A stretch of DNA of 64,000 nucleotides, from NCBI RefSeq assembly GCF_013376105.1, contig NZ_JAAMFM010000005.1, positions 124,001 to 188,000 of the forward strand, written 5' to 3'. Shown here piece by piece: positions 1 through 64,000 of this stretch; within the stretch, counting starts at the first letter, position 1, and each line of letters opens with the position of its first letter. The DNA comes from Arthrobacter wenxiniae (GTDB taxonomy: Bacteria; Actinomycetota; Actinomycetes; Actinomycetales; Micrococcaceae). The translations under genes were made by a program, and so were the position numbers. Under the pieces are notes generated by a model. It searched no databases. It was given only the letters and a program-made list of their open reading frames with translations, and was not told where the DNA came from.

Positions 1-125
1 CCCCAATAATCCGCGCCGCCGTGATTAATGCCGAGTATAACAGCGTTGCCGGGCGTGTCGGAGGGGTAACGGCGCGTTCCCTTCACATCGATTCCTGCCG
101 CGGCGCGGGAAACCCCTGCCGGGAA

Positions 126-710
126 TCAGGAATCGGTGCCGTGGAACTTTTGCTGCGCGGCCGCCAGTCCGCCGGTGATGAGGAGTTCCACGGCGTCCGC
201 GGCGTTGCCGACCAGGAACGGCAGGTCCTTGTTTTCCGTGGCGGAGAAGTCCTTCAGCACGTGGCTGGCCGCGTCGGCCCGGCCGGGAGGGCGCCCCACG
301 CCGGCCCGAACCCGGAAGTAGTCCTTGGTGCCGAGGGCCCTGGAAATGTCACGCAGGCCGTTGTGCCCGCCCTCGCTGCCGCCGCGTTTTAGCTTGACCG
401 TGTCAAAGGGGATGTCGATTTCGTCGTGGACGGCGACCACATGGTCTGCCGGGACGTCGAAGAATTTGGCGAGTGCCGCCGTCGGGCCTCCGGCAAGGTT
501 CATGAAGGTGCCGGGCTTGGCCAGGATTAGCTTGGGGCCTCCGATGCCCAGGCGGCCCTCGGCGACAAGGGCGCGCGCCTTGTGGGTCTTGAAGGTGGCG
601 CCGAGGCGGGAGGCAAGTTCCTCCACCACCAGGTAGCCAATATTGTGCCGGTTGCGGCTGTAGCCGGGCCCGGGATTCCCGAGCCCGGCCACCAGCCAGG
701 TGTTGCCCAC
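126..710 (-). CDS. pth: Peptidyl-tRNA hydrolase
   Basis: Cytosolic enzyme that cleaves peptidyl-tRNA released from stalled ribosomes and so recycles the tRNA. The 194-residue length is normal for bacterial Pth. Visible family motifs are GLGNPG near residue 9, the RHNIGY block with the catalytic His at about residue 22, HDEIDIP near residue 94 and the RGGSEGGHNGLRDI block near residue 109. The start is a GTG only 10 bases after the rplY stop, so the two are probably co-transcribed and translationally linked, an order common in actinobacteria. Bases 1-125 beyond its stop show no gene. The assignment is firm. Confidence 0.96.
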   Translation of the reverse strand: MGNTWLVAGLGNPGPGYSRNRHNIGYLVVEELASRLGATFKTHKARALVAEGRLGIGGPKLILAKPGTFMNLAGGPTAALAKFFDVPADHVVAVHDEIDIPFDTVKLKRGGSEGGHNGLRDISRALGTKDYFRVRAGVGRPPGRADAASHVLKDFSATENKDLPFLVGNAADAVELLITGGLAAAQQKFHGTDS

Positions 711-720
711 TGTGTGGTGG

Positions 721-1308
721 TTACTCGGCTGCCGGGGCGGCTTCCGCGGCCGTCTCCTCGGCCTCGGCCACGGCGGCGGGCTCGGCGAGGTGCACGATCA
801 GCAGCGACGGGTCGGTCAGCAGCTCAACGTTGGCCGGCAGGGTCAGGTCGCTGGCGAGGATGTGATGGCCGGCCTCGCGCCCGTTGATGTCGACCTCGAC
901 GTGGGCGGGCAGGTGCGTGGCGTCGGCGGAGAGGCTGACGGACATTTCCTCCTGGTTCACGACGACGGCCGGGGCCGGCTCGCCGACGAGGACGACGGGA
1001 ACGTCAACAATGACCTTCTCGCCCTTCTTGACGGTCAGCAGGTCGATGTGCTCGACGATCTGCAGTACGGGGTCGCGCTGGACGTCCTTGACGAGGGCCA
1101 GGTGCTCCGCGCCGTCGACCGTGATGGTCAGCAGGGCGTTGGCGCCGCGGATGGCGCGGACGGTGGCACGCTCCGGCAGGACGATGTGCAGCGGCTCGGC
1201 GCCGTGCCCGTAGATGACGGCGGGGATCTGGGCTGCGCGGCGGATGCGGCGGGCAGCGCCCTTGCCGAATTCGCTGCGGACTTCACCGGTAAGGTTCAGG
1301 TCGGACAT
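721..1308 (-). CDS. rplY: 50S ribosomal protein L25, long Ctc form
   Basis: 5S rRNA-binding ribosomal protein of the long form called Ctc or general stress protein. The 195 residues cover an N-terminal L25 beta-barrel (about 1-92, with GKGAARRIRR and PAVIYGHG) and a TL5-like C-terminal domain, ending in an Ala/Glu-rich acidic tail typical of actinobacterial homologues. The ATG is preceded by a clear AAGGAG Shine-Dalgarno at about 1316-1321. It lies directly upstream of pth on the same strand. The 240 bases between it and the prs stop should hold its promoter, but I could not fix convincing -35/-10 boxes there. Confidence 0.95.
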   Translation of the reverse strand: MSDLNLTGEVRSEFGKGAARRIRRAAQIPAVIYGHGAEPLHIVLPERATVRAIRGANALLTITVDGAEHLALVKDVQRDPVLQIVEHIDLLTVKKGEKVIVDVPVVLVGEPAPAVVVNQEEMSVSLSADATHLPAHVEVDINGREAGHHILASDLTLPANVELLTDPSLLIVHLAEPAAVAEAEETAAEAAPAAE

Positions 1309-1483
1309 GAAAAAGCTCCTTCATTCTTGGATGTGGGCGTGGACTAAAAAGGCCGCACAATCCATCAAGGGTGAAGGAGCTGTGGGACCCAGTCGATCAC
1401 GGACGCTTTGGGGGCGTCCCTCGCCAAGGTTTACCGTGCAAGTTTAGCAGACGCCACTTTGAATTCCGGACCGCTGGGGCTGC

Positions 1484-1518
1484 CCACGGTGCGCCACTTG
1501 GCAAGTGGCGCACCGTGG
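1484..1518 (-). repeat. Palindromic intergenic repeat, copy 1
   Basis: A perfect inverted repeat with 17-base arms around a single central G. The inner core is CCACTT-GGC-AAGTGG. It lies 33 bases past the prs stop in the direction of prs transcription and has no T-run after it. The core is shared with copies near 4321, 5322 and 18941. It may be a terminator-like or REP-like element; the function is inferred. Confidence 0.75.
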
Positions 1519-1550
1519 CGACCCAGCCGTGCACGGCTTCAAGGTGCAGG

Positions 1551-2531
1551 CTAGGCGTTGCCGTCGAAGAGGGACGTGACGGAGCCGTCCTCAAAGACTT
1601 CCTTGATGGCCCGCGCCAGCAGGGGTGCGATCGAGAGGACCGTCAGCGTCTCGAAGCGCTTCTTGGCCGGGATGGGCAGCGTGTTGGTGACAACCACTTC
1701 GCGGGCTCCGCAGTTGGCGAGCCGTTCGGAGGCCGGCTCGGAGAACACGGCGTGGGTGGCGGCGATGATGACGTCCTTGGCGCCCGCGTCCTTGAGCACG
1801 CGCACGGCGCCGGCGATGGTGCCGCCGGTGTCGATCATGTCATCGATGAGGACACAGGTGCGCCCCTCGACCTGGCCCACCACGGTCTTGGAGACGGCCT
1901 GGTTCGGCACGGTCAAGTCGCGCGACTTGTGCACGAACGCCAGGGGCGCCCCGCCCAGCCGCTCCGCCCACTGCTCAGCCACACGCACGCGTCCGGTGTC
2001 GGGCGAGACCACGGTGACGGCGTCGTCCCCCACAATCTTGCGGATGTGCCCGGCCAGCAGCGGGATCGCAAAGAGGTGGTCCACGGGGCCGTCGAAGAAG
2101 CCTTGGATCTGGGCGGTGTGCAGGTCAACGCTCATGATGCGGTCGGCGCCGGCGGTCTTGTAGAGGTCCGCGACCAGGCGGGCGGAAATCGGCTCGCGGC
2201 CGCGGCCCTTCTTGTCCTGGCGGGCGTACGGGTAGAAGGGGGCCACCACGGTGATGCGGCGGGCGGAGGCGCGCTTCATCGAGTCCACCATGATGAGCTG
2301 TTCCATGAGCCAGTTGTTCAGCGGGGCCGGGTGCGCCTGGATGATGAAGACTTCCTTGCCGCGCACGCTCTCCCCCGAGCGGACGTAGATCTCACCGTTG
2401 GCAAAGTCGTAGGCGGACATGGGCAGCAGCTCGGTCTCCAGGCAGCGCGCCACTTCCTCGGCCAGTTCGGGGTGGGCCCGTCCGGACGCCAGCACCAGTT
2501 TCTTGTCGCCGTTGTAGCTCAGTTCGCTCAT
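1551..2531 (-). CDS. prs: Ribose-phosphate pyrophosphokinase (PRPP synthetase)
   Basis: Makes 5-phosphoribosyl-1-pyrophosphate from ribose-5-phosphate and ATP, feeding purine, pyrimidine, His, Trp and NAD synthesis. At 326 residues it has the class I length. Visible signatures are SGESVRGKEVFIIQ (about 54), YARQDKKGRGREPISA (about 101), the DLHTAQIQGFFDGPVDHL metal/flexible-loop region (about 136) and the PRPP-binding loop VLIDDMIDTGGTI (about 225). It lies 42 bases downstream of glmU on the same strand. That glmU-prs pairing is widely conserved and links two sugar-phosphate enzymes. A palindromic repeat follows its stop. Confidence 0.97.
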   Translation of the reverse strand: MSELSYNGDKKLVLASGRAHPELAEEVARCLETELLPMSAYDFANGEIYVRSGESVRGKEVFIIQAHPAPLNNWLMEQLIMVDSMKRASARRITVVAPFYPYARQDKKGRGREPISARLVADLYKTAGADRIMSVDLHTAQIQGFFDGPVDHLFAIPLLAGHIRKIVGDDAVTVVSPDTGRVRVAEQWAERLGGAPLAFVHKSRDLTVPNQAVSKTVVGQVEGRTCVLIDDMIDTGGTIAGAVRVLKDAGAKDVIIAATHAVFSEPASERLANCGAREVVVTNTLPIPAKKRFETLTVLSIAPLLARAIKEVFEDGSVTSLFDGNA

Positions 2532-2573
2532 GGATTCGCTTTCTTGCGGGGTGGGGTCTGGAACGGGGAGTGT

Positions 2574-4022
2574 CTAGTTGGACTTGGCGGCGGCCGCGGC
2601 GGAGATGCTGCCGGGCCGGTGCGCCGCGGTCCAGCCCTCGGCGTTGCGCTGCGGGGCCACGGTCAGCGTCAGCGCGCCGGCCGGGACGTCCTTGCGCACA
2701 ATGGCGCCCGCCCCGGTGAAGGCGCCGTCCCCCACGGTCACCGGGGCCACGAAGACGGTGTGGGAGCCGGTGCGCACACCTGAGCCGATCACGGTGCGGT
2801 GCTTGTTCACGCCGTCGTAGTTGGCCGTGATGTTGCCGCAGCCAATGTTGGTGTCCTCGCCGATCTCGGCGTCGCCGGCGTAGCCGAGGTGGCTGAGCTT
2901 GGAGCCGCGGCCGATGGTGACGTTCTTGGTCTCGTAGAAGGCGCCGATCTTGCCGTCCGCACCCAGCACCGTGCCGGGGCGCAGGTACGTGAAGGGGCCC
3001 ACGTGGGCACCCGCCCCGATGACGGCCCCAGAGCCGTGCGTCCGCGTGACTTCGGCCTTTTCGCCGATCTGGACGTCGGTCAGCGTCGAGTCGGGACCGA
3101 CGACGGCGTCCCTGGCCACTGTCGTTTTCCCGTGCAGCTGGGTGCCGGGCAGGAGGGTGACGTCCTCGTCGAGTACCACGGTCGAGTCGATCCATGTGGT
3201 GGCGGGGTCGATGACGGTGACGCCGCGGCGCATCCACGATTCGACGGTGCGGCGGTTGTGCTCGGCGCCCAGCGTGGCGAGCTGGACGCGGTCGTTGGCG
3301 CCTTCCACCTGCCACCGGTCGGTGGTGGCGACGGCGGCGACCCGTCCGCCGTCGTGCCTGGCCAGGCCGAGCACGTCGGTGAGGTACATCTCGCCCTGGG
3401 TGTTGTCCGTGGTGACTTTTTTCAGCGCTTCCCGGAGCACCTTGGCGTCGAAGGCGTAGATGCCGGAGTTGATTTCGCCGATTTCACGCTCATCGTCGCT
3501 CGCATCCTTGTGTTCGCGGATGCCCAGGACGGTGCCGTCCGCGTCGTGGCGGAGGATGCGCCCGTAGCCGGTGGCGTCGTCAAGGACCGCGGTGAGGACC
3601 GTGACGGCGTTGTTGTCTGTTTGGTGCGTGGCCGTGAGTTCCTCCAGGAGCCCCGTGGTCAGCAGCGGGACGTCGCCATAGGTGACCACAACGGTGCCCT
3701 CGACCTCCCCCTCCGCGTCAAGGGCCGCGAGTGCTGCCTGGACGGCGCGGCCGGTGCCCGGGATTTCGTCCTGGTCCACAATCAGGGCCGTGCCGTCCAA
3801 TTCCGCGATGTGCGCGGCGACCTGGTCGCGTTCAAAGCGGACCACCACGGCCAGCCGTTCGGGGTTCAGCCCGCGTGCCGCGGCCAGTGCGTGGCCAACC
3901 ATGGAGATGCCGCCAATGGGGTGCAAAATCTTGGGTAAGCGAGACTTCATCCGGGTACCGGCGCCGGCTGCCAGCACGATCACGGCGGCGGGATTGAACG
4001 AATTGGTGTCTTGGGGGCTCAC
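2574..4022 (-). CDS. glmU: Bifunctional N-acetylglucosamine-1-phosphate uridyltransferase / glucosamine-1-phosphate acetyltransferase
   Basis: Makes UDP-GlcNAc, the precursor of peptidoglycan and wall polymers, by acetylating GlcN-1-P and then uridylating it. The N-terminal nucleotidyltransferase domain has the LAAGAGTRMKSRLPK loop at about residue 17 and a YGDVPLL motif near 115. The C-terminal half is a left-handed beta-helix of hexapeptide repeats, with the conserved GDAEIGEDTNIGCG stretch at about 384. The start is GTG with an AGGAG 10 bases upstream. The 482 residues match actinobacterial GlmU. It probably leads a transcript running into prs. Confidence 0.97.
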   Translation of the reverse strand: MSPQDTNSFNPAAVIVLAAGAGTRMKSRLPKILHPIGGISMVGHALAAARGLNPERLAVVVRFERDQVAAHIAELDGTALIVDQDEIPGTGRAVQAALAALDAEGEVEGTVVVTYGDVPLLTTGLLEELTATHQTDNNAVTVLTAVLDDATGYGRILRHDADGTVLGIREHKDASDDEREIGEINSGIYAFDAKVLREALKKVTTDNTQGEMYLTDVLGLARHDGGRVAAVATTDRWQVEGANDRVQLATLGAEHNRRTVESWMRRGVTVIDPATTWIDSTVVLDEDVTLLPGTQLHGKTTVARDAVVGPDSTLTDVQIGEKAEVTRTHGSGAVIGAGAHVGPFTYLRPGTVLGADGKIGAFYETKNVTIGRGSKLSHLGYAGDAEIGEDTNIGCGNITANYDGVNKHRTVIGSGVRTGSHTVFVAPVTVGDGAFTGAGAIVRKDVPAGALTLTVAPQRNAEGWTAAHRPGSISAAAAAKSN

Positions 4023-4138
4023 TAAGTGGCACTCCTGCCCGGACAGAGGTCCGTGAAGAAAACATACGCAATTGGAAACAATCCCATGTTACCCGTTCGC
4101 GGCCGGTGGGTGTTCATGGAAGGTGCCTGGCGGGGGTG

Positions 4139-4210
4139 TTCCGCCCATAGGATTCGAACCTATACTCCACAGCTCCAAAGGCTGGGGTGCTGCCATTACA
4201 CCAGGGCGGA
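4139..4210 (-). tRNA. tRNA-Gln (anticodon TTG)
   Basis: The minus strand folds as a cloverleaf. The acceptor stem is TCCGCCC/GGGCGGA with discriminator A. There is a D-arm with GGTGTAATGGCA, an anticodon loop CCTTTGGAG giving TTG, and a T-arm containing GGTTCGAATCC. The 3' CCA is not encoded: the bases after the stem read ACA. It lies upstream of glmU, 116 bases from its start, and transcription could continue towards it. Confidence 0.95.
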
Positions 4211-4320
4211 ATGTGCACTGCTGCCCTTGGGGCGCAACCCACGAGAATATAGTGTGCCATGGCGGGCGCCGCTTTCGCGACTTGGGAACCACATTGAACT
4301 GGCGCGCCGTAGGCTGCCAA

Positions 4321-4349
4321 CACGGCTCCACTTTAGAAGTGGAGCCGTG
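4321..4349 (-). repeat. Palindromic intergenic repeat, copy 2
   Basis: A perfect inverted repeat with 13-base arms (CACGGCTCCACTT and its complement) around TAG. It starts 8 bases past the stop of the AbiEi-like gene and lies upstream of tRNA-Gln. It has the same CCACTT/AAGTGG core as the copies at 1484, 5322 and 18941. No T-tract follows on the minus strand. Confidence 0.75.
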
Positions 4350-4356
4350 CACGCCA

Positions 4357-5190
4357 TCAACGGCGCCTGTTTTCCAGGGCGCGGAGCGCGTTCCGGACCA
4401 GCTCCACCATGGCGTCGGGGTGATACATGGCGTCGCTGGCCTTGATGTGCAGGGTTGGCACGTCCTGGATGGTCAGGACATTGAGCCTGCGCAGGTCCTC
4501 GGCCCAGGCCAATGCGGAGTTGTGGTGCTTTTCACCATCCGTTTCAACACCCAGAATGCCCTCAACCAGCAAGTCCAGGTGCCCCATTCCACGGACCGCG
4601 GCCTGCCCCTGCACATTGAAGCCGGCCTCGCGGAGAAAGTATCGCCCGCACGTCTCAGCGATGGACTGGGATTGGGGGTCGACCTTGTCCAGGATGCGCC
4701 GCATGGCGGCATCCCTGCGCTTGTCGAAAACGCGCCGCAATTGGGACATGGTGCACTTCTTCTTCACCAGGGCCGACTCCACCACGCACAGCGCTTCCAC
4801 TTCGGTCCCGCACTGGACGCAGTGCCGCAGCACATCCCACAGTGTGAGCCTGCCCTTGAACCGGTGCACCTTGCACCCGGGCACCGGCCGCCCGTGAATC
4901 ACCGCCACATGCGGAATCCGCGGCGTGTTCAAGACCCAGAGGCCCATCTTTTCCGCCCTGCTGAAGCAGCCAAGTTGGGCCTGATTCGTCGCCAGCAGGA
5001 CGTCAAAGGCGGCGGCGTCCGGCAGGCCGTAGACGGACCTGGCCAGGCGGCGAACCCGTCCCTCCGCGACGGCCCTTTGAAGGTCCCAGTCGGTCAAACC
5101 CCGCTTGATCAGGTCCGGGCGCCGGGCAGTGGTTGATCCCATGGCCGCAATGACGGCTTCCACAGGCTTTCTGCTGGTGAGAGTGTCCAT
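4357..5190 (-). CDS. AbiEi-like / DUF559-like protein (orphan type IV antitoxin-like)
   Basis: A 277-residue protein with two parts. The N-terminal region (about 15-90) resembles the winged-helix AbiEi antitoxin fold: an ARRPDLIKRGLTDWDLQRAV helix pair followed by the RSVYGLPDA strand. The C-terminal region (about 195-270) looks like a DUF559/Vsr-type PD-(D/E)XK fold, with HLDLLV, then VETDGEKHH, then a late LHI strand. The ATG at 5190 was chosen because the upstream open frame is unlike the family. No partner AbiEii toxin is adjacent, so a toxin-antitoxin role is doubtful. Such proteins are common in actinobacteria and their function is not settled. The gene sits between two copies of the window's palindromic repeat, next to a tRNA. 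Confidence 0.7.
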   Translation of the reverse strand: MDTLTSRKPVEAVIAAMGSTTARRPDLIKRGLTDWDLQRAVAEGRVRRLARSVYGLPDAAAFDVLLATNQAQLGCFSRAEKMGLWVLNTPRIPHVAVIHGRPVPGCKVHRFKGRLTLWDVLRHCVQCGTEVEALCVVESALVKKKCTMSQLRRVFDKRRDAAMRRILDKVDPQSQSIAETCGRYFLREAGFNVQGQAAVRGMGHLDLLVEGILGVETDGEKHHNSALAWAEDLRRLNVLTIQDVPTLHIKASDAMYHPDAMVELVRNALRALENRRR

Positions 5191-5317
5191 GGTCCCAGCT
5201 TGCGGCGAAACCCACGACGCCGGCAGCCTTGTCACCGCCGAATGTGGACAAGTCCGTGATCGCAGCGCCTGTGGAGGGACCCATGCCACCTTGGACGGGA
5301 GCCCCATTGCTGCCCTG

Positions 5318-5349
5318 CAACGCTCCACTTCAAAAGTGGAGCTCCGTTG
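5318..5349 (-). repeat. Palindromic intergenic repeat, copy 3
   Basis: An inner perfect hairpin GCTCCACTT-CAA-AAGTGGAGC (5322-5342) lies within an outer CAACG/CGTTG pairing, with a small bulge. It is 30 bases past the stop of the ABC-F gene. It shares the CCACTT/AAGTGG core and a trailing (C/G)TTGG with the copy near 18941. It has no T-run, so if it terminates transcription it is not a classical intrinsic terminator. Confidence 0.7.
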
Positions 5350-5378
5350 GGGGCCAGCGGCGCTCACCTGTCCAAGTG

Positions 5379-7151
5379 CTACTCGAGCACTTCAGAGGCC
5401 TCGAGCCACTCCCTTTCCAGCGACTCCTTCTCCCCCGCCAGCTCGGCGAGCTTCGCGTTCAGTTCGTCCAGGGCGTCGTAGTCGCCTACCTTGGCCGCCA
5501 TCTGGGAGTGCACCTTGGCCTCCGCGGCGGCGAGCTTGGACAGCTGGCGCTCCACGCGGTTCAGGTTCTTGCGGGCATCGCGCTTCTCGGCCTCGGACGG
5601 CCCGGAGGCGCGAGTGGCAGCGGCCGGCTTGGAGGCGGCTGACAGTGCCTCCCCGCGCAGTTCCAGGTATTGGTCCACTCCCCCGGGCAGCCCGCGCAGC
5701 TTGCCGTCGCCGAGCATCGCCATCTGGTGGTCGGTGACGCGTTCGAGCAGGTAGCGGTCGTGCGAGACCACCACCAGCGTGCCCGGCCAGCCGTCCAGCA
5801 CGTCCTCGACGGCCGCCAGCGTATCGGTGTCCAGGTCGTTCGTGGGCTCGTCGAGCATGAGCACGTTCGGCTCCCCCACCAGCAGGCGCAGCAGTTGCAG
5901 GCGCCGCCGCTCGCCGCCGGACAGGTCCCGCACCGGCGTCCACTGCTTGTCCTTCGTGAAGCCAAGCTGCTCCACCAGCTGCCCCGCCGTCATGTCCTTG
6001 CCGCCCACCTCAAAGGAACGCTTCTCCCGCTCAATGACCTCCAGGACGCGCAGGTCCAGGACGTCGTCGAGCTCGCGCACCTCCTGCGTCAGCACCGCCG
6101 TCTGCACGGTCTTGCCGCGCTTGAGCCGCCCGGACGACGGCGGGACCTCGCCGTTGAGCAGGCGCAGCAGGGTGGTCTTGCCCGCGCCGTTCACGCCGAC
6201 CAGCCCCAGCCGTTCCCCGGGCGCCAGCCGCAGCGTGATGTTCTTGAAGATCTCCTTTTCCCCGTACGACAGGGATACGTTCTCCAGGTCCAGGACGTCC
6301 TTGCCCTGCCGGGCGGTGGCCATGCGGGAGAGCGCCACGGTGTCGCGGGGTTCGGGGACGTCGGCAATGAGGTCGTTGGCGGCCTCGATGCGGAACTTCG
6401 GCTTGGCCGTCCGGGCCGGGGCTCCACGGCGCAGCCACGCGAGCTCCTTCTTGACCAGCTGAACACGCTTGGATTCAATGACGGAGTTCATGCGGTCACG
6501 TTCGGCGCGGGCCAGCACGTACGCGGCATATCCGCCGTCGAAGGGGTCAATGATGCCGTCGTGCACTTCCCAGGTGCGGGTGCAGACCTCGTCAAGGAAC
6601 CAGCGGTCGTGCGTGACCACCACAAAGGCGCCCTCGTTGGTCCGCCAGCGCTCCCTGAGGTGCTTGGCCAGCCACGCCACGCCCTCCACGTCGAGGTGGT
6701 TGGTGGGCTCGTCCAGCATGATGACGTCGTCGTCGCCGATGAGCAGCTTCGCGAGGGCCACCCGCCGCTTCTGCCCGCCCGAGAGAGAGTGGATGTTGGC
6801 GTGCCAGTCCACTTCACCCACCAGGGCACCCATGATCTCGCGGATTTTCCGGTTGGACGCCCACTCGTGGTCCGCGGCCTCGCCCACAATCGCGAAACCC
6901 ACGGTGCTCTCGCCGTCGAGCACGTCCGACTGGTCCAGGTACCCCACGTGCACGCCGGCGCGGACGGTCACGCGCCCCGAGTCGGCGCTCTGCCGTCCGG
7001 CCAGCAGGCGCATGAGCGTGGATTTGCCGTCGCCGTTGCGGCCCACAATGCCGATGCGGTCGCCCTCTTCAAGACCCACCGTGACACCGTCCAGGACCGT
7101 GCGGGTGGCAAAGGCGATGCTGAGATTTTCTCCACCGAGGAGATGTGCCAC
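5379..7151 (-). CDS. ABC-F family ATP-binding protein (Uup/EttA-like)
   Basis: A soluble protein with two ABC ATPase domains and no membrane segments, the layout of ABC-F translation factors that act on the ribosome. Domain 1 has Walker A GRNGDGKST (about 37), the LSGGQKRR signature and LDEPTNHLD. Domain 2 has GVNGAGKTT (about 316), LSGGERRR and LDEPTNDLD. A linker with Arg/Lys-rich helices joins them. The C-terminal 80 residues form a charged coiled coil (LNRVERQLSKLAAAEAK onward), as in Uup. The length is 590 residues and the start is GTG. It follows ispE by 24 bases and is probably co-transcribed. Antibiotic protection versus a housekeeping role cannot be told from sequence. Confidence 0.92.
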   Translation of the reverse strand: MAHLLGGENLSIAFATRTVLDGVTVGLEEGDRIGIVGRNGDGKSTLMRLLAGRQSADSGRVTVRAGVHVGYLDQSDVLDGESTVGFAIVGEAADHEWASNRKIREIMGALVGEVDWHANIHSLSGGQKRRVALAKLLIGDDDVIMLDEPTNHLDVEGVAWLAKHLRERWRTNEGAFVVVTHDRWFLDEVCTRTWEVHDGIIDPFDGGYAAYVLARAERDRMNSVIESKRVQLVKKELAWLRRGAPARTAKPKFRIEAANDLIADVPEPRDTVALSRMATARQGKDVLDLENVSLSYGEKEIFKNITLRLAPGERLGLVGVNGAGKTTLLRLLNGEVPPSSGRLKRGKTVQTAVLTQEVRELDDVLDLRVLEVIEREKRSFEVGGKDMTAGQLVEQLGFTKDKQWTPVRDLSGGERRRLQLLRLLVGEPNVLMLDEPTNDLDTDTLAAVEDVLDGWPGTLVVVSHDRYLLERVTDHQMAMLGDGKLRGLPGGVDQYLELRGEALSAASKPAAATRASGPSEAEKRDARKNLNRVERQLSKLAAAEAKVHSQMAAKVGDYDALDELNAKLAELAGEKESLEREWLEASEVLE

Positions 7152-7175
7152 GTCAAACCACTTTCATTGAGGAAA

Positions 7176-8195
7176 TCATGCGTTAAAAATTCGTTGCGCG
7201 CCGTGCACGGGACCCTCCACGGCCTGCGCGTCCAGGCCGTCGCCGGCCAGCTGGGCCACAAGGTCCAGCGCGTGTGCCCGGTCCCTGGCAAGCATGGCCA
7301 CCGTAGGTCCCGAGCCCGAGACCAGGGAGGCCAGGGCACCCAGCCGGGGTCCGGCGTCGAGCACCTCCTGCAGCCCGGGAGCCAGGTGCACGGCGGCTGC
7401 CTGCAGGTCGTTGGCCAGGCAGGGCGCCAGCAGTTCGGGGTCCGCCGCGCGCAGGGCCGCGAGGAGGGCCGGGTCCACCTGCTCGGGCTCGGCCGGCACG
7501 GCGCCGTCGCGCAGGGTGTCCAGCGTGCCGTAGACCGCGGGCGTGGACAGCCCGAAACCCGATTCGACCAGGACCCAGTGCAGCGGCTGCGGGGCCAGGG
7601 CGGAGGTGAGCCGGTCCCCCACCCCCAGCCCGACGGCGGCGCCACCGAGCAGTGCGAACGGCACGTCCGCGCCGAGCTCCGCCGCGAGGTGGGAGAGCTC
7701 CTCCTTGGACAGGCCGGTGTGCCAGAGGGCGTCGCAGGCCACGAGCGCCGCCGCGGCGTCCGCGGACCCGCCGCCCATGCCGCCGGCGATGGGCACGCGC
7801 TTGGTGATCTCCAGGTGCACGCCGCTGGCGGCCTCGCTGACGTCGGCCACGAGCAGGGCGGCCCGGACGGCCAGGTTGGCGGCGTCCAGCGGGATGCCGG
7901 CCAGCAGCTCCGGGGCCACGGTGCTGCGCGGGTCGATGCTTACGGTGACGTCGGTGGCGGGCGTGCCGGGCTTGGCCGTGGCCTGGACTTCCTCATAGAG
8001 GGAAACAGCCAGGTAGGTGCTTGCCACATGGTGGTACCCGGTGTCCAGCAGCGGGCCCACGCGCAGGGAGGCATTGATCTTGCCGGGGGCCTGGACGCGG
8101 ACGTGCTTGGGCCGGCCCGTCCAGTCGTACTCGGCGCCCGGGGAGTCCGCGAAAAAGTCCGCCGGGGTGTTATCGCGGGGGTTCAGTGGTTCCAT
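7176..8195 (-). CDS. ispE: 4-diphosphocytidyl-2-C-methyl-D-erythritol kinase
   Basis: GHMP-family kinase that phosphorylates CDP-ME in the MEP isoprenoid pathway, supplying precursors for polyprenol carriers and menaquinone. Motif 1, APGKINASLRVG, is at about residue 31. The ATP loop PIAGGMGGGSADAAAAL is at about residue 131. The C-terminal GSGPTVAML motif is near residue 290. The 339 residues are slightly long because of an N-terminal extension rich in polar residues. Its ATG lies 9 bases after the ksgA stop. The order rpfB-ksgA-ispE is conserved in actinobacteria, which supports the call. Confidence 0.95.
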   Translation of the reverse strand: MEPLNPRDNTPADFFADSPGAEYDWTGRPKHVRVQAPGKINASLRVGPLLDTGYHHVASTYLAVSLYEEVQATAKPGTPATDVTVSIDPRSTVAPELLAGIPLDAANLAVRAALLVADVSEAASGVHLEITKRVPIAGGMGGGSADAAAALVACDALWHTGLSKEELSHLAAELGADVPFALLGGAAVGLGVGDRLTSALAPQPLHWVLVESGFGLSTPAVYGTLDTLRDGAVPAEPEQVDPALLAALRAADPELLAPCLANDLQAAAVHLAPGLQEVLDAGPRLGALASLVSGSGPTVAMLARDRAHALDLVAQLAGDGLDAQAVEGPVHGAQRIFNA

Positions 8196-8204
8196 GGCGC
8201 AGTC

Positions 8205-9083
8205 TCAGGCCGCCATCGGGAGCTTGGCTTCGGCGATGCGGGCAAAGGCGGCCACGTCGATCACTTCGCCGCGGGCGGTCGGATCGACGCCGGCCAGCCG
8301 CAGGCAGCGTTCGGCCTCCGCCGCGCCGCCGGCCCAGCCGGCGAGCGCGGCCCGCAGGGTTTTCCGCCGCTGGGCGAAGGCGGCGTCGATCACGGCGAAG
8401 ACCTGCTGACGGGACGCCCTGGTCACGGGTGGCTCGCGGCGGGTGAATTCCACCAGTCCCGAGGAAATCTTCGGCGCCGGCCAAAACACGTTCATGCCAA
8501 TCACGCCGGCCTTGCGCATCTGCGAGTACCAGGCGCCCTTGACCGACGGCACCCCGTACGTCTTGGACCCGGGCCCGGCCACCATGCGGTCCGCCACCTC
8601 GTCCTGGACCATGACCAGACCGTGGTCCAGCGACGGGAAATGCTCCAGCAGGTGCAGCACCACGGGCACGGCCACGTTGTACGGCAGGTTGGCCACCAGC
8701 GCCGTGGGCTGCGCGGGCAGCTCGGTAACGCGCATGGCGTCCGCAAGCACGACGTCGAGATTGCCCGCCTTCCCCGGGCGGAACGCGGCAACGGTTGACG
8801 GCAGCTTGGCGGCCAGGACGGGATCGATCTCCACGGCCACCACGCGCGCGGCGGCGTCCAGCAGGCCGAGCGTCAAGGAGCCCAGGCCGGGGCCCACCTC
8901 CAGCACGGTTTCCCGCGGGTCCACCTTGGCCGCGGCCACAATCCGGCGGATGGTGTTGCCGTCGATCACAAAGTTCTGGCCCAGCGTCTTGGTGGGGCGG
9001 ACGCCAATCTCCTCCGCGAGGCGGCGGATCTCGGTGGCGCCGAGGAGCGGCTGGGTCGCGGGGCTGGGCTGGGTCGAGGTCAC
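8205..9083 (-). CDS. ksgA: 16S rRNA (adenine1518/1519-N6)-dimethyltransferase
   Basis: Dimethylates two adjacent adenines in helix 45 of 16S rRNA late in 30S assembly. Motifs include LGQNFVIDG (about 31), the SAM-binding [12 protein letters not shown] (about 56) and the catalytic NLPYN block (about 130). I chose the GTG at 9083, which gives 292 residues, the normal family length. The longer open frame upstream has no similarity to KsgA. A TACGAT hexamer 6 bases before this GTG suggests a leaderless transcript that continues into ispE and the ABC-F gene. Confidence 0.94.
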
Positions 9084-9089
9084 TGGACA

Positions 9090-9095
9090 ATCGTA
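9090..9095 (-). promoter_or_regulatory. Putative -10 element of leaderless ksgA
   Basis: TACGAT ends 6 bases before the GTG start of ksgA. This would place transcription initiation at or next to the start codon. No Shine-Dalgarno is visible. Inferred from spacing only. Confidence 0.5.
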
Positions 9096-9240
9096 TCCGC
9101 TCGGAGCGATCGGGCTCGCGGCGGGCCTGCCGGCAGTGCGAGCGTTTGGCGACCTGGCCGGCGGATTCCGCGCCGGATGTACGGTCCCGGCGGGACAGCT
9201 CGCGGCCACATCGCCAGAGCTGTCCAAAAAGGCGGGCCCG

Positions 9241-9284
9241 GCGCCGGACAAGGCGCCGGACAAGGCGCCGGACAAGGGGCCGGA
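9241..9284. repeat. 12-bp tandem repeat between ksgA and rpfB
   Basis: Three exact copies of GCGCCGGACAAG (9241-9276) and a partial fourth (GGGCCGGA). It lies in the 406-base stretch 9084-9489, which otherwise holds only the ksgA promoter and a hairpin after rpfB. No gene is supported there. Confidence 0.85.
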
Positions 9285-9402
9285 TCTGCGCAATCGGCGC
9301 TTCCGGGGCGGGTGCCAAGCCGCCGAGGCCGTACAGCGCCGCACAACAGGGCGTTTGGGCATCCCCAGCGAACCGGGCCAGGCTCATGGCACGGTTAAGT
9401 GC

Positions 9403-9441
9403 AACGCTCCCCGCGGCTTCGTCGGCCGCGGGGAGCGTTTT
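9403..9441 (-). terminator. rpfB: Strong GC-rich hairpin downstream of rpfB
   Basis: The arms AACGCTCCCCGCGGC and their exact complement are separated by a 7-base loop. The element lies about 50 bases past the rpfB stop. A short T-run (TTTT) follows on the plus strand, while the minus side continues with GCACTT. It is therefore a good hairpin but an atypical intrinsic terminator for the gene it follows. Confidence 0.65.
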
Positions 9442-9489
9442 CAGGGATTCGGCGGGCCCACCGGTTTCGACAAGCCCAACCACCGGGGA

Positions 9490-10885
<1,396 letters not shown>

Positions 10886-11809
10886 TCAGGCGGTCCAGGA
10901 GCCGTAGACCGCCTCCGTGTTGGCCCGCAAAAGCTCCCCCAGGGCGTCCAGTCCGCGCCCCGTCAGTTGTGCCATGCTTTGCACCGTGTACGGCAGCATA
11001 TAGCTGGCGTTCGGGCGTCCGCGGTGCGGGTGCGGCGTCAAAAACGGCGCATCGGTTTCGACCATCAGCAGCGCCGGGTCCGCCACGGCGAGCGCCTCCC
11101 GCAAACTTTTTGCATTTTTAAAAGTGAGGGTGCCCGAAAACGACATGTACCAGCCGTTTTCGTTACAGATCCGTGCCAGTGCCGCATCGCCGGAGAAGCA
11201 GTGGAAAACCACGCACGACGGCGGCCCCTCCTCCCGCAGGACGTCCACCACATCGCCGTGGGCGTCCCGGTCGTGGATCTGCAGCGCGAGCCCCCGCCTT
11301 TTGGCTATGTCGATGTGGCGCCGGAAGGAGTATTTCTGGTCCGCGATGCCGTCCGGGCCGGTGCGGAAGTAGTCCAGTCCCGTCTCGCCGATGGCCCGGA
11401 TGCGCGGGTGGGCGGCCAGCGCGTCAATTTCCGCCAGCGCGTCGTCAAGCCCCCCGGAGCCGGCAAGCGGCGGGGCGTCGTTGGGGTGGATGGCCACGGC
11501 ACCCAGGACGCGCGGGTCCAGGTCCACCGCCTCCGCCGTAAAGCGCGACGACTCCAGGTCGCAGCCCACCTGCACGGCGCCGGCTATGCCCACCGCCTCC
11601 GCGGCGTCGAGGGCGTCCCTGAGGGCAACCGGCGAGTCGCCAAAGTCAAAGTGCGTGTGGTTGTCGTACACGGGCACCGGGAGCGGGGCCGGGGCGGGCG
11701 CGAACCCCGGGCGCCGCGTTCCGGCGCCGGGCGTTCCGGCGTCGGGCTTGGGGCCGGCCTCCGGTGATTCGTCGCGGCGGTAGGGGCGGGGCACGTCAAG
11801 GGAGCACAT
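10886..11809 (-). CDS. tatD: TatD-family metal-dependent DNase
   Basis: Hydrolase of the amidohydrolase fold with 3'-5' DNA exonuclease activity in characterised members. Metal-binding residues are visible in order: the NHTHFD pair (about 50), the Glu of GETGLDYF (about 150), the His of QIHDRDA, the His of FHCFSG and the Asp of VETDAPFL (about 257). The N-terminal 45 residues are a Pro/Gly/Ala-rich extension. The ATG at 11809 is preferred because a TAAAAT hexamer lies 8 bases upstream, giving 307 residues. It sits immediately upstream of rpfB, the usual actinobacterial order, with its own probable promoter. Confidence 0.93.
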   Translation of the reverse strand: MCSLDVPRPYRRDESPEAGPKPDAGTPGAGTRRPGFAPAPAPLPVPVYDNHTHFDFGDSPVALRDALDAAEAVGIAGAVQVGCDLESSRFTAEAVDLDPRVLGAVAIHPNDAPPLAGSGGLDDALAEIDALAAHPRIRAIGETGLDYFRTGPDGIADQKYSFRRHIDIAKRRGLALQIHDRDAHGDVVDVLREEGPPSCVVFHCFSGDAALARICNENGWYMSFSGTLTFKNAKSLREALAVADPALLMVETDAPFLTPHPHRGRPNASYMLPYTVQSMAQLTGRGLDALGELLRANTEAVYGSWTA

Positions 11810-11817
11810 GTTTGCCA

Positions 11818-11823
11818 ATTTTA
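11818..11823 (-). promoter_or_regulatory. Putative -10 element of leaderless tatD
   Basis: TAAAAT ends 8 bases before the ATG at 11809. No Shine-Dalgarno lies between them. Inferred from sequence and spacing. Confidence 0.5.
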
Positions 11824-11970
11824 CCTTTGTTTATCCGGGCTCCACCGGACACTTTCGGGCCAAACCGTCGGATACTAGTAGCGTGGGTCACAAAAAGACC
11901 CGCCTTGGCCCTGGGGACCAAAGAGGCCACCGGGGACTGACGCTGGTCGAACAGAGGTGAAAGGTTGGGC

Positions 11971-13122
11971 ATGCACCCGCGCGAGACGCTTACGGCGGCA
12001 TCAAATTCCGGCCCGGGCACGGCCGGGGGGCCCGACACGGTCCACCAGGCACCCCAGCAGGCCGCACACGAGACGCCCCGGCGGGAGCCCCTGCCGAGCC
12101 CCAACGGCCGGCACCCGGAGCGGCCCAGCGCCCCGCCGCGGCAGCAGCCCATGGACGCCGAACGGTTCGCCGGCCTCAGCCGGGACATCATGGCCGCCAT
12201 GAACACCGTGATCGACGGCAAGGAAGAAGCCGTGGCGCTGTCGCTGACGGTGCTCCTGGCCCGCGGCCACCTGCTGCTGGAGGACGTGCCCGGCGTGGGC
12301 AAGACCCTGCTCGCCAAGACCCTTGCGAGGACGCTGGACTGCACCGTCAGCCGCATCCAGTTCACCCCGGACCTGCTCCCCAGCGACATCACTGGTGTCT
12401 CCATCTACAACCAGTCCGCGCAGAGCTTTGAGTTCCGCCCCGGCGCCATTTTCGCCAACCTGGTCATCGGCGACGAGATCAACCGCGCGTCCGCCAAGAC
12501 CCAGTCGGCGCTGCTGGAATCCATGGAGGAACACCAGGTCACGGTGGACGGGACGTCCTACGGGCTGGCGGAGCCGTTCATGGTCATCGCCACGCAAAAC
12601 CCCATCGAGATGGAGGGCACGTACCCGCTGCCGGAGGCGCAGCGGGACCGCTTCATGGCCCGCATTTCCATGGGCTACCCGGATACGACGGCGGAACTCG
12701 CCATGCTGGAAACGCACCAGTCCGTGAACCCGCTCGATGCGGTGCGCGCGGTGGCGACCACGGCGGACGTGGCGGCCATGCTGGAGGTGGTGGCGGCCAC
12801 GCACGTCTCGGGCGCGGTCAAGGAATACACGGTGGCGCTGGGCCAGGCCACGCGCAGCAGCGGGCAGTTGCGGCTCGGGGCCAGCCCGCGGGCCCTGCTG
12901 CAGCTGCTGCGCGCGGCCAAGGCGTCGGCGGCGCTGGCCGGGCGCCGCTTTGTCCTCCCCGACGACATCCGCAACCTGGCCGAACCCGTCCTGGCGCACC
13001 GCCTGATCGTGGAGCGCAAGGCCGCGAGCATGGGCACCACCGCGGCGGACGTCATCGCCGACGCCCTGGCCCGGCTCCCCGTCCCCGCACAGCCGCAGGC
13101 CGCCCAGCCCGGCAGGAGGTAG
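11971..13122 (+). CDS. MoxR-family AAA+ ATPase
   Basis: Chaperone-like AAA+ ATPase that usually works with von Willebrand or DUF58 partners. Walker A is EDVPGVGKTLLAKTLA (about 105). Walker B is IGDEINRAS (about 162), and the sensor region ATQNPIEMEGTYPLPEAQRDRF follows. The first 50 residues are Pro/Gly/Ala-rich and may be disordered. The ATG at 11971 was chosen because GAAAGG lies 6 bases upstream, and a TTG 6 bases earlier is also possible. It heads the moxR-DUF58-tgpA operon, a conserved envelope-linked module. A short GGGTC/GACCC hairpin (11887-11903) lies in its leader. Confidence 0.92.
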   Translation: MHPRETLTAASNSGPGTAGGPDTVHQAPQQAAHETPRREPLPSPNGRHPERPSAPPRQQPMDAERFAGLSRDIMAAMNTVIDGKEEAVALSLTVLLARGHLLLEDVPGVGKTLLAKTLARTLDCTVSRIQFTPDLLPSDITGVSIYNQSAQSFEFRPGAIFANLVIGDEINRASAKTQSALLESMEEHQVTVDGTSYGLAEPFMVIATQNPIEMEGTYPLPEAQRDRFMARISMGYPDTTAELAMLETHQSVNPLDAVRAVATTADVAAMLEVVAATHVSGAVKEYTVALGQATRSSGQLRLGASPRALLQLLRAAKASAALAGRRFVLPDDIRNLAEPVLAHRLIVERKAASMGTTAADVIADALARLPVPAQPQAAQPGRR

Positions 13123-13132
13123 GTGCGTCACC

Positions 13133-14503
13133 GTGATGAGCTGGATTCCGGAGAAGGTCTTCCGGCCCCGCGGCTGGATGATGATGGCAGCCGGCCTGCT
13201 CGCCCTGCTCCTCGCCCAGCTGCTGGGCCGCCGCGACCTGCTGGTGGCGGCCGTGTTCCTGCTGGCCCTGCCGCCGCTCGCCAGCGCGGGCCTGCACCTG
13301 CTGGCCCCGGGCTTCACCGTCAAGCGGCGCTTCTCCCCCGCCTTTGTGGAGGCGGGCACGACGGCGGCCGTCACCGTGGACGTGCACGGCACCACCCCCG
13401 GGGGCGCCAGCGCCCGCATCACCGAGCAGCTGCCCCCACACCTCATTGACGTCCCGCACTTTGACTACCCGAACCCGGTCACCCCGCGCAGCCTGCTCAG
13501 CCGCTACCACTACACCCTGCGCCCGAGCCGGCGCGGCGTCTTCACCATCGGCCCGCTCACGGCCAAGTTCGCCGACCCCTTCGACGTCGCCCTGCTGACC
13601 CGCGAACTCGACAAGGGCGAGCCGCTCACGGTGGCGCCGGCCGCCGTCGTGCTTCCGGAAATCTCGCTCACGGGCGGGCGCGGGCAGGACGGCTCGCGCA
13701 TGACGCGCCAGCAGGCCAACCCCAGCGACGACGACGTCATGACCCGCGAATACCGGCACGGGGACCCGCTGCGGCGCGTCCACTGGCCCGCCACGGCACG
13801 GCAGGGCAAGCTCATGGTCCGCGCCGAGGAATCCGTGACCACCCCGGAGGCGGCCCTGGTGCTGGACCAGCGCACGTGGGCGTACGGCGGGGCGGCGAAA
13901 ATGCCGCGCAGGGCGGACACCCTGGCCACCACGCCGGCGTTCGAGTGGGCGGTGACGGCGGCGGTCTCCATCGCCGCGCACCTGCTCGAGAGGTCGTACG
14001 TGCTGCGGGTGCTGGACGACCAGGGCCACCCGGGTTTCCATTCCTCGCGCTCCGCCGCCGAGCCGGGCCGGGAGGACTTTGCCGGCCAGTCCGGCGCGCT
14101 GGCCGTGGCGCAGTCGCTTGCGGCGCTGGAGCTGGCGGCGCCGTCCCGCGCCGACGCGGCCACGCCGCTGGCCGACGTCCTGGCCGACCGGCTGATCCAG
14201 ACCCGCCGGCGCGGCCCGGTCATCGCCGTCACGGGGCTGCTGACCGACGCCGACGCCATGATCCTGGCCGCGGCCATCGAGGCGGCCGAGGGCGCCTACG
14301 CCTTCATGGTCTGCCCCGACCCCGCGCACGCGGCGGGGCCGCTGAACATCCTGCGCCGGGCCGGCTGGCAGGCCCTGGCCGTGGCGCCGCACACCGCGCT
14401 GCTGCAGGCCTGGATGGACGTTGACACGCCCCTGGCGCTGCCCGCCCCGACCACCGGCAGCCTGCACCATGTGCCCGCGGCGGCCCCGGGGGGACGGCCA
14501 TGA
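13133..14503 (+). CDS. DUF58 domain protein (MoxR partner)
   Basis: A 456-residue membrane-associated protein. Two hydrophobic segments near the N-terminus (about 16-55) precede a cytoplasmic region with the DUF58 signature, DDDVMTREYRHGDPLRRVHWPATARQGKLMVR in outline, at about 200-230. That block is the hallmark of the family (R-x-Y-x-x-GD-x-x-R-x-I/V-x-W). DUF58 proteins sit beside MoxR ATPases and transglutaminases almost everywhere. The biochemical role is unknown and is probably substrate presentation to the ATPase. It begins 10 bases after moxR and overlaps tgpA by 4 bases (ATGA). Confidence 0.9.
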   Translation: MMSWIPEKVFRPRGWMMMAAGLLALLLAQLLGRRDLLVAAVFLLALPPLASAGLHLLAPGFTVKRRFSPAFVEAGTTAAVTVDVHGTTPGGASARITEQLPPHLIDVPHFDYPNPVTPRSLLSRYHYTLRPSRRGVFTIGPLTAKFADPFDVALLTRELDKGEPLTVAPAAVVLPEISLTGGRGQDGSRMTRQQANPSDDDVMTREYRHGDPLRRVHWPATARQGKLMVRAEESVTTPEAALVLDQRTWAYGGAAKMPRRADTLATTPAFEWAVTAAVSIAAHLLERSYVLRVLDDQGHPGFHSSRSAAEPGREDFAGQSGALAVAQSLAALELAAPSRADAATPLADVLADRLIQTRRRGPVIAVTGLLTDADAMILAAAIEAAEGAYAFMVCPDPAHAAGPLNILRRAGWQALAVAPHTALLQAWMDVDTPLALPAPTTGSLHHVPAAAPGGRP

Positions 14504-17076
14504 CCGGGACCATCGCCGGGACCCGGCCGCCCTACGGAACGCACGACGGCGGCGGGCCGGGGCCCGGGGCGGGCGGCGGCCCCGAACGTGGCTGGCGGGC
14601 CGGCATGCGCCGGTACCTGGGCCGGCCCGAGACCGGCCCGGCCCGGTGGGTGCTTGCCGCGGCGGTGCTGGGCGCCGTCATGGGCGCGTCGCTGGGCTTC
14701 CGCAACGTCATGCTGGACTACAGCTGGATGCCCAAGGCCTTCCTGGTCGCGGCCATGACCGTGCTGCTGCCGGCCCTGGCCCGCCGCTGGCCGCGCCTTG
14801 CCGCCTTTGCCCCGCTGGCCGCGCTGACGGGCTGGTTCGTGGGGCTGACCCTGGCCTTCTTCGCCGGCACGGCGTACCTGGGCCTGATCCCGTCGGAGCG
14901 GACCGTGGACGCGGCAGTCAACCTGGCCACGGAGGCGTCGGCCACCATCATGGTGAACAACACGCCCGTGCCCGTGGACACCGGGCTGGTCTTTGTCATT
15001 TGTGCCGGCGTGGGCTTCGCCGCGCTGCTGGTGGACACCCTGGCCGTCACGGTGTCCATGCCGGCGTCCAGTGCGATCGGCCTGGTCCTGCTGCTGCTGC
15101 CGGCGTCGCTGACCACGCAGGACGGAATCGGCGCCGCGGGCTTCATCGGCGCCGGGGCGGGCTACCTGCTGCTGCTCGGCTGCTGCCGGTGGTACGCCCC
15201 CGACGGCAGGCTCCGCCCCGCCGCCAACCGGGCGCGCAGCGGGACCCTCGCCCGGGCAACCGTGCTGGGGACCGCCGTCGTGCTGGTGGCCGCCGTGCTG
15301 CCGGTGGCCATCCCGGGCTTCGACAACGGGGCCTTCCCGCAGGGCTCGCGCCTGGGTTCGCCGGGGAACGTGGCCGGCCTCGACCCGATGATCTCGCTCG
15401 GCAACGACCTCAGGACGCAGTCCGGCGCGGTCAACCTGACGTACCTGAGCAGCTCGGACACGCCGCTGTACCTGCGCATGAGCACGCTTGAGGACTTTTC
15501 CGGGAGGGTGTGGAAGCCGTCGCCCGTCCCCAAGAACCTGACCGGCGACCTCAGCGGGCTGGCGCCGGCGCTGGGCCCCAACCCGGCAGTGCCCGAGGTG
15601 AAGACCACCACCTGGGTCGACGTGGTGAACCTGGCCAGCACCTGGCTGCCCGCGCCGCTGGGGGTGACCGGCGTGGTTGACCTGCGCGGGCTGTGGACCT
15701 GGAACGCCTCCACGCAGACCATCAACGCCGACGCCGGAACCAGCACCCGGGAGCAGTCGTACATGGTCACCAGCCAGATGCCCGCGCTCACGCCGGAACT
15801 GCTCGAGGCGGCCACGCAAAGGCCCGACCCCGCCCTGGATCCGGTGTACACCGCGCTGCCCAGAAACGTCCCGTCGATCATCAAGAACACCGCCGAGGAC
15901 ATCACGAAGGGCAAGGCCACCCCCTACGACCGCGCCCTGGCCATCCAGGACTACCTGCGCTCCCCCATCTTCACCTACAGCGAGAAAACACCTGTCGAGA
16001 AGGGCTACGACGGGGCCGGCATGAACGTGCTGGCCAAGTTCCTGGAGGTCAAGGCCGGCTACTGCGTGCATTTCTCCGCGACCATGGCCGTCATGGCCCG
16101 CGAGCTGGGCATCCCGTCGCGGATTGCCGTGGGGTATGCGCCCGGGGAGCGGACCACGGAAACCGCGCTGGTGGACGGGCAGCAGCTGGCGGGCTACCAG
16201 GTGTCCGGCCGCGACGCCCACGCCTGGCCGGAGCTGTACTTTGAGGGCCTGGGCTGGGTGCCGTTTGAGCCCACCCCCTCCCGCGGCGCCGTGCCGGCCT
16301 ACGCCCGCGACAACGTCTCCGGCGCCTCCAATGCCGGCCCCAACGACTTCCTCAACGGCGCCAATGCCAAGCAAACGGCCACTGCCGCGCCGTCCGCCAC
16401 TGCCGCGCCTTCGGCCAGCGCCGCCGCTGCCGCCGTGGCGCCGACCCCTCCCCCGGCCCGGATCAGCGCGTCGCTGGTCGGCGTGCTGCTGGTGCTGCTG
16501 GCCCTTGCCTCCCCCGCATTCTCGCGCATCCAGGTACGACGCCGGCGCCTGTCCCTGGTGCGCGGTGCCGGGCCGGGCCGCTGGCGCGTTCGGGAACGGC
16601 TGCGGCGTCTACGTGGCCGGGGTGTGGCCGCCAGCGGGGCGGTGGCTGTGGCGCCCGATCCCCGGGATGCGCCCGAGCTGTTGGCGTGGCGTGAATTCAT
16701 TGCTTCGGCGGTGGACTACGGCTACCGGTACGACCCCTCGCTGACGCCGTCGCAGCAGGCGGCGGGCATTGCCGGGCTCGCCGGGTTTGAAAGTTCGGGT
16801 GCTGCCGGCGCCGCGGCTTCCGCTGCGCGTCCTGCGGACGTGGCCGGTGCCCCCGCGGGCACCACCCGGACCGCGGTGCGGACGGCTCCGGACCTGCTGC
16901 GCGACGCCTATGAAAGCGCGGTCTACGGCCCGCCCCGGGAGGAAGCCGCTGGCGGCCGGGACGATCTCGCCGACGCCGTCGAAGCCGTCGTTGCCCGGTT
17001 CAAGGGCCGGGCCGACACCTTGGCCCGCGTCCGCGCCGTCCTGCTCCCGCAGTCCCTGTTCCGGCGCACGCGCTGA
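14500..17076 (+). CDS. TgpA-type membrane transglutaminase-like protein
   Basis: An 858-residue protein. Roughly the first 260 residues contain six or seven membrane helices. A large extracytoplasmic region with a transglutaminase core follows: catalytic Cys in AGYCVHFSATMAVMA (about 527), His in SGRDAHAWPELY (about 575) and a following acidic residue. An Ala/Pro-rich linker, one more membrane helix (about 655-675) and a cytoplasmic DUF4129-like tail complete it. The family is TgpA/DUF3488. Members are essential in Pseudomonas, but the substrate is unknown. It is coupled to the DUF58 gene by ATGA. The last codons and stop are included in a 19-bp tandem duplication. Confidence 0.9.
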   Translation: MTGTIAGTRPPYGTHDGGGPGPGAGGGPERGWRAGMRRYLGRPETGPARWVLAAAVLGAVMGASLGFRNVMLDYSWMPKAFLVAAMTVLLPALARRWPRLAAFAPLAALTGWFVGLTLAFFAGTAYLGLIPSERTVDAAVNLATEASATIMVNNTPVPVDTGLVFVICAGVGFAALLVDTLAVTVSMPASSAIGLVLLLLPASLTTQDGIGAAGFIGAGAGYLLLLGCCRWYAPDGRLRPAANRARSGTLARATVLGTAVVLVAAVLPVAIPGFDNGAFPQGSRLGSPGNVAGLDPMISLGNDLRTQSGAVNLTYLSSSDTPLYLRMSTLEDFSGRVWKPSPVPKNLTGDLSGLAPALGPNPAVPEVKTTTWVDVVNLASTWLPAPLGVTGVVDLRGLWTWNASTQTINADAGTSTREQSYMVTSQMPALTPELLEAATQRPDPALDPVYTALPRNVPSIIKNTAEDITKGKATPYDRALAIQDYLRSPIFTYSEKTPVEKGYDGAGMNVLAKFLEVKAGYCVHFSATMAVMARELGIPSRIAVGYAPGERTTETALVDGQQLAGYQVSGRDAHAWPELYFEGLGWVPFEPTPSRGAVPAYARDNVSGASNAGPNDFLNGANAKQTATAAPSATAAPSASAAAAAVAPTPPPARISASLVGVLLVLLALASPAFSRIQVRRRRLSLVRGAGPGRWRVRERLRRLRGRGVAASGAVAVAPDPRDAPELLAWREFIASAVDYGYRYDPSLTPSQQAAGIAGLAGFESSGAAGAAASAARPADVAGAPAGTTRTAVRTAPDLLRDAYESAVYGPPREEAAGGRDDLADAVEAVVARFKGRADTLARVRAVLLPQSLFRRTR

Positions 17077-17098
17077 CCGCCGGCGCATGCGCTGACCG
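17061..17098 (+). repeat. 19-bp tandem duplication across the tgpA stop codon
   Basis: CCGGCGCACGCGCTGACCG is followed at once by the same 19 bases with one change (C to T). The stop codon lies in the first copy, so the protein end is intact and the second copy is untranslated. Confidence 0.85.
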
Positions 17099-17231
17099 CC
17101 GGCGGTACCGGACAACGCGTGCGGTTTGGACTGGCCGTGGTCGTTGAAGCTGGTGTTGCACAGGCCTTCTGGTGCCTGACTCCAGTGGCATCGACGTCGT
17201 CGCAGGCCGTCAAGCCCGGGCGGGGCGGCGG

Positions 17232-18728
17232 TCAGGCGGTGTGCGGGTTCGGGAAGCCGATGTACTGCGTGTACTGGTATTCCTCGATGCCCTCCAGGCT
17301 GCCTTCGCGGCCCAGACCGGACTGCTTGACGCCGCCGAACGGCGCCGCGGCGTTGGAGATGACGCCGGCGTTCAGGCCCATCATGCCGGTCTCGATCCGG
17401 TTCGCCATGCGCAGGCCGCGGGCATAGTCCTTGGTGAAGACATACGCCACGAGCCCGTATTCGGTGTCGTTGGCCAGGGCCACCGCCTCGTCCTCGTTCT
17501 TGAACGTGACGATGGGTGCCACGGGGCCGAAGATCTCCTCACTCAGGATGCGGGCCCCGGGCTCCACGCCCTGCAGCACGGTGGGCTGGTAAAAGTAGCC
17601 GGCCCCGGCCACGGGCGCCCCGCCCACCACCGCGCGGGCGCCGTCGGCCACGGCATCGGTCACGAGGGAGTGGACCTTGTCGCGGCTCTTGGCGTCGATG
17701 AGCGGCCCCACCTTGGTTTCCGGGGCGGTGCCGCGCCCAACGGCCGCGGCGCCCATCTTCGCGGCGAACTTGGCGGCGAATTCCTCGGCCACGGAATCGT
17801 GCACCAGGAAGCGGTTGGCTGCTGTGCAGGCCTCGCCCATGTTGCGCATTTTCGCGGCCATGGCGCCGTCCACCGCGGCGTCGAGGTCGGCGTCGTCGAA
17901 CACCAGGAACGGGGCGTTGCCGCCGAGCTCCATCGAGGTGCGCAGCACGGTGTTGGAGGCGTCGGCGAGCAGGCGCCGGCCCACGGGGGTGGAACCGGTG
18001 AAGGAGAGCTTGCGCAGGCGGGGGTCCTGGATCAGCGGCCCGGTCACGGCGCCGGCGGTCGACGTCGCGATGACGTTGAGCACCCCGGCCGGCAGTCCGG
18101 CGTCGAGCAGGACCTGCGCGAAGAGCTGGCTGGTCAGCGGCGTGAGGTTGGCTGGCTTGAGCACCATGGTGCAGCCGGCGGCGATGGCGGGGGCGATCTT
18201 GCGGGTGGCCATGGCGAGCGGGAAGTTCCAGGGCGTGATCAACAGGCACGGGCCCACGGGCTTTTTCTGGACCAGGATCTGGGCGGTGCCTTCGGGGTTG
18301 CCCGAGTAGCGGCCGAACGACCGCACGGCCTCCTCGGAGAACCAGCGCAGGAATTCGGCGCCGTACTTGACCTCGCCCAGGGATTCGGCCAGCGGCTTGC
18401 CCATTTCCAGGGTCATCAGGAGCGCGAAGTCGTCGGCGCGGGCCATGACCATGTCAAACGCACGGCGCAGGATCTCGGCGCGTTCGCGGGGCGCCGTGGC
18501 TGCCCACGCGTCCTGCGCCGCGACGGCGGCATCGAGCGCGGCGGCCCCGTCCGCCGCGCCGGCGTCGGCCAGCGTCAGCAGGACCTTGCCCGTCGACGGG
18601 TCTTCGACGTCGAATGTCTTGCCCGACGCGGCCGGGCGCCAATGGCCATCGATCAGCAGCCCGGTGGGGACGCCTGCCAGCAGGGCGCTTTCGCGTTCGG
18701 TCAGTTCGGTGGCGGCGGTCACGGTCAT
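17232..18728 (-). CDS. gabD: NAD(P)-dependent succinate-semialdehyde dehydrogenase
   Basis: Oxidises succinate semialdehyde to succinate, closing the GABA shunt or 4-hydroxybutyrate breakdown. The 498 residues carry the aldehyde dehydrogenase fold: TPWNFPLAM (about 167), a cofactor loop FTGSTPVGRRLL (about 244), general base Glu in ELGGNAPFLVF (about 268) and nucleophile Cys in GEACTAANRF (about 301). The Lys in KKPVGPC fits the SSADH subgroup. The ATG has AAGGAG 6 bases upstream. It is a single gene with no GABA transaminase or permease beside it, so the substrate is a family-level inference. It faces tgpA across a 155-base gap. Confidence 0.85.
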   Translation of the reverse strand: MTVTAATELTERESALLAGVPTGLLIDGHWRPAASGKTFDVEDPSTGKVLLTLADAGAADGAAALDAAVAAQDAWAATAPRERAEILRRAFDMVMARADDFALLMTLEMGKPLAESLGEVKYGAEFLRWFSEEAVRSFGRYSGNPEGTAQILVQKKPVGPCLLITPWNFPLAMATRKIAPAIAAGCTMVLKPANLTPLTSQLFAQVLLDAGLPAGVLNVIATSTAGAVTGPLIQDPRLRKLSFTGSTPVGRRLLADASNTVLRTSMELGGNAPFLVFDDADLDAAVDGAMAAKMRNMGEACTAANRFLVHDSVAEEFAAKFAAKMGAAAVGRGTAPETKVGPLIDAKSRDKVHSLVTDAVADGARAVVGGAPVAGAGYFYQPTVLQGVEPGARILSEEIFGPVAPIVTFKNEDEAVALANDTEYGLVAYVFTKDYARGLRMANRIETGMMGLNAGVISNAAAPFGGVKQSGLGREGSLEGIEEYQYTQYIGFPNPHTA

Positions 18729-18940
18729 GATGACTCCTTCGTCTGTGGGCAGGCCCCGGCCTGGTGCGCGGGGAAGCAGCGTGCTGCTATAGCGTTCACG
18801 GTAGTTCTCCTGCGCCAGCAGTGTCTACTCATGTGCGCACTACGGAGCGCGCCGCGACTGTGCATTTGTCCAACAGCGGGGGGCTCGAACACAGGAGCAC
18901 GGCTCAAAGTCCTTGAACTGGAGCGCCATTGGGTCCCACT

Positions 18941-18967
18941 GGTGCGCCACTCTTCAAGTGGAGCACC
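18941..18967 (-). repeat. Palindromic intergenic repeat, copy 4 (with a decayed neighbour)
   Basis: GGTGCGCCACT, loop, AGTGGAGCACC, with one G/A mismatch in the stem, 43 bases past the rsmI stop. A second diverged half-unit (CTTGAACTGGAGCGCCATTGG) lies at about 18912-18932 and a third fragment (GTGCTCCGTTTCAAAGTGG) at about 18982-19000. This gap (18729-19009) therefore looks like a small cluster of the same repeat family. No gene is seen in it. Confidence 0.65.
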
Positions 18968-19009
18968 ATTGGCGGCGTATCGTGCTCCGTTTCAAAGTGG
19001 CCGGAGTCC

Positions 19010-19948
19010 TCATCCTCGCGCTGCCAGAACGGCGCTGTACAGCTCGCGCTTGCTGACGTGGACGTCGTGGGCGATGACCGCCACGGCCTCCTTCATGCGC
19101 ATGCCCTGGCGCATGAGTTCGTTCACGGCGGCCACGTGGTCCTCGGGCGTGCCATGGTCCGCGGCGGGGGACCCGGCCACCACGATGGCGATCTCGCCGC
19201 GGATCTCGGCAGCTTCCGCCCATTCCAGCAGGCCGGAGAGCGGCTTGCGGATCACTTCCTCGTACGTCTTGGTCAGTTCGCGGCACACGGCCGCCGGGCG
19301 GGCCGGCCCAAACGCCGTGTGCAGCGCCCGCAGCATGGCCTCCAGCCGGTGTGGGGCCTCAAAGAACACCATGGTGCGAGGTTCCACGGCCAGGTCATGC
19401 AGCCGCGAGGCCCGCTCCCCGGACTTGCGCGGCAGGAACCCCTCAAAGCAGAAGCGGTCCGTGGGAAGGCCGGACAGCGCCAGCGCGGTGAGAACCGCGG
19501 ACGGTCCGGGGGCCGCGGTGACCCGCACGCCGGCGGCGGCGGCGGCTTCCACCAGCCGGAAGCCGGGGTCGGACACGGAGGGCATGCCGGCGTCGGTCAC
19601 CATGAGCAGCACCTTGCCCGCCTGCACCTGGGCCAACAGCTCGGGCGTCTTGGCGGCCTCGTTGTGCTCGTGGTAGCTGACAATCCGCCCTGAAACGGTG
19701 ACGTCCAGCGACGTGACGAGGCGGTGCAGCCGCCGCGTGTCCTCGGCGGCCACGATGTCCGCGTTCCCGAGCCAGGAGACCAGCCGGGCGGACGCGTCGC
19801 CCATGTTCCCGATGGGTGTGGCCGCCAGGACTATGAACCCCTCCCCCGCTCCCGCCGCGGGGGCCAGCGACGCGTCGAGGGCCGCCTCAAAGCCCGCATC
19901 GGCTCCTGCGTCGGTGCCGGCGGTTTCCAGGTCCAGGTCATCTTCCAT
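19010..19948 (-). CDS. rsmI: 16S rRNA (cytidine1402-2'-O)-methyltransferase
   Basis: Methylates the ribose of C1402 in the 30S decoding centre. The 312 residues begin with about 42 acidic and Ala-rich residues. The tetrapyrrole-methylase-like domain follows: FIVLAATPIGNMGDASAR (about 46), AAEDTRR, VTDAGMPSVSDPG (about 118) and APGPSAV (about 143). A C-terminal helical segment ends in KRELYSAVL. The ATG at 19948 is supported by normal length and by a TACGCT hexamer 6 bases upstream. It is divergent from pmt, the same arrangement known from mycobacteria. Confidence 0.94.
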   Translation of the reverse strand: MEDDLDLETAGTDAGADAGFEAALDASLAPAAGAGEGFIVLAATPIGNMGDASARLVSWLGNADIVAAEDTRRLHRLVTSLDVTVSGRIVSYHEHNEAAKTPELLAQVQAGKVLLMVTDAGMPSVSDPGFRLVEAAAAAGVRVTAAPGPSAVLTALALSGLPTDRFCFEGFLPRKSGERASRLHDLAVEPRTMVFFEAPHRLEAMLRALHTAFGPARPAAVCRELTKTYEEVIRKPLSGLLEWAEAAEIRGEIAIVVAGSPAADHGTPEDHVAAVNELMRQGMRMKEAVAVIAHDVHVSKRELYSAVLAARG

Positions 19949-19954
19949 GACACC

Positions 19955-19960
19955 AGCGTA
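19955..19960 (-). promoter_or_regulatory. Putative -10 element of leaderless rsmI
   Basis: TACGCT ends 6 bases before the rsmI ATG on the minus strand. It lies back to back with the pmt element at 19991, so the two promoters share a gap of about 30 bases. Confidence 0.5.
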
Positions 19961-19990
19961 GTTGGCCCGGGCAACGGCCACGCACTTCGG

Positions 19991-19996
19991 TAGCAT
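19991..19996 (+). promoter_or_regulatory. Putative -10 element of leaderless pmt
   Basis: TAGCAT lies 7 bases before the GTG at 20004. An ATG overlapping this hexamer (19995) is the alternative start. The spacing favours the GTG. Confidence 0.45.
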
Positions 19997-20003
19997 GGGC
20001 AGG

Positions 20004-21695
20004 GTGCACACCAATGCTGCGGAATCCGCCGTTCCCACCCCGGACCTCCCCGCAGCAGCGCCGGCCCTGCGGGCGCCGGCGGAAAGCCACTGGCTCATGG
20101 ACCCCGTCCACGCATTCACCCGGTCGTCCCTGCTCCTGCGGCTGCTCGGCGTCCGCGCCAGCTTCGGCCAGACGCCGGCGAGCCTGCGCCTCTGGTTCTG
20201 GCTGGCCCCGGCGCTGGCGGCGGTCATCGGCGGCATCCTGCGCTTCGTCCGCCTAGGCCAGCCGAATTCCCTGGTTTTTGACGAGACCTATTACATCAAG
20301 GATGCGTACAGCTACCTGCAAAGCGGCTACGAGCGCAACTGGGCGGAGAAGGCGAACGACCTCTTTACCAAGGGCGATTTCAGCGGCCTTCAAAGCACGC
20401 CGGAATACGTGGTGCATCCCCCCGTGGGGAAATGGATGATCGCCTTCGGCATGTGGCTTTTCGGTCCGGACAGCACGTTCGGGTGGCGGTTCTCGGCGGC
20501 ACTGGTCGGCACGCTGTCCGTGTTCCTGCTCGCCCTGATCGCGCAGAAGATGTTCCGCTCCACCATCCTGGGCGCCGTGGCGGGGCTCCTGTTCGCCGTG
20601 GACGGGCACGCCATTGTGCAGTCGCGCACGTCCCTGCTGGACATCTTTGTCATGTTCTGGGCCCTCGTGGCGTTTGGCGCGCTGCTGTTGGACCGGGATG
20701 ACGGACGACGCCGGCTGGCGGCCCGCCTGTCCCGCCTCACCTCCCCCGGTGGCCGGGTCCCGGCGAAGCACCTGCTCTTTGGGCCGTGGCTGGGCATGAG
20801 GTGGTGGCGGCTCGCGGCCGGCGTTGCGCTGGGCCTGTGCACCGGCACCAAGTGGTCCGGGCTGTTCTTCCTGGCGGCCTTTGGCTTGATGGGCGTGATG
20901 TGGGACATGAGTGCCCGGCGCATCGCCGGCATCCGGTATTGGATCACCGGTGCCATACTGAAGGACGGCATCCTCGCGTTTGTCAGCGTGGTGCCCGTTG
21001 CCGCCCTCACATACCTGGCCACGTGGACGGGCTGGTTCCTCTCCACGAACGCGTACGACCGCAACTGGGCCGCAGCCAACCCGAGCCAAGGGTGGGGGTG
21101 GGTCCCGGCGTCGCTCAGGTCCCTGTGGCACTACCACCTGACGGCCTACAACTTCCACATCGGGCTTGAATCCGACCACCCGTACAAGGCGAACGCGTGG
21201 TCGTGGCTCGTCATGGGCCGGCCCACGTCCTTCTACGCCCAGTATCCGCTCAAGGGCGAGTCCGGCTGCACGGCGGACAAGTGCGCCGCCATGGTGACCA
21301 GCCTGGGCAACCCGCTGATCTGGTGGGGCGGCTCCCTGGCGCTGCTGTTCCTGATCGGTGTCTGGGCCGCCCGGCGGGACTGGCGTGCCGGGGCCATCCT
21401 GGCCGGTTTTGCCGCCGGCTACGTGCCGTGGCTGCTGTACCCGGAGCGGACCATCTTCTTTTTCTACGCAATCGCGTACGAGCCCTACATGATCCTGGCC
21501 GTGACCATGGTGCTGGGCATGGTCCTGGGCAGGGCGTCCGCTCCCCCCTGGCGCAGGCAGCAGGGCGCCCTCTTCGCCGGCATCTTCATTGTGCTCGCGG
21601 TGGGCCTGAGCGCCTACTTCTACCCCCTGTGGTCCGCCGAGGTGATCCCGTTCGACTACTGGCGCCAGCACATGTGGATGCCGAGCTGGATCTAA
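20004..21695 (+). CDS. pmt: Protein O-mannosyltransferase (dolichyl-phosphate-mannose-protein mannosyltransferase)
   Basis: Polytopic GT39 enzyme that moves mannose from polyprenyl-phosphate-mannose onto exported proteins. After about 70 residues the first membrane helix is followed by the catalytic acidic pair FDETYYIKDAYSYLQSGYE (about 92), as in the mycobacterial Pmt. About ten hydrophobic segments are spread along the 563 residues. Conserved loops include VHPPVGKW (about 134) and GWRFSAALVGTLSV. The C-terminus ends in a WMPSWI-type motif typical of the family. The start is taken as the GTG at 20004 because of the nearby -10-like hexamer. It is divergent from rsmI and convergent with the DUF1461 gene. 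Confidence 0.92.
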   Translation: MHTNAAESAVPTPDLPAAAPALRAPAESHWLMDPVHAFTRSSLLLRLLGVRASFGQTPASLRLWFWLAPALAAVIGGILRFVRLGQPNSLVFDETYYIKDAYSYLQSGYERNWAEKANDLFTKGDFSGLQSTPEYVVHPPVGKWMIAFGMWLFGPDSTFGWRFSAALVGTLSVFLLALIAQKMFRSTILGAVAGLLFAVDGHAIVQSRTSLLDIFVMFWALVAFGALLLDRDDGRRRLAARLSRLTSPGGRVPAKHLLFGPWLGMRWWRLAAGVALGLCTGTKWSGLFFLAAFGLMGVMWDMSARRIAGIRYWITGAILKDGILAFVSVVPVAALTYLATWTGWFLSTNAYDRNWAAANPSQGWGWVPASLRSLWHYHLTAYNFHIGLESDHPYKANAWSWLVMGRPTSFYAQYPLKGESGCTADKCAAMVTSLGNPLIWWGGSLALLFLIGVWAARRDWRAGAILAGFAAGYVPWLLYPERTIFFFYAIAYEPYMILAVTMVLGMVLGRASAPPWRRQQGALFAGIFIVLAVGLSAYFYPLWSAEVIPFDYWRQHMWMPSWI

Positions 21696-21720
21696 GGTCG
21701 GTGCCCGGCGAGCGGACTCG

Positions 21721-21790
21721 GGCGGAAAATACCGCCGCTCCCGCAAATAGTCACCGATGTGGCGGCGGCAAAATGCGGGAGCGGCGGCAT
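21721..21790. terminator. Nested inverted repeats between convergent pmt and DUF1461 genes
   Basis: CCGCCGCTCCCGCA (21732-21745) and its exact complement (21774-21787) form a 14-base stem with a 28-base loop. A smaller GGCGG/CCGCC hairpin (21721-21736) overlaps it. The location between two converging genes fits a bidirectional terminator. No strong T-tract is present on either strand. Confidence 0.55.
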
Positions 21791-21809
21791 TTCCTGGGCT
21801 GGGCGGCGG

Positions 21810-23102
21810 TTACTGGGCGGCGGCGCGGCGGCCGGGGCGCTTGGCGCGGGCCACGGCCTGGCGGCGGTCCTTGGTGGGCCAGGTGAATGCCAGCGTCAGC
21901 GAGGAAACCACCAGCACGAACGCGCCAATGAAGATGCCGGCATCCGACCAGAATTGGCTCGGGAAGAGCCGGATCAAGGTGTCGTCCGTGTAGAACGTCC
22001 AGGTGCCATTCGCGAAGAAGATCTTGTGGAAGTCGGTGAAGAACGTCTCCCAGCCCATGACGGCCAGGACGCCCAACCCAATGATCAGCACCAGGGTGGC
22101 GATGGAGCCGGCAAACAGTCCGCGACGGACCCCGCCCGTACTGCGGCGGGACAGGTAGATGATGCCAATGACCATGACGATGGCCAGCACCAGGCCCAGC
22201 AGGAAGGCCAGGTCGATCAGCGACTTCACATCAGCCATGTGCGCCACTTCGCGGTCCAGGAACAGCGGCTTGCCCTCCGTGTTGACAAGGCCGCCCAGGT
22301 AGCGCCGTCCGGCAAAGTTCAGCAGGTAGTCCACGGTGTAGGAGCCGTAGGTGAGGCGGTCGTCCGTGGAGAACCCGAACGAATCCGCCGGGAAGCCGGG
22401 ACGGTGGTACTCGATCCAAAGGAAGGCGTTGGTGGTGACCAGCCGGATGGCCAGCACCAGCAGCACCACCGGGTAAAACACGGCCATCAGCACCTGGAAC
22501 ACGCGCGGCAGCACGGGCTTGGTGTTGGCGGCCTGTTCACGGGCGGCCAGGCGGCGGTCCACCTCCTCCTGCGGCGGCCGGACCTGCAGCATGGTGGTGG
22601 GCGATTCTTCCACGAAGACATCCCGCTCCGCATCGGGGGCGGGCGCGGAATTGGCAACGGGTCCGGTGTTGGCCGCAGGAGCCGGGCTCCCGGCGGCCGC
22701 AGGAGCCGTTCGTCCGGCCGCGGCCGCGGCGCCGGCGGAGTCCATGGAAGGCTCTGCAGGGACAGCAGACCCGGACTTGGCCGCAGCGTGAGGCTCTGAA
22801 GCCAGCTTCGGCATCCGGGTGGCCGGGCGCATGGGCTCGGGCGCGCCGCTGGCAGGCATGTCGATCTTGATCTTGCTGCCGGCGGGCTTCGCGGGGGCGG
22901 CTGAAGAAGCAGTGGCACCCGGGGAAGCAGGCCCAGCGGCGGCGGCGCTGTCGGCCACCGGGAAATCGGCGCCCGGCGCAGCGCCGGCGGCCCCCGCGGC
23001 AGCGGGCCTGGCCGGAGGTTCGGCGCCCGGGAGGGCAGCGGTGGCGGGCGTTGCTGAGGCGGTGGGCACTTCGCGTGCTTTAGGGTGCTCGTTCTCTGTC
23101 AC
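21810..23102 (-). CDS. DUF1461 / TIGR01906 integral membrane protein
   Basis: The first 175 or so of 430 residues are a low-complexity Ala/Pro/Gly-rich cytoplasmic region, ending in an acidic and Arg-rich segment before the first helix (about 192-212). Then come an extracytoplasmic domain (about 215-285, with FSTDDRLTYGSYTVDYLLNF in outline) and further helices near 295, 340 and 400. The C-terminal half matches the TIGR01906/DUF1461 family by its layout and by the FTDFHKIFF.. motif region. The function is unknown. The GTG at 23102 is chosen because TATCCT lies 7 bases upstream. Confidence 0.8.
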   Translation of the reverse strand: MTENEHPKAREVPTASATPATAALPGAEPPARPAAAGAAGAAPGADFPVADSAAAAGPASPGATASSAAPAKPAGSKIKIDMPASGAPEPMRPATRMPKLASEPHAAAKSGSAVPAEPSMDSAGAAAAAGRTAPAAAGSPAPAANTGPVANSAPAPDAERDVFVEESPTTMLQVRPPQEEVDRRLAAREQAANTKPVLPRVFQVLMAVFYPVVLLVLAIRLVTTNAFLWIEYHRPGFPADSFGFSTDDRLTYGSYTVDYLLNFAGRRYLGGLVNTEGKPLFLDREVAHMADVKSLIDLAFLLGLVLAIVMVIGIIYLSRRSTGGVRRGLFAGSIATLVLIIGLGVLAVMGWETFFTDFHKIFFANGTWTFYTDDTLIRLFPSQFWSDAGIFIGAFVLVVSSLTLAFTWPTKDRRQAVARAKRPGRRAAAQ

Positions 23103-23109
23103 ACCCGCA

Positions 23110-23115
23110 AGGATA
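23110..23115 (-). promoter_or_regulatory. Putative -10 element of the DUF1461 gene
   Basis: TATCCT lies 7 bases before the GTG at 23102, consistent with a leaderless mRNA. It also argues against the longer upstream open frame being translated. Confidence 0.45.
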
Positions 23116-23188
23116 CCCACCGATGCTGTCCGGGAGCTGGTGCCACCCCGGGGCGACGCCAAACTAACACCGCGCTCCCCGGCGGGGT

Positions 23189-24181
23189 TCAGCCAGAAGG
23201 GGCGGCAGCCCCGGCGTCGTCCGCGGCAAGGTCGCCGCGCTCCCGGGCCAGCCACGCGCGCCGGCCCAGCATCAGGGTGTAGCTCCAATAGGCGGCCAGG
23301 ACCAGGGCGCCGATGGTGATCTTGGCCCAGACGGGCAGCGGGCTGGGCGTGACATAGGCCTCCACGAGCCCCGAGATGAACAGGACAAAGACCAGGCCGA
23401 CGGCGGTGGTCACCAGGGAGCGGCCCTCCCGGGCCAGGGAGTCGAGCCGGCTGCGGGGCCCGGGGCTCACCCAGGCCCAGAAGATGCGCAGGCCGGCGGC
23501 GGAGGCGATGAAGACGCTGGTCAGTTCCATGAGCCCGTGCGGGAGGATGTAGCTGAAGAAGGTGTCGCCGCGGCCGTAGGCAAACATCACACCGGCGGTC
23601 ATGCCCACGTTTTGGGCGTTCATGAACAGTGAGTACGGCACAAACACGCCCGTGATGCCCAGGGCCACGCATTGGGCGGCGATCCAGGCGTTATTGGTCC
23701 ACACTGAGCCAGCGAAGGAGGCCGCGGGGTTGTCGGAGTAGTAGTTGACGAAGTCGTGGTTGACCAGCTGCTGAAGGCGGGCGTCGGAGCCCAGGGCCGC
23801 GAGCACGGCGGGGCTGCCGGCCGCCCACGCGGCGAAGAGCGCGCCGATGACGGTGAAGACGACGCCGACAATGACTGTCAGCCACCGCAGCCGGTAGAAC
23901 GCGGCAGGCAGGGAAATGGCGAAGAAGCGGGCCACGTCCACGAACACGTTTGACCGGGCGCCGGTGAAGCGGGTGCGGGCGTTGGCCAGGATGGCGGACA
24001 GTGACGCGGAGAGCGCGGACTCGGCCTCGACGGAGCGGATCAGGGACAGCTGGGCGGAGGTGCTTTGGTACAGCTCCAGGAGCTCGTCCGCCTCGTGACC
24101 TGTGAGCCGGCGCTTGCGGGCAAGCGAATTCAGCCGTTCCCACTGCCGGCGGTGCACTGCGGTAAACGCGTCCAGGTCCAC
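23189..24181 (-). CDS. SpoIIM-family (DUF95) membrane protein
   Basis: A 330-residue protein. The cytoplasmic N-terminal 105 residues are helical and charged. About six membrane segments follow (starting near 107, 180, 215, 255, 280 and 300). The family name comes from Bacillus SpoIIM, a septal membrane protein. In non-sporulating actinobacteria the gene is regularly found near moxR, DUF58, transglutaminase and RDD genes, as here, although this copy is 6 kb away from that operon. Its role outside sporulation is unknown. The start is GTG, with TAGGCT 6 bases upstream. Divergent from the RDD gene. Confidence 0.88.
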   Translation of the reverse strand: MDLDAFTAVHRRQWERLNSLARKRRLTGHEADELLELYQSTSAQLSLIRSVEAESALSASLSAILANARTRFTGARSNVFVDVARFFAISLPAAFYRLRWLTVIVGVVFTVIGALFAAWAAGSPAVLAALGSDARLQQLVNHDFVNYYSDNPAASFAGSVWTNNAWIAAQCVALGITGVFVPYSLFMNAQNVGMTAGVMFAYGRGDTFFSYILPHGLMELTSVFIASAAGLRIFWAWVSPGPRSRLDSLAREGRSLVTTAVGLVFVLFISGLVEAYVTPSPLPVWAKITIGALVLAAYWSYTLMLGRRAWLARERGDLAADDAGAAAPSG

Positions 24182-24187
24182 GCAGCC

Positions 24188-24193
24188 AGCCTA
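24188..24193 (-). promoter_or_regulatory. Putative -10 element of leaderless spoIIM gene
   Basis: TAGGCT ends 6 bases before the GTG at 24181. Together with the RDD element at 24224 it forms a tight divergent promoter pair. Confidence 0.5.
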
Positions 24194-24223
24194 CCGGCCA
24201 CGGCGCTTACGGGGCGGCCTTAC

Positions 24224-24229
24224 TAGACT
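24224..24229 (+). promoter_or_regulatory. Putative -10 element of leaderless RDD gene
   Basis: TAGACT ends 6 bases before the ATG at 24236. No Shine-Dalgarno is present. Confidence 0.5.
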
Positions 24230-24235
24230 GGTTTC

Positions 24236-25039
24236 ATGTCCGCGATCATCACCGGCGAGGCCGTTGTCCTGGAGCTCCGCCCGGCGTCCTTTGCCGCCCG
24301 GTCGCTGGGGTCCGCCATCGACGTCCTGGTGACCATTGCGCTGATCATCGGCGCCATGTTTGTCATGGGCGCCGTGCCGGACCTCCTGGACGGGGCCGCG
24401 GCCCGCACTGTCATCCTGGTGACGCTGGTGGGGATTGTGGTGGCGCTGCCCATCGCCGTGGAGACCCTGACGCGCGGCAAGTCCGTGGGCAAGCTGGTCA
24501 TGGGGCTGCGGATAGTGCGCGACGACGGAGGCTCCATCCGCTTCCGGCAGGCCTTGGTCCGTGGCCTCCTGGCGGTGTTTGAGATTTACCTGTCCCTGGG
24601 CTCCGTGGCGTTTTTGGTGTGCCTCTTCAACGGCAAGTCGAAGCGGCTGGGCGACATGATGGCCGGCACGTATGCCATCAGGGACCGCGCCCCCTCCGCC
24701 GGGCCGCTGCAGGTCCACACCGTCCCGGCCTTGGAGTCCTGGGCATCGCTGGCCGACATCGGCCGGCTGCCGGATCCGCTGGCCCGGCGGATATCCGTCT
24801 ACCTGCGCCAGGGCGCGCGGATGGCGGCCACTTCGCGTGCTTCGATGGGTGTTGCGCTGGCGGAGGAGGCCGCCGCCTTTGTGGCGCCGCTGCCGCCGGC
24901 CGGCACTCCCGCGGAGGTTTTCCTGGCGGCCTTGATGTCCGAGCGCCGCAGCCGCGAATTCGCCCGGCTTTCCGCCGCGGAAGAGCAGGCTGCGCACCTG
25001 CGGGCACGCCTTGAGGGCCATGGGGTGGGAAGCAAGTAG
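24236..25039 (+). CDS. RDD family membrane protein
   Basis: A 267-residue protein. The RDD domain occupies about residues 16-155. The name-giving pattern appears as AARSLGSAID near residue 21, with membrane helices at about 27-48 and 60-80 and a third near 110-130, and a closing RLGDMMAGTY motif at about 137. The C-terminal 110 residues are soluble, helical and charged, which is usual for the version paired with SpoIIM in actinobacteria. Its function is unknown; transport or membrane-assembly roles have been proposed for the family. Divergent from spoIIM with 54 bases between start codons. Confidence 0.88.
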   Translation: MSAIITGEAVVLELRPASFAARSLGSAIDVLVTIALIIGAMFVMGAVPDLLDGAAARTVILVTLVGIVVALPIAVETLTRGKSVGKLVMGLRIVRDDGGSIRFRQALVRGLLAVFEIYLSLGSVAFLVCLFNGKSKRLGDMMAGTYAIRDRAPSAGPLQVHTVPALESWASLADIGRLPDPLARRISVYLRQGARMAATSRASMGVALAEEAAAFVAPLPPAGTPAEVFLAALMSERRSREFARLSAAEEQAAHLRARLEGHGVGSK

Positions 25040-25542
25040 TCCTGCCGAGTACTCGGAATCCGGGTGCGCTTGGGTGGCGGGCTTGGGTGTTCGTTGGGTT
25101 CTCGGGGTTTTTTTCTTGTTGGGGTTCCTTTTTTAAACCTTGATCTCATGTGCCCTGAATCTGGCAGCCACCATGATTTCGCCAAGAACACGGCCATGCC
25201 CTCCGGCTGGTTGCCGGCATACGGGCGGGATGGACTCCTGAGGCACTCGATAAGGACCATTGAGCCCACCCACTGCTTCAAGCTGGCGGGCTCCGATGGA
25301 AGGACGCACTTCCGACTTGCGCCGGATTGCGAGGAAAGAGAATCCAAATCGCTGGGCGGGTTGTTTTGGCCAAACTAATTTCACGATATTTTTTGATTTA
25401 CCGTTTGATAACTTTGATTAATACCTTCATTTTTCCCCAATTTTTCCCCAATTCGCAGGCGATATTCGCAAGGATTGGTGTACCGCTGATAAAGTTAGAC
25501 GAATAACGTATGGCTTGGCAATCGATGGATCAGGAGATGAAC
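25040..25542. other. Intergenic segment: unidentified open stretch and AT-rich leader
   Basis: About 500 bases without a gene I can name. A 12-base palindrome CCGAGTACTCGG (25045-25056) follows the RDD stop. Bases about 25133-25384 are open in several frames on both strands and have lower GC. A minus-strand frame with KSWWLPDSGHMRSRF is the most protein-like, but I cannot identify it. From about 25380 to 25500 the DNA is strongly AT-rich, with an 11-bp tandem repeat ATTTTTCCCCA twice (25429-25450). This is the probable promoter region of the MarR gene, and a TAAAGT at 25490 could be its -10. Confidence 0.45.
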
Positions 25543-26070
25543 ATGGCACTGACCGTGGTGGTGGGTGATGATGAGGGGGCTCCGATCAATCCCGTCGAAG
25601 AACTGGCCGGCGAATTGCGGCGTCTCATCATTTGCGGGGAACAGTTCAGGAACCTTCGTGCGAAGGAACTCCAGGTGGGGTCCAGCGACCTTGTGGCACT
25701 GGGGCATCTCCATAACGGCGGTCCCATGGCGCCTAAAGAATTATCGGCGCTGATGGGCGTCTCCTCGGGTACCATGACAGCTTTGCTGGATCGGGGGGAA
25801 AAGGCCGGTTTGCTCAGGCGCGAACGAAACCCGGAGGACCGGCGTGGACTTCTCATCCATCTCACCCCTGCCGGGCTGCAGTCGGTCCAGTGGGTCTACG
25901 AGCAGTTCGATGCCGTGGTTTGTCAGACTCTCATCAATGTTCCGGCGCCCAGTGTCGATGTACTCCGTTCCCTCCTGGAACAGCTCAACGAGACACTGAG
26001 CTGCGTTGCCGACGATGACTATAACGCTTCTGCGGGTCTACAACAGCCGTTGCAGCTGCACGAGGCTTAG
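25543..26070 (+). CDS. MarR-family transcriptional regulator
   Basis: A 175-residue winged-helix regulator. Helices 2-4 of the HTH lie at about residues 45-85 (DLVALGHLHNGGPMAPKEL, LMGVSSGTMTALLDRGEKAG), and the wing carries the MarR hallmark NPEDRRGLLIHLTPAG at about 90-105. The ATG at 25543 is preferred because AGGAG lies 6 bases upstream. In-frame ATGs at 25510, 25525 and 25537 are alternatives. No clear target operon adjoins it: upstream is unidentified AT-rich DNA and downstream are transposase remains. It may be part of an acquired segment. The ligand is unknown. Confidence 0.85.
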   Translation: MALTVVVGDDEGAPINPVEELAGELRRLIICGEQFRNLRAKELQVGSSDLVALGHLHNGGPMAPKELSALMGVSSGTMTALLDRGEKAGLLRRERNPEDRRGLLIHLTPAGLQSVQWVYEQFDAVVCQTLINVPAPSVDVLRSLLEQLNETLSCVADDDYNASAGLQQPLQLHEA

Positions 26071-26138
26071 CCCCACTGCCGTTCGGTTGAGGTGTGGCGT
26101 TTGGTGTCAGGTCGGCGTGTCTTGGGGGGAATTGGGTG

Positions 26139-26194
26139 TGGCTCCTGTTCGGGTAGTTCGGTCCGCCAGGACTGATCTACCCGAACGGGAGCCA
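26139..26194. repeat. 18-bp inverted repeat ahead of the IS4-like remnant
   Basis: TGGCTCCTGTTCGGGTAG is repeated in inverse orientation 20 bases later with one mismatch, just before the GTG that opens the transposase remnant. It may be the subterminal or translation-control hairpin of the original insertion sequence. Confidence 0.7.
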
Positions 26195-26200
26195 CCAGGC

Positions 26201-26800
26201 GTGATTCTGCCATCAATCACGATTCGGGGGTCTTTGCGCCCGGGCATTTGGGCGAGTTGACGTGTGTGGTCCCGTTCGCCGATCAGGGCTGGAAGCGGGT
26301 CCACTCCCGCCGGGTTGCCGGAGCCGGTGAAGCCCTTCGGCAGCGACATTGCGTGAGGCGATGCGCCGTTGCGCGAACTGTTCACCCTCGTCAAGGGGCC
26401 CGCGGGGGCCGGAGCGCACCAGGTGACACGGCTTGCCGGAAGGCTGGTCGCGGCCATTGACGGCACGCAGTTGGCCGAAGCCGGCACTGAAGCGGCCCAG
26501 GTCCGGTTCCTCAAAACACACCAGGCCGAACGGTGTGCCGGGGTATCCGATGATCCGGACGGTAGCCATCCTCACGGCCGGTACCCGCTCGATCCTTGAT
26601 GCAGCGTTCGGTGCCGATTGCGTTCGGTGCCGATGCGGTGGGTGAGCTGAGCTACGCCCATCAAGCCATCTCGTGCCTGTGCGATGGCATGGTGCTGCTC
26701 GGCGACCGGAACTTTGCCACCCACAAATTCTTCGCAAGAGTCGCCGCCACGGGATCTGATTTCCTGATCCGAGCCAAGACAGGCAGGGCTGCCGGTGCGG
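26201..26800 (+). pseudogene. IS4-family transposase, degenerate 5' part
   Basis: Pieces of one transposase appear in shifting frames. VILPSITIRG at the start is followed after a frameshift by APGHLGELTCVVPFA, then LRELFTLVKGPAGAGAH and RLVAAIDGTQLA (the first catalytic-Asp region), then after another shift GYPMIRTVAILTAGTRSILDA, and finally VLLGDRNFATHKFF (the second Asp region) and FLIRAKTGR. This order is that of IS4-type DDE transposases. About 80 residues after the first block are missing. A 16-bp tandem duplication at 26604-26635 explains one frameshift. The 3' part with the catalytic Glu is absent, and the remnant runs straight into a different transposase fragment. Confidence 0.8.
26604..26635 (+). 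repeat. 16-bp tandem duplication inside the transposase remnant
   Basis: GCGTTCGGTGCCGATT is followed by the same 16 bases with the last base changed. Because 16 is not a multiple of three, it shifts the frame between the LDAAFGAD and AFGADAVGELSYAH blocks. It is a directly visible inactivating mutation. Confidence 0.85.
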
Positions 26801-26875
26801 GGCATGGACGCGGCAGTGCATGGACGCCGCAGTGACCGTCACGACCGAGAAGGGAACCCGCACCAGCCCATCGCG

Positions 26876-27307
26876 CAACGGAACTTCACGGACCCGGACG
26901 CGCGGATCATGAAGACCGCGGACGGTTCCAACCACCACGCCTGCACCGGCCAGGGCGTCGTTGATGCCGACCACCAGGTCATCAACGCCACCGAGCTGAA
27001 CAATGTTGCCATCGACATCCAGCAACTCGAACCGATAATCAAGCGCGCCATGGACACGGTCGGGGGGACGCCCAAGACCTGGAGCGCCGATGCCGGGTTC
27101 TGCCCGGCAGCCAACCTCGAACACGTCAAGGACGTGGAAGCGGAGCATGCGACGGAGTTCTTCATCTCCGCCCGCCGCATGAAACACACCGCCCCTATCC
27201 CTGACTCCCCGCGGGGCCGGATCCCGGCCAACGCCACCCCGGGCGAGCGCATGGCCCGGAAACTGAGAACCAAAAAGGGCAAGAAGATTTACGTCCGGCG
27301 CAAGGCC
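26876..27307 (+). pseudogene. IS1182-family transposase, internal fragment
   Basis: One continuous frame reads QRNFTDPDARIMKTADGS, then VVDADHQVINATELNN, TWSADAGFC (the middle catalytic Asp region) and ERMARKLRTKKGKKIYVRRKA. This is the characteristic order of IS1182/IS1182-like transposases. The N-terminal third is missing, and the frame leaves the family right after VRRKA, where intact copies continue with the conserved IVEPVFGQ catalytic-Glu motif. It is abutted to the IS4-like remnant within about 75 bases, so two elements were joined by nested insertion or deletion. Confidence 0.82.
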
Positions 27308-27903
27308 TCAAACTCCACACCTACCGCACCCACCAGGCCACCTGAGAGAGAAAGGAACCAGAAAAAGCAGCCACCACAGCCTCTGCAGCGCCCGTCAGGT
27401 GCCGCCGGGAGAGGCCAAGGCACCACAACGACATCCACGGACCCACAAACCGGCGCCGGCCCGGCCCGGAACTGACGAATTCCGTCACGACACGACGTCG
27501 AACCTCAAACCACTACCGGCACACGCACCCAGGCGCGGGTGCTCCGGGAACTTCGATGGAGGAACTGGCAACGATCAACGTGGCCGCAGGCGGGCACCCT
27601 TCGTGGCCATAAGGCGCATGATCGCCGCAATCCCCTTGGCCGCCCGTCGGTAATTTCTTGTGGCCGCAAACAGAGCTTTTCAAAAAAATTTAGTGGCTTC
27701 AAATATTGGTGCAACAAAGGCCCTTTCCGCGGAATCCACACGGAAACCGGGGAAAGAACCAACGTAATTTCCGAGTGGAACACAGCACTTTCCCTGGCCT
27801 CCCCCACTCCTGAAGGGCTGCCCTTGGGCTCCTGTCCGTTGGCATGCTTGGATACGCACGGCCAAGCCTGCCGCCCTGAACGGCCGCCGGTCCACGCGTG
27901 TTC
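27308..27903. other. Decayed intergenic stretch after the transposase remnants
   Basis: About 600 bases in which I see no supported gene on either strand. There are short open frames, but none has a ribosome site together with recognisable content. An A/T-rich patch lies at about 27675-27710 (TTTTCAAAAAAATTTAG). It is probably decayed mobile-element flank. Confidence 0.5.
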
Positions 27904-30021
27904 CTATCTGGGTGGATTAAGGGTACTTGAGGCAGGGGCCGCGGGATGAGGTCCCTGCCCCTTGGCAACGCCCGTGTGCGGCCTGCAGTCGAAAAGGACG
28001 TAAGTGCCGGCTGCGGGGCGTTCCGGGCCGTTTCGCGGAGGCATATATTGGCTTTCGGGGACCGTGCTGCAATTCGCCCCGACCCAGGCACGGATGCCGT
28101 TCACGTTGCCGGACCGTGAATCGACCTGCCGGGAGCCAGCCGTCAGCAGGAGAAATCGCAAGGACCCCGCCGCGACCAGTCGGGCGATTTGCTGCGGGTT
28201 AACGTTTGGTGCCGTGGATGAGTAGCCGCCCACTGTCAGGAGGCGGTTTCCTCCTTCCATAATGAGGGGTGCGCTGGTGCGCCAGGAATCTGTGGCCAGA
28301 ATGAAGCCGCCAGGAACGTGTGTGTTGAGCCTGGCAAAGCGGTACATGTCGGATCCCGCCGCCGCGAGGTCCAGTATCCTTCGGTCGGAGTTCAGGCCCG
28401 GACCATAGATCCCGGGGTGGAGGGGGTCGATCGATGCCTGGTCGAGTGTCGCCGGTCGGGGCCCGGCGTAGGCATCGTTCGCGCTGCCATTGAAGCTGGG
28501 ATCAAGGGTGGACAGCGACCAGAGCACTGGGCCTGCCAGAACCACGCCAACGGCGAACACGGCCAATACCTCCAAGGTGTGCCCGCGGCCGAGCGTCGCC
28601 GTGCGGTTGGCTCCGACAAAAGAGAACAGGCTACTGCCGAAGCCAGCCGCTCCAATGACGGGCAGCAGCCACGGAGCAAGGCCCCAGTCTCCTGAAGACT
28701 CGATGATTGCGATGGTCCAGAGCGTCTGGATCAGCAAGTACAGGGACAGGGCGTACCTGGCTCTGCTGCCCGGCAACACCAAACTCCTCCATAGCAGTCC
28801 GCCACCAATGGCGGCCAGCGCAGCGATCGGCAGTGCGAGGCTGGCCAGATACACGGGGTGAGGTATGGCGGTGACACCCATGAGCGTCCCCTCCGTCAGC
28901 AGCAGGCCCGCACTCACCAGCAGCCCGGACTTCAACTTTCGGGCCGCAGGAACGGGAAGAAGGTTCCGGCGCAGGTAAAGGACGCCCAGAACCAGGCCCG
29001 CCAGCGCCAGCGGGTACAGCCATCCGATCTGGGTGGAATAGTACGGAAGGAACAGCTTAAGCGGACTGTGAACCAGCCACCCCTGTCCAGGACCGACATC
29101 CCCTGCGCCTCCCACTTCCTTCCCGTCAGCACCCGGCGCCAGAGCCCCCGGGACAAGGCCGGGAAGGTAGCGGTTCAGTCCATTGAACCCAAAGACCATG
29201 GAGTAGATGTTGTTATCCACGGTGCCGTCGATGAAGGGCCTGCCGGGTGCGGGCACGAGCGCGATGGCGCTCATCCAGGACAGTGAAACGGCCACAGTCA
29301 GCACGGCAGCAGCACACAGATCCCGAACCTTCCTGAGCATTGTGTGCCTCTGCAGGATCATATAGACGACGGCCAGGGAAGGAAGAATCAGCCAGGCCTG
29401 CATCATTTTGGCCTGAAATCCCAGACCCACCGCCACCGCACTGAGGAAGAGATAGCCGGTGCGGCCGGTATCCAGCGACTTCTGCCAGGCCAGCACGGCC
29501 AGCGTCGTGCACAGGGTAAGCATCGCGTCCTCCATTGGGTGGGAGAACATGGACACCAGAAGTGGAGTGGTGGCCATCACGGCAGCACCGAACACGCCGG
29601 CCCGAAACCCGGCCCAGCGGCGGATCACCGCGTAGGCGGCCAGGATGGTGGCCTGTCCCTCCAACGCCTGGGGAAGGCCCAGGGCCCAGGGGTTAAAGCC
29701 CAAGGCCCGTACCGCAAGTGCCTGGGGCACCAGGAACCCCGCAAGTTTATCCAAGGTGATTGTGGCCGAGGGGTCGAAGGCGCCGAAGAAAAAGGCCCGC
29801 CAGTTCCCGGACATGCTCCGGGCAGCTGAGGCGTAGTAGTCGGAATAGCCGCCAAACCCAATGTCATACGCGAAAATCACACCTGATCCGCCCATGATCA
29901 GAGCCAGACATACGTAGACCCACCACGGGGCAGCGACCCGGGCCCCGGACAGTCCCGGCAGGAAGGCGCCCCTGAAACTGTCAACACCGCGTGAAGCTCG
30001 AGCAAGTCGCCAGCCAAGCAA
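27904..30021 (-). CDS. GT39-type membrane glycosyltransferase (YkcB-like)
   Basis: A 705-residue polytopic protein with about twelve hydrophobic segments. The first helix ends in GFGGYSDYYASAARSMSGNW. It is followed by the acidic loop FDPSATITLDKLAGFLVPQAL at about 68-88, the pattern of the ArnT/PMT-like glycosyltransferases called YkcA/YkcB, which use a polyprenyl-phosphate-sugar donor. The soluble C-terminal 170 residues lie outside the membrane. I chose the TTG at 30021 because GGAGG stands 6 bases before it; an ATG at 30147 would add 42 unlikely residues. Acceptor and sugar are unknown. It is divergent from the Tad pilus operon and might glycosylate surface proteins such as pilin, but that is speculation. 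Confidence 0.82.
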   Translation of the reverse strand: MLGWRLARASRGVDSFRGAFLPGLSGARVAAPWWVYVCLALIMGGSGVIFAYDIGFGGYSDYYASAARSMSGNWRAFFFGAFDPSATITLDKLAGFLVPQALAVRALGFNPWALGLPQALEGQATILAAYAVIRRWAGFRAGVFGAAVMATTPLLVSMFSHPMEDAMLTLCTTLAVLAWQKSLDTGRTGYLFLSAVAVGLGFQAKMMQAWLILPSLAVVYMILQRHTMLRKVRDLCAAAVLTVAVSLSWMSAIALVPAPGRPFIDGTVDNNIYSMVFGFNGLNRYLPGLVPGALAPGADGKEVGGAGDVGPGQGWLVHSPLKLFLPYYSTQIGWLYPLALAGLVLGVLYLRRNLLPVPAARKLKSGLLVSAGLLLTEGTLMGVTAIPHPVYLASLALPIAALAAIGGGLLWRSLVLPGSRARYALSLYLLIQTLWTIAIIESSGDWGLAPWLLPVIGAAGFGSSLFSFVGANRTATLGRGHTLEVLAVFAVGVVLAGPVLWSLSTLDPSFNGSANDAYAGPRPATLDQASIDPLHPGIYGPGLNSDRRILDLAAAGSDMYRFARLNTHVPGGFILATDSWRTSAPLIMEGGNRLLTVGGYSSTAPNVNPQQIARLVAAGSLRFLLLTAGSRQVDSRSGNVNGIRAWVGANCSTVPESQYMPPRNGPERPAAGTYVLFDCRPHTGVAKGQGPHPAAPASSTLNPPR

Positions 30022-30214
30022 AGCACACCTCCGTCCATCAATATGTCCGCAACAAAGAAGTCCCCTCCACAATCTCCCCGCCCCGCCTATCCCCGAAGAT
30101 GGAACATGGAAGTGAAGAGGAAGGAAAATAAAAACACAAATATTCATGTAACTCGGTATTCAACTTGATCGTTTCCCGTGTTACATTTGTCACAGAGTAC
30201 CAGCGCTGGGCTGC

Positions 30215-30240
30215 TACTCTTCACTTTTACTCTTCACTTT
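30215..30240 (+). repeat. 13-bp tandem duplication before flp
   Basis: TACTCTTCACTTT occurs twice in a row just upstream of the AGGAG of the pilin gene. It may affect leader length or promoter spacing for the Tad operon. A TTGTCA at 30188 could be the -35, but no good -10 is visible. Confidence 0.7.
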
Positions 30241-30255
30241 TCAGGAGCAACCCCC

Positions 30256-30465
30256 ATGGTCTCGATCTTTGCCACCCTCCACACCCTTGGCTTCAACCTG
30301 CAGCAGCGCCTGCGCCGCGGGGAAACCGGAGCGACCGCCGTTGAGTATGCCCTGCTCGTCGGCCTGATCGCCGTCGTCCTCGTCGCCGGCATCACCCTCT
30401 TCGGCCCTGCCCTGAGCACCTTCTTCGGCGGACTCGCGGCCAAAACCTTCAACGCACCTGCCTGA
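30256..30465 (+). CDS. flp: Flp/Fap-type pilin
   Basis: Structural subunit of the Tad (Flp) pilus. The 69-residue prepilin has a short positively charged leader (ending RRGETGATAVEYALL) and a prepilin peptidase site: cleavage is expected just before or within the G-ATAVEYALLVGLIAVVL block, where Glu at +5 and the Tyr after it are the Flp signature. A single hydrophobic helix follows, then a short polar tail. The ATG at 30256 has AGGAG 8 bases upstream, which rules out the longer upstream frame. It is the first gene of the eight-gene Tad operon. Confidence 0.93.
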   Translation: MVSIFATLHTLGFNLQQRLRRGETGATAVEYALLVGLIAVVLVAGITLFGPALSTFFGGLAAKTFNAPA

Positions 30466-30484
30466 CAGAATTGCCGGTTCCGGG

Positions 30485-30967
30485 GTGAATCGTCTCTGGA
30501 ATGTCGATCCGGTGCGGGGCGCCGCCGCGCCCCGCACCAGGTTGCGGGTGGCCTTGGACCGCCTGTGCAAGTCGGAGAAGGGCGCGGCGGCGGTGGAGTT
30601 CGCCCTCGTCGTTCCCGTCCTGTTGCTGCTGTTGTTCGGCATCATCGAATTCGGACGCGTTTACAATACGCAGATCGAACTAACCGGAGCCGCCCGTGAA
30701 GGCGCCCGGGTGATGGCAATCCAAAACAATTCCACGGCAGCCAAGGCAGCAGCCCGTGCCGGGGCTCCGTCGCTGAATCCTGCCCTGACGGATGCGCAGA
30801 TCTCGGTGCTGACGAATGGGGCGGATCCGTCCTCCTGCCTTAACACAATCGGGACGCCGAACCTGACTGTCACGGTCACGGCCACCTATCCGCTGACGTT
30901 CCTCACGGGAATGTTCGGCAACAGCATCACCATCACGGGAAAGAGCGCAATGCAATGCGGAGGATAA
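30485..30967 (+). CDS. TadE-like pseudopilin
   Basis: A 160-residue minor pseudopilin. A charged leader (about 1-32) ends in SEKGAAAVEFALVVPVLLLLLFGIIEFGR, the TadE motif, with the prepilin-type cleavage region before AAAVEFALV. An extracytoplasmic domain follows, with one Cys pair (about 122 and 158). TadE helps pilus assembly and is processed by the same peptidase as Flp. The GTG at 30485 is the assumed start, though a GTG at 30512 is possible and neither has a strong ribosome site. It begins 19 bases after flp and overlaps tadG by 13 bases. Confidence 0.88.
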   Translation: MNRLWNVDPVRGAAAPRTRLRVALDRLCKSEKGAAAVEFALVVPVLLLLLFGIIEFGRVYNTQIELTGAAREGARVMAIQNNSTAAKAAARAGAPSLNPALTDAQISVLTNGADPSSCLNTIGTPNLTVTVTATYPLTFLTGMFGNSITITGKSAMQCGG

Positions 30968-31896
30968 GAACACTTCTTCGCCGCCGTCTGCGCCAAGAGC
31001 GTGGTGCCGTGGCCATCATTACGGCCCTGTCCATGGTCGTTCTGCTTGGCTGCGCCGCAATGGTCATCGATGCCGGCAGCATCTACTTCGAACGCACCCA
31101 ACTCCAAACCGGCGCCGACGCCGCAGCCCTGGCCATAGCCCAAAACTGTGCCGCCGGGAACTGCGGAGATCCGAACGCCACCGCGACTGCCCTGGCGGGC
31201 CAGAACAACCACACCAGCAGCGCCAGTGGCACCGCTACCCTTGACCTGGCCGCCAACACCGTCACCGTGAACACCGGCACGCTGACCGCGGCTGGGCAGC
31301 ACGTCCTGACCAACACGTTCGGCGCCATTCTCGGGATTCCTACGAGCACCGTCACGGCCCGGGCCACGGCGAGCTGGGGCAGCCCCGCGGCGGCCACCGT
31401 GTTTCCCTTCACCACCCCGCGCTGCATTTATGACCAGACGCCGCCAGGGCAGGTGTTATGGATCACGACTACCAGTTCGTGTACGGATGCCTCCGGAAAC
31501 GTCGTCCCGGGCGGATTCGGATGGCTCGATCAGAGCAGTCCCTGTGCGGCCGTGGTAGACCTCACCGCCGAGGTGGGCAGCCAGCCCGGTAAAAGCGGGC
31601 CCCCCTGTAACATGTCCACGATCGTCAATACGACGATCCTGATTCCCGTCTACGCGGTTGCATCAGGGCAGGGGACGAACGCTACATACTCCATCTCTGG
31701 CTTCGCCGCCTTCCATGTCACCGACTGGAGCTGGCCCGGAAGTTACACCCAATCCCCCTCGGCTGCCTGCGACAAATGTACGGGCATCAGGGGCTACTTT
31801 AGCCAACTCGTCACCCTTGACAGTGCCCGGCACTGGTCTGTGACCCGGCTCGGCGGGCCCGCCCTAAATGCCTCTTTTGTTTCCCTCAGCCAGTAG
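30955..31896 (+). CDS. TadG-like pilus assembly protein
   Basis: A 313-residue protein with an Arg-rich N-terminus and one membrane anchor (ERGAVAIITALSMVVLLGCAAMVIDAGSIYF in outline, about 15-45). This is the TadG/RsaF pattern, with the ADAAALAIA motif at about 55. The remainder is extracytoplasmic, Thr/Ser/Gly-rich, with several Cys (CAAGNCG, CDKC). No VWA domain is recognisable in this copy, unlike the VWA fragment found 6 kb downstream. Overlap with tadE implies translational coupling. Confidence 0.85.
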   Translation: MRRIRTLLRRRLRQERGAVAIITALSMVVLLGCAAMVIDAGSIYFERTQLQTGADAAALAIAQNCAAGNCGDPNATATALAGQNNHTSSASGTATLDLAANTVTVNTGTLTAAGQHVLTNTFGAILGIPTSTVTARATASWGSPAAATVFPFTTPRCIYDQTPPGQVLWITTTSSCTDASGNVVPGGFGWLDQSSPCAAVVDLTAEVGSQPGKSGPPCNMSTIVNTTILIPVYAVASGQGTNATYSISGFAAFHVTDWSWPGSYTQSPSAACDKCTGIRGYFSQLVTLDSARHWSVTRLGGPALNASFVSLSQ

Positions 31897-31909
31897 GAGC
31901 TTCTTTTTC

Positions 31910-32665
31910 GTGAAAGTCCGGATCTTGGCCGCCGTGGCTGCCGTCCTGTTGGCTGTCATTGGGGTGGCAGTGCTGACAAATTATGTCGCCAACGCGGACC
32001 AGCGCGCCCTCAAGGGCGCCCAGGCCGTGCAGGTCTATATTGTCCGCTCCCGCATTCCGGCCGGCACCGCCGCAGATAAGCTGCCCCAGCTCGTCGCCGA
32101 ACAGGCACTGCCAGCCAACGCCGTCGCCCTCGGTGCCATCAGCAACCTGTCCCAACTGGCCGGAAGGGTACCCTCGACAGACCTTCTCCCAGGTGAACAG
32201 TTGCTCAACAGCCGATTCGTCAACCCGGACTCACTCAAGGACAAGAACGCAGGCCAAGTCCCCCTGCCGGACGGGATGCAGGAAGTGACCATCCAGCTTG
32301 AACCCCAACGGGTGGTCGGAGGCCAGCTCGCGCCCGGTGACACCGTCGGTGTCCTTTTTTCCTTTGGCCAAGGCCCGGCTGGGGGTCCGGTTGGGCCCGT
32401 CACCCATATGGAAATGCAGAAAGTCCTCGTCTTGACAGTCCAGGGTGTCCCGGCGGCCAATGCCCCGTCCACCGGAAACGGGCAGGCCGGCTCCGTGCCT
32501 GCCGTCCCTGCAGGCACGGTCCTGGTCACCCTGGCCCGGACCGCACCCGATGTGGAGAAAATCGTCTACGCAGCCGAAAACGGCAAGATCTGGCTCAGCC
32601 GGGAACCATCAACAGCCTCGGAAAACGGAGCCCGGGTATTGAACCGGGACGGCGTCTTCAAATGA
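31910..32665 (+). CDS. cpaB: CpaB/RcpC-like Flp pilus assembly protein
   Basis: A 251-residue protein with an N-terminal membrane anchor (about 5-25) and an SAF/CpaB region: VYIVRSRIPAGTAADKL (about 43), then LPGEQLLNSRFV (about 90), then RVVGGQLAPGDTVGVLF (about 135). CpaB forms periplasmic or extracytoplasmic scaffolds in Tad systems. The GTG at 31910 has AGGAG 10 bases upstream, overlapping the tadG stop. It overlaps the next gene by 4 bases (ATGA). Confidence 0.88.
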   Translation: MKVRILAAVAAVLLAVIGVAVLTNYVANADQRALKGAQAVQVYIVRSRIPAGTAADKLPQLVAEQALPANAVALGAISNLSQLAGRVPSTDLLPGEQLLNSRFVNPDSLKDKNAGQVPLPDGMQEVTIQLEPQRVVGGQLAPGDTVGVLFSFGQGPAGGPVGPVTHMEMQKVLVLTVQGVPAANAPSTGNGQAGSVPAVPAGTVLVTLARTAPDVEKIVYAAENGKIWLSREPSTASENGARVLNRDGVFK

Positions 32666-33876
32666 GCAGGTATCTGCTGATCACCTCTGACACCGGCTTC
32701 GCCCGGCGCCTGGACGCTGCTGCGACAGGCGAACTCGCCGGTGAGATTCACCACTGGAATGACCCTGTTTTCCCCCGACAACCCGAAGTCCTCTTCGCCG
32801 GCCAACGCAACACCAGCCGTCCCGAAGTTGTCATTCTGGGCCCCGGCACTGCCATGGAGGAATCCCTGTCCCTGGCCTCAGCCCTGGACCACTCCCACCC
32901 CGAGGTCAGCGTCCTGCTGGTCCATCCCGGCGGAGCGGACATCGTGCTGGCCGCCATGCGCGCCGGTATCCGTGATGTCCTTGACCCGGGCGCCGAGGCC
33001 ACCGATGTCACAGCGCTGCTGCATCGGGCCGTCCGTTCGGCCGCGGACCGGCGTTCGGCCTTTACCGCCTTGCCAGGTACCGCCGATCCGGGCGTGAAGG
33101 GCCGGGTTATTTCGGTCCTTTCCCCCAAGGGCGGTGCCGGCAAGACCACTGTGGCCACAAACCTTGCCGTCGGGCTGGCGGCTTCCGCCCCGCATGCGAC
33201 CGTCCTGGTTGACCTCGACCTTCAATTCGGGGACGTCGCCAATGCGATGCAGATCGCGCCCGAGCAGTCAGTGGCAGAGGCCGTGAGCGGGGCCGCAACC
33301 CAGGACACCATGGTCCTCAAGTCGTACCTGAGCCCCCACCCGACGGGTGTTTATGTCCTGTGCGCCCCGGATTCCCCTGCCGCTGAGGCGCAGATAACGG
33401 CCGCCAACATCGGCCACCTTCTTGACCAGCTTGCCAGCCAGTACAGTTACGTTGTCATCGATACCGGCGCCGGACTCTCCGACCACACCCTGGCCGCCTT
33501 GGACAAATCCACCGACTACGTCTTTGTCGCCGGCATGGACGTGCCCAGTATCCGCGGCCTGCGCAGGGAACTGGACGTTCTCAAGGAACTCGGGATGGTT
33601 CCTCCCAGCCGGCACGTCGTCCTTAACGGTGCCGATCCCCGGGACGGGCTGTCCATGCCCGACGTCGAAACGACCCTGGGCCACAAAGCCGACATAGTCA
33701 TCCCTTTCAGCCGTGCCGCCCGGCTGGCCACCAACCAGGGCACACCACTGCTTCAAGGCACCCCGAAGGACCGGGCAACCAAGGAACTGCGTCGGCTGGT
33801 TGAACGTTTCATCCCGGCACCCGCACCGAAACGCAAACGCCTGAGCAAAGCCCGACACAGAAGGGGAATGCCATGA
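32662..33876 (+). CDS. cpaE: CpaE/TadZ-like ParA-family ATPase
   Basis: A 404-residue localisation ATPase. The N-terminal part (about 1-140) is a degenerate response-regulator-like receiver domain. The C-terminal MinD/ParA domain has a deviant Walker A, SPKGGAGKTTVATNLAV (about 153), DLDLQFGDV as Walker A' (about 188) and a YVVIDTGAGL Walker B (about 269). TadZ places the pilus machinery at a cell site. A basic tail (KRKRLSKARHRR) ends the protein. It overlaps cpaF by 4 bases. Confidence 0.9.
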   Translation: MSRYLLITSDTGFARRLDAAATGELAGEIHHWNDPVFPRQPEVLFAGQRNTSRPEVVILGPGTAMEESLSLASALDHSHPEVSVLLVHPGGADIVLAAMRAGIRDVLDPGAEATDVTALLHRAVRSAADRRSAFTALPGTADPGVKGRVISVLSPKGGAGKTTVATNLAVGLAASAPHATVLVDLDLQFGDVANAMQIAPEQSVAEAVSGAATQDTMVLKSYLSPHPTGVYVLCAPDSPAAEAQITAANIGHLLDQLASQYSYVVIDTGAGLSDHTLAALDKSTDYVFVAGMDVPSIRGLRRELDVLKELGMVPPSRHVVLNGADPRDGLSMPDVETTLGHKADIVIPFSRAARLATNQGTPLLQGTPKDRATKELRRLVERFIPAPAPKRKRLSKARHRRGMP

Positions 33877-35345
33877 ATCTCGCCGAACGCCTGGCCGCCG
33901 CCCACGGCACCGCACCCGCCCCGCCCGGCCAGCCCCCGCAGGAACCACAAACACTGGGCCCACCCCCTTCCGAGAGGGCAGTCCCCCCTCCTCCCGCGGA
34001 CGGTCCTGCCCCTGCGTCCCGGTCAAAGATGAATGCACCGGTTCTCTCTGAACCCCACGACGCCCTGGCGAAACTCAAACAACGCGCCGGTGAAGAGCTT
34101 TTTGAACGGATGGGCGCCCGTCTCCTCGATGCCTCCCTGACCGAGGAATCCCTGTACGAAATGGTCCATGAGGAACTGGTCCGGGTGGTCGACGCGGAAG
34201 CGATCCTGCTAAGCAGGGACGAACGCAAACGCCTGATCAAGGAAGTGACCGACGATGTCATCGGTTACGGCCCCCTGCAACCCCTACTCGACGACGACGA
34301 CGTCACCGAAATCATGGTCAACGGACACCAACGCATCTATGCCGAGCACCACGGCAAACTGACCCTGACCGGTGTCCGGTTTGCCTCCGAGGCGCATCTT
34401 CGCCGGGTGATTGAAAGGATCGTCTCCAAGGTGGGGCGCCGGATCGATGAGTCGTCACCATTGGTGGACGCTCGGCTCTCCGACGGCTCACGGGTGAACG
34501 CGGTCATCCCGCCGCTGGCCGTGCACGGATCCTCACTGACCATCCGTAAGTTCGCCACCGATCCGTTCCAGGTCAACGATCTGATCGATTTCGGTACCCT
34601 CTCCCCCGAAATGGCCGAACTGCTCGACGCCTGCGTCAAAGGCCGGCTGAACATCATTGTTTCTGGTGGCACCGGCACCGGGAAGACCACGCTTCTGAAC
34701 GTGCTCTCCTCCTTCATCCCCGCAGACGAGCGCATCGTCACCATCGAAGACGCCGTGGAGCTGCAACTACAGCAGGACCACGTCGTCACCCTGGAAAGCC
34801 GCCCGAGCAACATTGAAGGCAAGGGCGAGATCACCATCCGGGACCTGGTCCGCAACTCCCTGCGAATGCGGCCGGATAGGATCGTGGTCGGAGAGTGCCG
34901 CGGAGGGGAAAGCCTGGACATGCTCCAGGCCATGAACACCGGCCACGACGGATCCCTGTCCACCGTGCACGCCAACTCGCCGAGGGACGCCATTTCCCGG
35001 CTGGAGACCCTCGTGCTGATGGCCGGGATGGACCTGCCGCTGCGCGCGGTGCGGGAACAGATTGCCTCCGCCGTGGACGTGATCGTCCAGCTAACCCGGC
35101 TGCGCGACGGCACGCGTCGGGTCACCCATGTCACCGAGGTCCAGGGCATGGAGGGAGAGATCGTGACCCTGCAGGATACGTTTGTGTTCGACTACAGCGC
35201 CGGACTGGACCACAACGGCCGGTTCTTGGGCAAACCCATACCCACCGGGGTGCGTCCGCGCTTCACCGACCGCTTTGAGGAACTCGGCATCGAACTCTCG
35301 CCCCAAGTATTTGGCGGCGCGGCTTCCACTCCGGGTCGGTGGTGA
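33873..35345 (+). CDS. cpaF: CpaF/TadA secretion ATPase
   Basis: Hexameric motor that powers Flp pilus assembly. The 490 residues start with a Pro-rich tail (about 1-55). An N-terminal domain follows (IGYGPLQPLLDDDDVTEIMVNG, about 129). The RecA-like ATPase domain has Walker A SGGTGTGKTTLLN (about 263), the Asp box ERIVTIEDAVEL, Walker B DRIVVGECRGGE (about 336) and the His box HDGSLSTVHANSPRDA (about 358). All catalytic motifs are intact. It overlaps tadB by 7 bases. Confidence 0.95.
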   Translation: MNLAERLAAAHGTAPAPPGQPPQEPQTLGPPPSERAVPPPPADGPAPASRSKMNAPVLSEPHDALAKLKQRAGEELFERMGARLLDASLTEESLYEMVHEELVRVVDAEAILLSRDERKRLIKEVTDDVIGYGPLQPLLDDDDVTEIMVNGHQRIYAEHHGKLTLTGVRFASEAHLRRVIERIVSKVGRRIDESSPLVDARLSDGSRVNAVIPPLAVHGSSLTIRKFATDPFQVNDLIDFGTLSPEMAELLDACVKGRLNIIVSGGTGTGKTTLLNVLSSFIPADERIVTIEDAVELQLQQDHVVTLESRPSNIEGKGEITIRDLVRNSLRMRPDRIVVGECRGGESLDMLQAMNTGHDGSLSTVHANSPRDAISRLETLVLMAGMDLPLRAVREQIASAVDVIVQLTRLRDGTRRVTHVTEVQGMEGEIVTLQDTFVFDYSAGLDHNGRFLGKPIPTGVRPRFTDRFEELGIELSPQVFGGAASTPGRW

Positions 35346-36364
35346 GAGGGATGCTTGGTGCAGGCACCACCAGCACGGATTTCCTTCCCCTGGAGGGCCA
35401 GGGCGTCACCGCGACGGGCCCGGCCGCGGATTCCCCGATCCTGCTAATCCTCGGGCTGCTGCTGTGCTGCGCCGCGCTGGCCGCCGTTTACCTGGCCATT
35501 TTTCCGCCATGTGCGAAAATCTCCCTCCAGCGGACGGTTTCCCCCTCGCAACAGCCCTCCGTTCTGGCCGGGTTCACCGCTACTGCCACGCGGGTCATTG
35601 AAAACCTACTGACCCAGATCCGTGGGGCACCTGCCCTCTCAGCCGCGTTGGAAGCCGCCGGACTCCGGTTAAAGCCAGCCGAGTTCATCATTATCGTGGC
35701 CTCGTCCACCGTTGTCGTTGCAGGGGTCCTCCTCCCCATCGGCGGGCCGCTGACGGCGCTGTTCATCGTCGCGACAGGGGGCTTCGGCGCAAAATTTCTC
35801 CTCGGCTACCTTGCCGGGCGCCGACGTGCCTCTTTCAACGACCAGCTCGACGACTCCCTTCAACTCATGGCCAGCGGCCTTCGGGCCGGGCACAGCCTGT
35901 TGCGCGCCATTGATGCGCTGTCCGCTGAAGCGGAAACCCCGACGTCGGAGGAATTCGCCCGTATCATCAATGAAACCCGCCTCGGCCGTGACGTGGGCCA
36001 AGCCCTGGACGCCACGGCCGAACGCATGAAGAGCGAAGACTTCCTCTGGGTGGCCCAGGCCATTGCCATCCACCGGGAGGTCGGAGGGAACCTCGCCGAA
36101 GTCCTCGACCAGGTCGGCCAAACCATCCGTGAACGCAACCAGATCCGGCGCCAGATCCAAACGCTCAGCGCCGAGGGCCGCATCTCGGCCCTCGTTTTGA
36201 TGATCCTGCCCTTCGGACTCGGCGGCATCCTTGTCCTGATCACCCCCGGCTACCTCACCCCCCTCTTCGACGGGCCCATCGGCTACGCCATGGTCGCAAC
36301 GGCTGCCATCCTTCTGGTCGCCGGCGGGCTTTGGCTGCGCAAAGTGATCAGTTTCAAATTCTGA
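35339..36364 (+). CDS. tadB: TadB inner-membrane platform protein
   Basis: A 341-residue T2SSF-family membrane platform protein of the Tad pilus. Hydrophobic segments lie at about 25-50, 115-165, 275-300 and 305-335. The cytoplasmic T2SSF domain (about 180-265) has LQLMASGLRAGHSLLRAID and AIHREVGGNLAEVLDQVG, the family signatures. The GTG at 35339 or the ATG at 35351 could be the start; both leave the first helix intact. It partners TadC in the membrane and lies 15 bases before it. Confidence 0.9.
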   Translation: MVRGMLGAGTTSTDFLPLEGQGVTATGPAADSPILLILGLLLCCAALAAVYLAIFPPCAKISLQRTVSPSQQPSVLAGFTATATRVIENLLTQIRGAPALSAALEAAGLRLKPAEFIIIVASSTVVVAGVLLPIGGPLTALFIVATGGFGAKFLLGYLAGRRRASFNDQLDDSLQLMASGLRAGHSLLRAIDALSAEAETPTSEEFARIINETRLGRDVGQALDATAERMKSEDFLWVAQAIAIHREVGGNLAEVLDQVGQTIRERNQIRRQIQTLSAEGRISALVLMILPFGLGGILVLITPGYLTPLFDGPIGYAMVATAAILLVAGGLWLRKVISFKF

Positions 36365-36379
36365 CCGGAGAATGAACCC

Positions 36380-37264
36380 ATGTCCCTGACCATCGTCCTG
36401 GCCATCGTGGCCACCGCCCTGGCACTACCCGTCCTGGGCTGGTCAATCCTCTCCCCCAGGTTCTACCGTGACCCTGCAGCCCATCGGAACCTTTCCCGGG
36501 GACTCCTGCCATCCCCGGCAACGGTAGAAACTGACCGGGGACATCCCTTCGCCGATCTGGCCAGACGATTTACTCCCGGCAGTTTCATCGCCCGGCTGGA
36601 CAGGCTCCTCGTTCGTGCGGGAAGACCCCCGGCATGGCCCATGAAGAAGGTCCTCTCCACGAAATTCCTCCTCGCCGTGGCAGCCGCCTGCCTCGGTATC
36701 CTCTACGCGGCGGGCTCCGCTGGGGCGGGCCGTTACCTGTTGGCCGCCGCCGCCATCACGCTCTGCTACTTCGTGCCGGACCTGCTTCTCTACAGCCAAG
36801 GTACAGAGCGGCAGGCCGCGATCGCCAAAGGCCTTGCGGACACACTGGATCAAATGACGATCGCTGTTGAAGCCGGGTTGGGATTTGAAGCGGCCATGTC
36901 CAGAGCCGCCTACAACGGCAAAGGCCCCTTGGCCGAGGAACTCGTCCGGACCCTCCAAGACATGCAGGTTGGCCGGTCCCGCCGGGAAGCCTACACCGAC
37001 CTCGCCGCACGGACCAGCGTCACCGACCTGCGCCGCTTTGTGCGGTCCATCATCCAAGCCGACATGTACGGCATCTCCATTTCCGGAGTACTACGCACCC
37101 AAGCCGCAGAAATGCGGCTCAAGCGCCGACAACGCGCCGAAGAAAAAGCCATGCAGATCCCCGTCAAGGTTCTCTTCCCCCTCATGTTCTGCATCCTGCC
37201 AGTCCTCTTCATCGTCATGCTCGGCCCGGCGGCCATCGGCGTCATCAACACCTTCGTCAAATGA
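36380..37264 (+). CDS. tadC: TadC inner-membrane platform protein
   Basis: A 294-residue T2SSF-family partner of TadB. Membrane segments lie near the N-terminus, at about 93-135 and at the C-terminus (about 260-290). The cytoplasmic domain has LADTLDQMTIAVEAGLGFEAAM (about 155) and FVRSIIQADMYGISISGVLR (about 214), the TadC signature. It is the last intact gene of the pilus operon. Its stop overlaps the ATG of a 36-residue frame (ATGA). Confidence 0.9.
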   Translation: MSLTIVLAIVATALALPVLGWSILSPRFYRDPAAHRNLSRGLLPSPATVETDRGHPFADLARRFTPGSFIARLDRLLVRAGRPPAWPMKKVLSTKFLLAVAAACLGILYAAGSAGAGRYLLAAAAITLCYFVPDLLLYSQGTERQAAIAKGLADTLDQMTIAVEAGLGFEAAMSRAAYNGKGPLAEELVRTLQDMQVGRSRREAYTDLAARTSVTDLRRFVRSIIQADMYGISISGVLRTQAAEMRLKRRQRAEEKAMQIPVKVLFPLMFCILPVLFIVMLGPAAIGVINTFVK

Positions 37265-37371
37265 ACACCGCCACAACAGCTTGGACTACCGCCCCACCCT
37301 GGATCCTCCTGCCCACCAAATTGGCCGGACGGGGCATCGGCATCTGGATCCGTCAACCAGTCAAAGACTAA
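37261..37371 (+). CDS. Small 36-residue open frame coupled to tadC
   Basis: The ATG overlaps the tadC stop as ATGA, the same coupling used throughout the operon. The encoded peptide begins MNTATTAWTTAPPWILL and has no recognisable domain. It could be a real micro-protein, a leader remnant of the following prepilin peptidase gene, or chance. Low confidence. Confidence 0.3.
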   Translation: MNTATTAWTTAPPWILLPTKLAGRGIGIWIRQPVKD

Positions 37372-37396
37372 AACCTGACCCGCACTCCATGAACCG

Positions 37397-37687
37397 CTGA
37401 CCGCGCTCGTATTCGCCCTGCTTCCCTGGCGCCTTGGATTCACCCCACAACTGCTGGCCTACCTGTTATGCGCAGCAATCGACGTCCCCCTGGCAGCCTT
37501 CGACCTTCACCACCGTCTCCTGCCCAACCCACTAGTCGCCCCCGGACCCGGGACCACCGCGTCCTTACTCATCGGCGCCTGCACCCTGGGTACCGGATGG
37601 GATCCCCTGCTGCGGGCCGCCCGTGGCACCCTGGCGCTGTCTAGCGCTTATCTGGCCCTGGCCATCATCAGCCCCCAGAAAACTTGA
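37397..37687 (+). pseudogene. Truncated A24 prepilin peptidase
   Basis: The frame reads LVFALLPWRLGFTP, then the first catalytic block AAIDVPLAAFDLHHRLLPN (Asp before the H-x-LPN motif of type IV leader peptidases), then two hydrophobic segments. It stops at LALAIISPQKT, exactly where intact enzymes continue with the G-x-GD-x-K second catalytic motif. That half is missing, so the product would be inactive. No ATG or GTG start is in frame; the open stretch begins after a TGA at 37376-37378. It is positioned as the last gene of the Tad operon, the usual place for the pilus peptidase. The next 290 bases hold nothing recognisable. Confidence 0.8.
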
Positions 37688-37979
37688 CGAATGCCCCGGT
37701 TGCCGGCGCGAGTGTGACAGTCGGCAAAATCGCTGATGGTTGGGATGGCGAACCAGCGGAGCGCTGAGGGAGTGCCCACGGTTCCATGACCAAACAGCTA
37801 CATGTTGACAGGGAGCAGAACACCTTGTTTGCAGAGGCCCATGACCCTTCCGGTTTCTCAAGCATCCTGCCCCCATTGGGTTGAACGACACATCGTCGCC
37901 GTCATGCCCGGATAAACGCAAGCGGACTGAAAGTTTTAGCCGGCGGAGTTTGACTTTTCGACCCCCGGCGATTACATGA

Positions 37980-38306
37980 CTGGAGGGCCGGGGCTCCCGC
38001 CCGGTCGCGGCCCGCAAGGCGATCATCTTCGAGACCGACGGCCAGCCCAATGAACAGAACATCACGGGAATCACGTCGATTGACACACTGGGCGGCATCG
38101 GAAGCACCGATGGGGCGGTGGCGTGCAACAAGCTGCTGCAGGTCGCCGACAGTGCCAAGGCCCAGCACGTGCTGATCGTGACGGTCGCGTTTGGGGACGC
38201 GACCACCGCCACCTGCGCCGCCGAGGGAGCGGAGCTTGGTCCGATCTTCGTTTCCGCCGTCAACGCCATCAGCCCCAACCAGCACCTGCTGCGGATCCCG
38301 GACTGA
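37980..38306 (+). pseudogene. C-terminal remnant of a VWA-domain pilus protein
   Basis: An open stretch beginning after a TGA codes for VAARKAIIFETDGQPNEQN, then CNKLLQVADSAKAQHVLIVTVAFGD, then a tail ending in LLRIPD. The IFETDGQPNE segment and the following ADSAKA..VLIVTVAFGD strand are typical of the last third of a von Willebrand A domain in TadG-like pilus proteins. The MIDAS-containing front part is absent. An ATG at 38118 could start a 62-residue product but would not give a folded domain. It is a relic of a longer Tad locus. Confidence 0.7.
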
Positions 38307-38312
38307 GCGCCT

Positions 38313-38813
38313 TCAGCCCACGAGCATGGCGAGCGCGCCGGCGAGCATGAACGGCCCGAACGGGATCTGTGTCTTGCCGGTGCCGCGGCGCAGGATCATG
38401 AGCGCAAGCCCCCACAGTGCCCCCAAGAGGAACGCCAGCACAGTCCCCCACAGCACCGCGCCCCAGCTGACAAAGCCCAGGTACAGGCCGAGCACAAAGG
38501 CCAGCTTCACGTCTCCGTAACCCATCCCGGCCGGGTACACCAACCTGAGAACCACGTAGGCGGCCCAGAGCACCACACCCCCCAGGACGGTGCGGAAGGC
38601 GGCCCCGGCGTCATGCATGAAAAGGCTGGCCAACAGCAGGAGCACCCCGGCAATGGCGGCGGAGGGGAACACGATCCGGTTGGGCAGCAGCTGGTGCCTG
38701 ATGTCGATGACGGTTAGCCGCCAGGCCATCACCAGGTAGTGGAGGCCGGCAATCAGCACCAGCCAGAAGGCGAGCGGCGCGGTCCCCCAGAGGACGCGCA
38801 GAACAGTGATCAT
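38313..38813 (-). CDS. A24 prepilin peptidase, intact
   Basis: A 166-residue membrane peptidase that cleaves prepilin leaders. Both catalytic blocks are present: TVIDIRHQLLPNRIVFP (first Asp at about 36) and GMGYGDVKLAFVLGLYLG (second Asp at about 101). About five hydrophobic segments are visible. The short form without the methyltransferase domain is typical of Tad systems. It lies on the opposite strand to the pilus operon and next to a truncated homologue. It may therefore supply processing for Flp and TadE, and is inferred to have replaced the broken copy. The ATG has TAACAT 7 bases upstream. Confidence 0.9.
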   Translation of the reverse strand: MITVLRVLWGTAPLAFWLVLIAGLHYLVMAWRLTVIDIRHQLLPNRIVFPSAAIAGVLLLLASLFMHDAGAAFRTVLGGVVLWAAYVVLRLVYPAGMGYGDVKLAFVLGLYLGFVSWGAVLWGTVLAFLLGALWGLALMILRRGTGKTQIPFGPFMLAGALAMLVG

Positions 38814-38820
38814 AAGCCCG

Positions 38821-38826
38821 ATGTTA
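38821..38826 (-). promoter_or_regulatory. Putative -10 element of the prepilin peptidase gene
   Basis: TAACAT lies 7 bases before the ATG at 38813, which fits leaderless transcription independent of the Tad operon. Confidence 0.45.
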
Positions 38827-38855
38827 CGGCACCGGATCCGAGGTGCGGCGGAGGG

Positions 38856-40100
38856 CTACTTGTTGGCGTACCGGGCGAACGGGATATTCCAGTCTCCGAA
38901 GCCGTCCGTGGGCGCGATGGTGTTGGTGGGGTGGCCCGTGCCTACCGTGTGGACGAGGTCGCCGGGCCTCATGTTGTTGAACACCCAGGAGGCGCCCTCG
39001 CGGTCCAGGCCGATGCAGCCGTGGGAGAGGTTGACCTTGCCCAGGTACGGGATGGCGACGGGCGCGGCCAGGTGGATGAAGATTCCGCTGTTGGCCAGGC
39101 GCGTGGCGTATTCGACCTTGAGCTTGCCGTAGTAGGCGGGGTCCCCGGGCTTGAGGCCGATGGTGGCGGCGTCAAACGTGGCGAAGCGCTGCTTGTCCGC
39201 CGTGAGGACCAGGAAGCCGGCTGCGGAGGGGAAGCGCTCGTCGCCCATGGAGGCCAGGAACGTCCGGGCCAGTTTGTCGTTGATGAAGATGTGGACGACC
39301 TTGGCCGAGGCGTCTGCCTCCATGACGACCTTGTCGCCGATGTTGATGGTGTTGGTCTTGTTGAAGTTGCCGATTTGGCCGTTGCCGTAGTCGACGCCGA
39401 ACAGCTTGATGTCAACCTTCAGCGCGGTGTTGGCCGGCCAGTAGCTCGCGGCGCGGTAGCGGGCCATGGTGTCCGAGTACCAGTGGAACGCGCCCTTTTG
39501 CCCGGTGGCGGAGGTGATCCTGATGGCCTTCTCGACGGCGTCCTTGTTGGCCACCGGTTCGCTGAAGTGGAATTCGAGCGGCTGGGCCACGCCCACGGTG
39601 GAGCCGTTGGCCGGGTACATCCACATGTCGGCCTCATTGGCGGCCGGGACCGTGGAGAAGGTGCTTGCCTGGGTTTCCAGGGTGCCGTTGTCATCCATGG
39701 TGGTGACGCTGAACGTGTAGTCGGTGTTGAAGGCCAGCGCGGAGCCGGAGACCCACTTGCGGCCGCCGTCCGAAAGTTCACCGTCCGTGGTGGCGCCGGT
39801 TTCGGTTTCCTTCAGGATGGCGCTGTGGATTGTCCCGGCCTGGACCTGGGCCACGACCGGCACGGCCGGGTTGTAGCTCACCGTGCCCTGCTTGGGCTCG
39901 AGGGCAAGTTCCACGGGCGTGGCGGGAGGCGTGGTGGGGGCTGCCACCGTGGGTACTGTGGCGCTGGCAGGGTTCTCCGGGAGCCAGGACGTGGCGGTGG
40001 CCGCACCGACGCCGCCCGCTCCGATGGCCAGGACAAATGCGGCGACGCCTGCAATCTTCCAGCCTCTGCGCGGCTTCCGGACGGATCCCAACTCCGGCAT
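38856..40100 (-). CDS. L,D-transpeptidase with Ig-like domains
   Basis: Secreted peptidoglycan cross-linking enzyme making 3-3 bonds. The 414 residues begin with a basic stretch and a signal anchor (about 13-35). Two immunoglobulin-like domains follow (about 55-265), then a YkuD catalytic domain (about 270-400) with the active-site Cys in LSHGCIGLDREG (about 369) and an upstream His in IFIHLAAPV. This is the layout of mycobacterial LdtMt2. The ATG at 40100 has a run of G residues about 6 bases upstream, so an open frame extending 51 codons further is not used. It acts outside the membrane on the wall. Confidence 0.92.
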   Translation of the reverse strand: MPELGSVRKPRRGWKIAGVAAFVLAIGAGGVGAATATSWLPENPASATVPTVAAPTTPPATPVELALEPKQGTVSYNPAVPVVAQVQAGTIHSAILKETETGATTDGELSDGGRKWVSGSALAFNTDYTFSVTTMDDNGTLETQASTFSTVPAANEADMWMYPANGSTVGVAQPLEFHFSEPVANKDAVEKAIRITSATGQKGAFHWYSDTMARYRAASYWPANTALKVDIKLFGVDYGNGQIGNFNKTNTINIGDKVVMEADASAKVVHIFINDKLARTFLASMGDERFPSAAGFLVLTADKQRFATFDAATIGLKPGDPAYYGKLKVEYATRLANSGIFIHLAAPVAIPYLGKVNLSHGCIGLDREGASWVFNNMRPGDLVHTVGTGHPTNTIAPTDGFGDWNIPFARYANK

Positions 40101-40532
40101 GCATTCCCCCCCAAATCGGTGGACTAACTCCACTGTGGCAGCACGTGACGTTACACGGCCAATGAGCAATTTTACGGCACGGGGCCGCTGCCGGCGGTTA
40201 GGCGGGGCGTTTTGGGGGTTGCGATTGCGTAACCACTGGGACTCAGTGGTCACTCGACCAAGGCAATCCCATGGTCGGTGAACCAGTCAGTTGGCAGCCT
40301 CGTCTCAACATTCAGGTTGTCCATGAACGCGCCGGGCTTCTGCCTGACCTGCACCTGCGGCTTTGGCAAGCACACCGTTTTGTTTCGGCGAGAGTGGGCC
40401 CTTGATACCCTCCGCCCGTGCAGCGCGGGAATTGTTAGGCAAAGCAGCCATGGTCATCGCCCCTTGTCGCTTTCTCCTCCACGGTACCCCGGTGTGCCAT
40501 GATGAGATTGGTGCCCTTGTATGATGCCAAAT
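40101..40532. other. Intergenic gap with an optional 50-residue frame
   Basis: About 430 bases between the L,D-transpeptidase and NYN genes. The only candidate is a minus-strand frame at 40305-40457 (MTMAALPNNSRAARAEG...) preceded by AAGGGG and GGAGG sequences. A second overlapping frame ends LPTDWFTDHGIALVE. Neither is recognisable, and they may be fragments of a decayed gene. No repeat or RNA gene is seen. Confidence 0.3.
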
Positions 40533-42083
40533 TCAGTAAAGCGCCTCAAGCAAGTCTTCCTCCGTCACCGGCCATTGGATCTCGGCGGCCCGGCGCACGG
40601 CGTCGTCAACGACCACCCGGAGGGCTGCGGATTCCGTCACCAGTCCGGGCTTGACAACCATCCGGTCAGCGGCGCCGTCGTCCGTCAGGACACCAACGCG
40701 CAACAGGAGGCCGAGGGTCAGCCGGACGGTTTCGGCGGGCACGGCGGGAAGTGCGTCGGCCACGAAGTCAATGAACTCCGCCAGGCCGTAGGGCCGGGGC
40801 ACGGCCAGGACCACCCGGAGGACGTCCGACAGGACAAGCGGGCCCGGGTAGAGAACGGCGGGCATCCTCTGGCCCAGCACCATGCGAACGAGTTCCGGCG
40901 ATTTTAGGTCCCGGTCCATGAGGTGCGGCAGAGCGTCGCTGTAGTCCAGGTGATCCACGTGGACCACGGCCAGGGACTTGTCTTCAAAACGCACCACGTG
41001 GTAGGCCGTGCCTGAAAGTGCATACTGGAGCACCATGTAGAGCCGCGGGAATCCGGAATCCGCGGACGAATAACTTGGAATGGAGTTCCTGAGCTGCGCT
41101 CCAATCTGTGGCAGGCCCACACCACGGGATTCGTGATCCCTGACGGCGAGGCCGAGGTCGCCGTCAGTGAACAATCCACGGACGGCAGCCATGTACTCGT
41201 CCCGCGTTTTGATTGCGCGGATCAATGCCGGCGGCTTCGACTTCGATCCATCGGACTTGGGCGCCACAGGCCGGTAGACCGTGAGGCCGCACTGCTTCTC
41301 CACAAAACCGGCAAGGTTCCTGGACCCGTACTTCGAGTAGTCCACCAAAGGCCACTTGCTGCGCAATACTGAGCCGAGCGCCGCCGCATTCACCTGCCCG
41401 TCAATGAGAACCTGGGAATCCTTCTTGCACAGCTCAATGATGGCGGCCCGGAGGACCGGCGCTGCCGGACTTCCGTTCTCGGATTTAGGCCTTGTCACGA
41501 TGGACGGCGGGACGACGCTGGTTTCGGGCTCGGTCGCGGAACCGAAGGACTCCGTGGAAACTGCGGCCAGCACGCCGGAGACATCTATCTGGTGATACTC
41601 GTCCGCCACCGACTTGAGCAGGGGGTTGACGTCGCCGGCGTTGGCGTCGTTGGTGGACACGACGATTGCGTACTTGTTCAGGTAGTGGAGGCGCCGGATC
41701 AGGGGCACGAACCCGCCGTCGCCGCTGACAATGACGAAGACTTCAACCCACGGGGAATCGTGGGCCACTTCAAGGACGTCCACGCACAGTTCAATGTCCG
41801 CCGCATTCTTGACGTTCTTGTTGAAGGAAAAGATCTGGACCGGCTCGACGCCGTACTCCAGCATCTCCCGCTGGTAAACCGCCATGTCGGAGCGGCCCCA
41901 GTTTGCATAGGCCCGGACGGTGGCGGTTTGCTGACCGATGCCGCTTGAGCGGACGATCTGCTCGATGCCGCGCACCACCTTGCCGATCTGGACGCCGGCA
42001 ACGTTGCCCGCGTAGCCGCCGAAGAGGTTCTCCATGTCCAAAAAGATGGCCAAATTCCTCCGTGGAGGTGTGCCTTCACCCAT
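40533..42083 (-). CDS. NYN/PIN-like RNase-type protein, possibly with OST-HTH-like region
   Basis: The N-terminal 150 or so of 516 residues form a LabA/NYN domain. The metal-binding Asp residues stand in LAIFLDMENLFGGY (about 15), at NAADIELCVDVLEVA (about 93) and in IVSGDGGFVPLIRRLH (about 120). A central region near residues 210-285 (IELCKKD..., DYSKYGSRNLAGFVEKQ) resembles the OST-HTH/LOTUS RNA-binding fold. The C-terminal 220 residues are unassigned. NYN proteins are thought to be RNases, so an RNA-processing or stress role is likely but unproven. The start could also be an ATG at 42116. I prefer 42083 because GGCGGGG precedes it and homologous N-termini usually begin near here. Confidence 0.75.
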   Translation of the reverse strand: MGEGTPPRRNLAIFLDMENLFGGYAGNVAGVQIGKVVRGIEQIVRSSGIGQQTATVRAYANWGRSDMAVYQREMLEYGVEPVQIFSFNKNVKNAADIELCVDVLEVAHDSPWVEVFVIVSGDGGFVPLIRRLHYLNKYAIVVSTNDANAGDVNPLLKSVADEYHQIDVSGVLAAVSTESFGSATEPETSVVPPSIVTRPKSENGSPAAPVLRAAIIELCKKDSQVLIDGQVNAAALGSVLRSKWPLVDYSKYGSRNLAGFVEKQCGLTVYRPVAPKSDGSKSKPPALIRAIKTRDEYMAAVRGLFTDGDLGLAVRDHESRGVGLPQIGAQLRNSIPSYSSADSGFPRLYMVLQYALSGTAYHVVRFEDKSLAVVHVDHLDYSDALPHLMDRDLKSPELVRMVLGQRMPAVLYPGPLVLSDVLRVVLAVPRPYGLAEFIDFVADALPAVPAETVRLTLGLLLRVGVLTDDGAADRMVVKPGLVTESAALRVVVDDAVRRAAEIQWPVTEEDLLEALY

Positions 42084-42634
42084 GATGCCCCGCCTGTCCC
42101 CAATCAATGACCACATTGTCTACTTGCCAGCGTATATGGCTGGACGGGGCCACAGACGGGGCCACAGACGGAGTCACGGGCGGGGAGTTGATGCGCACGG
42201 CCCGCGGGGGGCGGGACGGGCGTACGCACGGGCTCGACGCCAGGGCCCACCAAGGTTGTTTTCGAAGAAAACGGATAAAACGCAAAAAACGAACGTGCTG
42301 GAACTGAGAATCCAATGACCAGCAACACCGCAACCACAGAAACATTCGTCGACCCAGATGCGCCGGGAACGGGAAGGGTCTACGACTTCATCCAAGCCCG
42401 CGCCGGAAAGATTCCGGCGGAGGTGGTGTGCAACGAAGAAATCAAGCGGGTGGACCGCGGCGATGACCAGGACGTGGCTCGAGAAAGGGCTCGCCACCTT
42501 GCCGGACAAATGCGCCAATACTCCGCCGACTCGAGTGTCCACACCTGGCAGGGGCTTGAGGGGTCGTTTGGTCTGCCTGGTCCCAATGACGGACATGTGC
42601 CGGCAGCAGCCGTCGCGGCCGGCCGGCAGCCCTC
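42084..42634. other. Intergenic segment with tandem repeat and an unidentified frame
   Basis: About 550 bases upstream of the NYN gene. A plus-strand frame from 42315 begins MTSNTATTETFVDPDAP and stays open past 42634 into the antisense of the lipid-kinase gene. It contains YDFIQARAGKIPAEVVCNEE, which is protein-like but unknown to me. The minus strand is also open here. It could be a gene fragment left by rearrangement. Confidence 0.35.
42143..42178. repeat. 12-bp tandem repeat upstream of the NYN gene
   Basis: GACGGGGCCACA twice, followed by a diverged third unit GACGGAGTCACG. It lies just upstream of the likely NYN promoter region. Confidence 0.8.
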
Positions 42635-43552
42635 TCACCCAAAACCCCCCGACCCCTCCGGCACCAGCACCTGGACCGCCGCGGGCGCGATCCCCACCGT
42701 CACCGGCAGCTCGGCCACCCGCTCGCCGTCCGCATAAACGCTCAGGGACTTGTTGGCGCTGATCACCACCGCCGAGCCCCGCGAGAACCTGACGTTTGCC
42801 TGGCCCAGGTGCGCACCCCGGTACGACCTCAGGAACACGGCCACCACTGCCAGGATCGACGCCCGGCCCAGCGAGACCACGTCCAGCAGGCCGTCGTCGG
42901 CCTTCGCCGCCGGGCAGATCCGCAACCCTCCCCCGTACTGGCCCACGTTCCCCACCGCCACAAACCAGCCCGGAAACGTGGTCTCGAGGCCGTCGACGGA
43001 AACCGTGAACGTCACATCCTTCCACTCCCTGAACGCCTTCAGGCCGCCGTACAGGTACACAAACGGCCCCAGGTTCAGCCGCGCGCCGTTGCCGTATTCG
43101 TTGGCCAGCCCGTCGAACCCCGCATTGGCAACACCAAAATACGGGCACCCGTTGACCAGCCCCAGGTCGAGCTCGCGCACCACGAGCCGGCCCATGCCCC
43201 GCACCGCCTTGACGGGGTCCCGCGGCAGTCCCAGCCGCCGCACCGTGTCGTTCCCCCTCCCGCCCGCCAGGGGAAGCACGACGGCGCCCGACTCCCGCGC
43301 CCCTCCTGCCGCGGCCCCGAGGGACCCGTCCCCGCCGAGGACGGCCACCAGGCTACCCGGGGCTGCCGCGCGGGCCCTTGCCGTGGCGTCCGCCAGGGAC
43401 TCCGTGATGCACACAGTGGGCACAAACCCCGCGGCCCGCAGCGCGTCCGCGGTCCGGGGCAGCAGCCGCAGCGCCCGCCCGCGACCCGACGCCGGGTTGA
43501 CCAGCAGCAGCGCCTCCCCGCCCGACGGGACCACGCCAATCTCCGCGCTCAC
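42635..43552 (-). CDS. Diacylglycerol/lipid kinase family protein (DagK/YegS-like)
   Basis: A 305-residue lipid kinase of the DAGK catalytic fold. Landmarks are LLVNPASGRG (about 15), the nucleotide loop VAVLGGDGSLGAAAGG (about 74; the usual GGDGT is GGDGS here), LPLAGGRGNDTVRRLGL (about 95) and the second-lobe motif KADDGLLDVVSLG (about 220). It probably phosphorylates a membrane lipid or sphingoid-like acceptor. The GTG start overlaps the glpD stop by 4 bases (GTGA), so the two are translationally coupled and the lipid link of the cluster is strengthened. Confidence 0.85.
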   Translation of the reverse strand: MSAEIGVVPSGGEALLLVNPASGRGRALRLLPRTADALRAAGFVPTVCITESLADATARARAAAPGSLVAVLGGDGSLGAAAGGARESGAVVLPLAGGRGNDTVRRLGLPRDPVKAVRGMGRLVVRELDLGLVNGCPYFGVANAGFDGLANEYGNGARLNLGPFVYLYGGLKAFREWKDVTFTVSVDGLETTFPGWFVAVGNVGQYGGGLRICPAAKADDGLLDVVSLGRASILAVVAVFLRSYRGAHLGQANVRFSRGSAVVISANKSLSVYADGERVAELPVTVGIAPAAVQVLVPEGSGGFG

Positions 43553-45120
43553 TCCGCGGCCCCATCGCCGAGAGTGCCTGCGAGCGCCAGGATTTCCGCG
43601 GCCCGCCCGCGTGCCTTGGCCGCGTCGGCGGGCACAAACGCGAGCCGGGTGCGCCGCTCCAGGAGGTCCTCCACCGACACCGCACCCTCGGCACGGACCG
43701 CGAACAGCAGCTCGGCGCCCGTGATCCCGGTCCCGTTGAACAGGGGCTCCGCCAGGAGCGGGTCCAGCCGGCCAAGGGCCACCACGTCCGCGGCCTCCGT
43801 GCCGTACTTCGCCACCAGCCGGGCTGGCGCGCCAACGGCGTCGAGCTCCCGGGCGGATCCGGCACCCACCAGCGGCAGGACCTTGGTGCGGCACGGGGCG
43901 TCCACCCCGAGCCGCGCCGCCGCGGCGTCCACGGCGTCCTGGGCCATCCGCCGGTAGGTGGTCAGCTTCCCGCCCACCACCGTGATGGGCGCCCCGGGCA
44001 CGTCGCGGACCAGGTGCCGGCGGGAGATGTCGGCGGTGCCCTCGGGGCGGCCGGGCCCGCTGCCGTGCGCGGCCTCCACCAGGGGCCGCAGCCCGGCAAA
44101 GGTGCCCACCACGTCGTCGCGCGCCAAGGGCACGGCAAGGGCGGCGTTGACAGTGTCCAGGAGGAAGCCGACGTCGCGCTCGGGAACCGCGGGATGGTGG
44201 CCGTCCGCGCCGTGGTCCTCCTCGTCCGTCAACCCGATGTACACGAGTCCGCCGGGCTGCGGCAGCACAAAGACGTAGCGGCCAAAGTGCCCGGGCACGG
44301 CAACGGTGTGCGCGGCATGGGGGTTGCCGAGCCGTTCCGCGCGGACCACCAGGTGCGTGCCCCGGCTGGGGATGACCGCCAGCTGCGGCTCGAAGTCGGC
44401 GGCCCACACGCCCGCCGCGTTCACCACCACCCGGGCGTCCACCGTGACGGGGGTGCCGGTGCGGGTGTCCACGGCCTCCACGGCGGTGGCCGTCAGGGCG
44501 CGGGCCTTCACATCCCGCAGCACGTGGGCGCCCCGGCCGGCGGCGGTCCGCAGCACGCCCAGCACCAGCCGGCAGTCGTCCACCGCCTGCCCGTCCCAGT
44601 ACAGGATCCCGCGGCGCACCGCCTCCGCGTCGAGGGCAGGCACCAGCGCGGCCACCGCCTGCCTGGTGAGCAGCTGCGGACGCGGCAGCACCCGGCCGCC
44701 CAGCCCGGAGAGCCGGCGCAGCACGTCGTAGAGGACGGCGCCGAACCCCTCCGCCGCCGCCTCCCGGGCCGGGGCGCCGCGGATCACCGGAATGACGAAC
44801 CCCAGCGGGCGGACCAGGTGCGGGGCGATCCGCGCCATCAGCCAGCGCCGCTCCACCGCCGACTCCCAGGCAACCCCGAAGTCCAGCCCGGCCAGGTAGC
44901 GCAGCCCGCCGTGGATGAGCTTGGAACTGTAGCCGCTGGTCCCGGAGGCAAAGTCGGCGCCCTCCACGAGCGCCACGCTCAGCCCCCGGCTCACGGCGTC
45001 CAGGGCCACGCCGGCGCCCGTGATGCCGCCGCCCACCACGGCCACGTCCACGGTGTGCGCGGCCAGGTGTTCCAGCGAGCGCCGGCGGGTGGCGTCATTG
45101 ATCCACGTGGGGTTGGCCAT
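43549..45120 (-). CDS. glpD: FAD-dependent glycerol-3-phosphate dehydrogenase
   Basis: Oxidises sn-glycerol-3-phosphate to dihydroxyacetone phosphate and passes electrons to quinones at the membrane. The 523 residues carry the FAD fold VDVAVVGGGITGAGVALDA (about 26), the substrate-site block SGYSSKLIHGGLRYL (about 63), a second motif VVNAAGVWA (about 230) and a C-terminal helical domain. There is no glycerol kinase or facilitator beside it. Instead a lipid kinase follows by overlap and a TetR gene precedes it by 2 bases. This suggests glycerophosphate from lipid turnover rather than glycerol uptake. An oxidase role is the alternative. Confidence 0.88.
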   Translation of the reverse strand: MANPTWINDATRRRSLEHLAAHTVDVAVVGGGITGAGVALDAVSRGLSVALVEGADFASGTSGYSSKLIHGGLRYLAGLDFGVAWESAVERRWLMARIAPHLVRPLGFVIPVIRGAPAREAAAEGFGAVLYDVLRRLSGLGGRVLPRPQLLTRQAVAALVPALDAEAVRRGILYWDGQAVDDCRLVLGVLRTAAGRGAHVLRDVKARALTATAVEAVDTRTGTPVTVDARVVVNAAGVWAADFEPQLAVIPSRGTHLVVRAERLGNPHAAHTVAVPGHFGRYVFVLPQPGGLVYIGLTDEEDHGADGHHPAVPERDVGFLLDTVNAALAVPLARDDVVGTFAGLRPLVEAAHGSGPGRPEGTADISRRHLVRDVPGAPITVVGGKLTTYRRMAQDAVDAAAARLGVDAPCRTKVLPLVGAGSARELDAVGAPARLVAKYGTEAADVVALGRLDPLLAEPLFNGTGITGAELLFAVRAEGAVSVEDLLERRTRLAFVPADAAKARGRAAEILALAGTLGDGAAE

Positions 45121-45122
45121 GC

Positions 45123-45785
45123 TCAGTTCCCCCTGGCCCGGGCGGCGCCGTCCGCCATGGCGTCCGACGGCGTGAGGTACCGTTCCAGCATCTTCCCCAG
45201 TTCCGCGAGGGCGCCCTCGAACGCACCCGTCTTGCGCAGGACCCGGCAGGAGAGCGCCACCCCCTGGACCGCCAGCAGCAGCGCGGTGGCGGTGCCGTCC
45301 GAGACCTCGATGCTGCCGTCGCCGGCGCCGGCGCCGAGCAGTGCGTGCAGCCGCTCCAGGATGAGCTGCTGGCTCGCGCCGAAGCGGTCGGTGACATACG
45401 GGATCAGGAATTCGGGGTCCCGCTCGGCAATGGACGCGATCAGCTCCGAAGTGGCGAACACCCGCACGCTCTCCACCGCGAAGCGCACCAGCTGCTCGCG
45501 CCCGGTGCCCGCGGCGGCGGTGCTGCCCGCGGCGGCGGTGCCCGCGGGCCCGGCGGCGGTGCCCGCCCCCGCTTCCCCGGCGTAGCGGCGGAACTCCTCG
45601 GTGAGCGCCGCCAGCACCGCGTTTTCCACCGAGCCCATCCGGCGGTAGAACGTCATGCGGGAGACGCCGGCCCGCTCGGCAATGTCATTGGCCGTGGTGC
45701 GCCGGACGCCGTGGACCACCACCGCGTCCCTCGTGGCCGCCAGCAGCCTTTCGTCGGCGGGCATGCTGGTACGTTGTGACTTCAT
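45123..45785 (-). CDS. TetR-family transcriptional regulator
   Basis: A 220-residue repressor-type protein. The N-terminal HTH (about 15-60) reads RLLAATRDAVVVHGVRRTT, then DIAERAGVSRMTFYRRMGS, the TetR signature. The C-terminal ligand domain contains an Ala/Gly-rich insert (about 75-100). It is the first gene of the tetR-glpD-lipid kinase transcript and lies divergent from the alkyl-DHAP synthase-like gene. An inverted repeat overlaps its start codon, so autoregulation and control of both arms is likely. A TACAGT hexamer 7 bases upstream of its ATG implies a leaderless mRNA. The inducer is unknown; a fatty-acid or lipid signal would fit. Confidence 0.88.
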   Translation of the reverse strand: MKSQRTSMPADERLLAATRDAVVVHGVRRTTANDIAERAGVSRMTFYRRMGSVENAVLAALTEEFRRYAGEAGAGTAAGPAGTAAAGSTAAAGTGREQLVRFAVESVRVFATSELIASIAERDPEFLIPYVTDRFGASQQLILERLHALLGAGAGDGSIEVSDGTATALLLAVQGVALSCRVLRKTGAFEGALAELGKMLERYLTPSDAMADGAARARGN

Positions 45786-45793
45786 GTGTCACA
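45775..45793. promoter_or_regulatory. Probable TetR operator in the divergent gap
   Basis: TGTGAC-N7-GTCACA, a perfect 6-base inverted repeat. It overlaps the tetR start codon and abuts its -10 element, and lies 10 bases before the divergent gene's start. Position and symmetry fit an autoregulatory operator controlling both directions. Inferred. Confidence 0.55.
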
Positions 45794-45798
45794 CTGTA
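45793..45798 (-). promoter_or_regulatory. Putative -10 element of leaderless tetR
   Basis: TACAGT lies 7 bases before the tetR ATG and touches the operator-like repeat, so a bound repressor would block it. Confidence 0.45.
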
Positions 45799-45802
45799 TC
45801 CC

Positions 45803-47551
45803 ATGGTGACCCACCTCACAGAAGAAATTTCCCGGTCCGTCTGGTACGGCTGGGGAGACCCGGCCCGGGCCCGGCCCCTGAACGCCGGTGCCCTCGAGTT
45901 CCTGCGCCGCACGCTCAGGCTGACGGACGTGTCGGCGGCCCACCCGCCCGTGGCCCTCGCGGCCGTCCGGGTGGGCCCCTGCGCGCTGGGCGAGGAGGTC
46001 CTCGCGGAACTCCGCGCCATCACCGGTCCCGAGCACGTCTCCACCGGCGCCACGGAGCGCATCCTCCACGCCGGCGGCAAGAGCACCCCGGACCTGCTGC
46101 GCCGCCGCAGCGGGGACGCACTCGGCGCCCCGGACGCCGTCGTCCTCCCCGGCGGCAGCGGGGAGGTGGGCGAGGTCCTGGCCCTGTGCGCCCGGCGGAA
46201 GCTGGCGGTGGTGCCGTTTGGCGGCGGCACCTCCGTGGTGGGCGGGGTCGAGGCGCTGCGCGGACCGTTCGCCGGCGTGGTCACCCTGGACCTCCGGCGC
46301 CTGGACCGGCTGCTGCACGTGGACCCGCTCTCGCGCACCGCCACCTTCGAGGCCGGCATCCGGGGCCCGGCCATCGAGGCGGCGCTGGCGCCGCACGGCT
46401 TCACGCTGGGACACTTTCCGCAAAGCCACCAGGAGGCGACGCTGGGAGGCTACGTGGCCACCCGCTCCGCCGGCCAGGCGTCCACGGGCTATGGCCGCTC
46501 CGACCAGCTCGTCAAGGCCGTGCACCTCGAGACCCCCGCGGGCCCGTTCGACGCCGGGTCGCTGGCACCCGGCTCGGCCGCCGGGCCGCGGCTGCTGGAC
46601 GCCGTCGTCGGCAGCGAAGGCACGCTCGGCGTGATCACCCGCGCCACCGTCAAGGTCTCGCCCGCGCCGGCGGACAGGGTGTACGGCGCCTGGTCCTTCC
46701 CCACCTTCGAGGCGGGGGCGCAGGCCCTGCGGCGGCTGCGGCACGACGGCGCCCGGGGCGACCTGCCGCATGTCTGCCGGCTGAGCGACACGGATGAAAC
46801 GGCGTCGACCTTCAAGCTGGGCGGCTGGAAGACCCGCACGCTCTCACGGTACCTCCGGGGCCGGGGCCAAACGACCCCGGCGCTGGCGCTGTTTGTCTGG
46901 GAAGGCGGCAGGCGGGAGGCACGGGCCCGCAGGCGGCGCGGCGCGCGGATCCTGCGGCGGGCCGGCGGCATCCCGCTGGGGCCGCTGCCCGGGAAGTCCT
47001 GGGAGCACGGGCGGTTCAGCGGTCCCTACCGGCGCGACGAGCTGCTGACCCGCGGCGTCTACGTCGAGACGCTGGAAACGGCAGCCACGTGGGGCCGCCT
47101 CGAGGAGACGTACGCGAGCGTGCGCGGCGCCATCCTCGGCGCGCTGCAGGCAAACGGCGGCGCGGCATACGTCCAGACGCACGTCTCGCACGTCTACTCC
47201 GACGGCGCCTCCCTGTACTTCACCTTTCTCGCCGGGCTCGAGAAGGACGGGCTGGCGCAAAATGCCCGCGTCAAGGCGGCGGCCTCCTCGGCGATTGTCG
47301 AGGCAGGGGCCACCATCACCCACCACCACGCCGTGGGCCTGGACCACGCGCCGTACCTGGCCGCGGAAATTGGGGAGCTGGGCGTCCGGGTGCTGCGCAG
47401 CATCAAGGACACGCTGGACCCCGGGGGCATCATGAACCCGGGCAAGCTCATCCCGCCGGAGACGCCAGGCGCCGCCGGGGCGCCGATCCCGGCCGCACCG
47501 CCAAGTACCATCACAACGCGGGACACCGCTGACACGGAGGACACACCATGA
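45803..47551 (+). CDS. FAD-binding oxidoreductase, alkyl-dihydroxyacetonephosphate synthase-like
   Basis: A 582-residue flavoprotein of the VAO/PCMH fold. The FAD region has AVVLPGGSGEVGEVLALCARR (about 112), VPFGGGTSVVGGVEAL (about 138) and GGYVATRSAGQASTGYGRSDQLV (about 215). The C-terminal cap carries TRGVYVETLETAATW (about 415), YVQTHVSHVYSDGASLYFT (about 456) and ITHHHAVGLDHAP (about 510). The His-rich HHH segment near the end is a hallmark of alkyl-DHAP synthases, which swap an acyl chain for a fatty alcohol in ether-lipid synthesis. Mycobacterial AgpS-like proteins are similar. The ATG at 45803 is the start. It is coupled to an SDR gene by a 4-base overlap. Confidence 0.82.
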   Translation: MVTHLTEEISRSVWYGWGDPARARPLNAGALEFLRRTLRLTDVSAAHPPVALAAVRVGPCALGEEVLAELRAITGPEHVSTGATERILHAGGKSTPDLLRRRSGDALGAPDAVVLPGGSGEVGEVLALCARRKLAVVPFGGGTSVVGGVEALRGPFAGVVTLDLRRLDRLLHVDPLSRTATFEAGIRGPAIEAALAPHGFTLGHFPQSHQEATLGGYVATRSAGQASTGYGRSDQLVKAVHLETPAGPFDAGSLAPGSAAGPRLLDAVVGSEGTLGVITRATVKVSPAPADRVYGAWSFPTFEAGAQALRRLRHDGARGDLPHVCRLSDTDETASTFKLGGWKTRTLSRYLRGRGQTTPALALFVWEGGRREARARRRRGARILRRAGGIPLGPLPGKSWEHGRFSGPYRRDELLTRGVYVETLETAATWGRLEETYASVRGAILGALQANGGAAYVQTHVSHVYSDGASLYFTFLAGLEKDGLAQNARVKAAASSAIVEAGATITHHHAVGLDHAPYLAAEIGELGVRVLRSIKDTLDPGGIMNPGKLIPPETPGAAGAPIPAAPPSTITTRDTADTEDTP

Positions 47552-48375
47552 CCATTGCATCCCTCACCGGCACCACCGTCCTGATCACGGGCGCCGCCAT
47601 GGGCATGGGCAGGATGTACGCCCATCTGGCTGTGGAGGACCACGCCGCCCATGTGGTGCTCTGGGACATCAACGGCGAACTGCTGGAGCAGGCCGCCGCG
47701 GAGCTGGAAGGCCGCGGCCCGGAAATCCACCGCCATGTGGTGGACGTCGGCAGCCTGGCGGCGATCGAGGCGGCGGCGGAGAGGGTGCGCGCCGACGTCG
47801 GCACGCCGGACATCCTCATCAACAACGCGGGAATTGTCCGCGGCAAGTACTTCTGGGAGCACGAGCAACGCGCCGACATTGCCGCCACCATGGCCATCAA
47901 CTCCCTCGCCCCGATGCACATCACCCGCGAGTTCCTGCCGGGCATGATCGCCGGCGGGCGCACGTCCCGGATCGTCAACGTGGCCTCGGCCGCCGGGCTG
48001 CTCGCCAACCCGCGCATGAGCGTGTACTCCTCCTCCAAGTGGGCAGTGATCGGCTGGAGCGACTCCCTGCGGCTGGAGCTGGCACAGGCGGGCCACCGCC
48101 ACATCAAGGTGACCACGTTCTGCCCCTCCTACATCAGGACCGGCATGTTCGAGGGCGCGCGCGGGCCGCTGCTGACGCCGCTGCTGGACCCCGGACTTGT
48201 GACAAGGCGCGTCTGGCAGGCCATGAAGGAGGGCACGCCGATCCTCATGATGCCGTGGACCGTCAAGCTCAGCACAGCCCTGCGCGGGATCCTGCCCGTC
48301 GGCGCCTGGGATGTGGTGGCCGGGCGCGTGTTTGGCGTCTACAAGTCCATGGAGCACTTCACCGGGCGGAAGTAG
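47548..48375 (+). CDS. Short-chain dehydrogenase/reductase
   Basis: A 275-residue classical SDR. The Rossmann loop is TGAAMGMGRMYA (about 12), followed by NNAG (about 92), catalytic Ser in VNVASAAGLL (about 150) and YSSSKWAV (Tyr about 162, Lys about 166). The Asp in VLWDIN suggests NAD preference. The C-terminal hydrophobic patch (about 240-262) could bring it to the membrane. The gene has GGAGG upstream and overlaps the alkyl-DHAP synthase-like gene. It would fit an (alkyl/acyl-)DHAP reductase or fatty-alcohol role, but the substrate is not shown by sequence. It overlaps the convergent MBL gene by 17 bases. Confidence 0.85.
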   Translation: MTIASLTGTTVLITGAAMGMGRMYAHLAVEDHAAHVVLWDINGELLEQAAAELEGRGPEIHRHVVDVGSLAAIEAAAERVRADVGTPDILINNAGIVRGKYFWEHEQRADIAATMAINSLAPMHITREFLPGMIAGGRTSRIVNVASAAGLLANPRMSVYSSSKWAVIGWSDSLRLELAQAGHRHIKVTTFCPSYIRTGMFEGARGPLLTPLLDPGLVTRRVWQAMKEGTPILMMPWTVKLSTALRGILPVGAWDVVAGRVFGVYKSMEHFTGRK

Positions 48376-49201
48376 CGCCCCGCAGGTAGTCCAGCTGCGC
48401 CTGCACCGAAAGCTGCGCGGCGCCCTGCAGATTCGCCGGGACATCCCCGTACACCACGGCCGCCACGGCCCCGGCGGAGGGCTCCCCACCCAAATGTTCG
48501 ACGGCGGCCCTCACCTGGGCGAGCCTCTCCCGCCTGTGTGCCTGGTAGGCGGCGGCGATGGCGGCCAGGTCCGGCAGGACGGGCCCATGGCCCGGCAGCA
48601 CGGCGACGGGCCGGCCGCCGGCGGTGCCGCCCAGGACACCGCCGCCCAGCACGTGCAGCGTTTCAAGGGAGTCCAGGTAGTCGGCCAGCCGCCCGTCCGG
48701 GTAGTCAAGGACGGTGCTTCCCTGGCCCAGCACGGTGTCGCCGGTGAGCACCTGGGAGGTGCCGCCGTCGTGCTTCAGGTCGAGGTCCAACAGGGCGAAA
48801 CAGACGGAGTCCGAGGTGTGGCCGGGAGTGGCCAGCACCTCGATTTCCACGCCGGCGGCGCGAATGAGCTCGCCGCCGCGCAGGGGTGCGCCGCCGTGGC
48901 AAAAGTCCGGGTGGGCGGCGCGGACCGGGGCACCGGTCAGCTCGCGGAGCCGGGCGCTGCCCTCCGTGTGGTCGGCGTGCCGGTGCGTGACGAGAATGAG
49001 CTCCACGGTGCCGGCCGCGGCCAGCGCCTCCAGGTGCGCCTCGATCAGCGGGCCCGGATCAACCACCACCACGGGGGCGGGGGAGGCGCTGCCAAAAAAG
49101 GCACTCAGCACGTAGCTGTTGGTGCCGTCCAGCGTCATGGGGCCCGGGTTGGCCGCGCGCAGCGTGCGGCTGAGCGGGCCTGTCCGCTGCCAGTCCGCCA
49201 C
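48359..49201 (-). CDS. MBL-fold metallo-hydrolase
   Basis: A 280-residue metallo-beta-lactamase-fold hydrolase. The Zn motif is THRHADHTEGSARL (about 79), followed by ATPGHTSDSVCF (about 126), a catalytic Asp in VLTGDTVLGQG (about 154) and a final His in LPGHGPV (about 204). The layout, with a C-terminal helical part (RRERLAQVRAAVEHLGG), resembles LACTB2-like enzymes, which have endoribonuclease or thioesterase activity; the substrate is unknown. The GTG start lies 3 bases after the ahcY stop, so it is probably the distal gene of the ahcY transcript. Confidence 0.82.
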   Translation of the reverse strand: MADWQRTGPLSRTLRAANPGPMTLDGTNSYVLSAFFGSASPAPVVVVDPGPLIEAHLEALAAAGTVELILVTHRHADHTEGSARLRELTGAPVRAAHPDFCHGGAPLRGGELIRAAGVEIEVLATPGHTSDSVCFALLDLDLKHDGGTSQVLTGDTVLGQGSTVLDYPDGRLADYLDSLETLHVLGGGVLGGTAGGRPVAVLPGHGPVLPDLAAIAAAYQAHRRERLAQVRAAVEHLGGEPSAGAVAAVVYGDVPANLQGAAQLSVQAQLDYLRGATSAR

Positions 49202-49204
49202 GGC

Positions 49205-50710
49205 TCAGTACCGGTAGTGGCCGGGCTTGTACGGGCCCGCCGGGTCCAGGTCCAGATACGCGGCCTGCTCCGCGGTGAGCTCGGTCAGCTCCACGCCCAG
49301 GGCGGCCAGGTGCAGCCGGGCCACCTTCTCGTCGAGAATCTTCGGCAGCACGTAGACGTCCTTGCCGTATTCGCCGCTGCCTGTCTTTGCTGTCCCGGCC
49401 TTGGTGAAGATCTCGACCTGGGCGATGACCTGGTTGGTGAAGGAGTTGGACATGACGAACGACGGGTGGCCCGTGGCGTTGCCCAGGTTCAGCAGGCGGC
49501 CCTCGGAGAGCACGATGATGGAGCGCTCCGTGTCCGTTCCCTTAGCAAAGACCCACTCGTGGACCTGCGGCTTGATCTCCACTTTTTCGACGCCGTCGAT
49601 CTTGGCCAGGCCGGCCATGTCGATCTCGTTGTCGAAGTGGCCCACGTTGCCCACGATCGCCTTGTTCTTCATCTTCAGCATGTCCGCGGCCGAGATGATG
49701 CCCAGGCCGCCGGTGGTGGTGATGAAGATGTCGCCCTGGCTGATGACAGACTCCAGCCGGGCCACCTGGTAGCCGTCCATGGCGGCCTGGAGCGCGCAGA
49801 TCGGGTCAATCTCGGTGACGATGACGCGCGAGCCCTGTCCGCGCAGGGCTTCGGCCGCGCCCTTGCCGACGTCGCCGTAGCCGCAGACCACGGCCACCTT
49901 GCCGCCGAGGAGCACGTCCGTGGCGCGCATCAGCCCGTCCGGGAGGGAGTGGCGGATGCCGTACTTGTTGTCGAACTTGGACTTCGTGACCGAGTCGTTG
50001 ACGTTGATGGCCGGAAACAGCAGCTTGCCCTCGGCGGCCAGCTGGTAGAGGCGGTGCACGCCGGTGGTGGTTTCCTCGGTGACGCCGTGGATCTGCGCGG
50101 CGATGCGCGTCCACTTCTGCTTGTCCTGCTTGAGGGACTCCCGGAGGACGGCCAGGAAGACGGCGCCTTCCTCGGACTCCGCGTCCGTGGTGTCCGGGAC
50201 CGCCCCGGCGGCCTCGAATTCGGCGCCCTTGTGGACCAGCATGGTGGCGTCGCCGCCGTCGTCCAGGATCATGTTGGCGCCCTTGCCGGGATCCTCAGCC
50301 GCGCCGGGCCAGGTGAGGATCTGCTGCGCCGTCCACCAGTAGTCCTCGAGGGACTCGCCCTTCCATGCGAAGACGGGCACGCCCTGCGGGTTCTCCGGCG
50401 TCCCGCTGCCCACCACGACGGCCGCGGCGGCCTCGTCCTGCGTGGAGAAGATGTTGCACGAGGCCCAGCGGACTTCGGCGCCCAGGGCCGTCAGCGTTTC
50501 GATCAGCACGGCCGTCTGGACCGTCATGTGCAGGGAGCCGGCAATGCGGGCGCCCGCCAGCGGCTGGCTGTCCCTGTATTCCTCGCGCAGGCTCATCAGG
50601 CCGGGCATCTCAAATTCGGCCAGGCGGATCTGGTGCCGGCCGGCGGCGGCCAGGCTGATGTCCGCGACCTTGTAGTCTGCCGGGCTGAGGGTGGTGGCTG
50701 TGCTGCTCAT
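49205..50710 (-). CDS. ahcY: Adenosylhomocysteinase
   Basis: Splits S-adenosylhomocysteine to adenosine and homocysteine, removing the inhibitor of methyltransferases. The 501 residues show the AhcY signatures: [12 protein letters not shown] (about 33), the substrate loop [17 protein letters not shown] (about 245), the NAD motif [21 protein letters not shown] (about 275), FITTTGGLG (about 325) and the C-terminal [14 protein letters not shown] tail, which closes the NAD site of the neighbouring subunit. Length includes the insertion seen in actinobacterial enzymes. AAGGA lies about 8 bases before the ATG. It follows the Trm112-like gene by 45 bases. There is no room for an SAH riboswitch here. 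Confidence 0.97.
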
Positions 50711-50755
50711 GGGCGGGTCCTTTGCTGTGCGCGGGGTTGTCGGGAGGTGCGGGGG

Positions 50756-50935
50756 TCAGGGGGCCAGCTGCTCGGGGCGCAGCAGCAGGGCGATGCCCCC
50801 GTCGATGGCGTAGCGCAGCGGCACGCCGTCCGGGCCCGGCGCCGTGGTGCGCAGTTCGTTGCCCTCCTGCACCAGGGTGGAGCCGGTCACCGGGCAGCGC
50901 AGCACGCTCAGCAGTTCATCGCTCATTCTCGCCAT
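50756..50935 (-). CDS. Trm112-like small protein
   Basis: A 59-residue protein of the Trm112p/YcaR family. It starts with a short helix, then LLSVLRCPVTGSTLV, a strand pair and a C-terminal IDGGIALLLRPEQL segment that matches the family's IPVLLxDEA ending. Only one Cys of the usual zinc pair remains, so zinc binding is probably lost. In other organisms Trm112 is a methyltransferase partner, but its bacterial role is not defined. Start chosen at the ATG of MARMSDELL. It lies directly upstream of ahcY, an SAM-linked context. Confidence 0.8.
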   Translation of the reverse strand: MARMSDELLSVLRCPVTGSTLVQEGNELRTTAPGPDGVPLRYAIDGGIALLLRPEQLAP

Positions 50936-51062
50936 GGGATTCCGTTCTTCTCGGGTGGCCCGTGCCTTGGTTTCCCTGCAGGGGCCTTGGCTGACCAGTC
51001 TAGTCAGGATGGCTGCGCCGCGCCCGCCGGTGTGGCGGCGCATTGCGGTCGCTACAGTCGCT

Positions 51063-51164
51063 CGGTTGCAATCGGGGCACTTTTAGCCAACCCTCCCGCC
51101 CAATTGCGCGGGAGCGTTCGCAAAAACACCCCCGGTTGCAACCGGGCGTTCGCAAAAACACCCC
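51063..51164. repeat. Mosaic of short direct and inverted repeats
   Basis: A 19-base direct repeat GCGTTCGCAAAAACACCCC occurs at 51114-51132 and 51146-51164. Between them lies a perfect 16-base palindrome CCCGGTTGCAACCGGG (51131-51146). A diverged copy, CGGTTGCAATCGGGG, is at 51063-51077. A CTCCCGC/GCGGGAG hairpin lies in between. It sits 4 bases past the DUF3499 stop. It could be a terminator cluster or a small dispersed repeat. Confidence 0.75.
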
Positions 51165-51167
51165 GGG

Positions 51168-51578
51168 TCAGTCGCGCAGGATGTGCAGGTGGCCGCGGCG
51201 ACCGGCGCCCGGCGTGCCGGCCTGGACACTGCGCGGGGTGGCGCGTGGCCTCTCCAGCGTGGGGCGGGCCTCGCGCTGGGGGGCGGGTCCGGCGTCGTAC
51301 GGGTCAGCATTGGCGGCCTCGCGCACGGCGTCGGCGAGGGCCAGGAGGTCGTCGGGCCCGGGCGGCGGGGGCGAGTCCGAGCGCGCGAGCCGGATGACGT
51401 CCCAGCCGCGGGGCACGGTCAGGCGGGCCGAGTGCTTGGAACAGAGGTCGTAGCAGTGCGGCTCGGCGAACGTGGCCAGCGGGCCGAGGACGGCGGTGGA
51501 GTCGGCGTAGACGTACGTCAAGGTGGCCACGGCCGGCTCGCGGCAGGCTGATCGGGTGCATTGACGAAGGGTTCCCAC
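51168..51578 (-). CDS. DUF3499 family protein
   Basis: A 136-residue actinobacteria-specific protein of unknown function. Its core is TLRQCTRSACREPAVATLTYVYADSTAVLGPL (about 3-34) followed by EPHCYDLCSKHSARLTVPRGWDVIRL. The four or five Cys/His residues (C6, C11, C41, C44, H47 in this numbering) look like a zinc site. The C-terminal third is Pro/Arg-rich and disordered. The GTG at 51578 follows TAATCT by 8 bases. It is divergent from the metallopeptidase-like gene, the same neighbour known for DUF3499 in mycobacteria. Confidence 0.88.
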   Translation of the reverse strand: MGTLRQCTRSACREPAVATLTYVYADSTAVLGPLATFAEPHCYDLCSKHSARLTVPRGWDVIRLARSDSPPPPGPDDLLALADAVREAANADPYDAGPAPQREARPTLERPRATPRSVQAGTPGAGRRGHLHILRD

Positions 51579-51586
51579 GATTCCCA

Positions 51587-51592
51587 AGATTA
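51587..51592 (-). promoter_or_regulatory. Putative -10 element of the DUF3499 gene
   Basis: TAATCT lies 8 bases before the GTG at 51578. It is one arm of a divergent leaderless pair with the element at 51642. Confidence 0.45.
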
Positions 51593-51641
51593 CCCGTGTT
51601 TGGCCAAATTTCCCGCCACGGCGCACCTGGCCGGCGTGAAC

Positions 51642-51647
51642 TAGAGT
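51642..51647 (+). promoter_or_regulatory. Putative -10 element of the metallopeptidase-like gene
   Basis: TAGAGT lies 6 bases before the ATG at 51654, with no Shine-Dalgarno. Confidence 0.5.
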
Positions 51648-51653
51648 GAAATC

Positions 51654-52157
51654 ATGCAGTCCAATGCTTCGGATCCAGGTTTTCGCGTCACCTTCGATGG
51701 CGGACCCGCCTCCCCCGCGCGTCCCTTCGCCCGGCGCCGGCGCAACCGCCACGACCGGGGGCTGCGCGGGCCGCTCCTGCTGCCCGGGCTCCCGGGTGCC
51801 CGCACGCGCAGCGAAAAGTTCGAGGACCTGGTGGTGGATTCCGCCGAGCGCCTCCGCGAACTGTGGAGCGCGCAGCTGGCCGATGTGGAATACCTCGTGG
51901 AGGAGGTGCCTGACAGGCTGGAGGCGCTCATTGCCTCCGGCGCGCAGGCCCCGCTGGGCAAATTCACGCCCGCCCCGGAGTCGGGCCATCCCCTGATCGT
52001 GATTTACCGGCACCCGGTGGAGGCCCTGTGCGACGCCCCCTGGCAGGTGCGCGATCTGGTCCACGAGGTCCTGATCGAGCAGGTGGCAGGGCTGCTGAAC
52101 ATCGACCCGGACACGGTGGACCCCATGTTCGGCCGCTTCCGGCACGGCGGCAGCTGA
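51654..52157 (+). CDS. Metallopeptidase family protein (minimal zincin-like)
   Basis: A 167-residue protein. After a basic Arg-rich N-terminus (RPFARRRRNRHDRG) comes the DUF1025-type zincin-like domain: FEDLVVDSAERL (about 54), VEYLVEEVPDRL, an IVIYRHPVE strand and the helix VRDLVHEVLIEQVAGLLNID (about 130). The expected HExxH zinc motif is reduced to HEVLIEQ, so peptidase activity is doubtful. This divergence is common in the actinobacterial branch. The protein is probably leaderless and divergent from DUF3499, a conserved pair. Confidence 0.85.
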   Translation: MQSNASDPGFRVTFDGGPASPARPFARRRRNRHDRGLRGPLLLPGLPGARTRSEKFEDLVVDSAERLRELWSAQLADVEYLVEEVPDRLEALIASGAQAPLGKFTPAPESGHPLIVIYRHPVEALCDAPWQVRDLVHEVLIEQVAGLLNIDPDTVDPMFGRFRHGGS

Positions 52158-52187
52158 ACCGCACCCCGGCCTGTCCCCCGCGCCCCG

Positions 52188-53978
52188 TCAGTACCCGGTG
52201 GTGATTTCCAGGCTGTGCAATTCCTCCCCGGTGCCGGCAAAGGGCAGCACCGCGATGTCCGCCGAGCCCTTGCTGCCCAGCAACTGCGTGCCGTAGGCCG
52301 GTTCCCCGGAGGCGGACACCAGCGCAGCCGCGGCGTCCTTGCCCAGCAGTGCGGCAGGATCCACCACGGTCGTGACCCCGGCCTTCAGCTCCACCGTCTT
52401 GGCCGCACCCAGCACGCCCGTGGCGGACACCGGCACCAGCGTCACGGTGGCGGCACCTTCCGGCGCGGTGAACGCGAAGCTGGAATCCACTCCCCCGGGC
52501 AGCGTCGCCAGGTGGTTCACGCCCAGCCGGCCGCCCGAGGGGGCGACGGCGAGGTCCACGGCCTTCCCGGCCTTCGTTGAATTGACCAGGCGGACCCCGG
52601 CCACCACGGCGGAATCGGACTTCACGCTGAGGGTGTAGGTGCCCTGGGGCAGCCCGGACAGCGGCAGCGTGCTGACCTTGCCGGCGGCGGCGGTGAAAAC
52701 CCCGCCGTCGGGAAGGGCGGCCTGGCCCGACGGGCCGTAGGCCTTCACCTCCACGACGGCGTCGCTGGCGCCGGGAACCGTCACCTGCAGCGCCGTGGTG
52801 GCGTCTTCGTAGCCGGCCTGTGCGGCGACCTTCGCGGCGGCGGCCGGGTCCTGGACCCGCACGCCGGCAATGACGGTGCCGGCGGCCGGACCCTCGGACG
52901 GCTGCAGGAAGTCCACGCCTCCGGGTGTGAGGCCGCGCAGCACGGACTGCTGGATGAAGCCGGTGACGGCGCCTCCCGTGCTCCTGACATGCACCGTCAG
53001 CTGCCCCTGGTCGGGCGCCAGCCCGGACAGCACCACGGCGTGCGACGCCCCGGGCGCCAGCACCAGCGCCTTGCCGCCGGGCGCCTGGATGGGCCCGGCC
53101 GCACCAAACAGCTCCAGGGAGACGGTGGCCGGGCTCTTGGTCGAATTGGCCAGCGTCAGCACGGCCGTGCGGCCCACGGTGGTGCTGGCGCCGGCCAGCC
53201 AAAAGTCGTTCGACGGCGTCTGGCACGTCGCCGCCGCCAGCCCCTGGAGGTCGCCGTCACCCGCCGCCACCACCACGGAACCGGCGCTGCGCGCGCTCTC
53301 CCCGCCAAGCGGCAATGCCTGCAGGACCGACGCCGTGCCCACGTTCCTGCCACTGACGACGGCGGCCCTCGCCTTGGCCTCGCCTGTCAGGGGCGCCAGG
53401 GTGGCCGGGGCCCCTGCGGAGGCCGTTGGCGCGTTCTTCGGTGCCTGCGAGATGGTGAACAAGGGACCGGAATTGGCGCCCAGGCCGTAGACCGAGGCGC
53501 CCGGCAGGACGCCGTCGGCGTTGCTCAGCGCGAGGGCGTTGAGCATCGTGGTGGTCGAGGAGGAGTTCGGCGAAAATTCCGGGTCGGTGCCGGCGGCCGA
53601 GCCCGTGAGCAGCTGCGCCGGCCCGGGGCAGTTGGCCAAGGTGACGCCGACCGGCAGCACCTGGGCACGGGGGGTCACCTGGGCCGTGGCATTCAGGCCG
53701 GGAAGGGCTGTGCCGGCGGCCACGGCCACCACGGCCAGGGCCGCCGTCGTCGAGCCGGCCAAAACTGCCGGCCAGCGGCGTGGGCGGGCACGGGCCATGC
53801 GGCGCGGCGCCCGTGCCGGCTTCGCCGCGGCGGACGGCCCGGCAGCCTTGCCCGGCTTTCCAGCCTTGGCGCCCTTCTCCGCCTTCGCCGCGCCGGCCGG
53901 ATCTGCGGGCGCGTTCCGCGAAGCCTCCCCCGATGGTGCGGAAGCCTTTTCAGCCTTCTTCTTCTGGTCCTCAGACAC
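52188..53978 (-). CDS. DUF5719 family membrane-anchored extracellular protein
   Basis: A 596-residue protein. The first 65 residues are cytoplasmic, Lys/Ala-rich and probably disordered. A single membrane helix (about 72-92) is followed by a long extracytoplasmic, beta-rich, Ala/Gly/Val-rich region with repeated Ig-like strands (for example LPLSGLPQGTYTLSVKSDS). Two Cys (about 113 and 252) could pair. This layout, and the position directly after a giant GT2 gene, is that of actinobacterial DUF5719 proteins, whose role is unknown. It overlaps the GT2 stop by 8 bases, indicating coupled translation and a joint job in envelope glycan export or assembly. Confidence 0.82.
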   Translation of the reverse strand: MSEDQKKKAEKASAPSGEASRNAPADPAGAAKAEKGAKAGKPGKAAGPSAAAKPARAPRRMARARPRRWPAVLAGSTTAALAVVAVAAGTALPGLNATAQVTPRAQVLPVGVTLANCPGPAQLLTGSAAGTDPEFSPNSSSTTTMLNALALSNADGVLPGASVYGLGANSGPLFTISQAPKNAPTASAGAPATLAPLTGEAKARAAVVSGRNVGTASVLQALPLGGESARSAGSVVVAAGDGDLQGLAAATCQTPSNDFWLAGASTTVGRTAVLTLANSTKSPATVSLELFGAAGPIQAPGGKALVLAPGASHAVVLSGLAPDQGQLTVHVRSTGGAVTGFIQQSVLRGLTPGGVDFLQPSEGPAAGTVIAGVRVQDPAAAAKVAAQAGYEDATTALQVTVPGASDAVVEVKAYGPSGQAALPDGGVFTAAAGKVSTLPLSGLPQGTYTLSVKSDSAVVAGVRLVNSTKAGKAVDLAVAPSGGRLGVNHLATLPGGVDSSFAFTAPEGAATVTLVPVSATGVLGAAKTVELKAGVTTVVDPAALLGKDAAAALVSASGEPAYGTQLLGSKGSADIAVLPFAGTGEELHSLEITTGY

Positions 53979-56900
53979 CTCTACCTACCTTGTGCAATGA
54001 CGCCTCGTCCCGATATGCGCCGGCCCAGCCCCGCCGTGCCCGGACCGGGACGGCCAGCAGCACGGTCAGCCCCAGCAGCACGATCTGCGCCAGGCCCATG
54101 AGTCCGTCCCAGGGTTCCACATAGCGGATTTCAAGTCTTCCGGCGGCCGCGGGCAGTTCAAACGCCTGCGACCAGCCGTCCTTCACGGCCGTGAGCTCCT
54201 TGCCGTTGAGCCGGGCGTGCCAGCCGGGATCGTACCGTTCGGCCAGGACCACGCGGCGGCCGGCGTCCCCGGCGGGCACGGCCGTGTCGACGCCCGTGCC
54301 GTGGGAGGGCACCGGGGCCACGGCGTCGCCCTTGGCGTTGACCAGCCGGACACGGTTCACCACATCCGTGGCCCCGCTCTTCTGGTAGGTGGGCTGGACA
54401 CGCCACAGCCAGCCGGAGTCGGTGGGGCCCACGGTGTCCAGGCCGGGCACGGCGTCCAGTTCACCGGCCACCAGTTCCGCGGCAGTGTCACCCTTTTGCA
54501 GCACCACAAAGCCCACGCCGAGCTGGAGGAACTCGGGCCGCGGGTCCACGCCCGACTTCGCCATCAGGGCGGCCACGGTCTCGCGCAGCATGGCCGCGGC
54601 CGCGTCCGGAGCCCGGACGGCCTCGGCCCCGGGCGCACCCGTGATGTCCGCGGCCGAGGCAATGGTGGACATGGCGTCCAGCGTGGTGCCCGCGCCCTGC
54701 ATCAGGGTGGCCTGCACGCCGCCGCCGGGGAGCACGCGCAGCACCACGGTCCGGCTTGCCTCGGGGCCGGTGCCACGGTCCGCCGCCGTGGCGGGAAGGG
54801 TCCCGGCGTCCGACGGTGCCACGAGCGACGCCCCCGCCAGGCCCGCCGCATGGCCCCGCAGGCTGTCCACCGTCCACAGGCCCAGGCTGGCCACGGGTGC
54901 GGCCACGAGGAAAATGGACAGCACGACGGCGGTGGCCCGGCTTCCGCCCTTGGGCCGCCCCGCGCTGCCGGAGGGGCCGTACGCGCGGTGGTACACGGCG
55001 TCGAACCCCAGGAGCGCGGCGCCCAAGAGGGCAAACAGGGCCACGGAGACGGCGGGGCCGTTGAAGGGGGTGGCCAGCGTCGTTCCGTCGAGGGAGACGG
55101 CCAGCAGCTTGGAGCCATAGGCAACGGCCAGGGCCAGCAGCGCCACGAGCCACAGGGTGCGCACGGTGCCGGAGCGGCGCAGCGGCGCAAACAGGGCCAG
55201 GAACGCCGCCACCACCACGGGCCCGCCCACCAGCAGCACTGCCGCCCATGTCCAGGCCGCGCCGCCGGCCGGCAGGTCCGGCATGGGCGCCACCGCATTG
55301 GGGAAGCCGAGCAGCTGCTGCCACAGCGGGCCCGGGTGGCCGGCCAGGGGCACGCCGGGATCGCCCAGCAGCGCGCGCGGATTGGCCCGGGCGGACCAGG
55401 CAAAGGGCAGGTACAGGGCAACGGAGGGCACCAGCGACCACCACATGGTCCTGCCGCGCCGGCCCAGGAAGATCGTGGCGAGCAGCACCGCAACAACTGC
55501 CAGCGGGAACAGGGTGGGCGCGGCGGCGGTGACCGCGGCCAGGGCCAGGCCGGCGGCCGCGGCGGCCGTCCACGAAGGGTTGTGGTCCACGCCGGGCCGC
55601 CCCAGCTTGAAGGTGGGCCGCGGGAGCTTGGGGGTGGACCGCGGCGAGGCGGCCGTTGCGCCACGCCCGGCCTCCGGCGGAAGGCCTGTCGGCGCGTGCG
55701 CCGTCACCGCACCGCCGGCGGCCCGGACCAGGCCGAGCACCACCAGTGGGATCAGCACGTGGGCCAGGAGGGCGCCCACGCGGCCCTCGCCCAGCGCTGT
55801 CTGGAGCACCGGGGCGCCGGCCCAGACCAGGCCTGCCACGAGGCGCGGCCAGCGGTTGCGGGAGAATGCGCCGGCGGCAAGCCAGCCGGTGAATGCCGAC
55901 AGCGGGATGGCCAGGACCACCAGCCAGAGCACGGCCGCGGAGGCGTTCCCGAACCCCGCAGCGCCGAGCAGCCACAGGACAAAGTTGAAGGGGTCCCCGC
56001 GGCCGGGCAGGCCCGATCCCAGCGAGACCCACCAGTCCGTGGCGTGCTGCCACACGCTGCCCAGCTGCGCGGAGACGGGCAGCAGTCCGCCGCCGGTCAG
56101 GGCGGAGGCGCCCAGGAAGCGGCCGAACACCACGAGCGAGAGGACGGCCAGGAGCACCACCAGGCCCAGGGCGCTGACAAGGGGTGCGGTGCGGCTGGCG
56201 GCCAGGGGCGTGACCGCCTCATGGTGGATGTCGCCGGTGGGCTCGAGGATGGACGGTCCCGACTGCGAAGGATCGGCCGGATCCTCGTCCGGTCCCACGG
56301 CCTCGCGCAGCGACTTGAGCTGGTTGCGGGCCTCCGCCGGCGTGGCCAGCAGCCCCTTGTGCGCGGACCGGGACTGGACCCTGCTGCCTGCCAGGGCGCG
56401 GCGGCCGCGGGCCAGGGCCACCGGGCGGAACAGGCCGGCAAAGGTGGCGCCGAACATCTGCACGGTGTGGCCCGGCGCCTTCAGCAGGAAGCCGGCAAAG
56501 AGCCAGTAGACGGCGGACAGCGCGGTGCCGCCGGCCAGCAGCGGCAGCTCCCACAGCGGGGCGTGCTTGAGCCTGGTGTAGATGGCGGCCCGGCGGGCGG
56601 CGGTGGGAGACCCCAGCGGGTTGGCCCGGTCCACCACGTGGAAGATCCTGGCGGCGGGAACCACCAGCACACGGTGCCCGGCCAGGCGGACGCGGGCGCA
56701 AAAATCGATGTCGTCGCCGGGGCCGGGGAGGGCAGGGTCAAAGCCGCCCAGTTTGTCCCACACGTCCCGGCGCACCAGCATGCCGGCGGCGTTGACGGCG
56801 AAGAAGTCCGAGCGGCCGTCGTGCTGGCCCTGGTCCAGTTCATCGAGGTTGACGAGGGCAAAGCGGTCAAAGAACCTGCTGGCCTTCAGCCCCACGTCCA

Positions 56901-57474
56901 CGAGCTTGCGCGGCTGGTCCCAGTCGAGCTGCTTGCAGCCGGCAACCATGGCGGTGGTGGAGCGCTCGACGGCGTCGAGCAGGCGTTCCAGCGCGTCCGG
57001 GGCCGGGGCGGCGTCATCCTGCAGCAGCCAAATCCATTCGTGCGCCGACGCCGTCGACGGGCCGGCGTCCCGGGTGCCGGCGTCGGGGACAGGTGCCGCG
57101 GGGCCGGGCACGGTGCTGGGGGACGTGCCCTCGGAGGGGGCACCGGCGTCGTGCGCGGGGGAAGACTGGCTGGGCGATCCGGCGCCCACGGCGGCGGGCA
57201 CCCGGGGGTGGGACCGGGGGTGGGTCTTTTGGTAGTCGAGCACCGCCTTGACGGCGGCGCCGTACCCTCCGCGCCGGCCGTCGAAGTTGATGACGTTGCG
57301 CTCGCCCAGTTCCTTGCGCAGCAGCTCGCCGGAATTATCCGTGGAGCCAACGTCGGCGGCAAGGATGGCGGTGGCCTGGCGGGTTTGGGCCGCCAGGGCA
57401 CTTAAGACCGTGGGGAGGTAGGCACCGCCGTTGTGGGCGACCAGAACGGCTGTGACTTTTACTGCTTCAAGAAT
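53971..57474 (-). CDS. Large membrane GT2 glycosyltransferase, no canonical start codon
   Basis: About 1,167 residues. The N-terminal GT-A domain has VTAVLVAHNGGAYLP (about 8), ADVGSTDNSGELL (about 37), GGYGAAVKAV, the metal site WIWLLQDDAAPAPDALE and GFDPALPGPGDDIDFCARVR. Then come about twelve membrane segments and a C-terminal extracytoplasmic domain. It is a family tied to actinobacterial cell-wall glycan synthesis, lying next to whiB and DUF5719. Two oddities are visible. A Pro/Ser/Ala-rich insert of about 55 residues splits the GT-A domain. Also, the conserved frame reaches back to the whiB stop without any ATG, GTG or TTG before VKVTAVLVAHNGG. I extend it to an ATT overlapping that stop. 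The first canonical start (GTG at 57243) would remove the nucleotide-binding strand. Confidence 0.8.
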   Translation of the reverse strand: MLEAVKVTAVLVAHNGGAYLPTVLSALAAQTRQATAILAADVGSTDNSGELLRKELGERNVINFDGRRGGYGAAVKAVLDYQKTHPRSHPRVPAAVGAGSPSQSSPAHDAGAPSEGTSPSTVPGPAAPVPDAGTRDAGPSTASAHEWIWLLQDDAAPAPDALERLLDAVERSTTAMVAGCKQLDWDQPRKLVDVGLKASRFFDRFALVNLDELDQGQHDGRSDFFAVNAAGMLVRRDVWDKLGGFDPALPGPGDDIDFCARVRLAGHRVLVVPAARIFHVVDRANPLGSPTAARRAAIYTRLKHAPLWELPLLAGGTALSAVYWLFAGFLLKAPGHTVQMFGATFAGLFRPVALARGRRALAGSRVQSRSAHKGLLATPAEARNQLKSLREAVGPDEDPADPSQSGPSILEPTGDIHHEAVTPLAASRTAPLVSALGLVVLLAVLSLVVFGRFLGASALTGGGLLPVSAQLGSVWQHATDWWVSLGSGLPGRGDPFNFVLWLLGAAGFGNASAAVLWLVVLAIPLSAFTGWLAAGAFSRNRWPRLVAGLVWAGAPVLQTALGEGRVGALLAHVLIPLVVLGLVRAAGGAVTAHAPTGLPPEAGRGATAASPRSTPKLPRPTFKLGRPGVDHNPSWTAAAAAGLALAAVTAAAPTLFPLAVVAVLLATIFLGRRGRTMWWSLVPSVALYLPFAWSARANPRALLGDPGVPLAGHPGPLWQQLLGFPNAVAPMPDLPAGGAAWTWAAVLLVGGPVVVAAFLALFAPLRRSGTVRTLWLVALLALAVAYGSKLLAVSLDGTTLATPFNGPAVSVALFALLGAALLGFDAVYHRAYGPSGSAGRPKGGSRATAVVLSIFLVAAPVASLGLWTVDSLRGHAAGLAGASLVAPSDAGTLPATAADRGTGPEASRTVVLRVLPGGGVQATLMQGAGTTLDAMSTIASAADITGAPGAEAVRAPDAAAAMLRETVAALMAKSGVDPRPEFLQLGVGFVVLQKGDTAAELVAGELDAVPGLDTVGPTDSGWLWRVQPTYQKSGATDVVNRVRLVNAKGDAVAPVPSHGTGVDTAVPAGDAGRRVVLAERYDPGWHARLNGKELTAVKDGWSQAFELPAAAGRLEIRYVEPWDGLMGLAQIVLLGLTVLLAVPVRARRGWAGAYRDEASLHKVGRGV

Positions 57475-57995
57475 TAGACCGCTCGCTTCCGCAGCCGCCG
57501 GCGTTCACGCTCGGACAGGCCGCCCCAGATTCCAAACCGCTCGTCATTGGCGAGAGCGTACTCCAGACACTGTGCCTTGACGTTGCAGGCGCCGCACACC
57601 TTCTTGGCGTCGCGGGTGGAACCACCCTTTTCCGGGAAAAATGCCTCCGGATCCGTCTGTGCGCACAAAGCGTCCGTCTGCCAGCCTAGTTCACCCTCGT
57701 CGCTGAAGTCGTCAAGGCCGGGCCGGAACCCGATCCACACGGGCACCGCACCGCCGTGGACCTCCGGCGCACGGGTGCCGGTTTCAGCGCCGCCTTCACG
57801 TTCGTGTCCGCTCAAGAAGGCGGTGGCCGCATCCTCCAGGGAGTTGCGGCTGGCCTGCTCGTGGTTTGCTGCAGCCTCAGGGTCCGCCGGGTCCACAAAC
57901 CAGTCGGACGGCACCCCTTTCAGCCGGTACTGCGCCGCGGCCTGCACCTGCACAGACCCACGGTTGTTCTGTACACTCAGCTGCGCTTGCCCCAT
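57474..57995 (-). CDS. WhiB-family iron-sulfur regulator
   Basis: Transcription regulator with a 4Fe-4S cluster that partners the principal sigma factor. The C-terminal 75 of 173 residues are the Wbl domain. Cluster ligands are C110 in TDALCAQTDPEAFFP, then the VCGACNVKAQC trio, followed by the GIWGGLSERERRRLRKR turn and basic tail that bind DNA. The N-terminal 100 residues are a variable extension. The position before a cell-wall glycosyltransferase gene suggests the WhiB2/WhmD class, linked to division and septation, but that is by context. A promoter with an operator-like palindrome lies about 95 bases upstream. Confidence 0.9.
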   Translation of the reverse strand: MGQAQLSVQNNRGSVQVQAAAQYRLKGVPSDWFVDPADPEAAANHEQASRNSLEDAATAFLSGHEREGGAETGTRAPEVHGGAVPVWIGFRPGLDDFSDEGELGWQTDALCAQTDPEAFFPEKGGSTRDAKKVCGACNVKAQCLEYALANDERFGIWGGLSERERRRLRKRAV

Positions 57996-58585
57996 GATCG
58001 TCCTCCTGAATGTTGCCGTCCTGGCGTCCGCGGCCGGAGCGTCCGCATAATGCGGACCTTCCCCCTTCGGCGGCGGCTCGTGCGTCTAATTACATCGGTG
58101 TAAGTCACCATTCGTCAAGCGGGCGGGCGATCATATCCAGTTACTTGTACGTACCGGCTGCGCGCCACGCCCGGAAATTTCATGCCAAGGGGCGCATGCC
58201 TTCGCCGATTCCGGCCGCGCGGCTGGGAGGATCCTGAGAATTCCCGCGGGATTTGGCGCATTTCCGCCTGACGGACATGACGCGCGTGTGACGCATTTCA
58301 CGTGCGGATTTGCTATTTGTACAATCGAGGGAATTATTGGTACCGGCTCGTCTGCGCGTGGGTTCGCAGCCTCTGGGCCGGTCTGCCGCGGACAGCGCTG
58401 TTCCACCGCCGGACAACGCAATGTGCCCCGGCATGGTGTTCGTGGACATGCCGTTTGGGCCCTGGTCCCGGCTGCGGGGGCGGGTCCCGTTGGGTGAGGA
58501 CGGGGCGGAGCTCCGCGGACGCTGACCGCTGCACCGCGCCGGGCGCATGGGGGGAATCGGCGTCCGGCGTGGAAAGATCGGTCTC
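57996..58585. other. Long divergent gap between whiB and TIGR03089
   Basis: About 590 bases without a supportable gene. The whiB end holds its promoter (58089-58118). The rest, including an AT-richer patch at about 58300-58350 (GGATTTGCTATTTGTACAATCGAG), may carry a second promoter for whiB or the plus-strand gene. Short open frames here show no ribosome site or known motif. Confidence 0.5.
58089..58118 (-). promoter_or_regulatory. whiB promoter with palindrome over the -10
   Basis: TTGACG (-35), an 18-base spacer and TGTAAT (-10) on the minus strand. They are overlapped by the perfect inverted repeat TTACATCGGTGTAA (58090-58103). This gives a 5' leader of roughly 85 bases to whiB. A regulator bound at the palindrome would cover the -10; autoregulation by the WhiB protein is one option. 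Inferred. Confidence 0.6.
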
Positions 58586-59410
58586 ATGCCCCATGTCTCC
58601 AGTACGGTTCCCCAGCTTCTCGACGCCCTGCGGACCCTCAACCCGACCGCCCCCCGCCTGACCTGGTACGGGCCCGACTCCGAACGCGTGGAACTCTCCG
58701 GGCGCGTGCTGGAGAACTGGGCGGCCAAGACCGCCAACTTCCTGGCCGACGAGCTCGACGCCGAACCCGGCACGGTGGTTGCCCTGGACGTTCCGGTGCA
58801 CTGGCGTTCCCTGGTGTGGCTGCTCGCCATCTGGGCCGTGGGCGCCACGGCTGTTGCGGGGGGCCTTCCCGCCGCGTCCGAGGCGTGGGACCGGGCCGAC
58901 ATTGTGGCCACGACCGAACCCGCCGCGGCTGCCGGGCGCCTGGCAGGAATGCGGACGGGGGGCACCGGGCGCAACCCGGTGCTGGTGGCCGTGGCCCTGC
59001 CCGCGCTGGCCATGCGTTGGATGGGCGCGCTGCCGGACGGCGCGGTGGACTATTCCGGCGAGGTCAGGTCCCACGCCGACGTGTTCCACGCCAACGACGA
59101 ACCGCCGGCGGACGGCACCGCCTGGGAAACCTCCGGGGGCAAGGCCACGTTCGCCGGGCTGCTGGCACCCGCGGCCGGTGCCGGGACGGGTGGCGGGCAA
59201 CCCGCGGGGCCGGCCCAAGGCGGGCCAACAGGTGGCGGCGCCAACGCAACGGGACCACAGCGGGTGCTGCTGGAAGCGCGGGACGGGTGGGACGGCGTCG
59301 TACGTGCCGCCCTGCAGGCGTGGGCAGCCGGCGGGTCCGTTGTCCTGTTGGACCCGTCCGTGGAGGCAACGGACCGGATGCGATCCACGGAAAACGTCAC
59401 GCGCGGATAG
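58586..59410 (+). CDS. TIGR03089 family protein
   Basis: A 274-residue actinobacterial protein related to the N-terminal part of AMP-forming acyl-CoA synthetases. It has the adenylate-enzyme-like beginning (PRLTWYGPDSERVELSGRVL, about 24; FLADELDAEPGTVVALDVPVHWRSLVWLLAIWAVGATAV in outline), but lacks the nucleotide-binding P-loop and C-terminal lid, so it is probably not an active ligase. The function is unknown. The ATG at 58586 lies 10 bases after GGAAAG. It is found near whiB and envelope genes in many actinobacteria, which matches here. Convergent with gtrA. Confidence 0.85.
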   Translation: MPHVSSTVPQLLDALRTLNPTAPRLTWYGPDSERVELSGRVLENWAAKTANFLADELDAEPGTVVALDVPVHWRSLVWLLAIWAVGATAVAGGLPAASEAWDRADIVATTEPAAAAGRLAGMRTGGTGRNPVLVAVALPALAMRWMGALPDGAVDYSGEVRSHADVFHANDEPPADGTAWETSGGKATFAGLLAPAAGAGTGGGQPAGPAQGGPTGGGANATGPQRVLLEARDGWDGVVRAALQAWAAGGSVVLLDPSVEATDRMRSTENVTRG

Positions 59411-59459
59411 GACGCCGCGAAATGCCGTCCCACCCACGGGCGGCGGCGCGGCGGGGACG

Positions 59460-59963
59460 TCAGTGCTTGGGGTCGGACTCGAGGAGCTTGCGGTCGTGCT
59501 CGAAGCCGGGCTCGGTGTCCAGCTCCTCGGTGAACACCCAGAAGCGGTAGGCGAAGAAGCGGAAGATGGTGCCCAGGACCAGGCCCACCACGGAGCCGGC
59601 AATGAAGTCGGCGGTCTTGGATTCGAAGCCCAGGACCCAGTGCGACACATAGACGCAGGCGCCGGCGATGATGATGCCGATGCCGTTCATGATGATGAAC
59701 ATGGTCACTTCGCGCAGGATGTTGGCCTGGCGGCGGTGCCGGAACGTCCAGTACCTGTTGGCAACCCAGGAGAACAGGGTGGCCACGACGGCGGAAATGA
59801 TCTTCGCCTTGGTGGGATGCCCCGACATGGACCCGTTGAGCAGCCACAGGTAGATGCCGGAGTCTATGACAAAGGCCACCCCGCCCACGACGCCAAATTT
59901 GGCCACTTCACGCCAAAACAGGCCGATAAGCCCCTTGATGCGTGCCGTGATTGCCTTGAACAT
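59460..59963 (-). CDS. GtrA family membrane protein
   Basis: A 167-residue polytopic protein with four membrane helices (about 22-42, 54-70, 83-105 and 120-142). Conserved features are the KFGVVGGVAFVIDSGIYL first helix and ATLFSWVANRYWTFRHRR. GtrA proteins are thought to flip or help transfer polyprenyl-phosphate-linked sugars for surface-polysaccharide glycosylation. The neighbourhood of GT2, LCP and manA genes fits. GGAGG lies 3 bases before its ATG. A CCGGGGGG/CCCCCCGG hairpin stands 45 bases upstream of it. Confidence 0.88.
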   Translation of the reverse strand: MFKAITARIKGLIGLFWREVAKFGVVGGVAFVIDSGIYLWLLNGSMSGHPTKAKIISAVVATLFSWVANRYWTFRHRRQANILREVTMFIIMNGIGIIIAGACVYVSHWVLGFESKTADFIAGSVVGLVLGTIFRFFAYRFWVFTEELDTEPGFEHDRKLLESDPKH

Positions 59964-60007
59964 GGTCCTCCGTGAAGCCTGTGGCGCACGAGGTTTGGCG
60001 CCAAAAC

Positions 60008-60027
60008 CCGGGGGGATCGCCCCCCGG
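60008..60027. repeat. GC hairpin between gtrA and purK
   Basis: CCGGGGGG-ATCG-CCCCCCGG, a perfect 8-base stem with a 4-base loop in the divergent region. It could be in the gtrA leader or an attenuator. No partner sequence was found. Confidence 0.6.
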
Positions 60028-60151
60028 CACCTTACAATTCTACGGCGCGCCCGGACCCCGGCAGTGCGAAAACCGTTCCGGAAAAGCTGGCAGATTGCCG
60101 GGAACGCACCCCGGCAGGAGCGTCAAGGCGGGAATCGCCGCGCTCTTTCGG

Positions 60152-60157
60152 TACTCT
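60152..60157 (+). promoter_or_regulatory. Putative -10 element of purK
   Basis: TACTCT lies 7 bases before the GTG at 60165. A GGGGA between them is too close to the start for a good Shine-Dalgarno, so a leaderless transcript is likely. Confidence 0.45.
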
Positions 60158-60164
60158 GGGGACT

Positions 60165-61322
60165 GTGACTTTTCCTGTAATCGGCGTCGTGGGCGGCGGC
60201 CAGCTGGCGCGCATGATGGCCCCGGCGGCCGTAGCCCTTGGTTTTCATTTGCATGTCCTGGCCGAAGCGCCGGACGTGTCCGCCGTGGACGCCGTGGCCA
60301 ACGCGCCGGTGGGAGACTACCGCGACCTGCAGACCCTGCGGGAGTTTGCCCGCGGCGTGGACGTGCTGACGTTCGACCACGAACACGTCCCCGGCGAACA
60401 CCTGCAGGCGTTGATCGCCGAAGGCGTGAACGTCCAGCCCCGCCCGGACGCGCTGATCAACGCCCAGGACAAGCTCGTGATGCGCGCGGCCATCGAGCGG
60501 CTGGGCCTGCCCAACCCGGCCTGGGCCGCCGTCGCGTCCGTTGCGGACATCACGGCCTTCGGCGACGCCACCGGCTGGCCCGTGGTGCTGAAGATGCCGC
60601 GCGGCGGGTACGACGGCAAGGGGGTGGCCTTCCTGCGCAATGCCGGCGACGCCGCAGAGTTTGCCGGCAGCTGGTTTGAGGCCATGACCCCCCTGCTCGT
60701 GGAAGAGGCCGTCGACTTCTCCCGCGAACTCTCAGCCCTGGTGGCCCGCACGCCGTCGGGCGCGGCGAAGGCCTGGCCGGTGGCGGAATCCCGGCAGGTC
60801 GCCGGTGTGTGCGACGAGGTCATCGCCCCGGCCCCCGGTCTGCCGCCGGAAGTGGAGGCCGCCGCCGAGGCCGCCGCGCTGAAGATCGCCGCTGAGCTGG
60901 GCGTCACCGGCGTCATGGCCGCCGAGCTCTTTGAAACCCCCGGTCGCGGCCCCGGCTACCTCATCAACGAACTCGCGATGCGCCCGCACAACACGGGCCA
61001 CTGGACCATGGACGGCGCCGTGACGGGGCAGTTTGAGCAGCACCTGCGCGCCGTCCTGGACCTGCCGCTGGGTGCCACGGGCGCCCTTGGCGACGTCGTG
61101 GTCATGAAGAACTTCCTCGGCGGCGCCAACCAGGACCCGTTCAGCGCCTACCACAAGGCACTAGCCGCCGAGCCCACGGTCAAGGTGCACAGCTATGGCA
61201 AGTCGGTGCGCCCGGGCCGCAAGATCGGCCACGTCAACGTGATCGGTTCCAGGGGCGACGACGTCGCGGCCGTCCGTGCCCGCGCCGCCACCGTGGCAAA
61301 CATCATCCGCGACGGACAGTAA
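60165..61322 (+). CDS. purK: N5-carboxyaminoimidazole ribonucleotide synthase
   Basis: ATP-grasp enzyme that carboxylates AIR with bicarbonate in de novo purine synthesis. The 385 residues show [11 protein letters not shown] (about 8), the [15 protein letters not shown] motif (about 68), an ATP-binding block [19 protein letters not shown] (about 140) and the metal/phosphate loop [16 protein letters not shown] (about 268). Start is GTG at 60165. It lies 14 bases before purE, the substrate-linked partner that moves the carboxyl group. Confidence 0.96.
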
Positions 61323-61336
61323 GGACCCGCACCGCC

Positions 61337-61903
61337 ATGACCACTGCACGCACGCCCCTGGTGGGCCTTGTGATGGGCTCGGATTCCGACTGGCCCGTCA
61401 TGGAAGCCGCCGCCGCGGCCCTGTCCGAGTTCGGCATCCCGTTTGAGACCGACGTGGTCTCCGCCCACCGCATGCCCGCGGAAATGATCGCCTACGGCCA
61501 AGGCGCGGCCGCGCGCGGCATCCGCGTCATCATCGCCGGGGCCGGCGGCGCCGCCCACCTGCCCGGCATGCTGGCCTCCGTCACCACCCTGCCCGTGGTG
61601 GGCGTGCCCGTGCCGCTGAAGACACTCGACGGCATGGACTCGCTCCTGTCGATCGTGCAGATGCCCGCCGGCGTCCCGGTGGCCACGGTGTCCATCGGCG
61701 GCGCCCGCAATGCCGGCCTCCTGGCCGTGCGCATGCTGGCCTCCGGCACGGACGCGCCGGCCGTTGAACTGGCCGGCAAGCTGGCCGCGTTTGCGCAGGA
61801 ACTCAACAGCCAGGCGTCCGCCAAGGGCGCCGCACTCCGCGCGAAGGCCGGCGCCAACTACCCCCTGGCCGTCATGCCGGAACAAGGCCAAGGGAACATA
61901 TGA
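61337..61903 (+). CDS. purE: N5-carboxyaminoimidazole ribonucleotide mutase
   Basis: Class I PurE, converting N5-CAIR to CAIR after purK. The 188 residues show the [13 protein letters not shown] substrate loop (about 14), VVSAHRMP (about 42) with the catalytic His, [14 protein letters not shown] (about 65) and VGVPVPLK (about 94). The C-terminal tail (about 165-188) is variable. It overlaps the LCP gene by 4 bases (ATGA), which links purine synthesis and a cell-envelope gene in one transcript, an order seen in Arthrobacter relatives. Confidence 0.97.
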
Positions 61904-63510
61904 GCTTCAGCAGCCCCAAGGTGTCCCGCGCCTCCAACAAGCCACCGGTGCTGACCGACCCCGTCCGCTACCCGGAATCGGCTCCGGCGCCCATGCGCTC
62001 CAAGCGTGCCTGGCTGCTGCTGGCGCTGACCCTCCTTGTGCCCGGGAGCGCCCAGGTCGTGGCGGGGAACAAGCGCCTGGGGCGTCTGGCCCTGCGCTGC
62101 ACACTGGTGGCATGGGCACTGGTGATTGCCGCCGTCGTGCTTGCGCTGCTGAACCGCGAGGCGCTGCTGAACCTCTTCACGAACCCGCTGACGTCCCTGG
62201 CCCTGGTGGTGCTGCTTGCCGCCGCCGCCGCGGGGTGGGCCATCATGTTCATGAACACGCTGGCCATCATCCGGCCCTCCCTCCTGGCGCCGGGCATGCG
62301 CGGCCTGGTGGCGGCGGCGCTGGTGGTGCTCATGGTGGCCACGAGCGGCACCCTGGGCTACGGGGCGTACCTGCTGAACACGGGCCGCAATGCCATTGGC
62401 AGCATTTTCGCGTCGGGGCCGGATATGAAACCGGTGGACGGCCGCTACAACTTCCTGGTCATGGGCGGCGACGCCGGCGCCCAGCGGATCGGACGGCGCC
62501 CGGACTCGATCATTGTGGTCAGCGTGGACGCCAAGACCGGCCAGGCGGCCACCATCAGCATCCCGCGCAACCTGCAAAACGCCCGGTTCTCGCCGGGGTC
62601 CCCGCTGTGGAAGGCATACCCGGACGGCTACAACTGCGGCGACAACTGCATCATCAATTTCCTGTACACGGATGTCACCGAAAACCACAAGGACCTCTAC
62701 CCGCACGCCGCGGACCCCGGCGCGGAGGCCATGATGGACGCGGCCGGCGGCGTCCTGGGCCTGCAGATCCAGGGCTACGTGCTGGTGGACATGGCCGGCT
62801 TCTCAAAGCTGATCGACGCCCTGGGCGGGGTCAAGATCAACGCGGGCGGCTGGGTGCCGCTCACCGGCGCCGACATTCCCGGCACCACGGCGCACGAGCC
62901 CCCGACCGGCTGGATCCATCCCGGCGTGCAGACGCTCGACGGCTACCACGCCCTGTGGTACGCCCGCTCCCGGCAATGGGTGCTGGAATACTCCCGCAGC
63001 CAGCGCCAGCAGTGCATCCAGCAGGCACTGCTCAAGCAAATGGACCCGGCCACGGTGCTCACCAAGTTCAATGCCATCGCCGACGCCGGCACCAAGGTCA
63101 TCGAGTCCGACCTGCCGGCCCAGCAGCTGGGCAGCTTCGTCTCGCTGGCGCTGAAGGCCAAGAGCCACGACCTCAAGCGCCTCACGATTGGCCCCCCGGA
63201 CTTCCCGGTCGAGTTCTCCACCTACCCCAACTTCGGCCAGATCCACAAGCGGGTCCAGGACCTGCTCAACCCCCCTGCGCCGAAGCCGGCCGCACCGGCG
63301 CCGAAGAAGTCCGGCACGTCCGCCGGACCCGCCGCGCCGGCACCGGCCACGACCACCCCGCCCCCGGCCGCTCCGGCGGCTCCGTCCGCTCCGGCGGCTC
63401 CGTCCGCTCCGGCCGTCACCCAGCAATACCTGCAGCAGCTGGCCATCAACGGCAACGATGAAATGCTGACCATGCTGCTCGCCAACAACGGCACCTGCTC
63501 ACCGGGGTAG
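61900..63510 (+). CDS. LytR-CpsA-Psr (LCP) family protein
   Basis: Membrane enzyme that attaches undecaprenyl-phosphate-linked glycopolymers to peptidoglycan or other acceptors. The 536 residues have about four hydrophobic segments in the first 170 residues, which is more than the single anchor usual in LCP proteins. An extracytoplasmic LCP domain follows (about 185-440) with the Asp/Arg sites [17 protein letters not shown] and TISIPRNLQ, then the [18 protein letters not shown] block. A Pro/Ala-rich linker (about 460-505, repeating PAAPSA) and a short tail complete it. Coupled to purE and followed by manA. Acts at the outer face of the membrane. Confidence 0.92.
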
Positions 63511-63552
63511 GCGCAATGTCCCGCCCGGCCCGCCACCTTCAGGAGAGAACAC

Positions 63553-64000
63553 ATGTTTGCGCTGACCAATGTCCTTCGCGACTACCCGTGGGGGTCCGCC
63601 ACGGCCATCGCGGACCTGCTGGGCACCAGCCCCAGCGGCGGCCCCGAGGCCGAACTGTGGCTGGGGGCGCACCCGGACTCCCCGTCCATTGCCCACACCC
63701 CTGAGGGCCCCGTTGCGCTCGATGCGCTCATTGCCGCGCACCCGGACACCATGCTGGGGGACGACGCCGTTGCCACCTTTGGCGTGCGGCTCCCGTTCCT
63801 GGCCAAGCTGCTTGCCGCCAACCAGGCCCTGTCCCTGCAGGTGCACCCCACCCTGGAGCGCGCCCGCCAGCGCTTTGCCGATGAGGAAGCGGCCGGCGTG
63901 GCCCGGGACGCCGCGGCACGCAACTACAAGGACGACAACCACAAGCCCGAGATGCTCTTCGCCCTGACCCCCTTCGAGGCACTGTGCGGCTTCCGGCACC
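63553..64000 (+). CDS. manA: Mannose-6-phosphate isomerase, 5' part
   Basis: Interconverts fructose-6-P and mannose-6-P, feeding GDP-mannose for protein O-mannosylation and mannosyl lipids. The window ends inside the gene; 149 codons are visible. The type I domain is clear: NVLRDYPWGSATAIADLLG (about 6), ELWLGAHPDSPS (about 34), the zinc-site QxH in ALSLQVHPTLERA (about 95) and Lys/Glu in DNHKPEMLFALTPFEALCGF (about 130). AGGAGAG lies 6 bases before its ATG. It follows the LCP gene, matching the pmt and glycosyltransferase content upstream. Confidence 0.94.
   Translation, partial: MFALTNVLRDYPWGSATAIADLLGTSPSGGPEAELWLGAHPDSPSIAHTPEGPVALDALIAAHPDTMLGDDAVATFGVRLPFLAKLLAANQALSLQVHPTLERARQRFADEEAAGVARDAAARNYKDDNHKPEMLFALTPFEALCGFRH

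Follow-up and report, generated by a model that had tools for sequence, protein, structure and literature searches.

Tad pilus loci without a prepilin peptidase of their own have been described before. Neither tad locus of Micrococcus luteus has a peptidase gene, and its extracellular Flp complexes require a single tadV encoded at an unlinked site (PMC4322843); a survey of type IV filaments notes the sharing and exchange of prepilin peptidases and a possible location of tadV outside the tad locus (PMC6668835). The principle of peptidase sharing is familiar; what the locus described here adds is a traceable scar. Like the M. luteus tad-1 and tad-2 loci, which depend on a peptidase encoded elsewhere, the Tad operon of Arthrobacter wenxiniae analysed here lacks a working peptidase, but its lineage carries one, lost in this copy, and the likely substitute lies 6 bases off in convergent orientation, where a former operon would have left it. 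Likewise, one system's peptidase serves another across the type IV filament superfamily; against that general feature, the present locus is a single case that can be traced, in which the broken original has survived.

The window is a stretch of 64,000 nucleotides, whose own genome (G000) was compared with a genus set of 23 genomes and a family set of 395 genomes. The operon of genome G006 (locus L035) is orthologous to that of the window, with 74-87% protein identity and the same gene order and upstream MarR genes, but it lies at another chromosomal place and its 228-aa peptidase is intact. The operons of G001 (L042) and G013 (L044) share with the window the slot, the convergent peptidase, the neighboring L,D-transpeptidase gene (LDT) and a VWA gene homologous to the tail preserved in the window; however, they are complete and of another lineage. 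The features of the window are collected in Table 1.

Table 1. Features of the window around the Tad operon and its right-hand junction
Feature	Positions	Strand	Evidence
RDD-domain gene, left core border	24236..25039	+	match in 23/23 genus genomes
MarR-family regulator	25510..26070	+	Pfam MarR
IS1182-family transposase remnant	26795..27475	+	NCBIfam NF033551, 1.3e-17, only positions 233-335 of 488
PMT_2/YkcB-like glycosyltransferase	27904..30147	-	Pfam PF13231, 6e-18; between MarR and flp
flp, major prepilin	30178..30465	+	Pfam Flp_Fap; cleavage motif GATAVEYALL
tadE	30485..30967	+	Pfam TadE, 2e-19
tadG-like gene	30955..31896	+	Pfam Tad, 8.5e-11
cpaB/rcpC-like gene	31868..32665	+	G006 orthologue, 76%
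tadZ	32662..33876	+	G006 orthologue, 78%
tadA ATPase	33873..35345	+	G006 orthologue, 87%, dN/dS 0.09
tadB	35339..36364	+	G006 orthologue, 76%, dN/dS 0.19
tadC	36380..37264	+	Pfam T2SSF; G006 orthologue, 83%, dN/dS 0.13
Peptidase pseudogene of the window's operon	37261..37687	+	alignment to G006 228-aa gene; start-codon scan; dN/dS 0.47
Filler between the two remnants	37688..38011		~324 bases; 37844-38011 79% to G009:C32:18393-18564
Tail of VWA/TadG gene, best read as of former operon	38012..38306	+	alignment to L042, L044; Pfam VWA 5e-4
Intact A24 prepilin peptidase, slot-resident	38313..38813	-	Pfam PF01478, 3.8e-12; orthologues in 7 other genomes, same place
-10-like TAACAT	38814..38835	-	just before peptidase start
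L,D-transpeptidase (YkuD), right core border (LDT)	38856..40253	-	Pfam Big_10, YkuD; 23/23 genomes

Pfam matches together with the G006 alignment place flp, tadE, tadG, cpaB, tadZ, tadA, tadB and tadC in a single operon, and the Flp prepilin, the only Flp_Fap match in the window's genome, carries the G/XXXXEY processing site. Positions 30234-37264 share 77-83% DNA identity with the G006 operon. The dN/dS values reckoned against G006 range from 0.09 to 0.21 across the operon genes (flp was left out, with just 13 codons aligned), and these genes are under purifying selection. In G006, tadC is followed directly by a full A24 peptidase gene that overlaps the tadC stop, and the more distant operons of the window's kind in G009 (L040) and G014 likewise have a peptidase after tadC; the lineage ends in tadC-peptidase, as G006 shows, with its own TadG upstream. 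MarR homologues adjoin flp of like operons at L035 (two copies), L093 and L039, and by this neighborhood the MarR-family regulator travels with the operon lineage now in the window. The PMT-like glycosyltransferase gene has no counterpart between MarR and flp in G006. Near the IS1182 remnant lies a 58-base imperfect palindrome (26138-26195, 83% to its own reverse complement), and the RDD-MarR spacer (25040-25509) has a GC content of 51%, the lowest among the segments compared.

The peptidase fragment after tadC is a pseudogene. Its ATG at 37261, homologous to the G006 start, opens a frame that closes at about 37371, and the body (37379-37687) runs in a different frame from this 5' third, so the gene was frameshifted and not merely truncated. 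The body comprises 102 codons, contains the first catalytic block AFDLHHRLLPN and has no ATG, GTG or TTG in its frame; it ends ...AIISPQKT* where G006 reads ...ALISPRGLGMGDVKL (...GLGMGDVKL), stopping exactly ahead of the second catalytic block GxGDxK. The second catalytic aspartate is absent, no complete frame with both aspartates is present, and the remnant gave no Pfam match. A previous sequence-only reading had noticed the first block and the end before GxGDxK, to which the frameshift and the absent start codon are now added, and it was right that this peptidase is broken and that the DNA between it and the VWA tail was lost. Since the first aspartate block is kept over 102 open codons, the short frame might be taken for a functional truncated protein, but this is hardly credible for a frame with no start codon and no second aspartate, when the relatives have the full-length gene and the dN/dS against G006 is 0.47. 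The corresponding value for the intact peptidases of G009 and G014 is 0.17, and for their tadC 0.14. Over the remnant's columns, identity is 54% between G000 and G006 vs 81% between G009 and G014, whereas tadC identity is alike in both pairs (83% and 84%); against G009, the remnant is 42% identical and the intact G006 gene 52%. Conservation of the short frame under selection, which the sequence-only reading had named as the finding that would speak against it, was looked for and not found. No copy of the G006-type peptidase was detected elsewhere in the window's genome.

The RDD gene and LDT, which flank this region, are convergent core genes and direct neighbors in 14 of the 23 genus genomes. 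Six genomes carry a Tad operon in the gap, with an orthologue of the 38313-38813 peptidase between operon and LDT, and such orthologues lie beside LDT in 8/23 genomes, the window's included. In G004 (L097:8951-9454), the slot peptidase stands alone in the RDD-LDT gap of a genome without a Tad operon of these lineages. In other genera (Arthrobacter, Pseudarthrobacter, Paenarthrobacter), RDD, wherever it was detected, adjoins LDT, and no Tad operon separates the two. The identity of the operon and the anatomy of the slot are established by these comparisons, and the minus-strand peptidase marks the slot and is not a spare copy belonging to the window's operon. No direct repeats or target-site duplications longer than 10 bases were found between the island borders. 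In G018 (L171), the slot is occupied by unrelated cargo of about 8 kb with, by eye, ABC-transporter-like and histidine-kinase-like genes, which suggests that it is a general insertion hotspot. Tandem duplicates of LDT occur at the slot border in G001, G011, G015 and G022.

The resident peptidase has both catalytic motifs (IDIRHQLLPN and GYGDVK) and the TadV-type build, with 166 aa, the domain starting from residue 27 and no N-terminal methyltransferase domain; Pfam gave no other domain above the cut-off, and a sequence search against solved structures gave no match. Its two motifs and the Pfam match suffice to assign the family. It is under purifying selection, with dN/dS values of 0.14-0.28 against most orthologues and 0.41 against the orphan copy in G004. 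A TA(A/G)CAT element a few bases 5' of the ATG, at about the same spacing, recurs in 5 of the 8 orthologues and fits a leaderless transcript, so that TAACAT is possibly a leaderless promoter; a sigma-70 pattern scan found no full promoter for the peptidase, and only the conserved -10-like element speaks for one. Thus the earlier description of a complete opposite-strand peptidase with both motifs, 6 bases beyond the VWA gene and with its own -10-like element, holds, the element through its conservation.

The stretch facing this peptidase is, as the sequence-only reading had seen, the stranded last part of a VWA-domain pilus gene, and homology begins at about 38012. Its roughly 97 codons cover the final ~143 residues of a 495-aa protein except for 45, which an in-frame deletion near 38216 has removed when G001 and G013 serve as reference; the earliest start codon of the tail is a GTG at 38118, and the N-terminal Tad domain plus VWA domain of the full protein is not present. 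The tail is homologous only to operons of another lineage (G001, G013 and genus g10). In G001 and G013, two of the six genomes with a Tad operon in the slot, these have the order flp-cpaB-tadZ-A-B-C-tadE-VWA; the VWA protein at their end has 489-495 aa, and only a few bases separate its stop from that of the peptidase, precisely the position of the tail in the window. From MarR through the peptidase remnant GC3 is 0.67-0.79, but the VWA tail, the resident peptidase and LDT have 0.87-0.90, which puts a composition border at the junction. Compared with G014, LDT is 86% and the slot peptidase 89% identical, tadC only 50%. Across genomes, the identity pattern of the resident peptidase follows that of LDT weakly (r 0.33, p 0.07) and shows r -0.09 (p 0.68) with tadC. 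Compared with G009, however, the peptidase is 84% identical and LDT only 63%, so the peptidase may itself have been exchanged at times.

Between the two remnants, the sequence-only reading had placed 290 bases of nothing. A gap before the VWA gene does exist, but it measures about 324 bases, since VWA homology starts from about 38012 and not from 37980, and it is not empty. When 37680-38015 was compared with the 395 family genomes, the sole good match was the G009 stretch given in Table 1, which is intergenic and lies on the same contig as G009's like operon, at another position relative to it. No open frame is common to the filler and the G009 stretch, and 37680-38015 matched neither plasmids nor Rfam. 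A possible hidden gene of 237 aa on the minus strand (37565-38278) was rejected, as it has no NCBIfam or PHROGs match and lies antisense to pieces that are unrelated to one another.

The peptidase fragment and the VWA tail derive from Tad operons of separate lineages, and the junction is therefore a scar between the incoming operon and earlier remains. For the VWA tail together with the resident peptidase, the best reading is that they formed the right-hand end of a previous occupant. We consider it likely that an incoming Tad operon, whose own peptidase gene is dead, sits in the slot of a former one, and that the resident peptidase substitutes for the lost one. We infer the following order of events. 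In the ancestor, the RDD-LDT slot would have held a Tad operon with a VWA-type tadG as its last gene, and a short A24 peptidase next to LDT would have faced it in convergent orientation. An operon of another lineage, with MarR, flp to tadC and its own peptidase, would then have arrived; of the former occupant, only the peptidase and the final ~97 codons of the VWA gene would have remained, and the incoming operon's own peptidase would have been broken. The older operon may have been replaced outright, or the two may first have lain in tandem before the older was deleted; no intermediate genome with both operons side by side and an unbroken junction was found. Two tandem Tad operons, one with a VWA gene, occur in G373 (L095), which belongs to another genus.

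The sequence-only reading had instead derived both remnants from a single tadC-peptidase-VWA operon, in which one deletion took the end of the peptidase together with the larger part of the VWA gene. The remnants do face one another at a short distance, the arrangement expected from a deletion, and a tandem of two operons, such as that of G373, would give the same layout if it preceded the deletion. Even so, a single operon cut once seems quite unlikely, because the VWA gene belongs to the operon lineage of G001 and G013 and because relatives of the window's lineage do not show the supposed order: no VWA gene follows the peptidase in L035 or L036, and L039 ends too early to tell. One deletion is also not enough for what is observed, as the peptidase is frameshifted and has lost sequence in its first third, the filler at 37844-38011 is foreign and the VWA tail has a 45-codon gap, all of which need further events. 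Frameshift, truncation, filler and VWA-tail gap together indicate at least four events at the junction.

If an incoming operon did replace the former one, the locus offers a traceable example of a pilus operon becoming dependent on a peptidase not its own, with the broken original and the scar still present. It would illustrate one route by which a peptidase gene becomes parted from a tad operon, a state reported as typical for actinobacteria. The window's genome contains just two A24 peptidases, the resident one and a universal one (G000:C45:198276-198770), so only the resident one can be dedicated to the operon. Each of the 9 genomes whose tadC belongs to these lineages has an A24 peptidase beyond the universal one, vs 2 of the 14 others (hypergeometric 55/817,190, ~7e-5, by hand arithmetic that ignores kinship). 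From these gene contents, 38313-38813 is probably the peptidase acting on the window's operon. Driven by its conserved promoter-like element, it would cleave the new operon's Flp, TadE and TadG, and with the cleavage done by the resident enzyme the operon's own peptidase would have been free to decay. In our judgement, the sequence-only reading was right that the intact neighbor makes the loss tolerable.

The universal peptidase, about 36 kb away and intact (Pfam 1.9e-13), could process the pilins in place of 38313-38813, which would then have no task and either persist by chance or be in the course of being lost; M. luteus likewise has a single unlinked peptidase for its two tad loci (PMC4322843). 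This alternative, which concerns the acting enzyme only and is compatible with the slot history, strikes us as rather doubtful, since every genus genome with such an operon has a further peptidase besides the universal one, and 38313-38813 keeps both motifs, a low dN/dS and the conserved promoter-like element. With the resident enzyme as the probable substitute, the locus yields a simple genetic test of peptidase sharing. More tentatively, the RDD-LDT slot might be a dock, with a self-promoted peptidase resident at the LDT side and Tad operons of different lineages swapped in; if so, incoming operons would not need to bring their own peptidase and could lose it. G009 has, between tadC and the intact slot peptidase, another copy of the latter that is broken (L040:8848-9286), so peptidase scars at the junction of tadC and slot peptidase recur.
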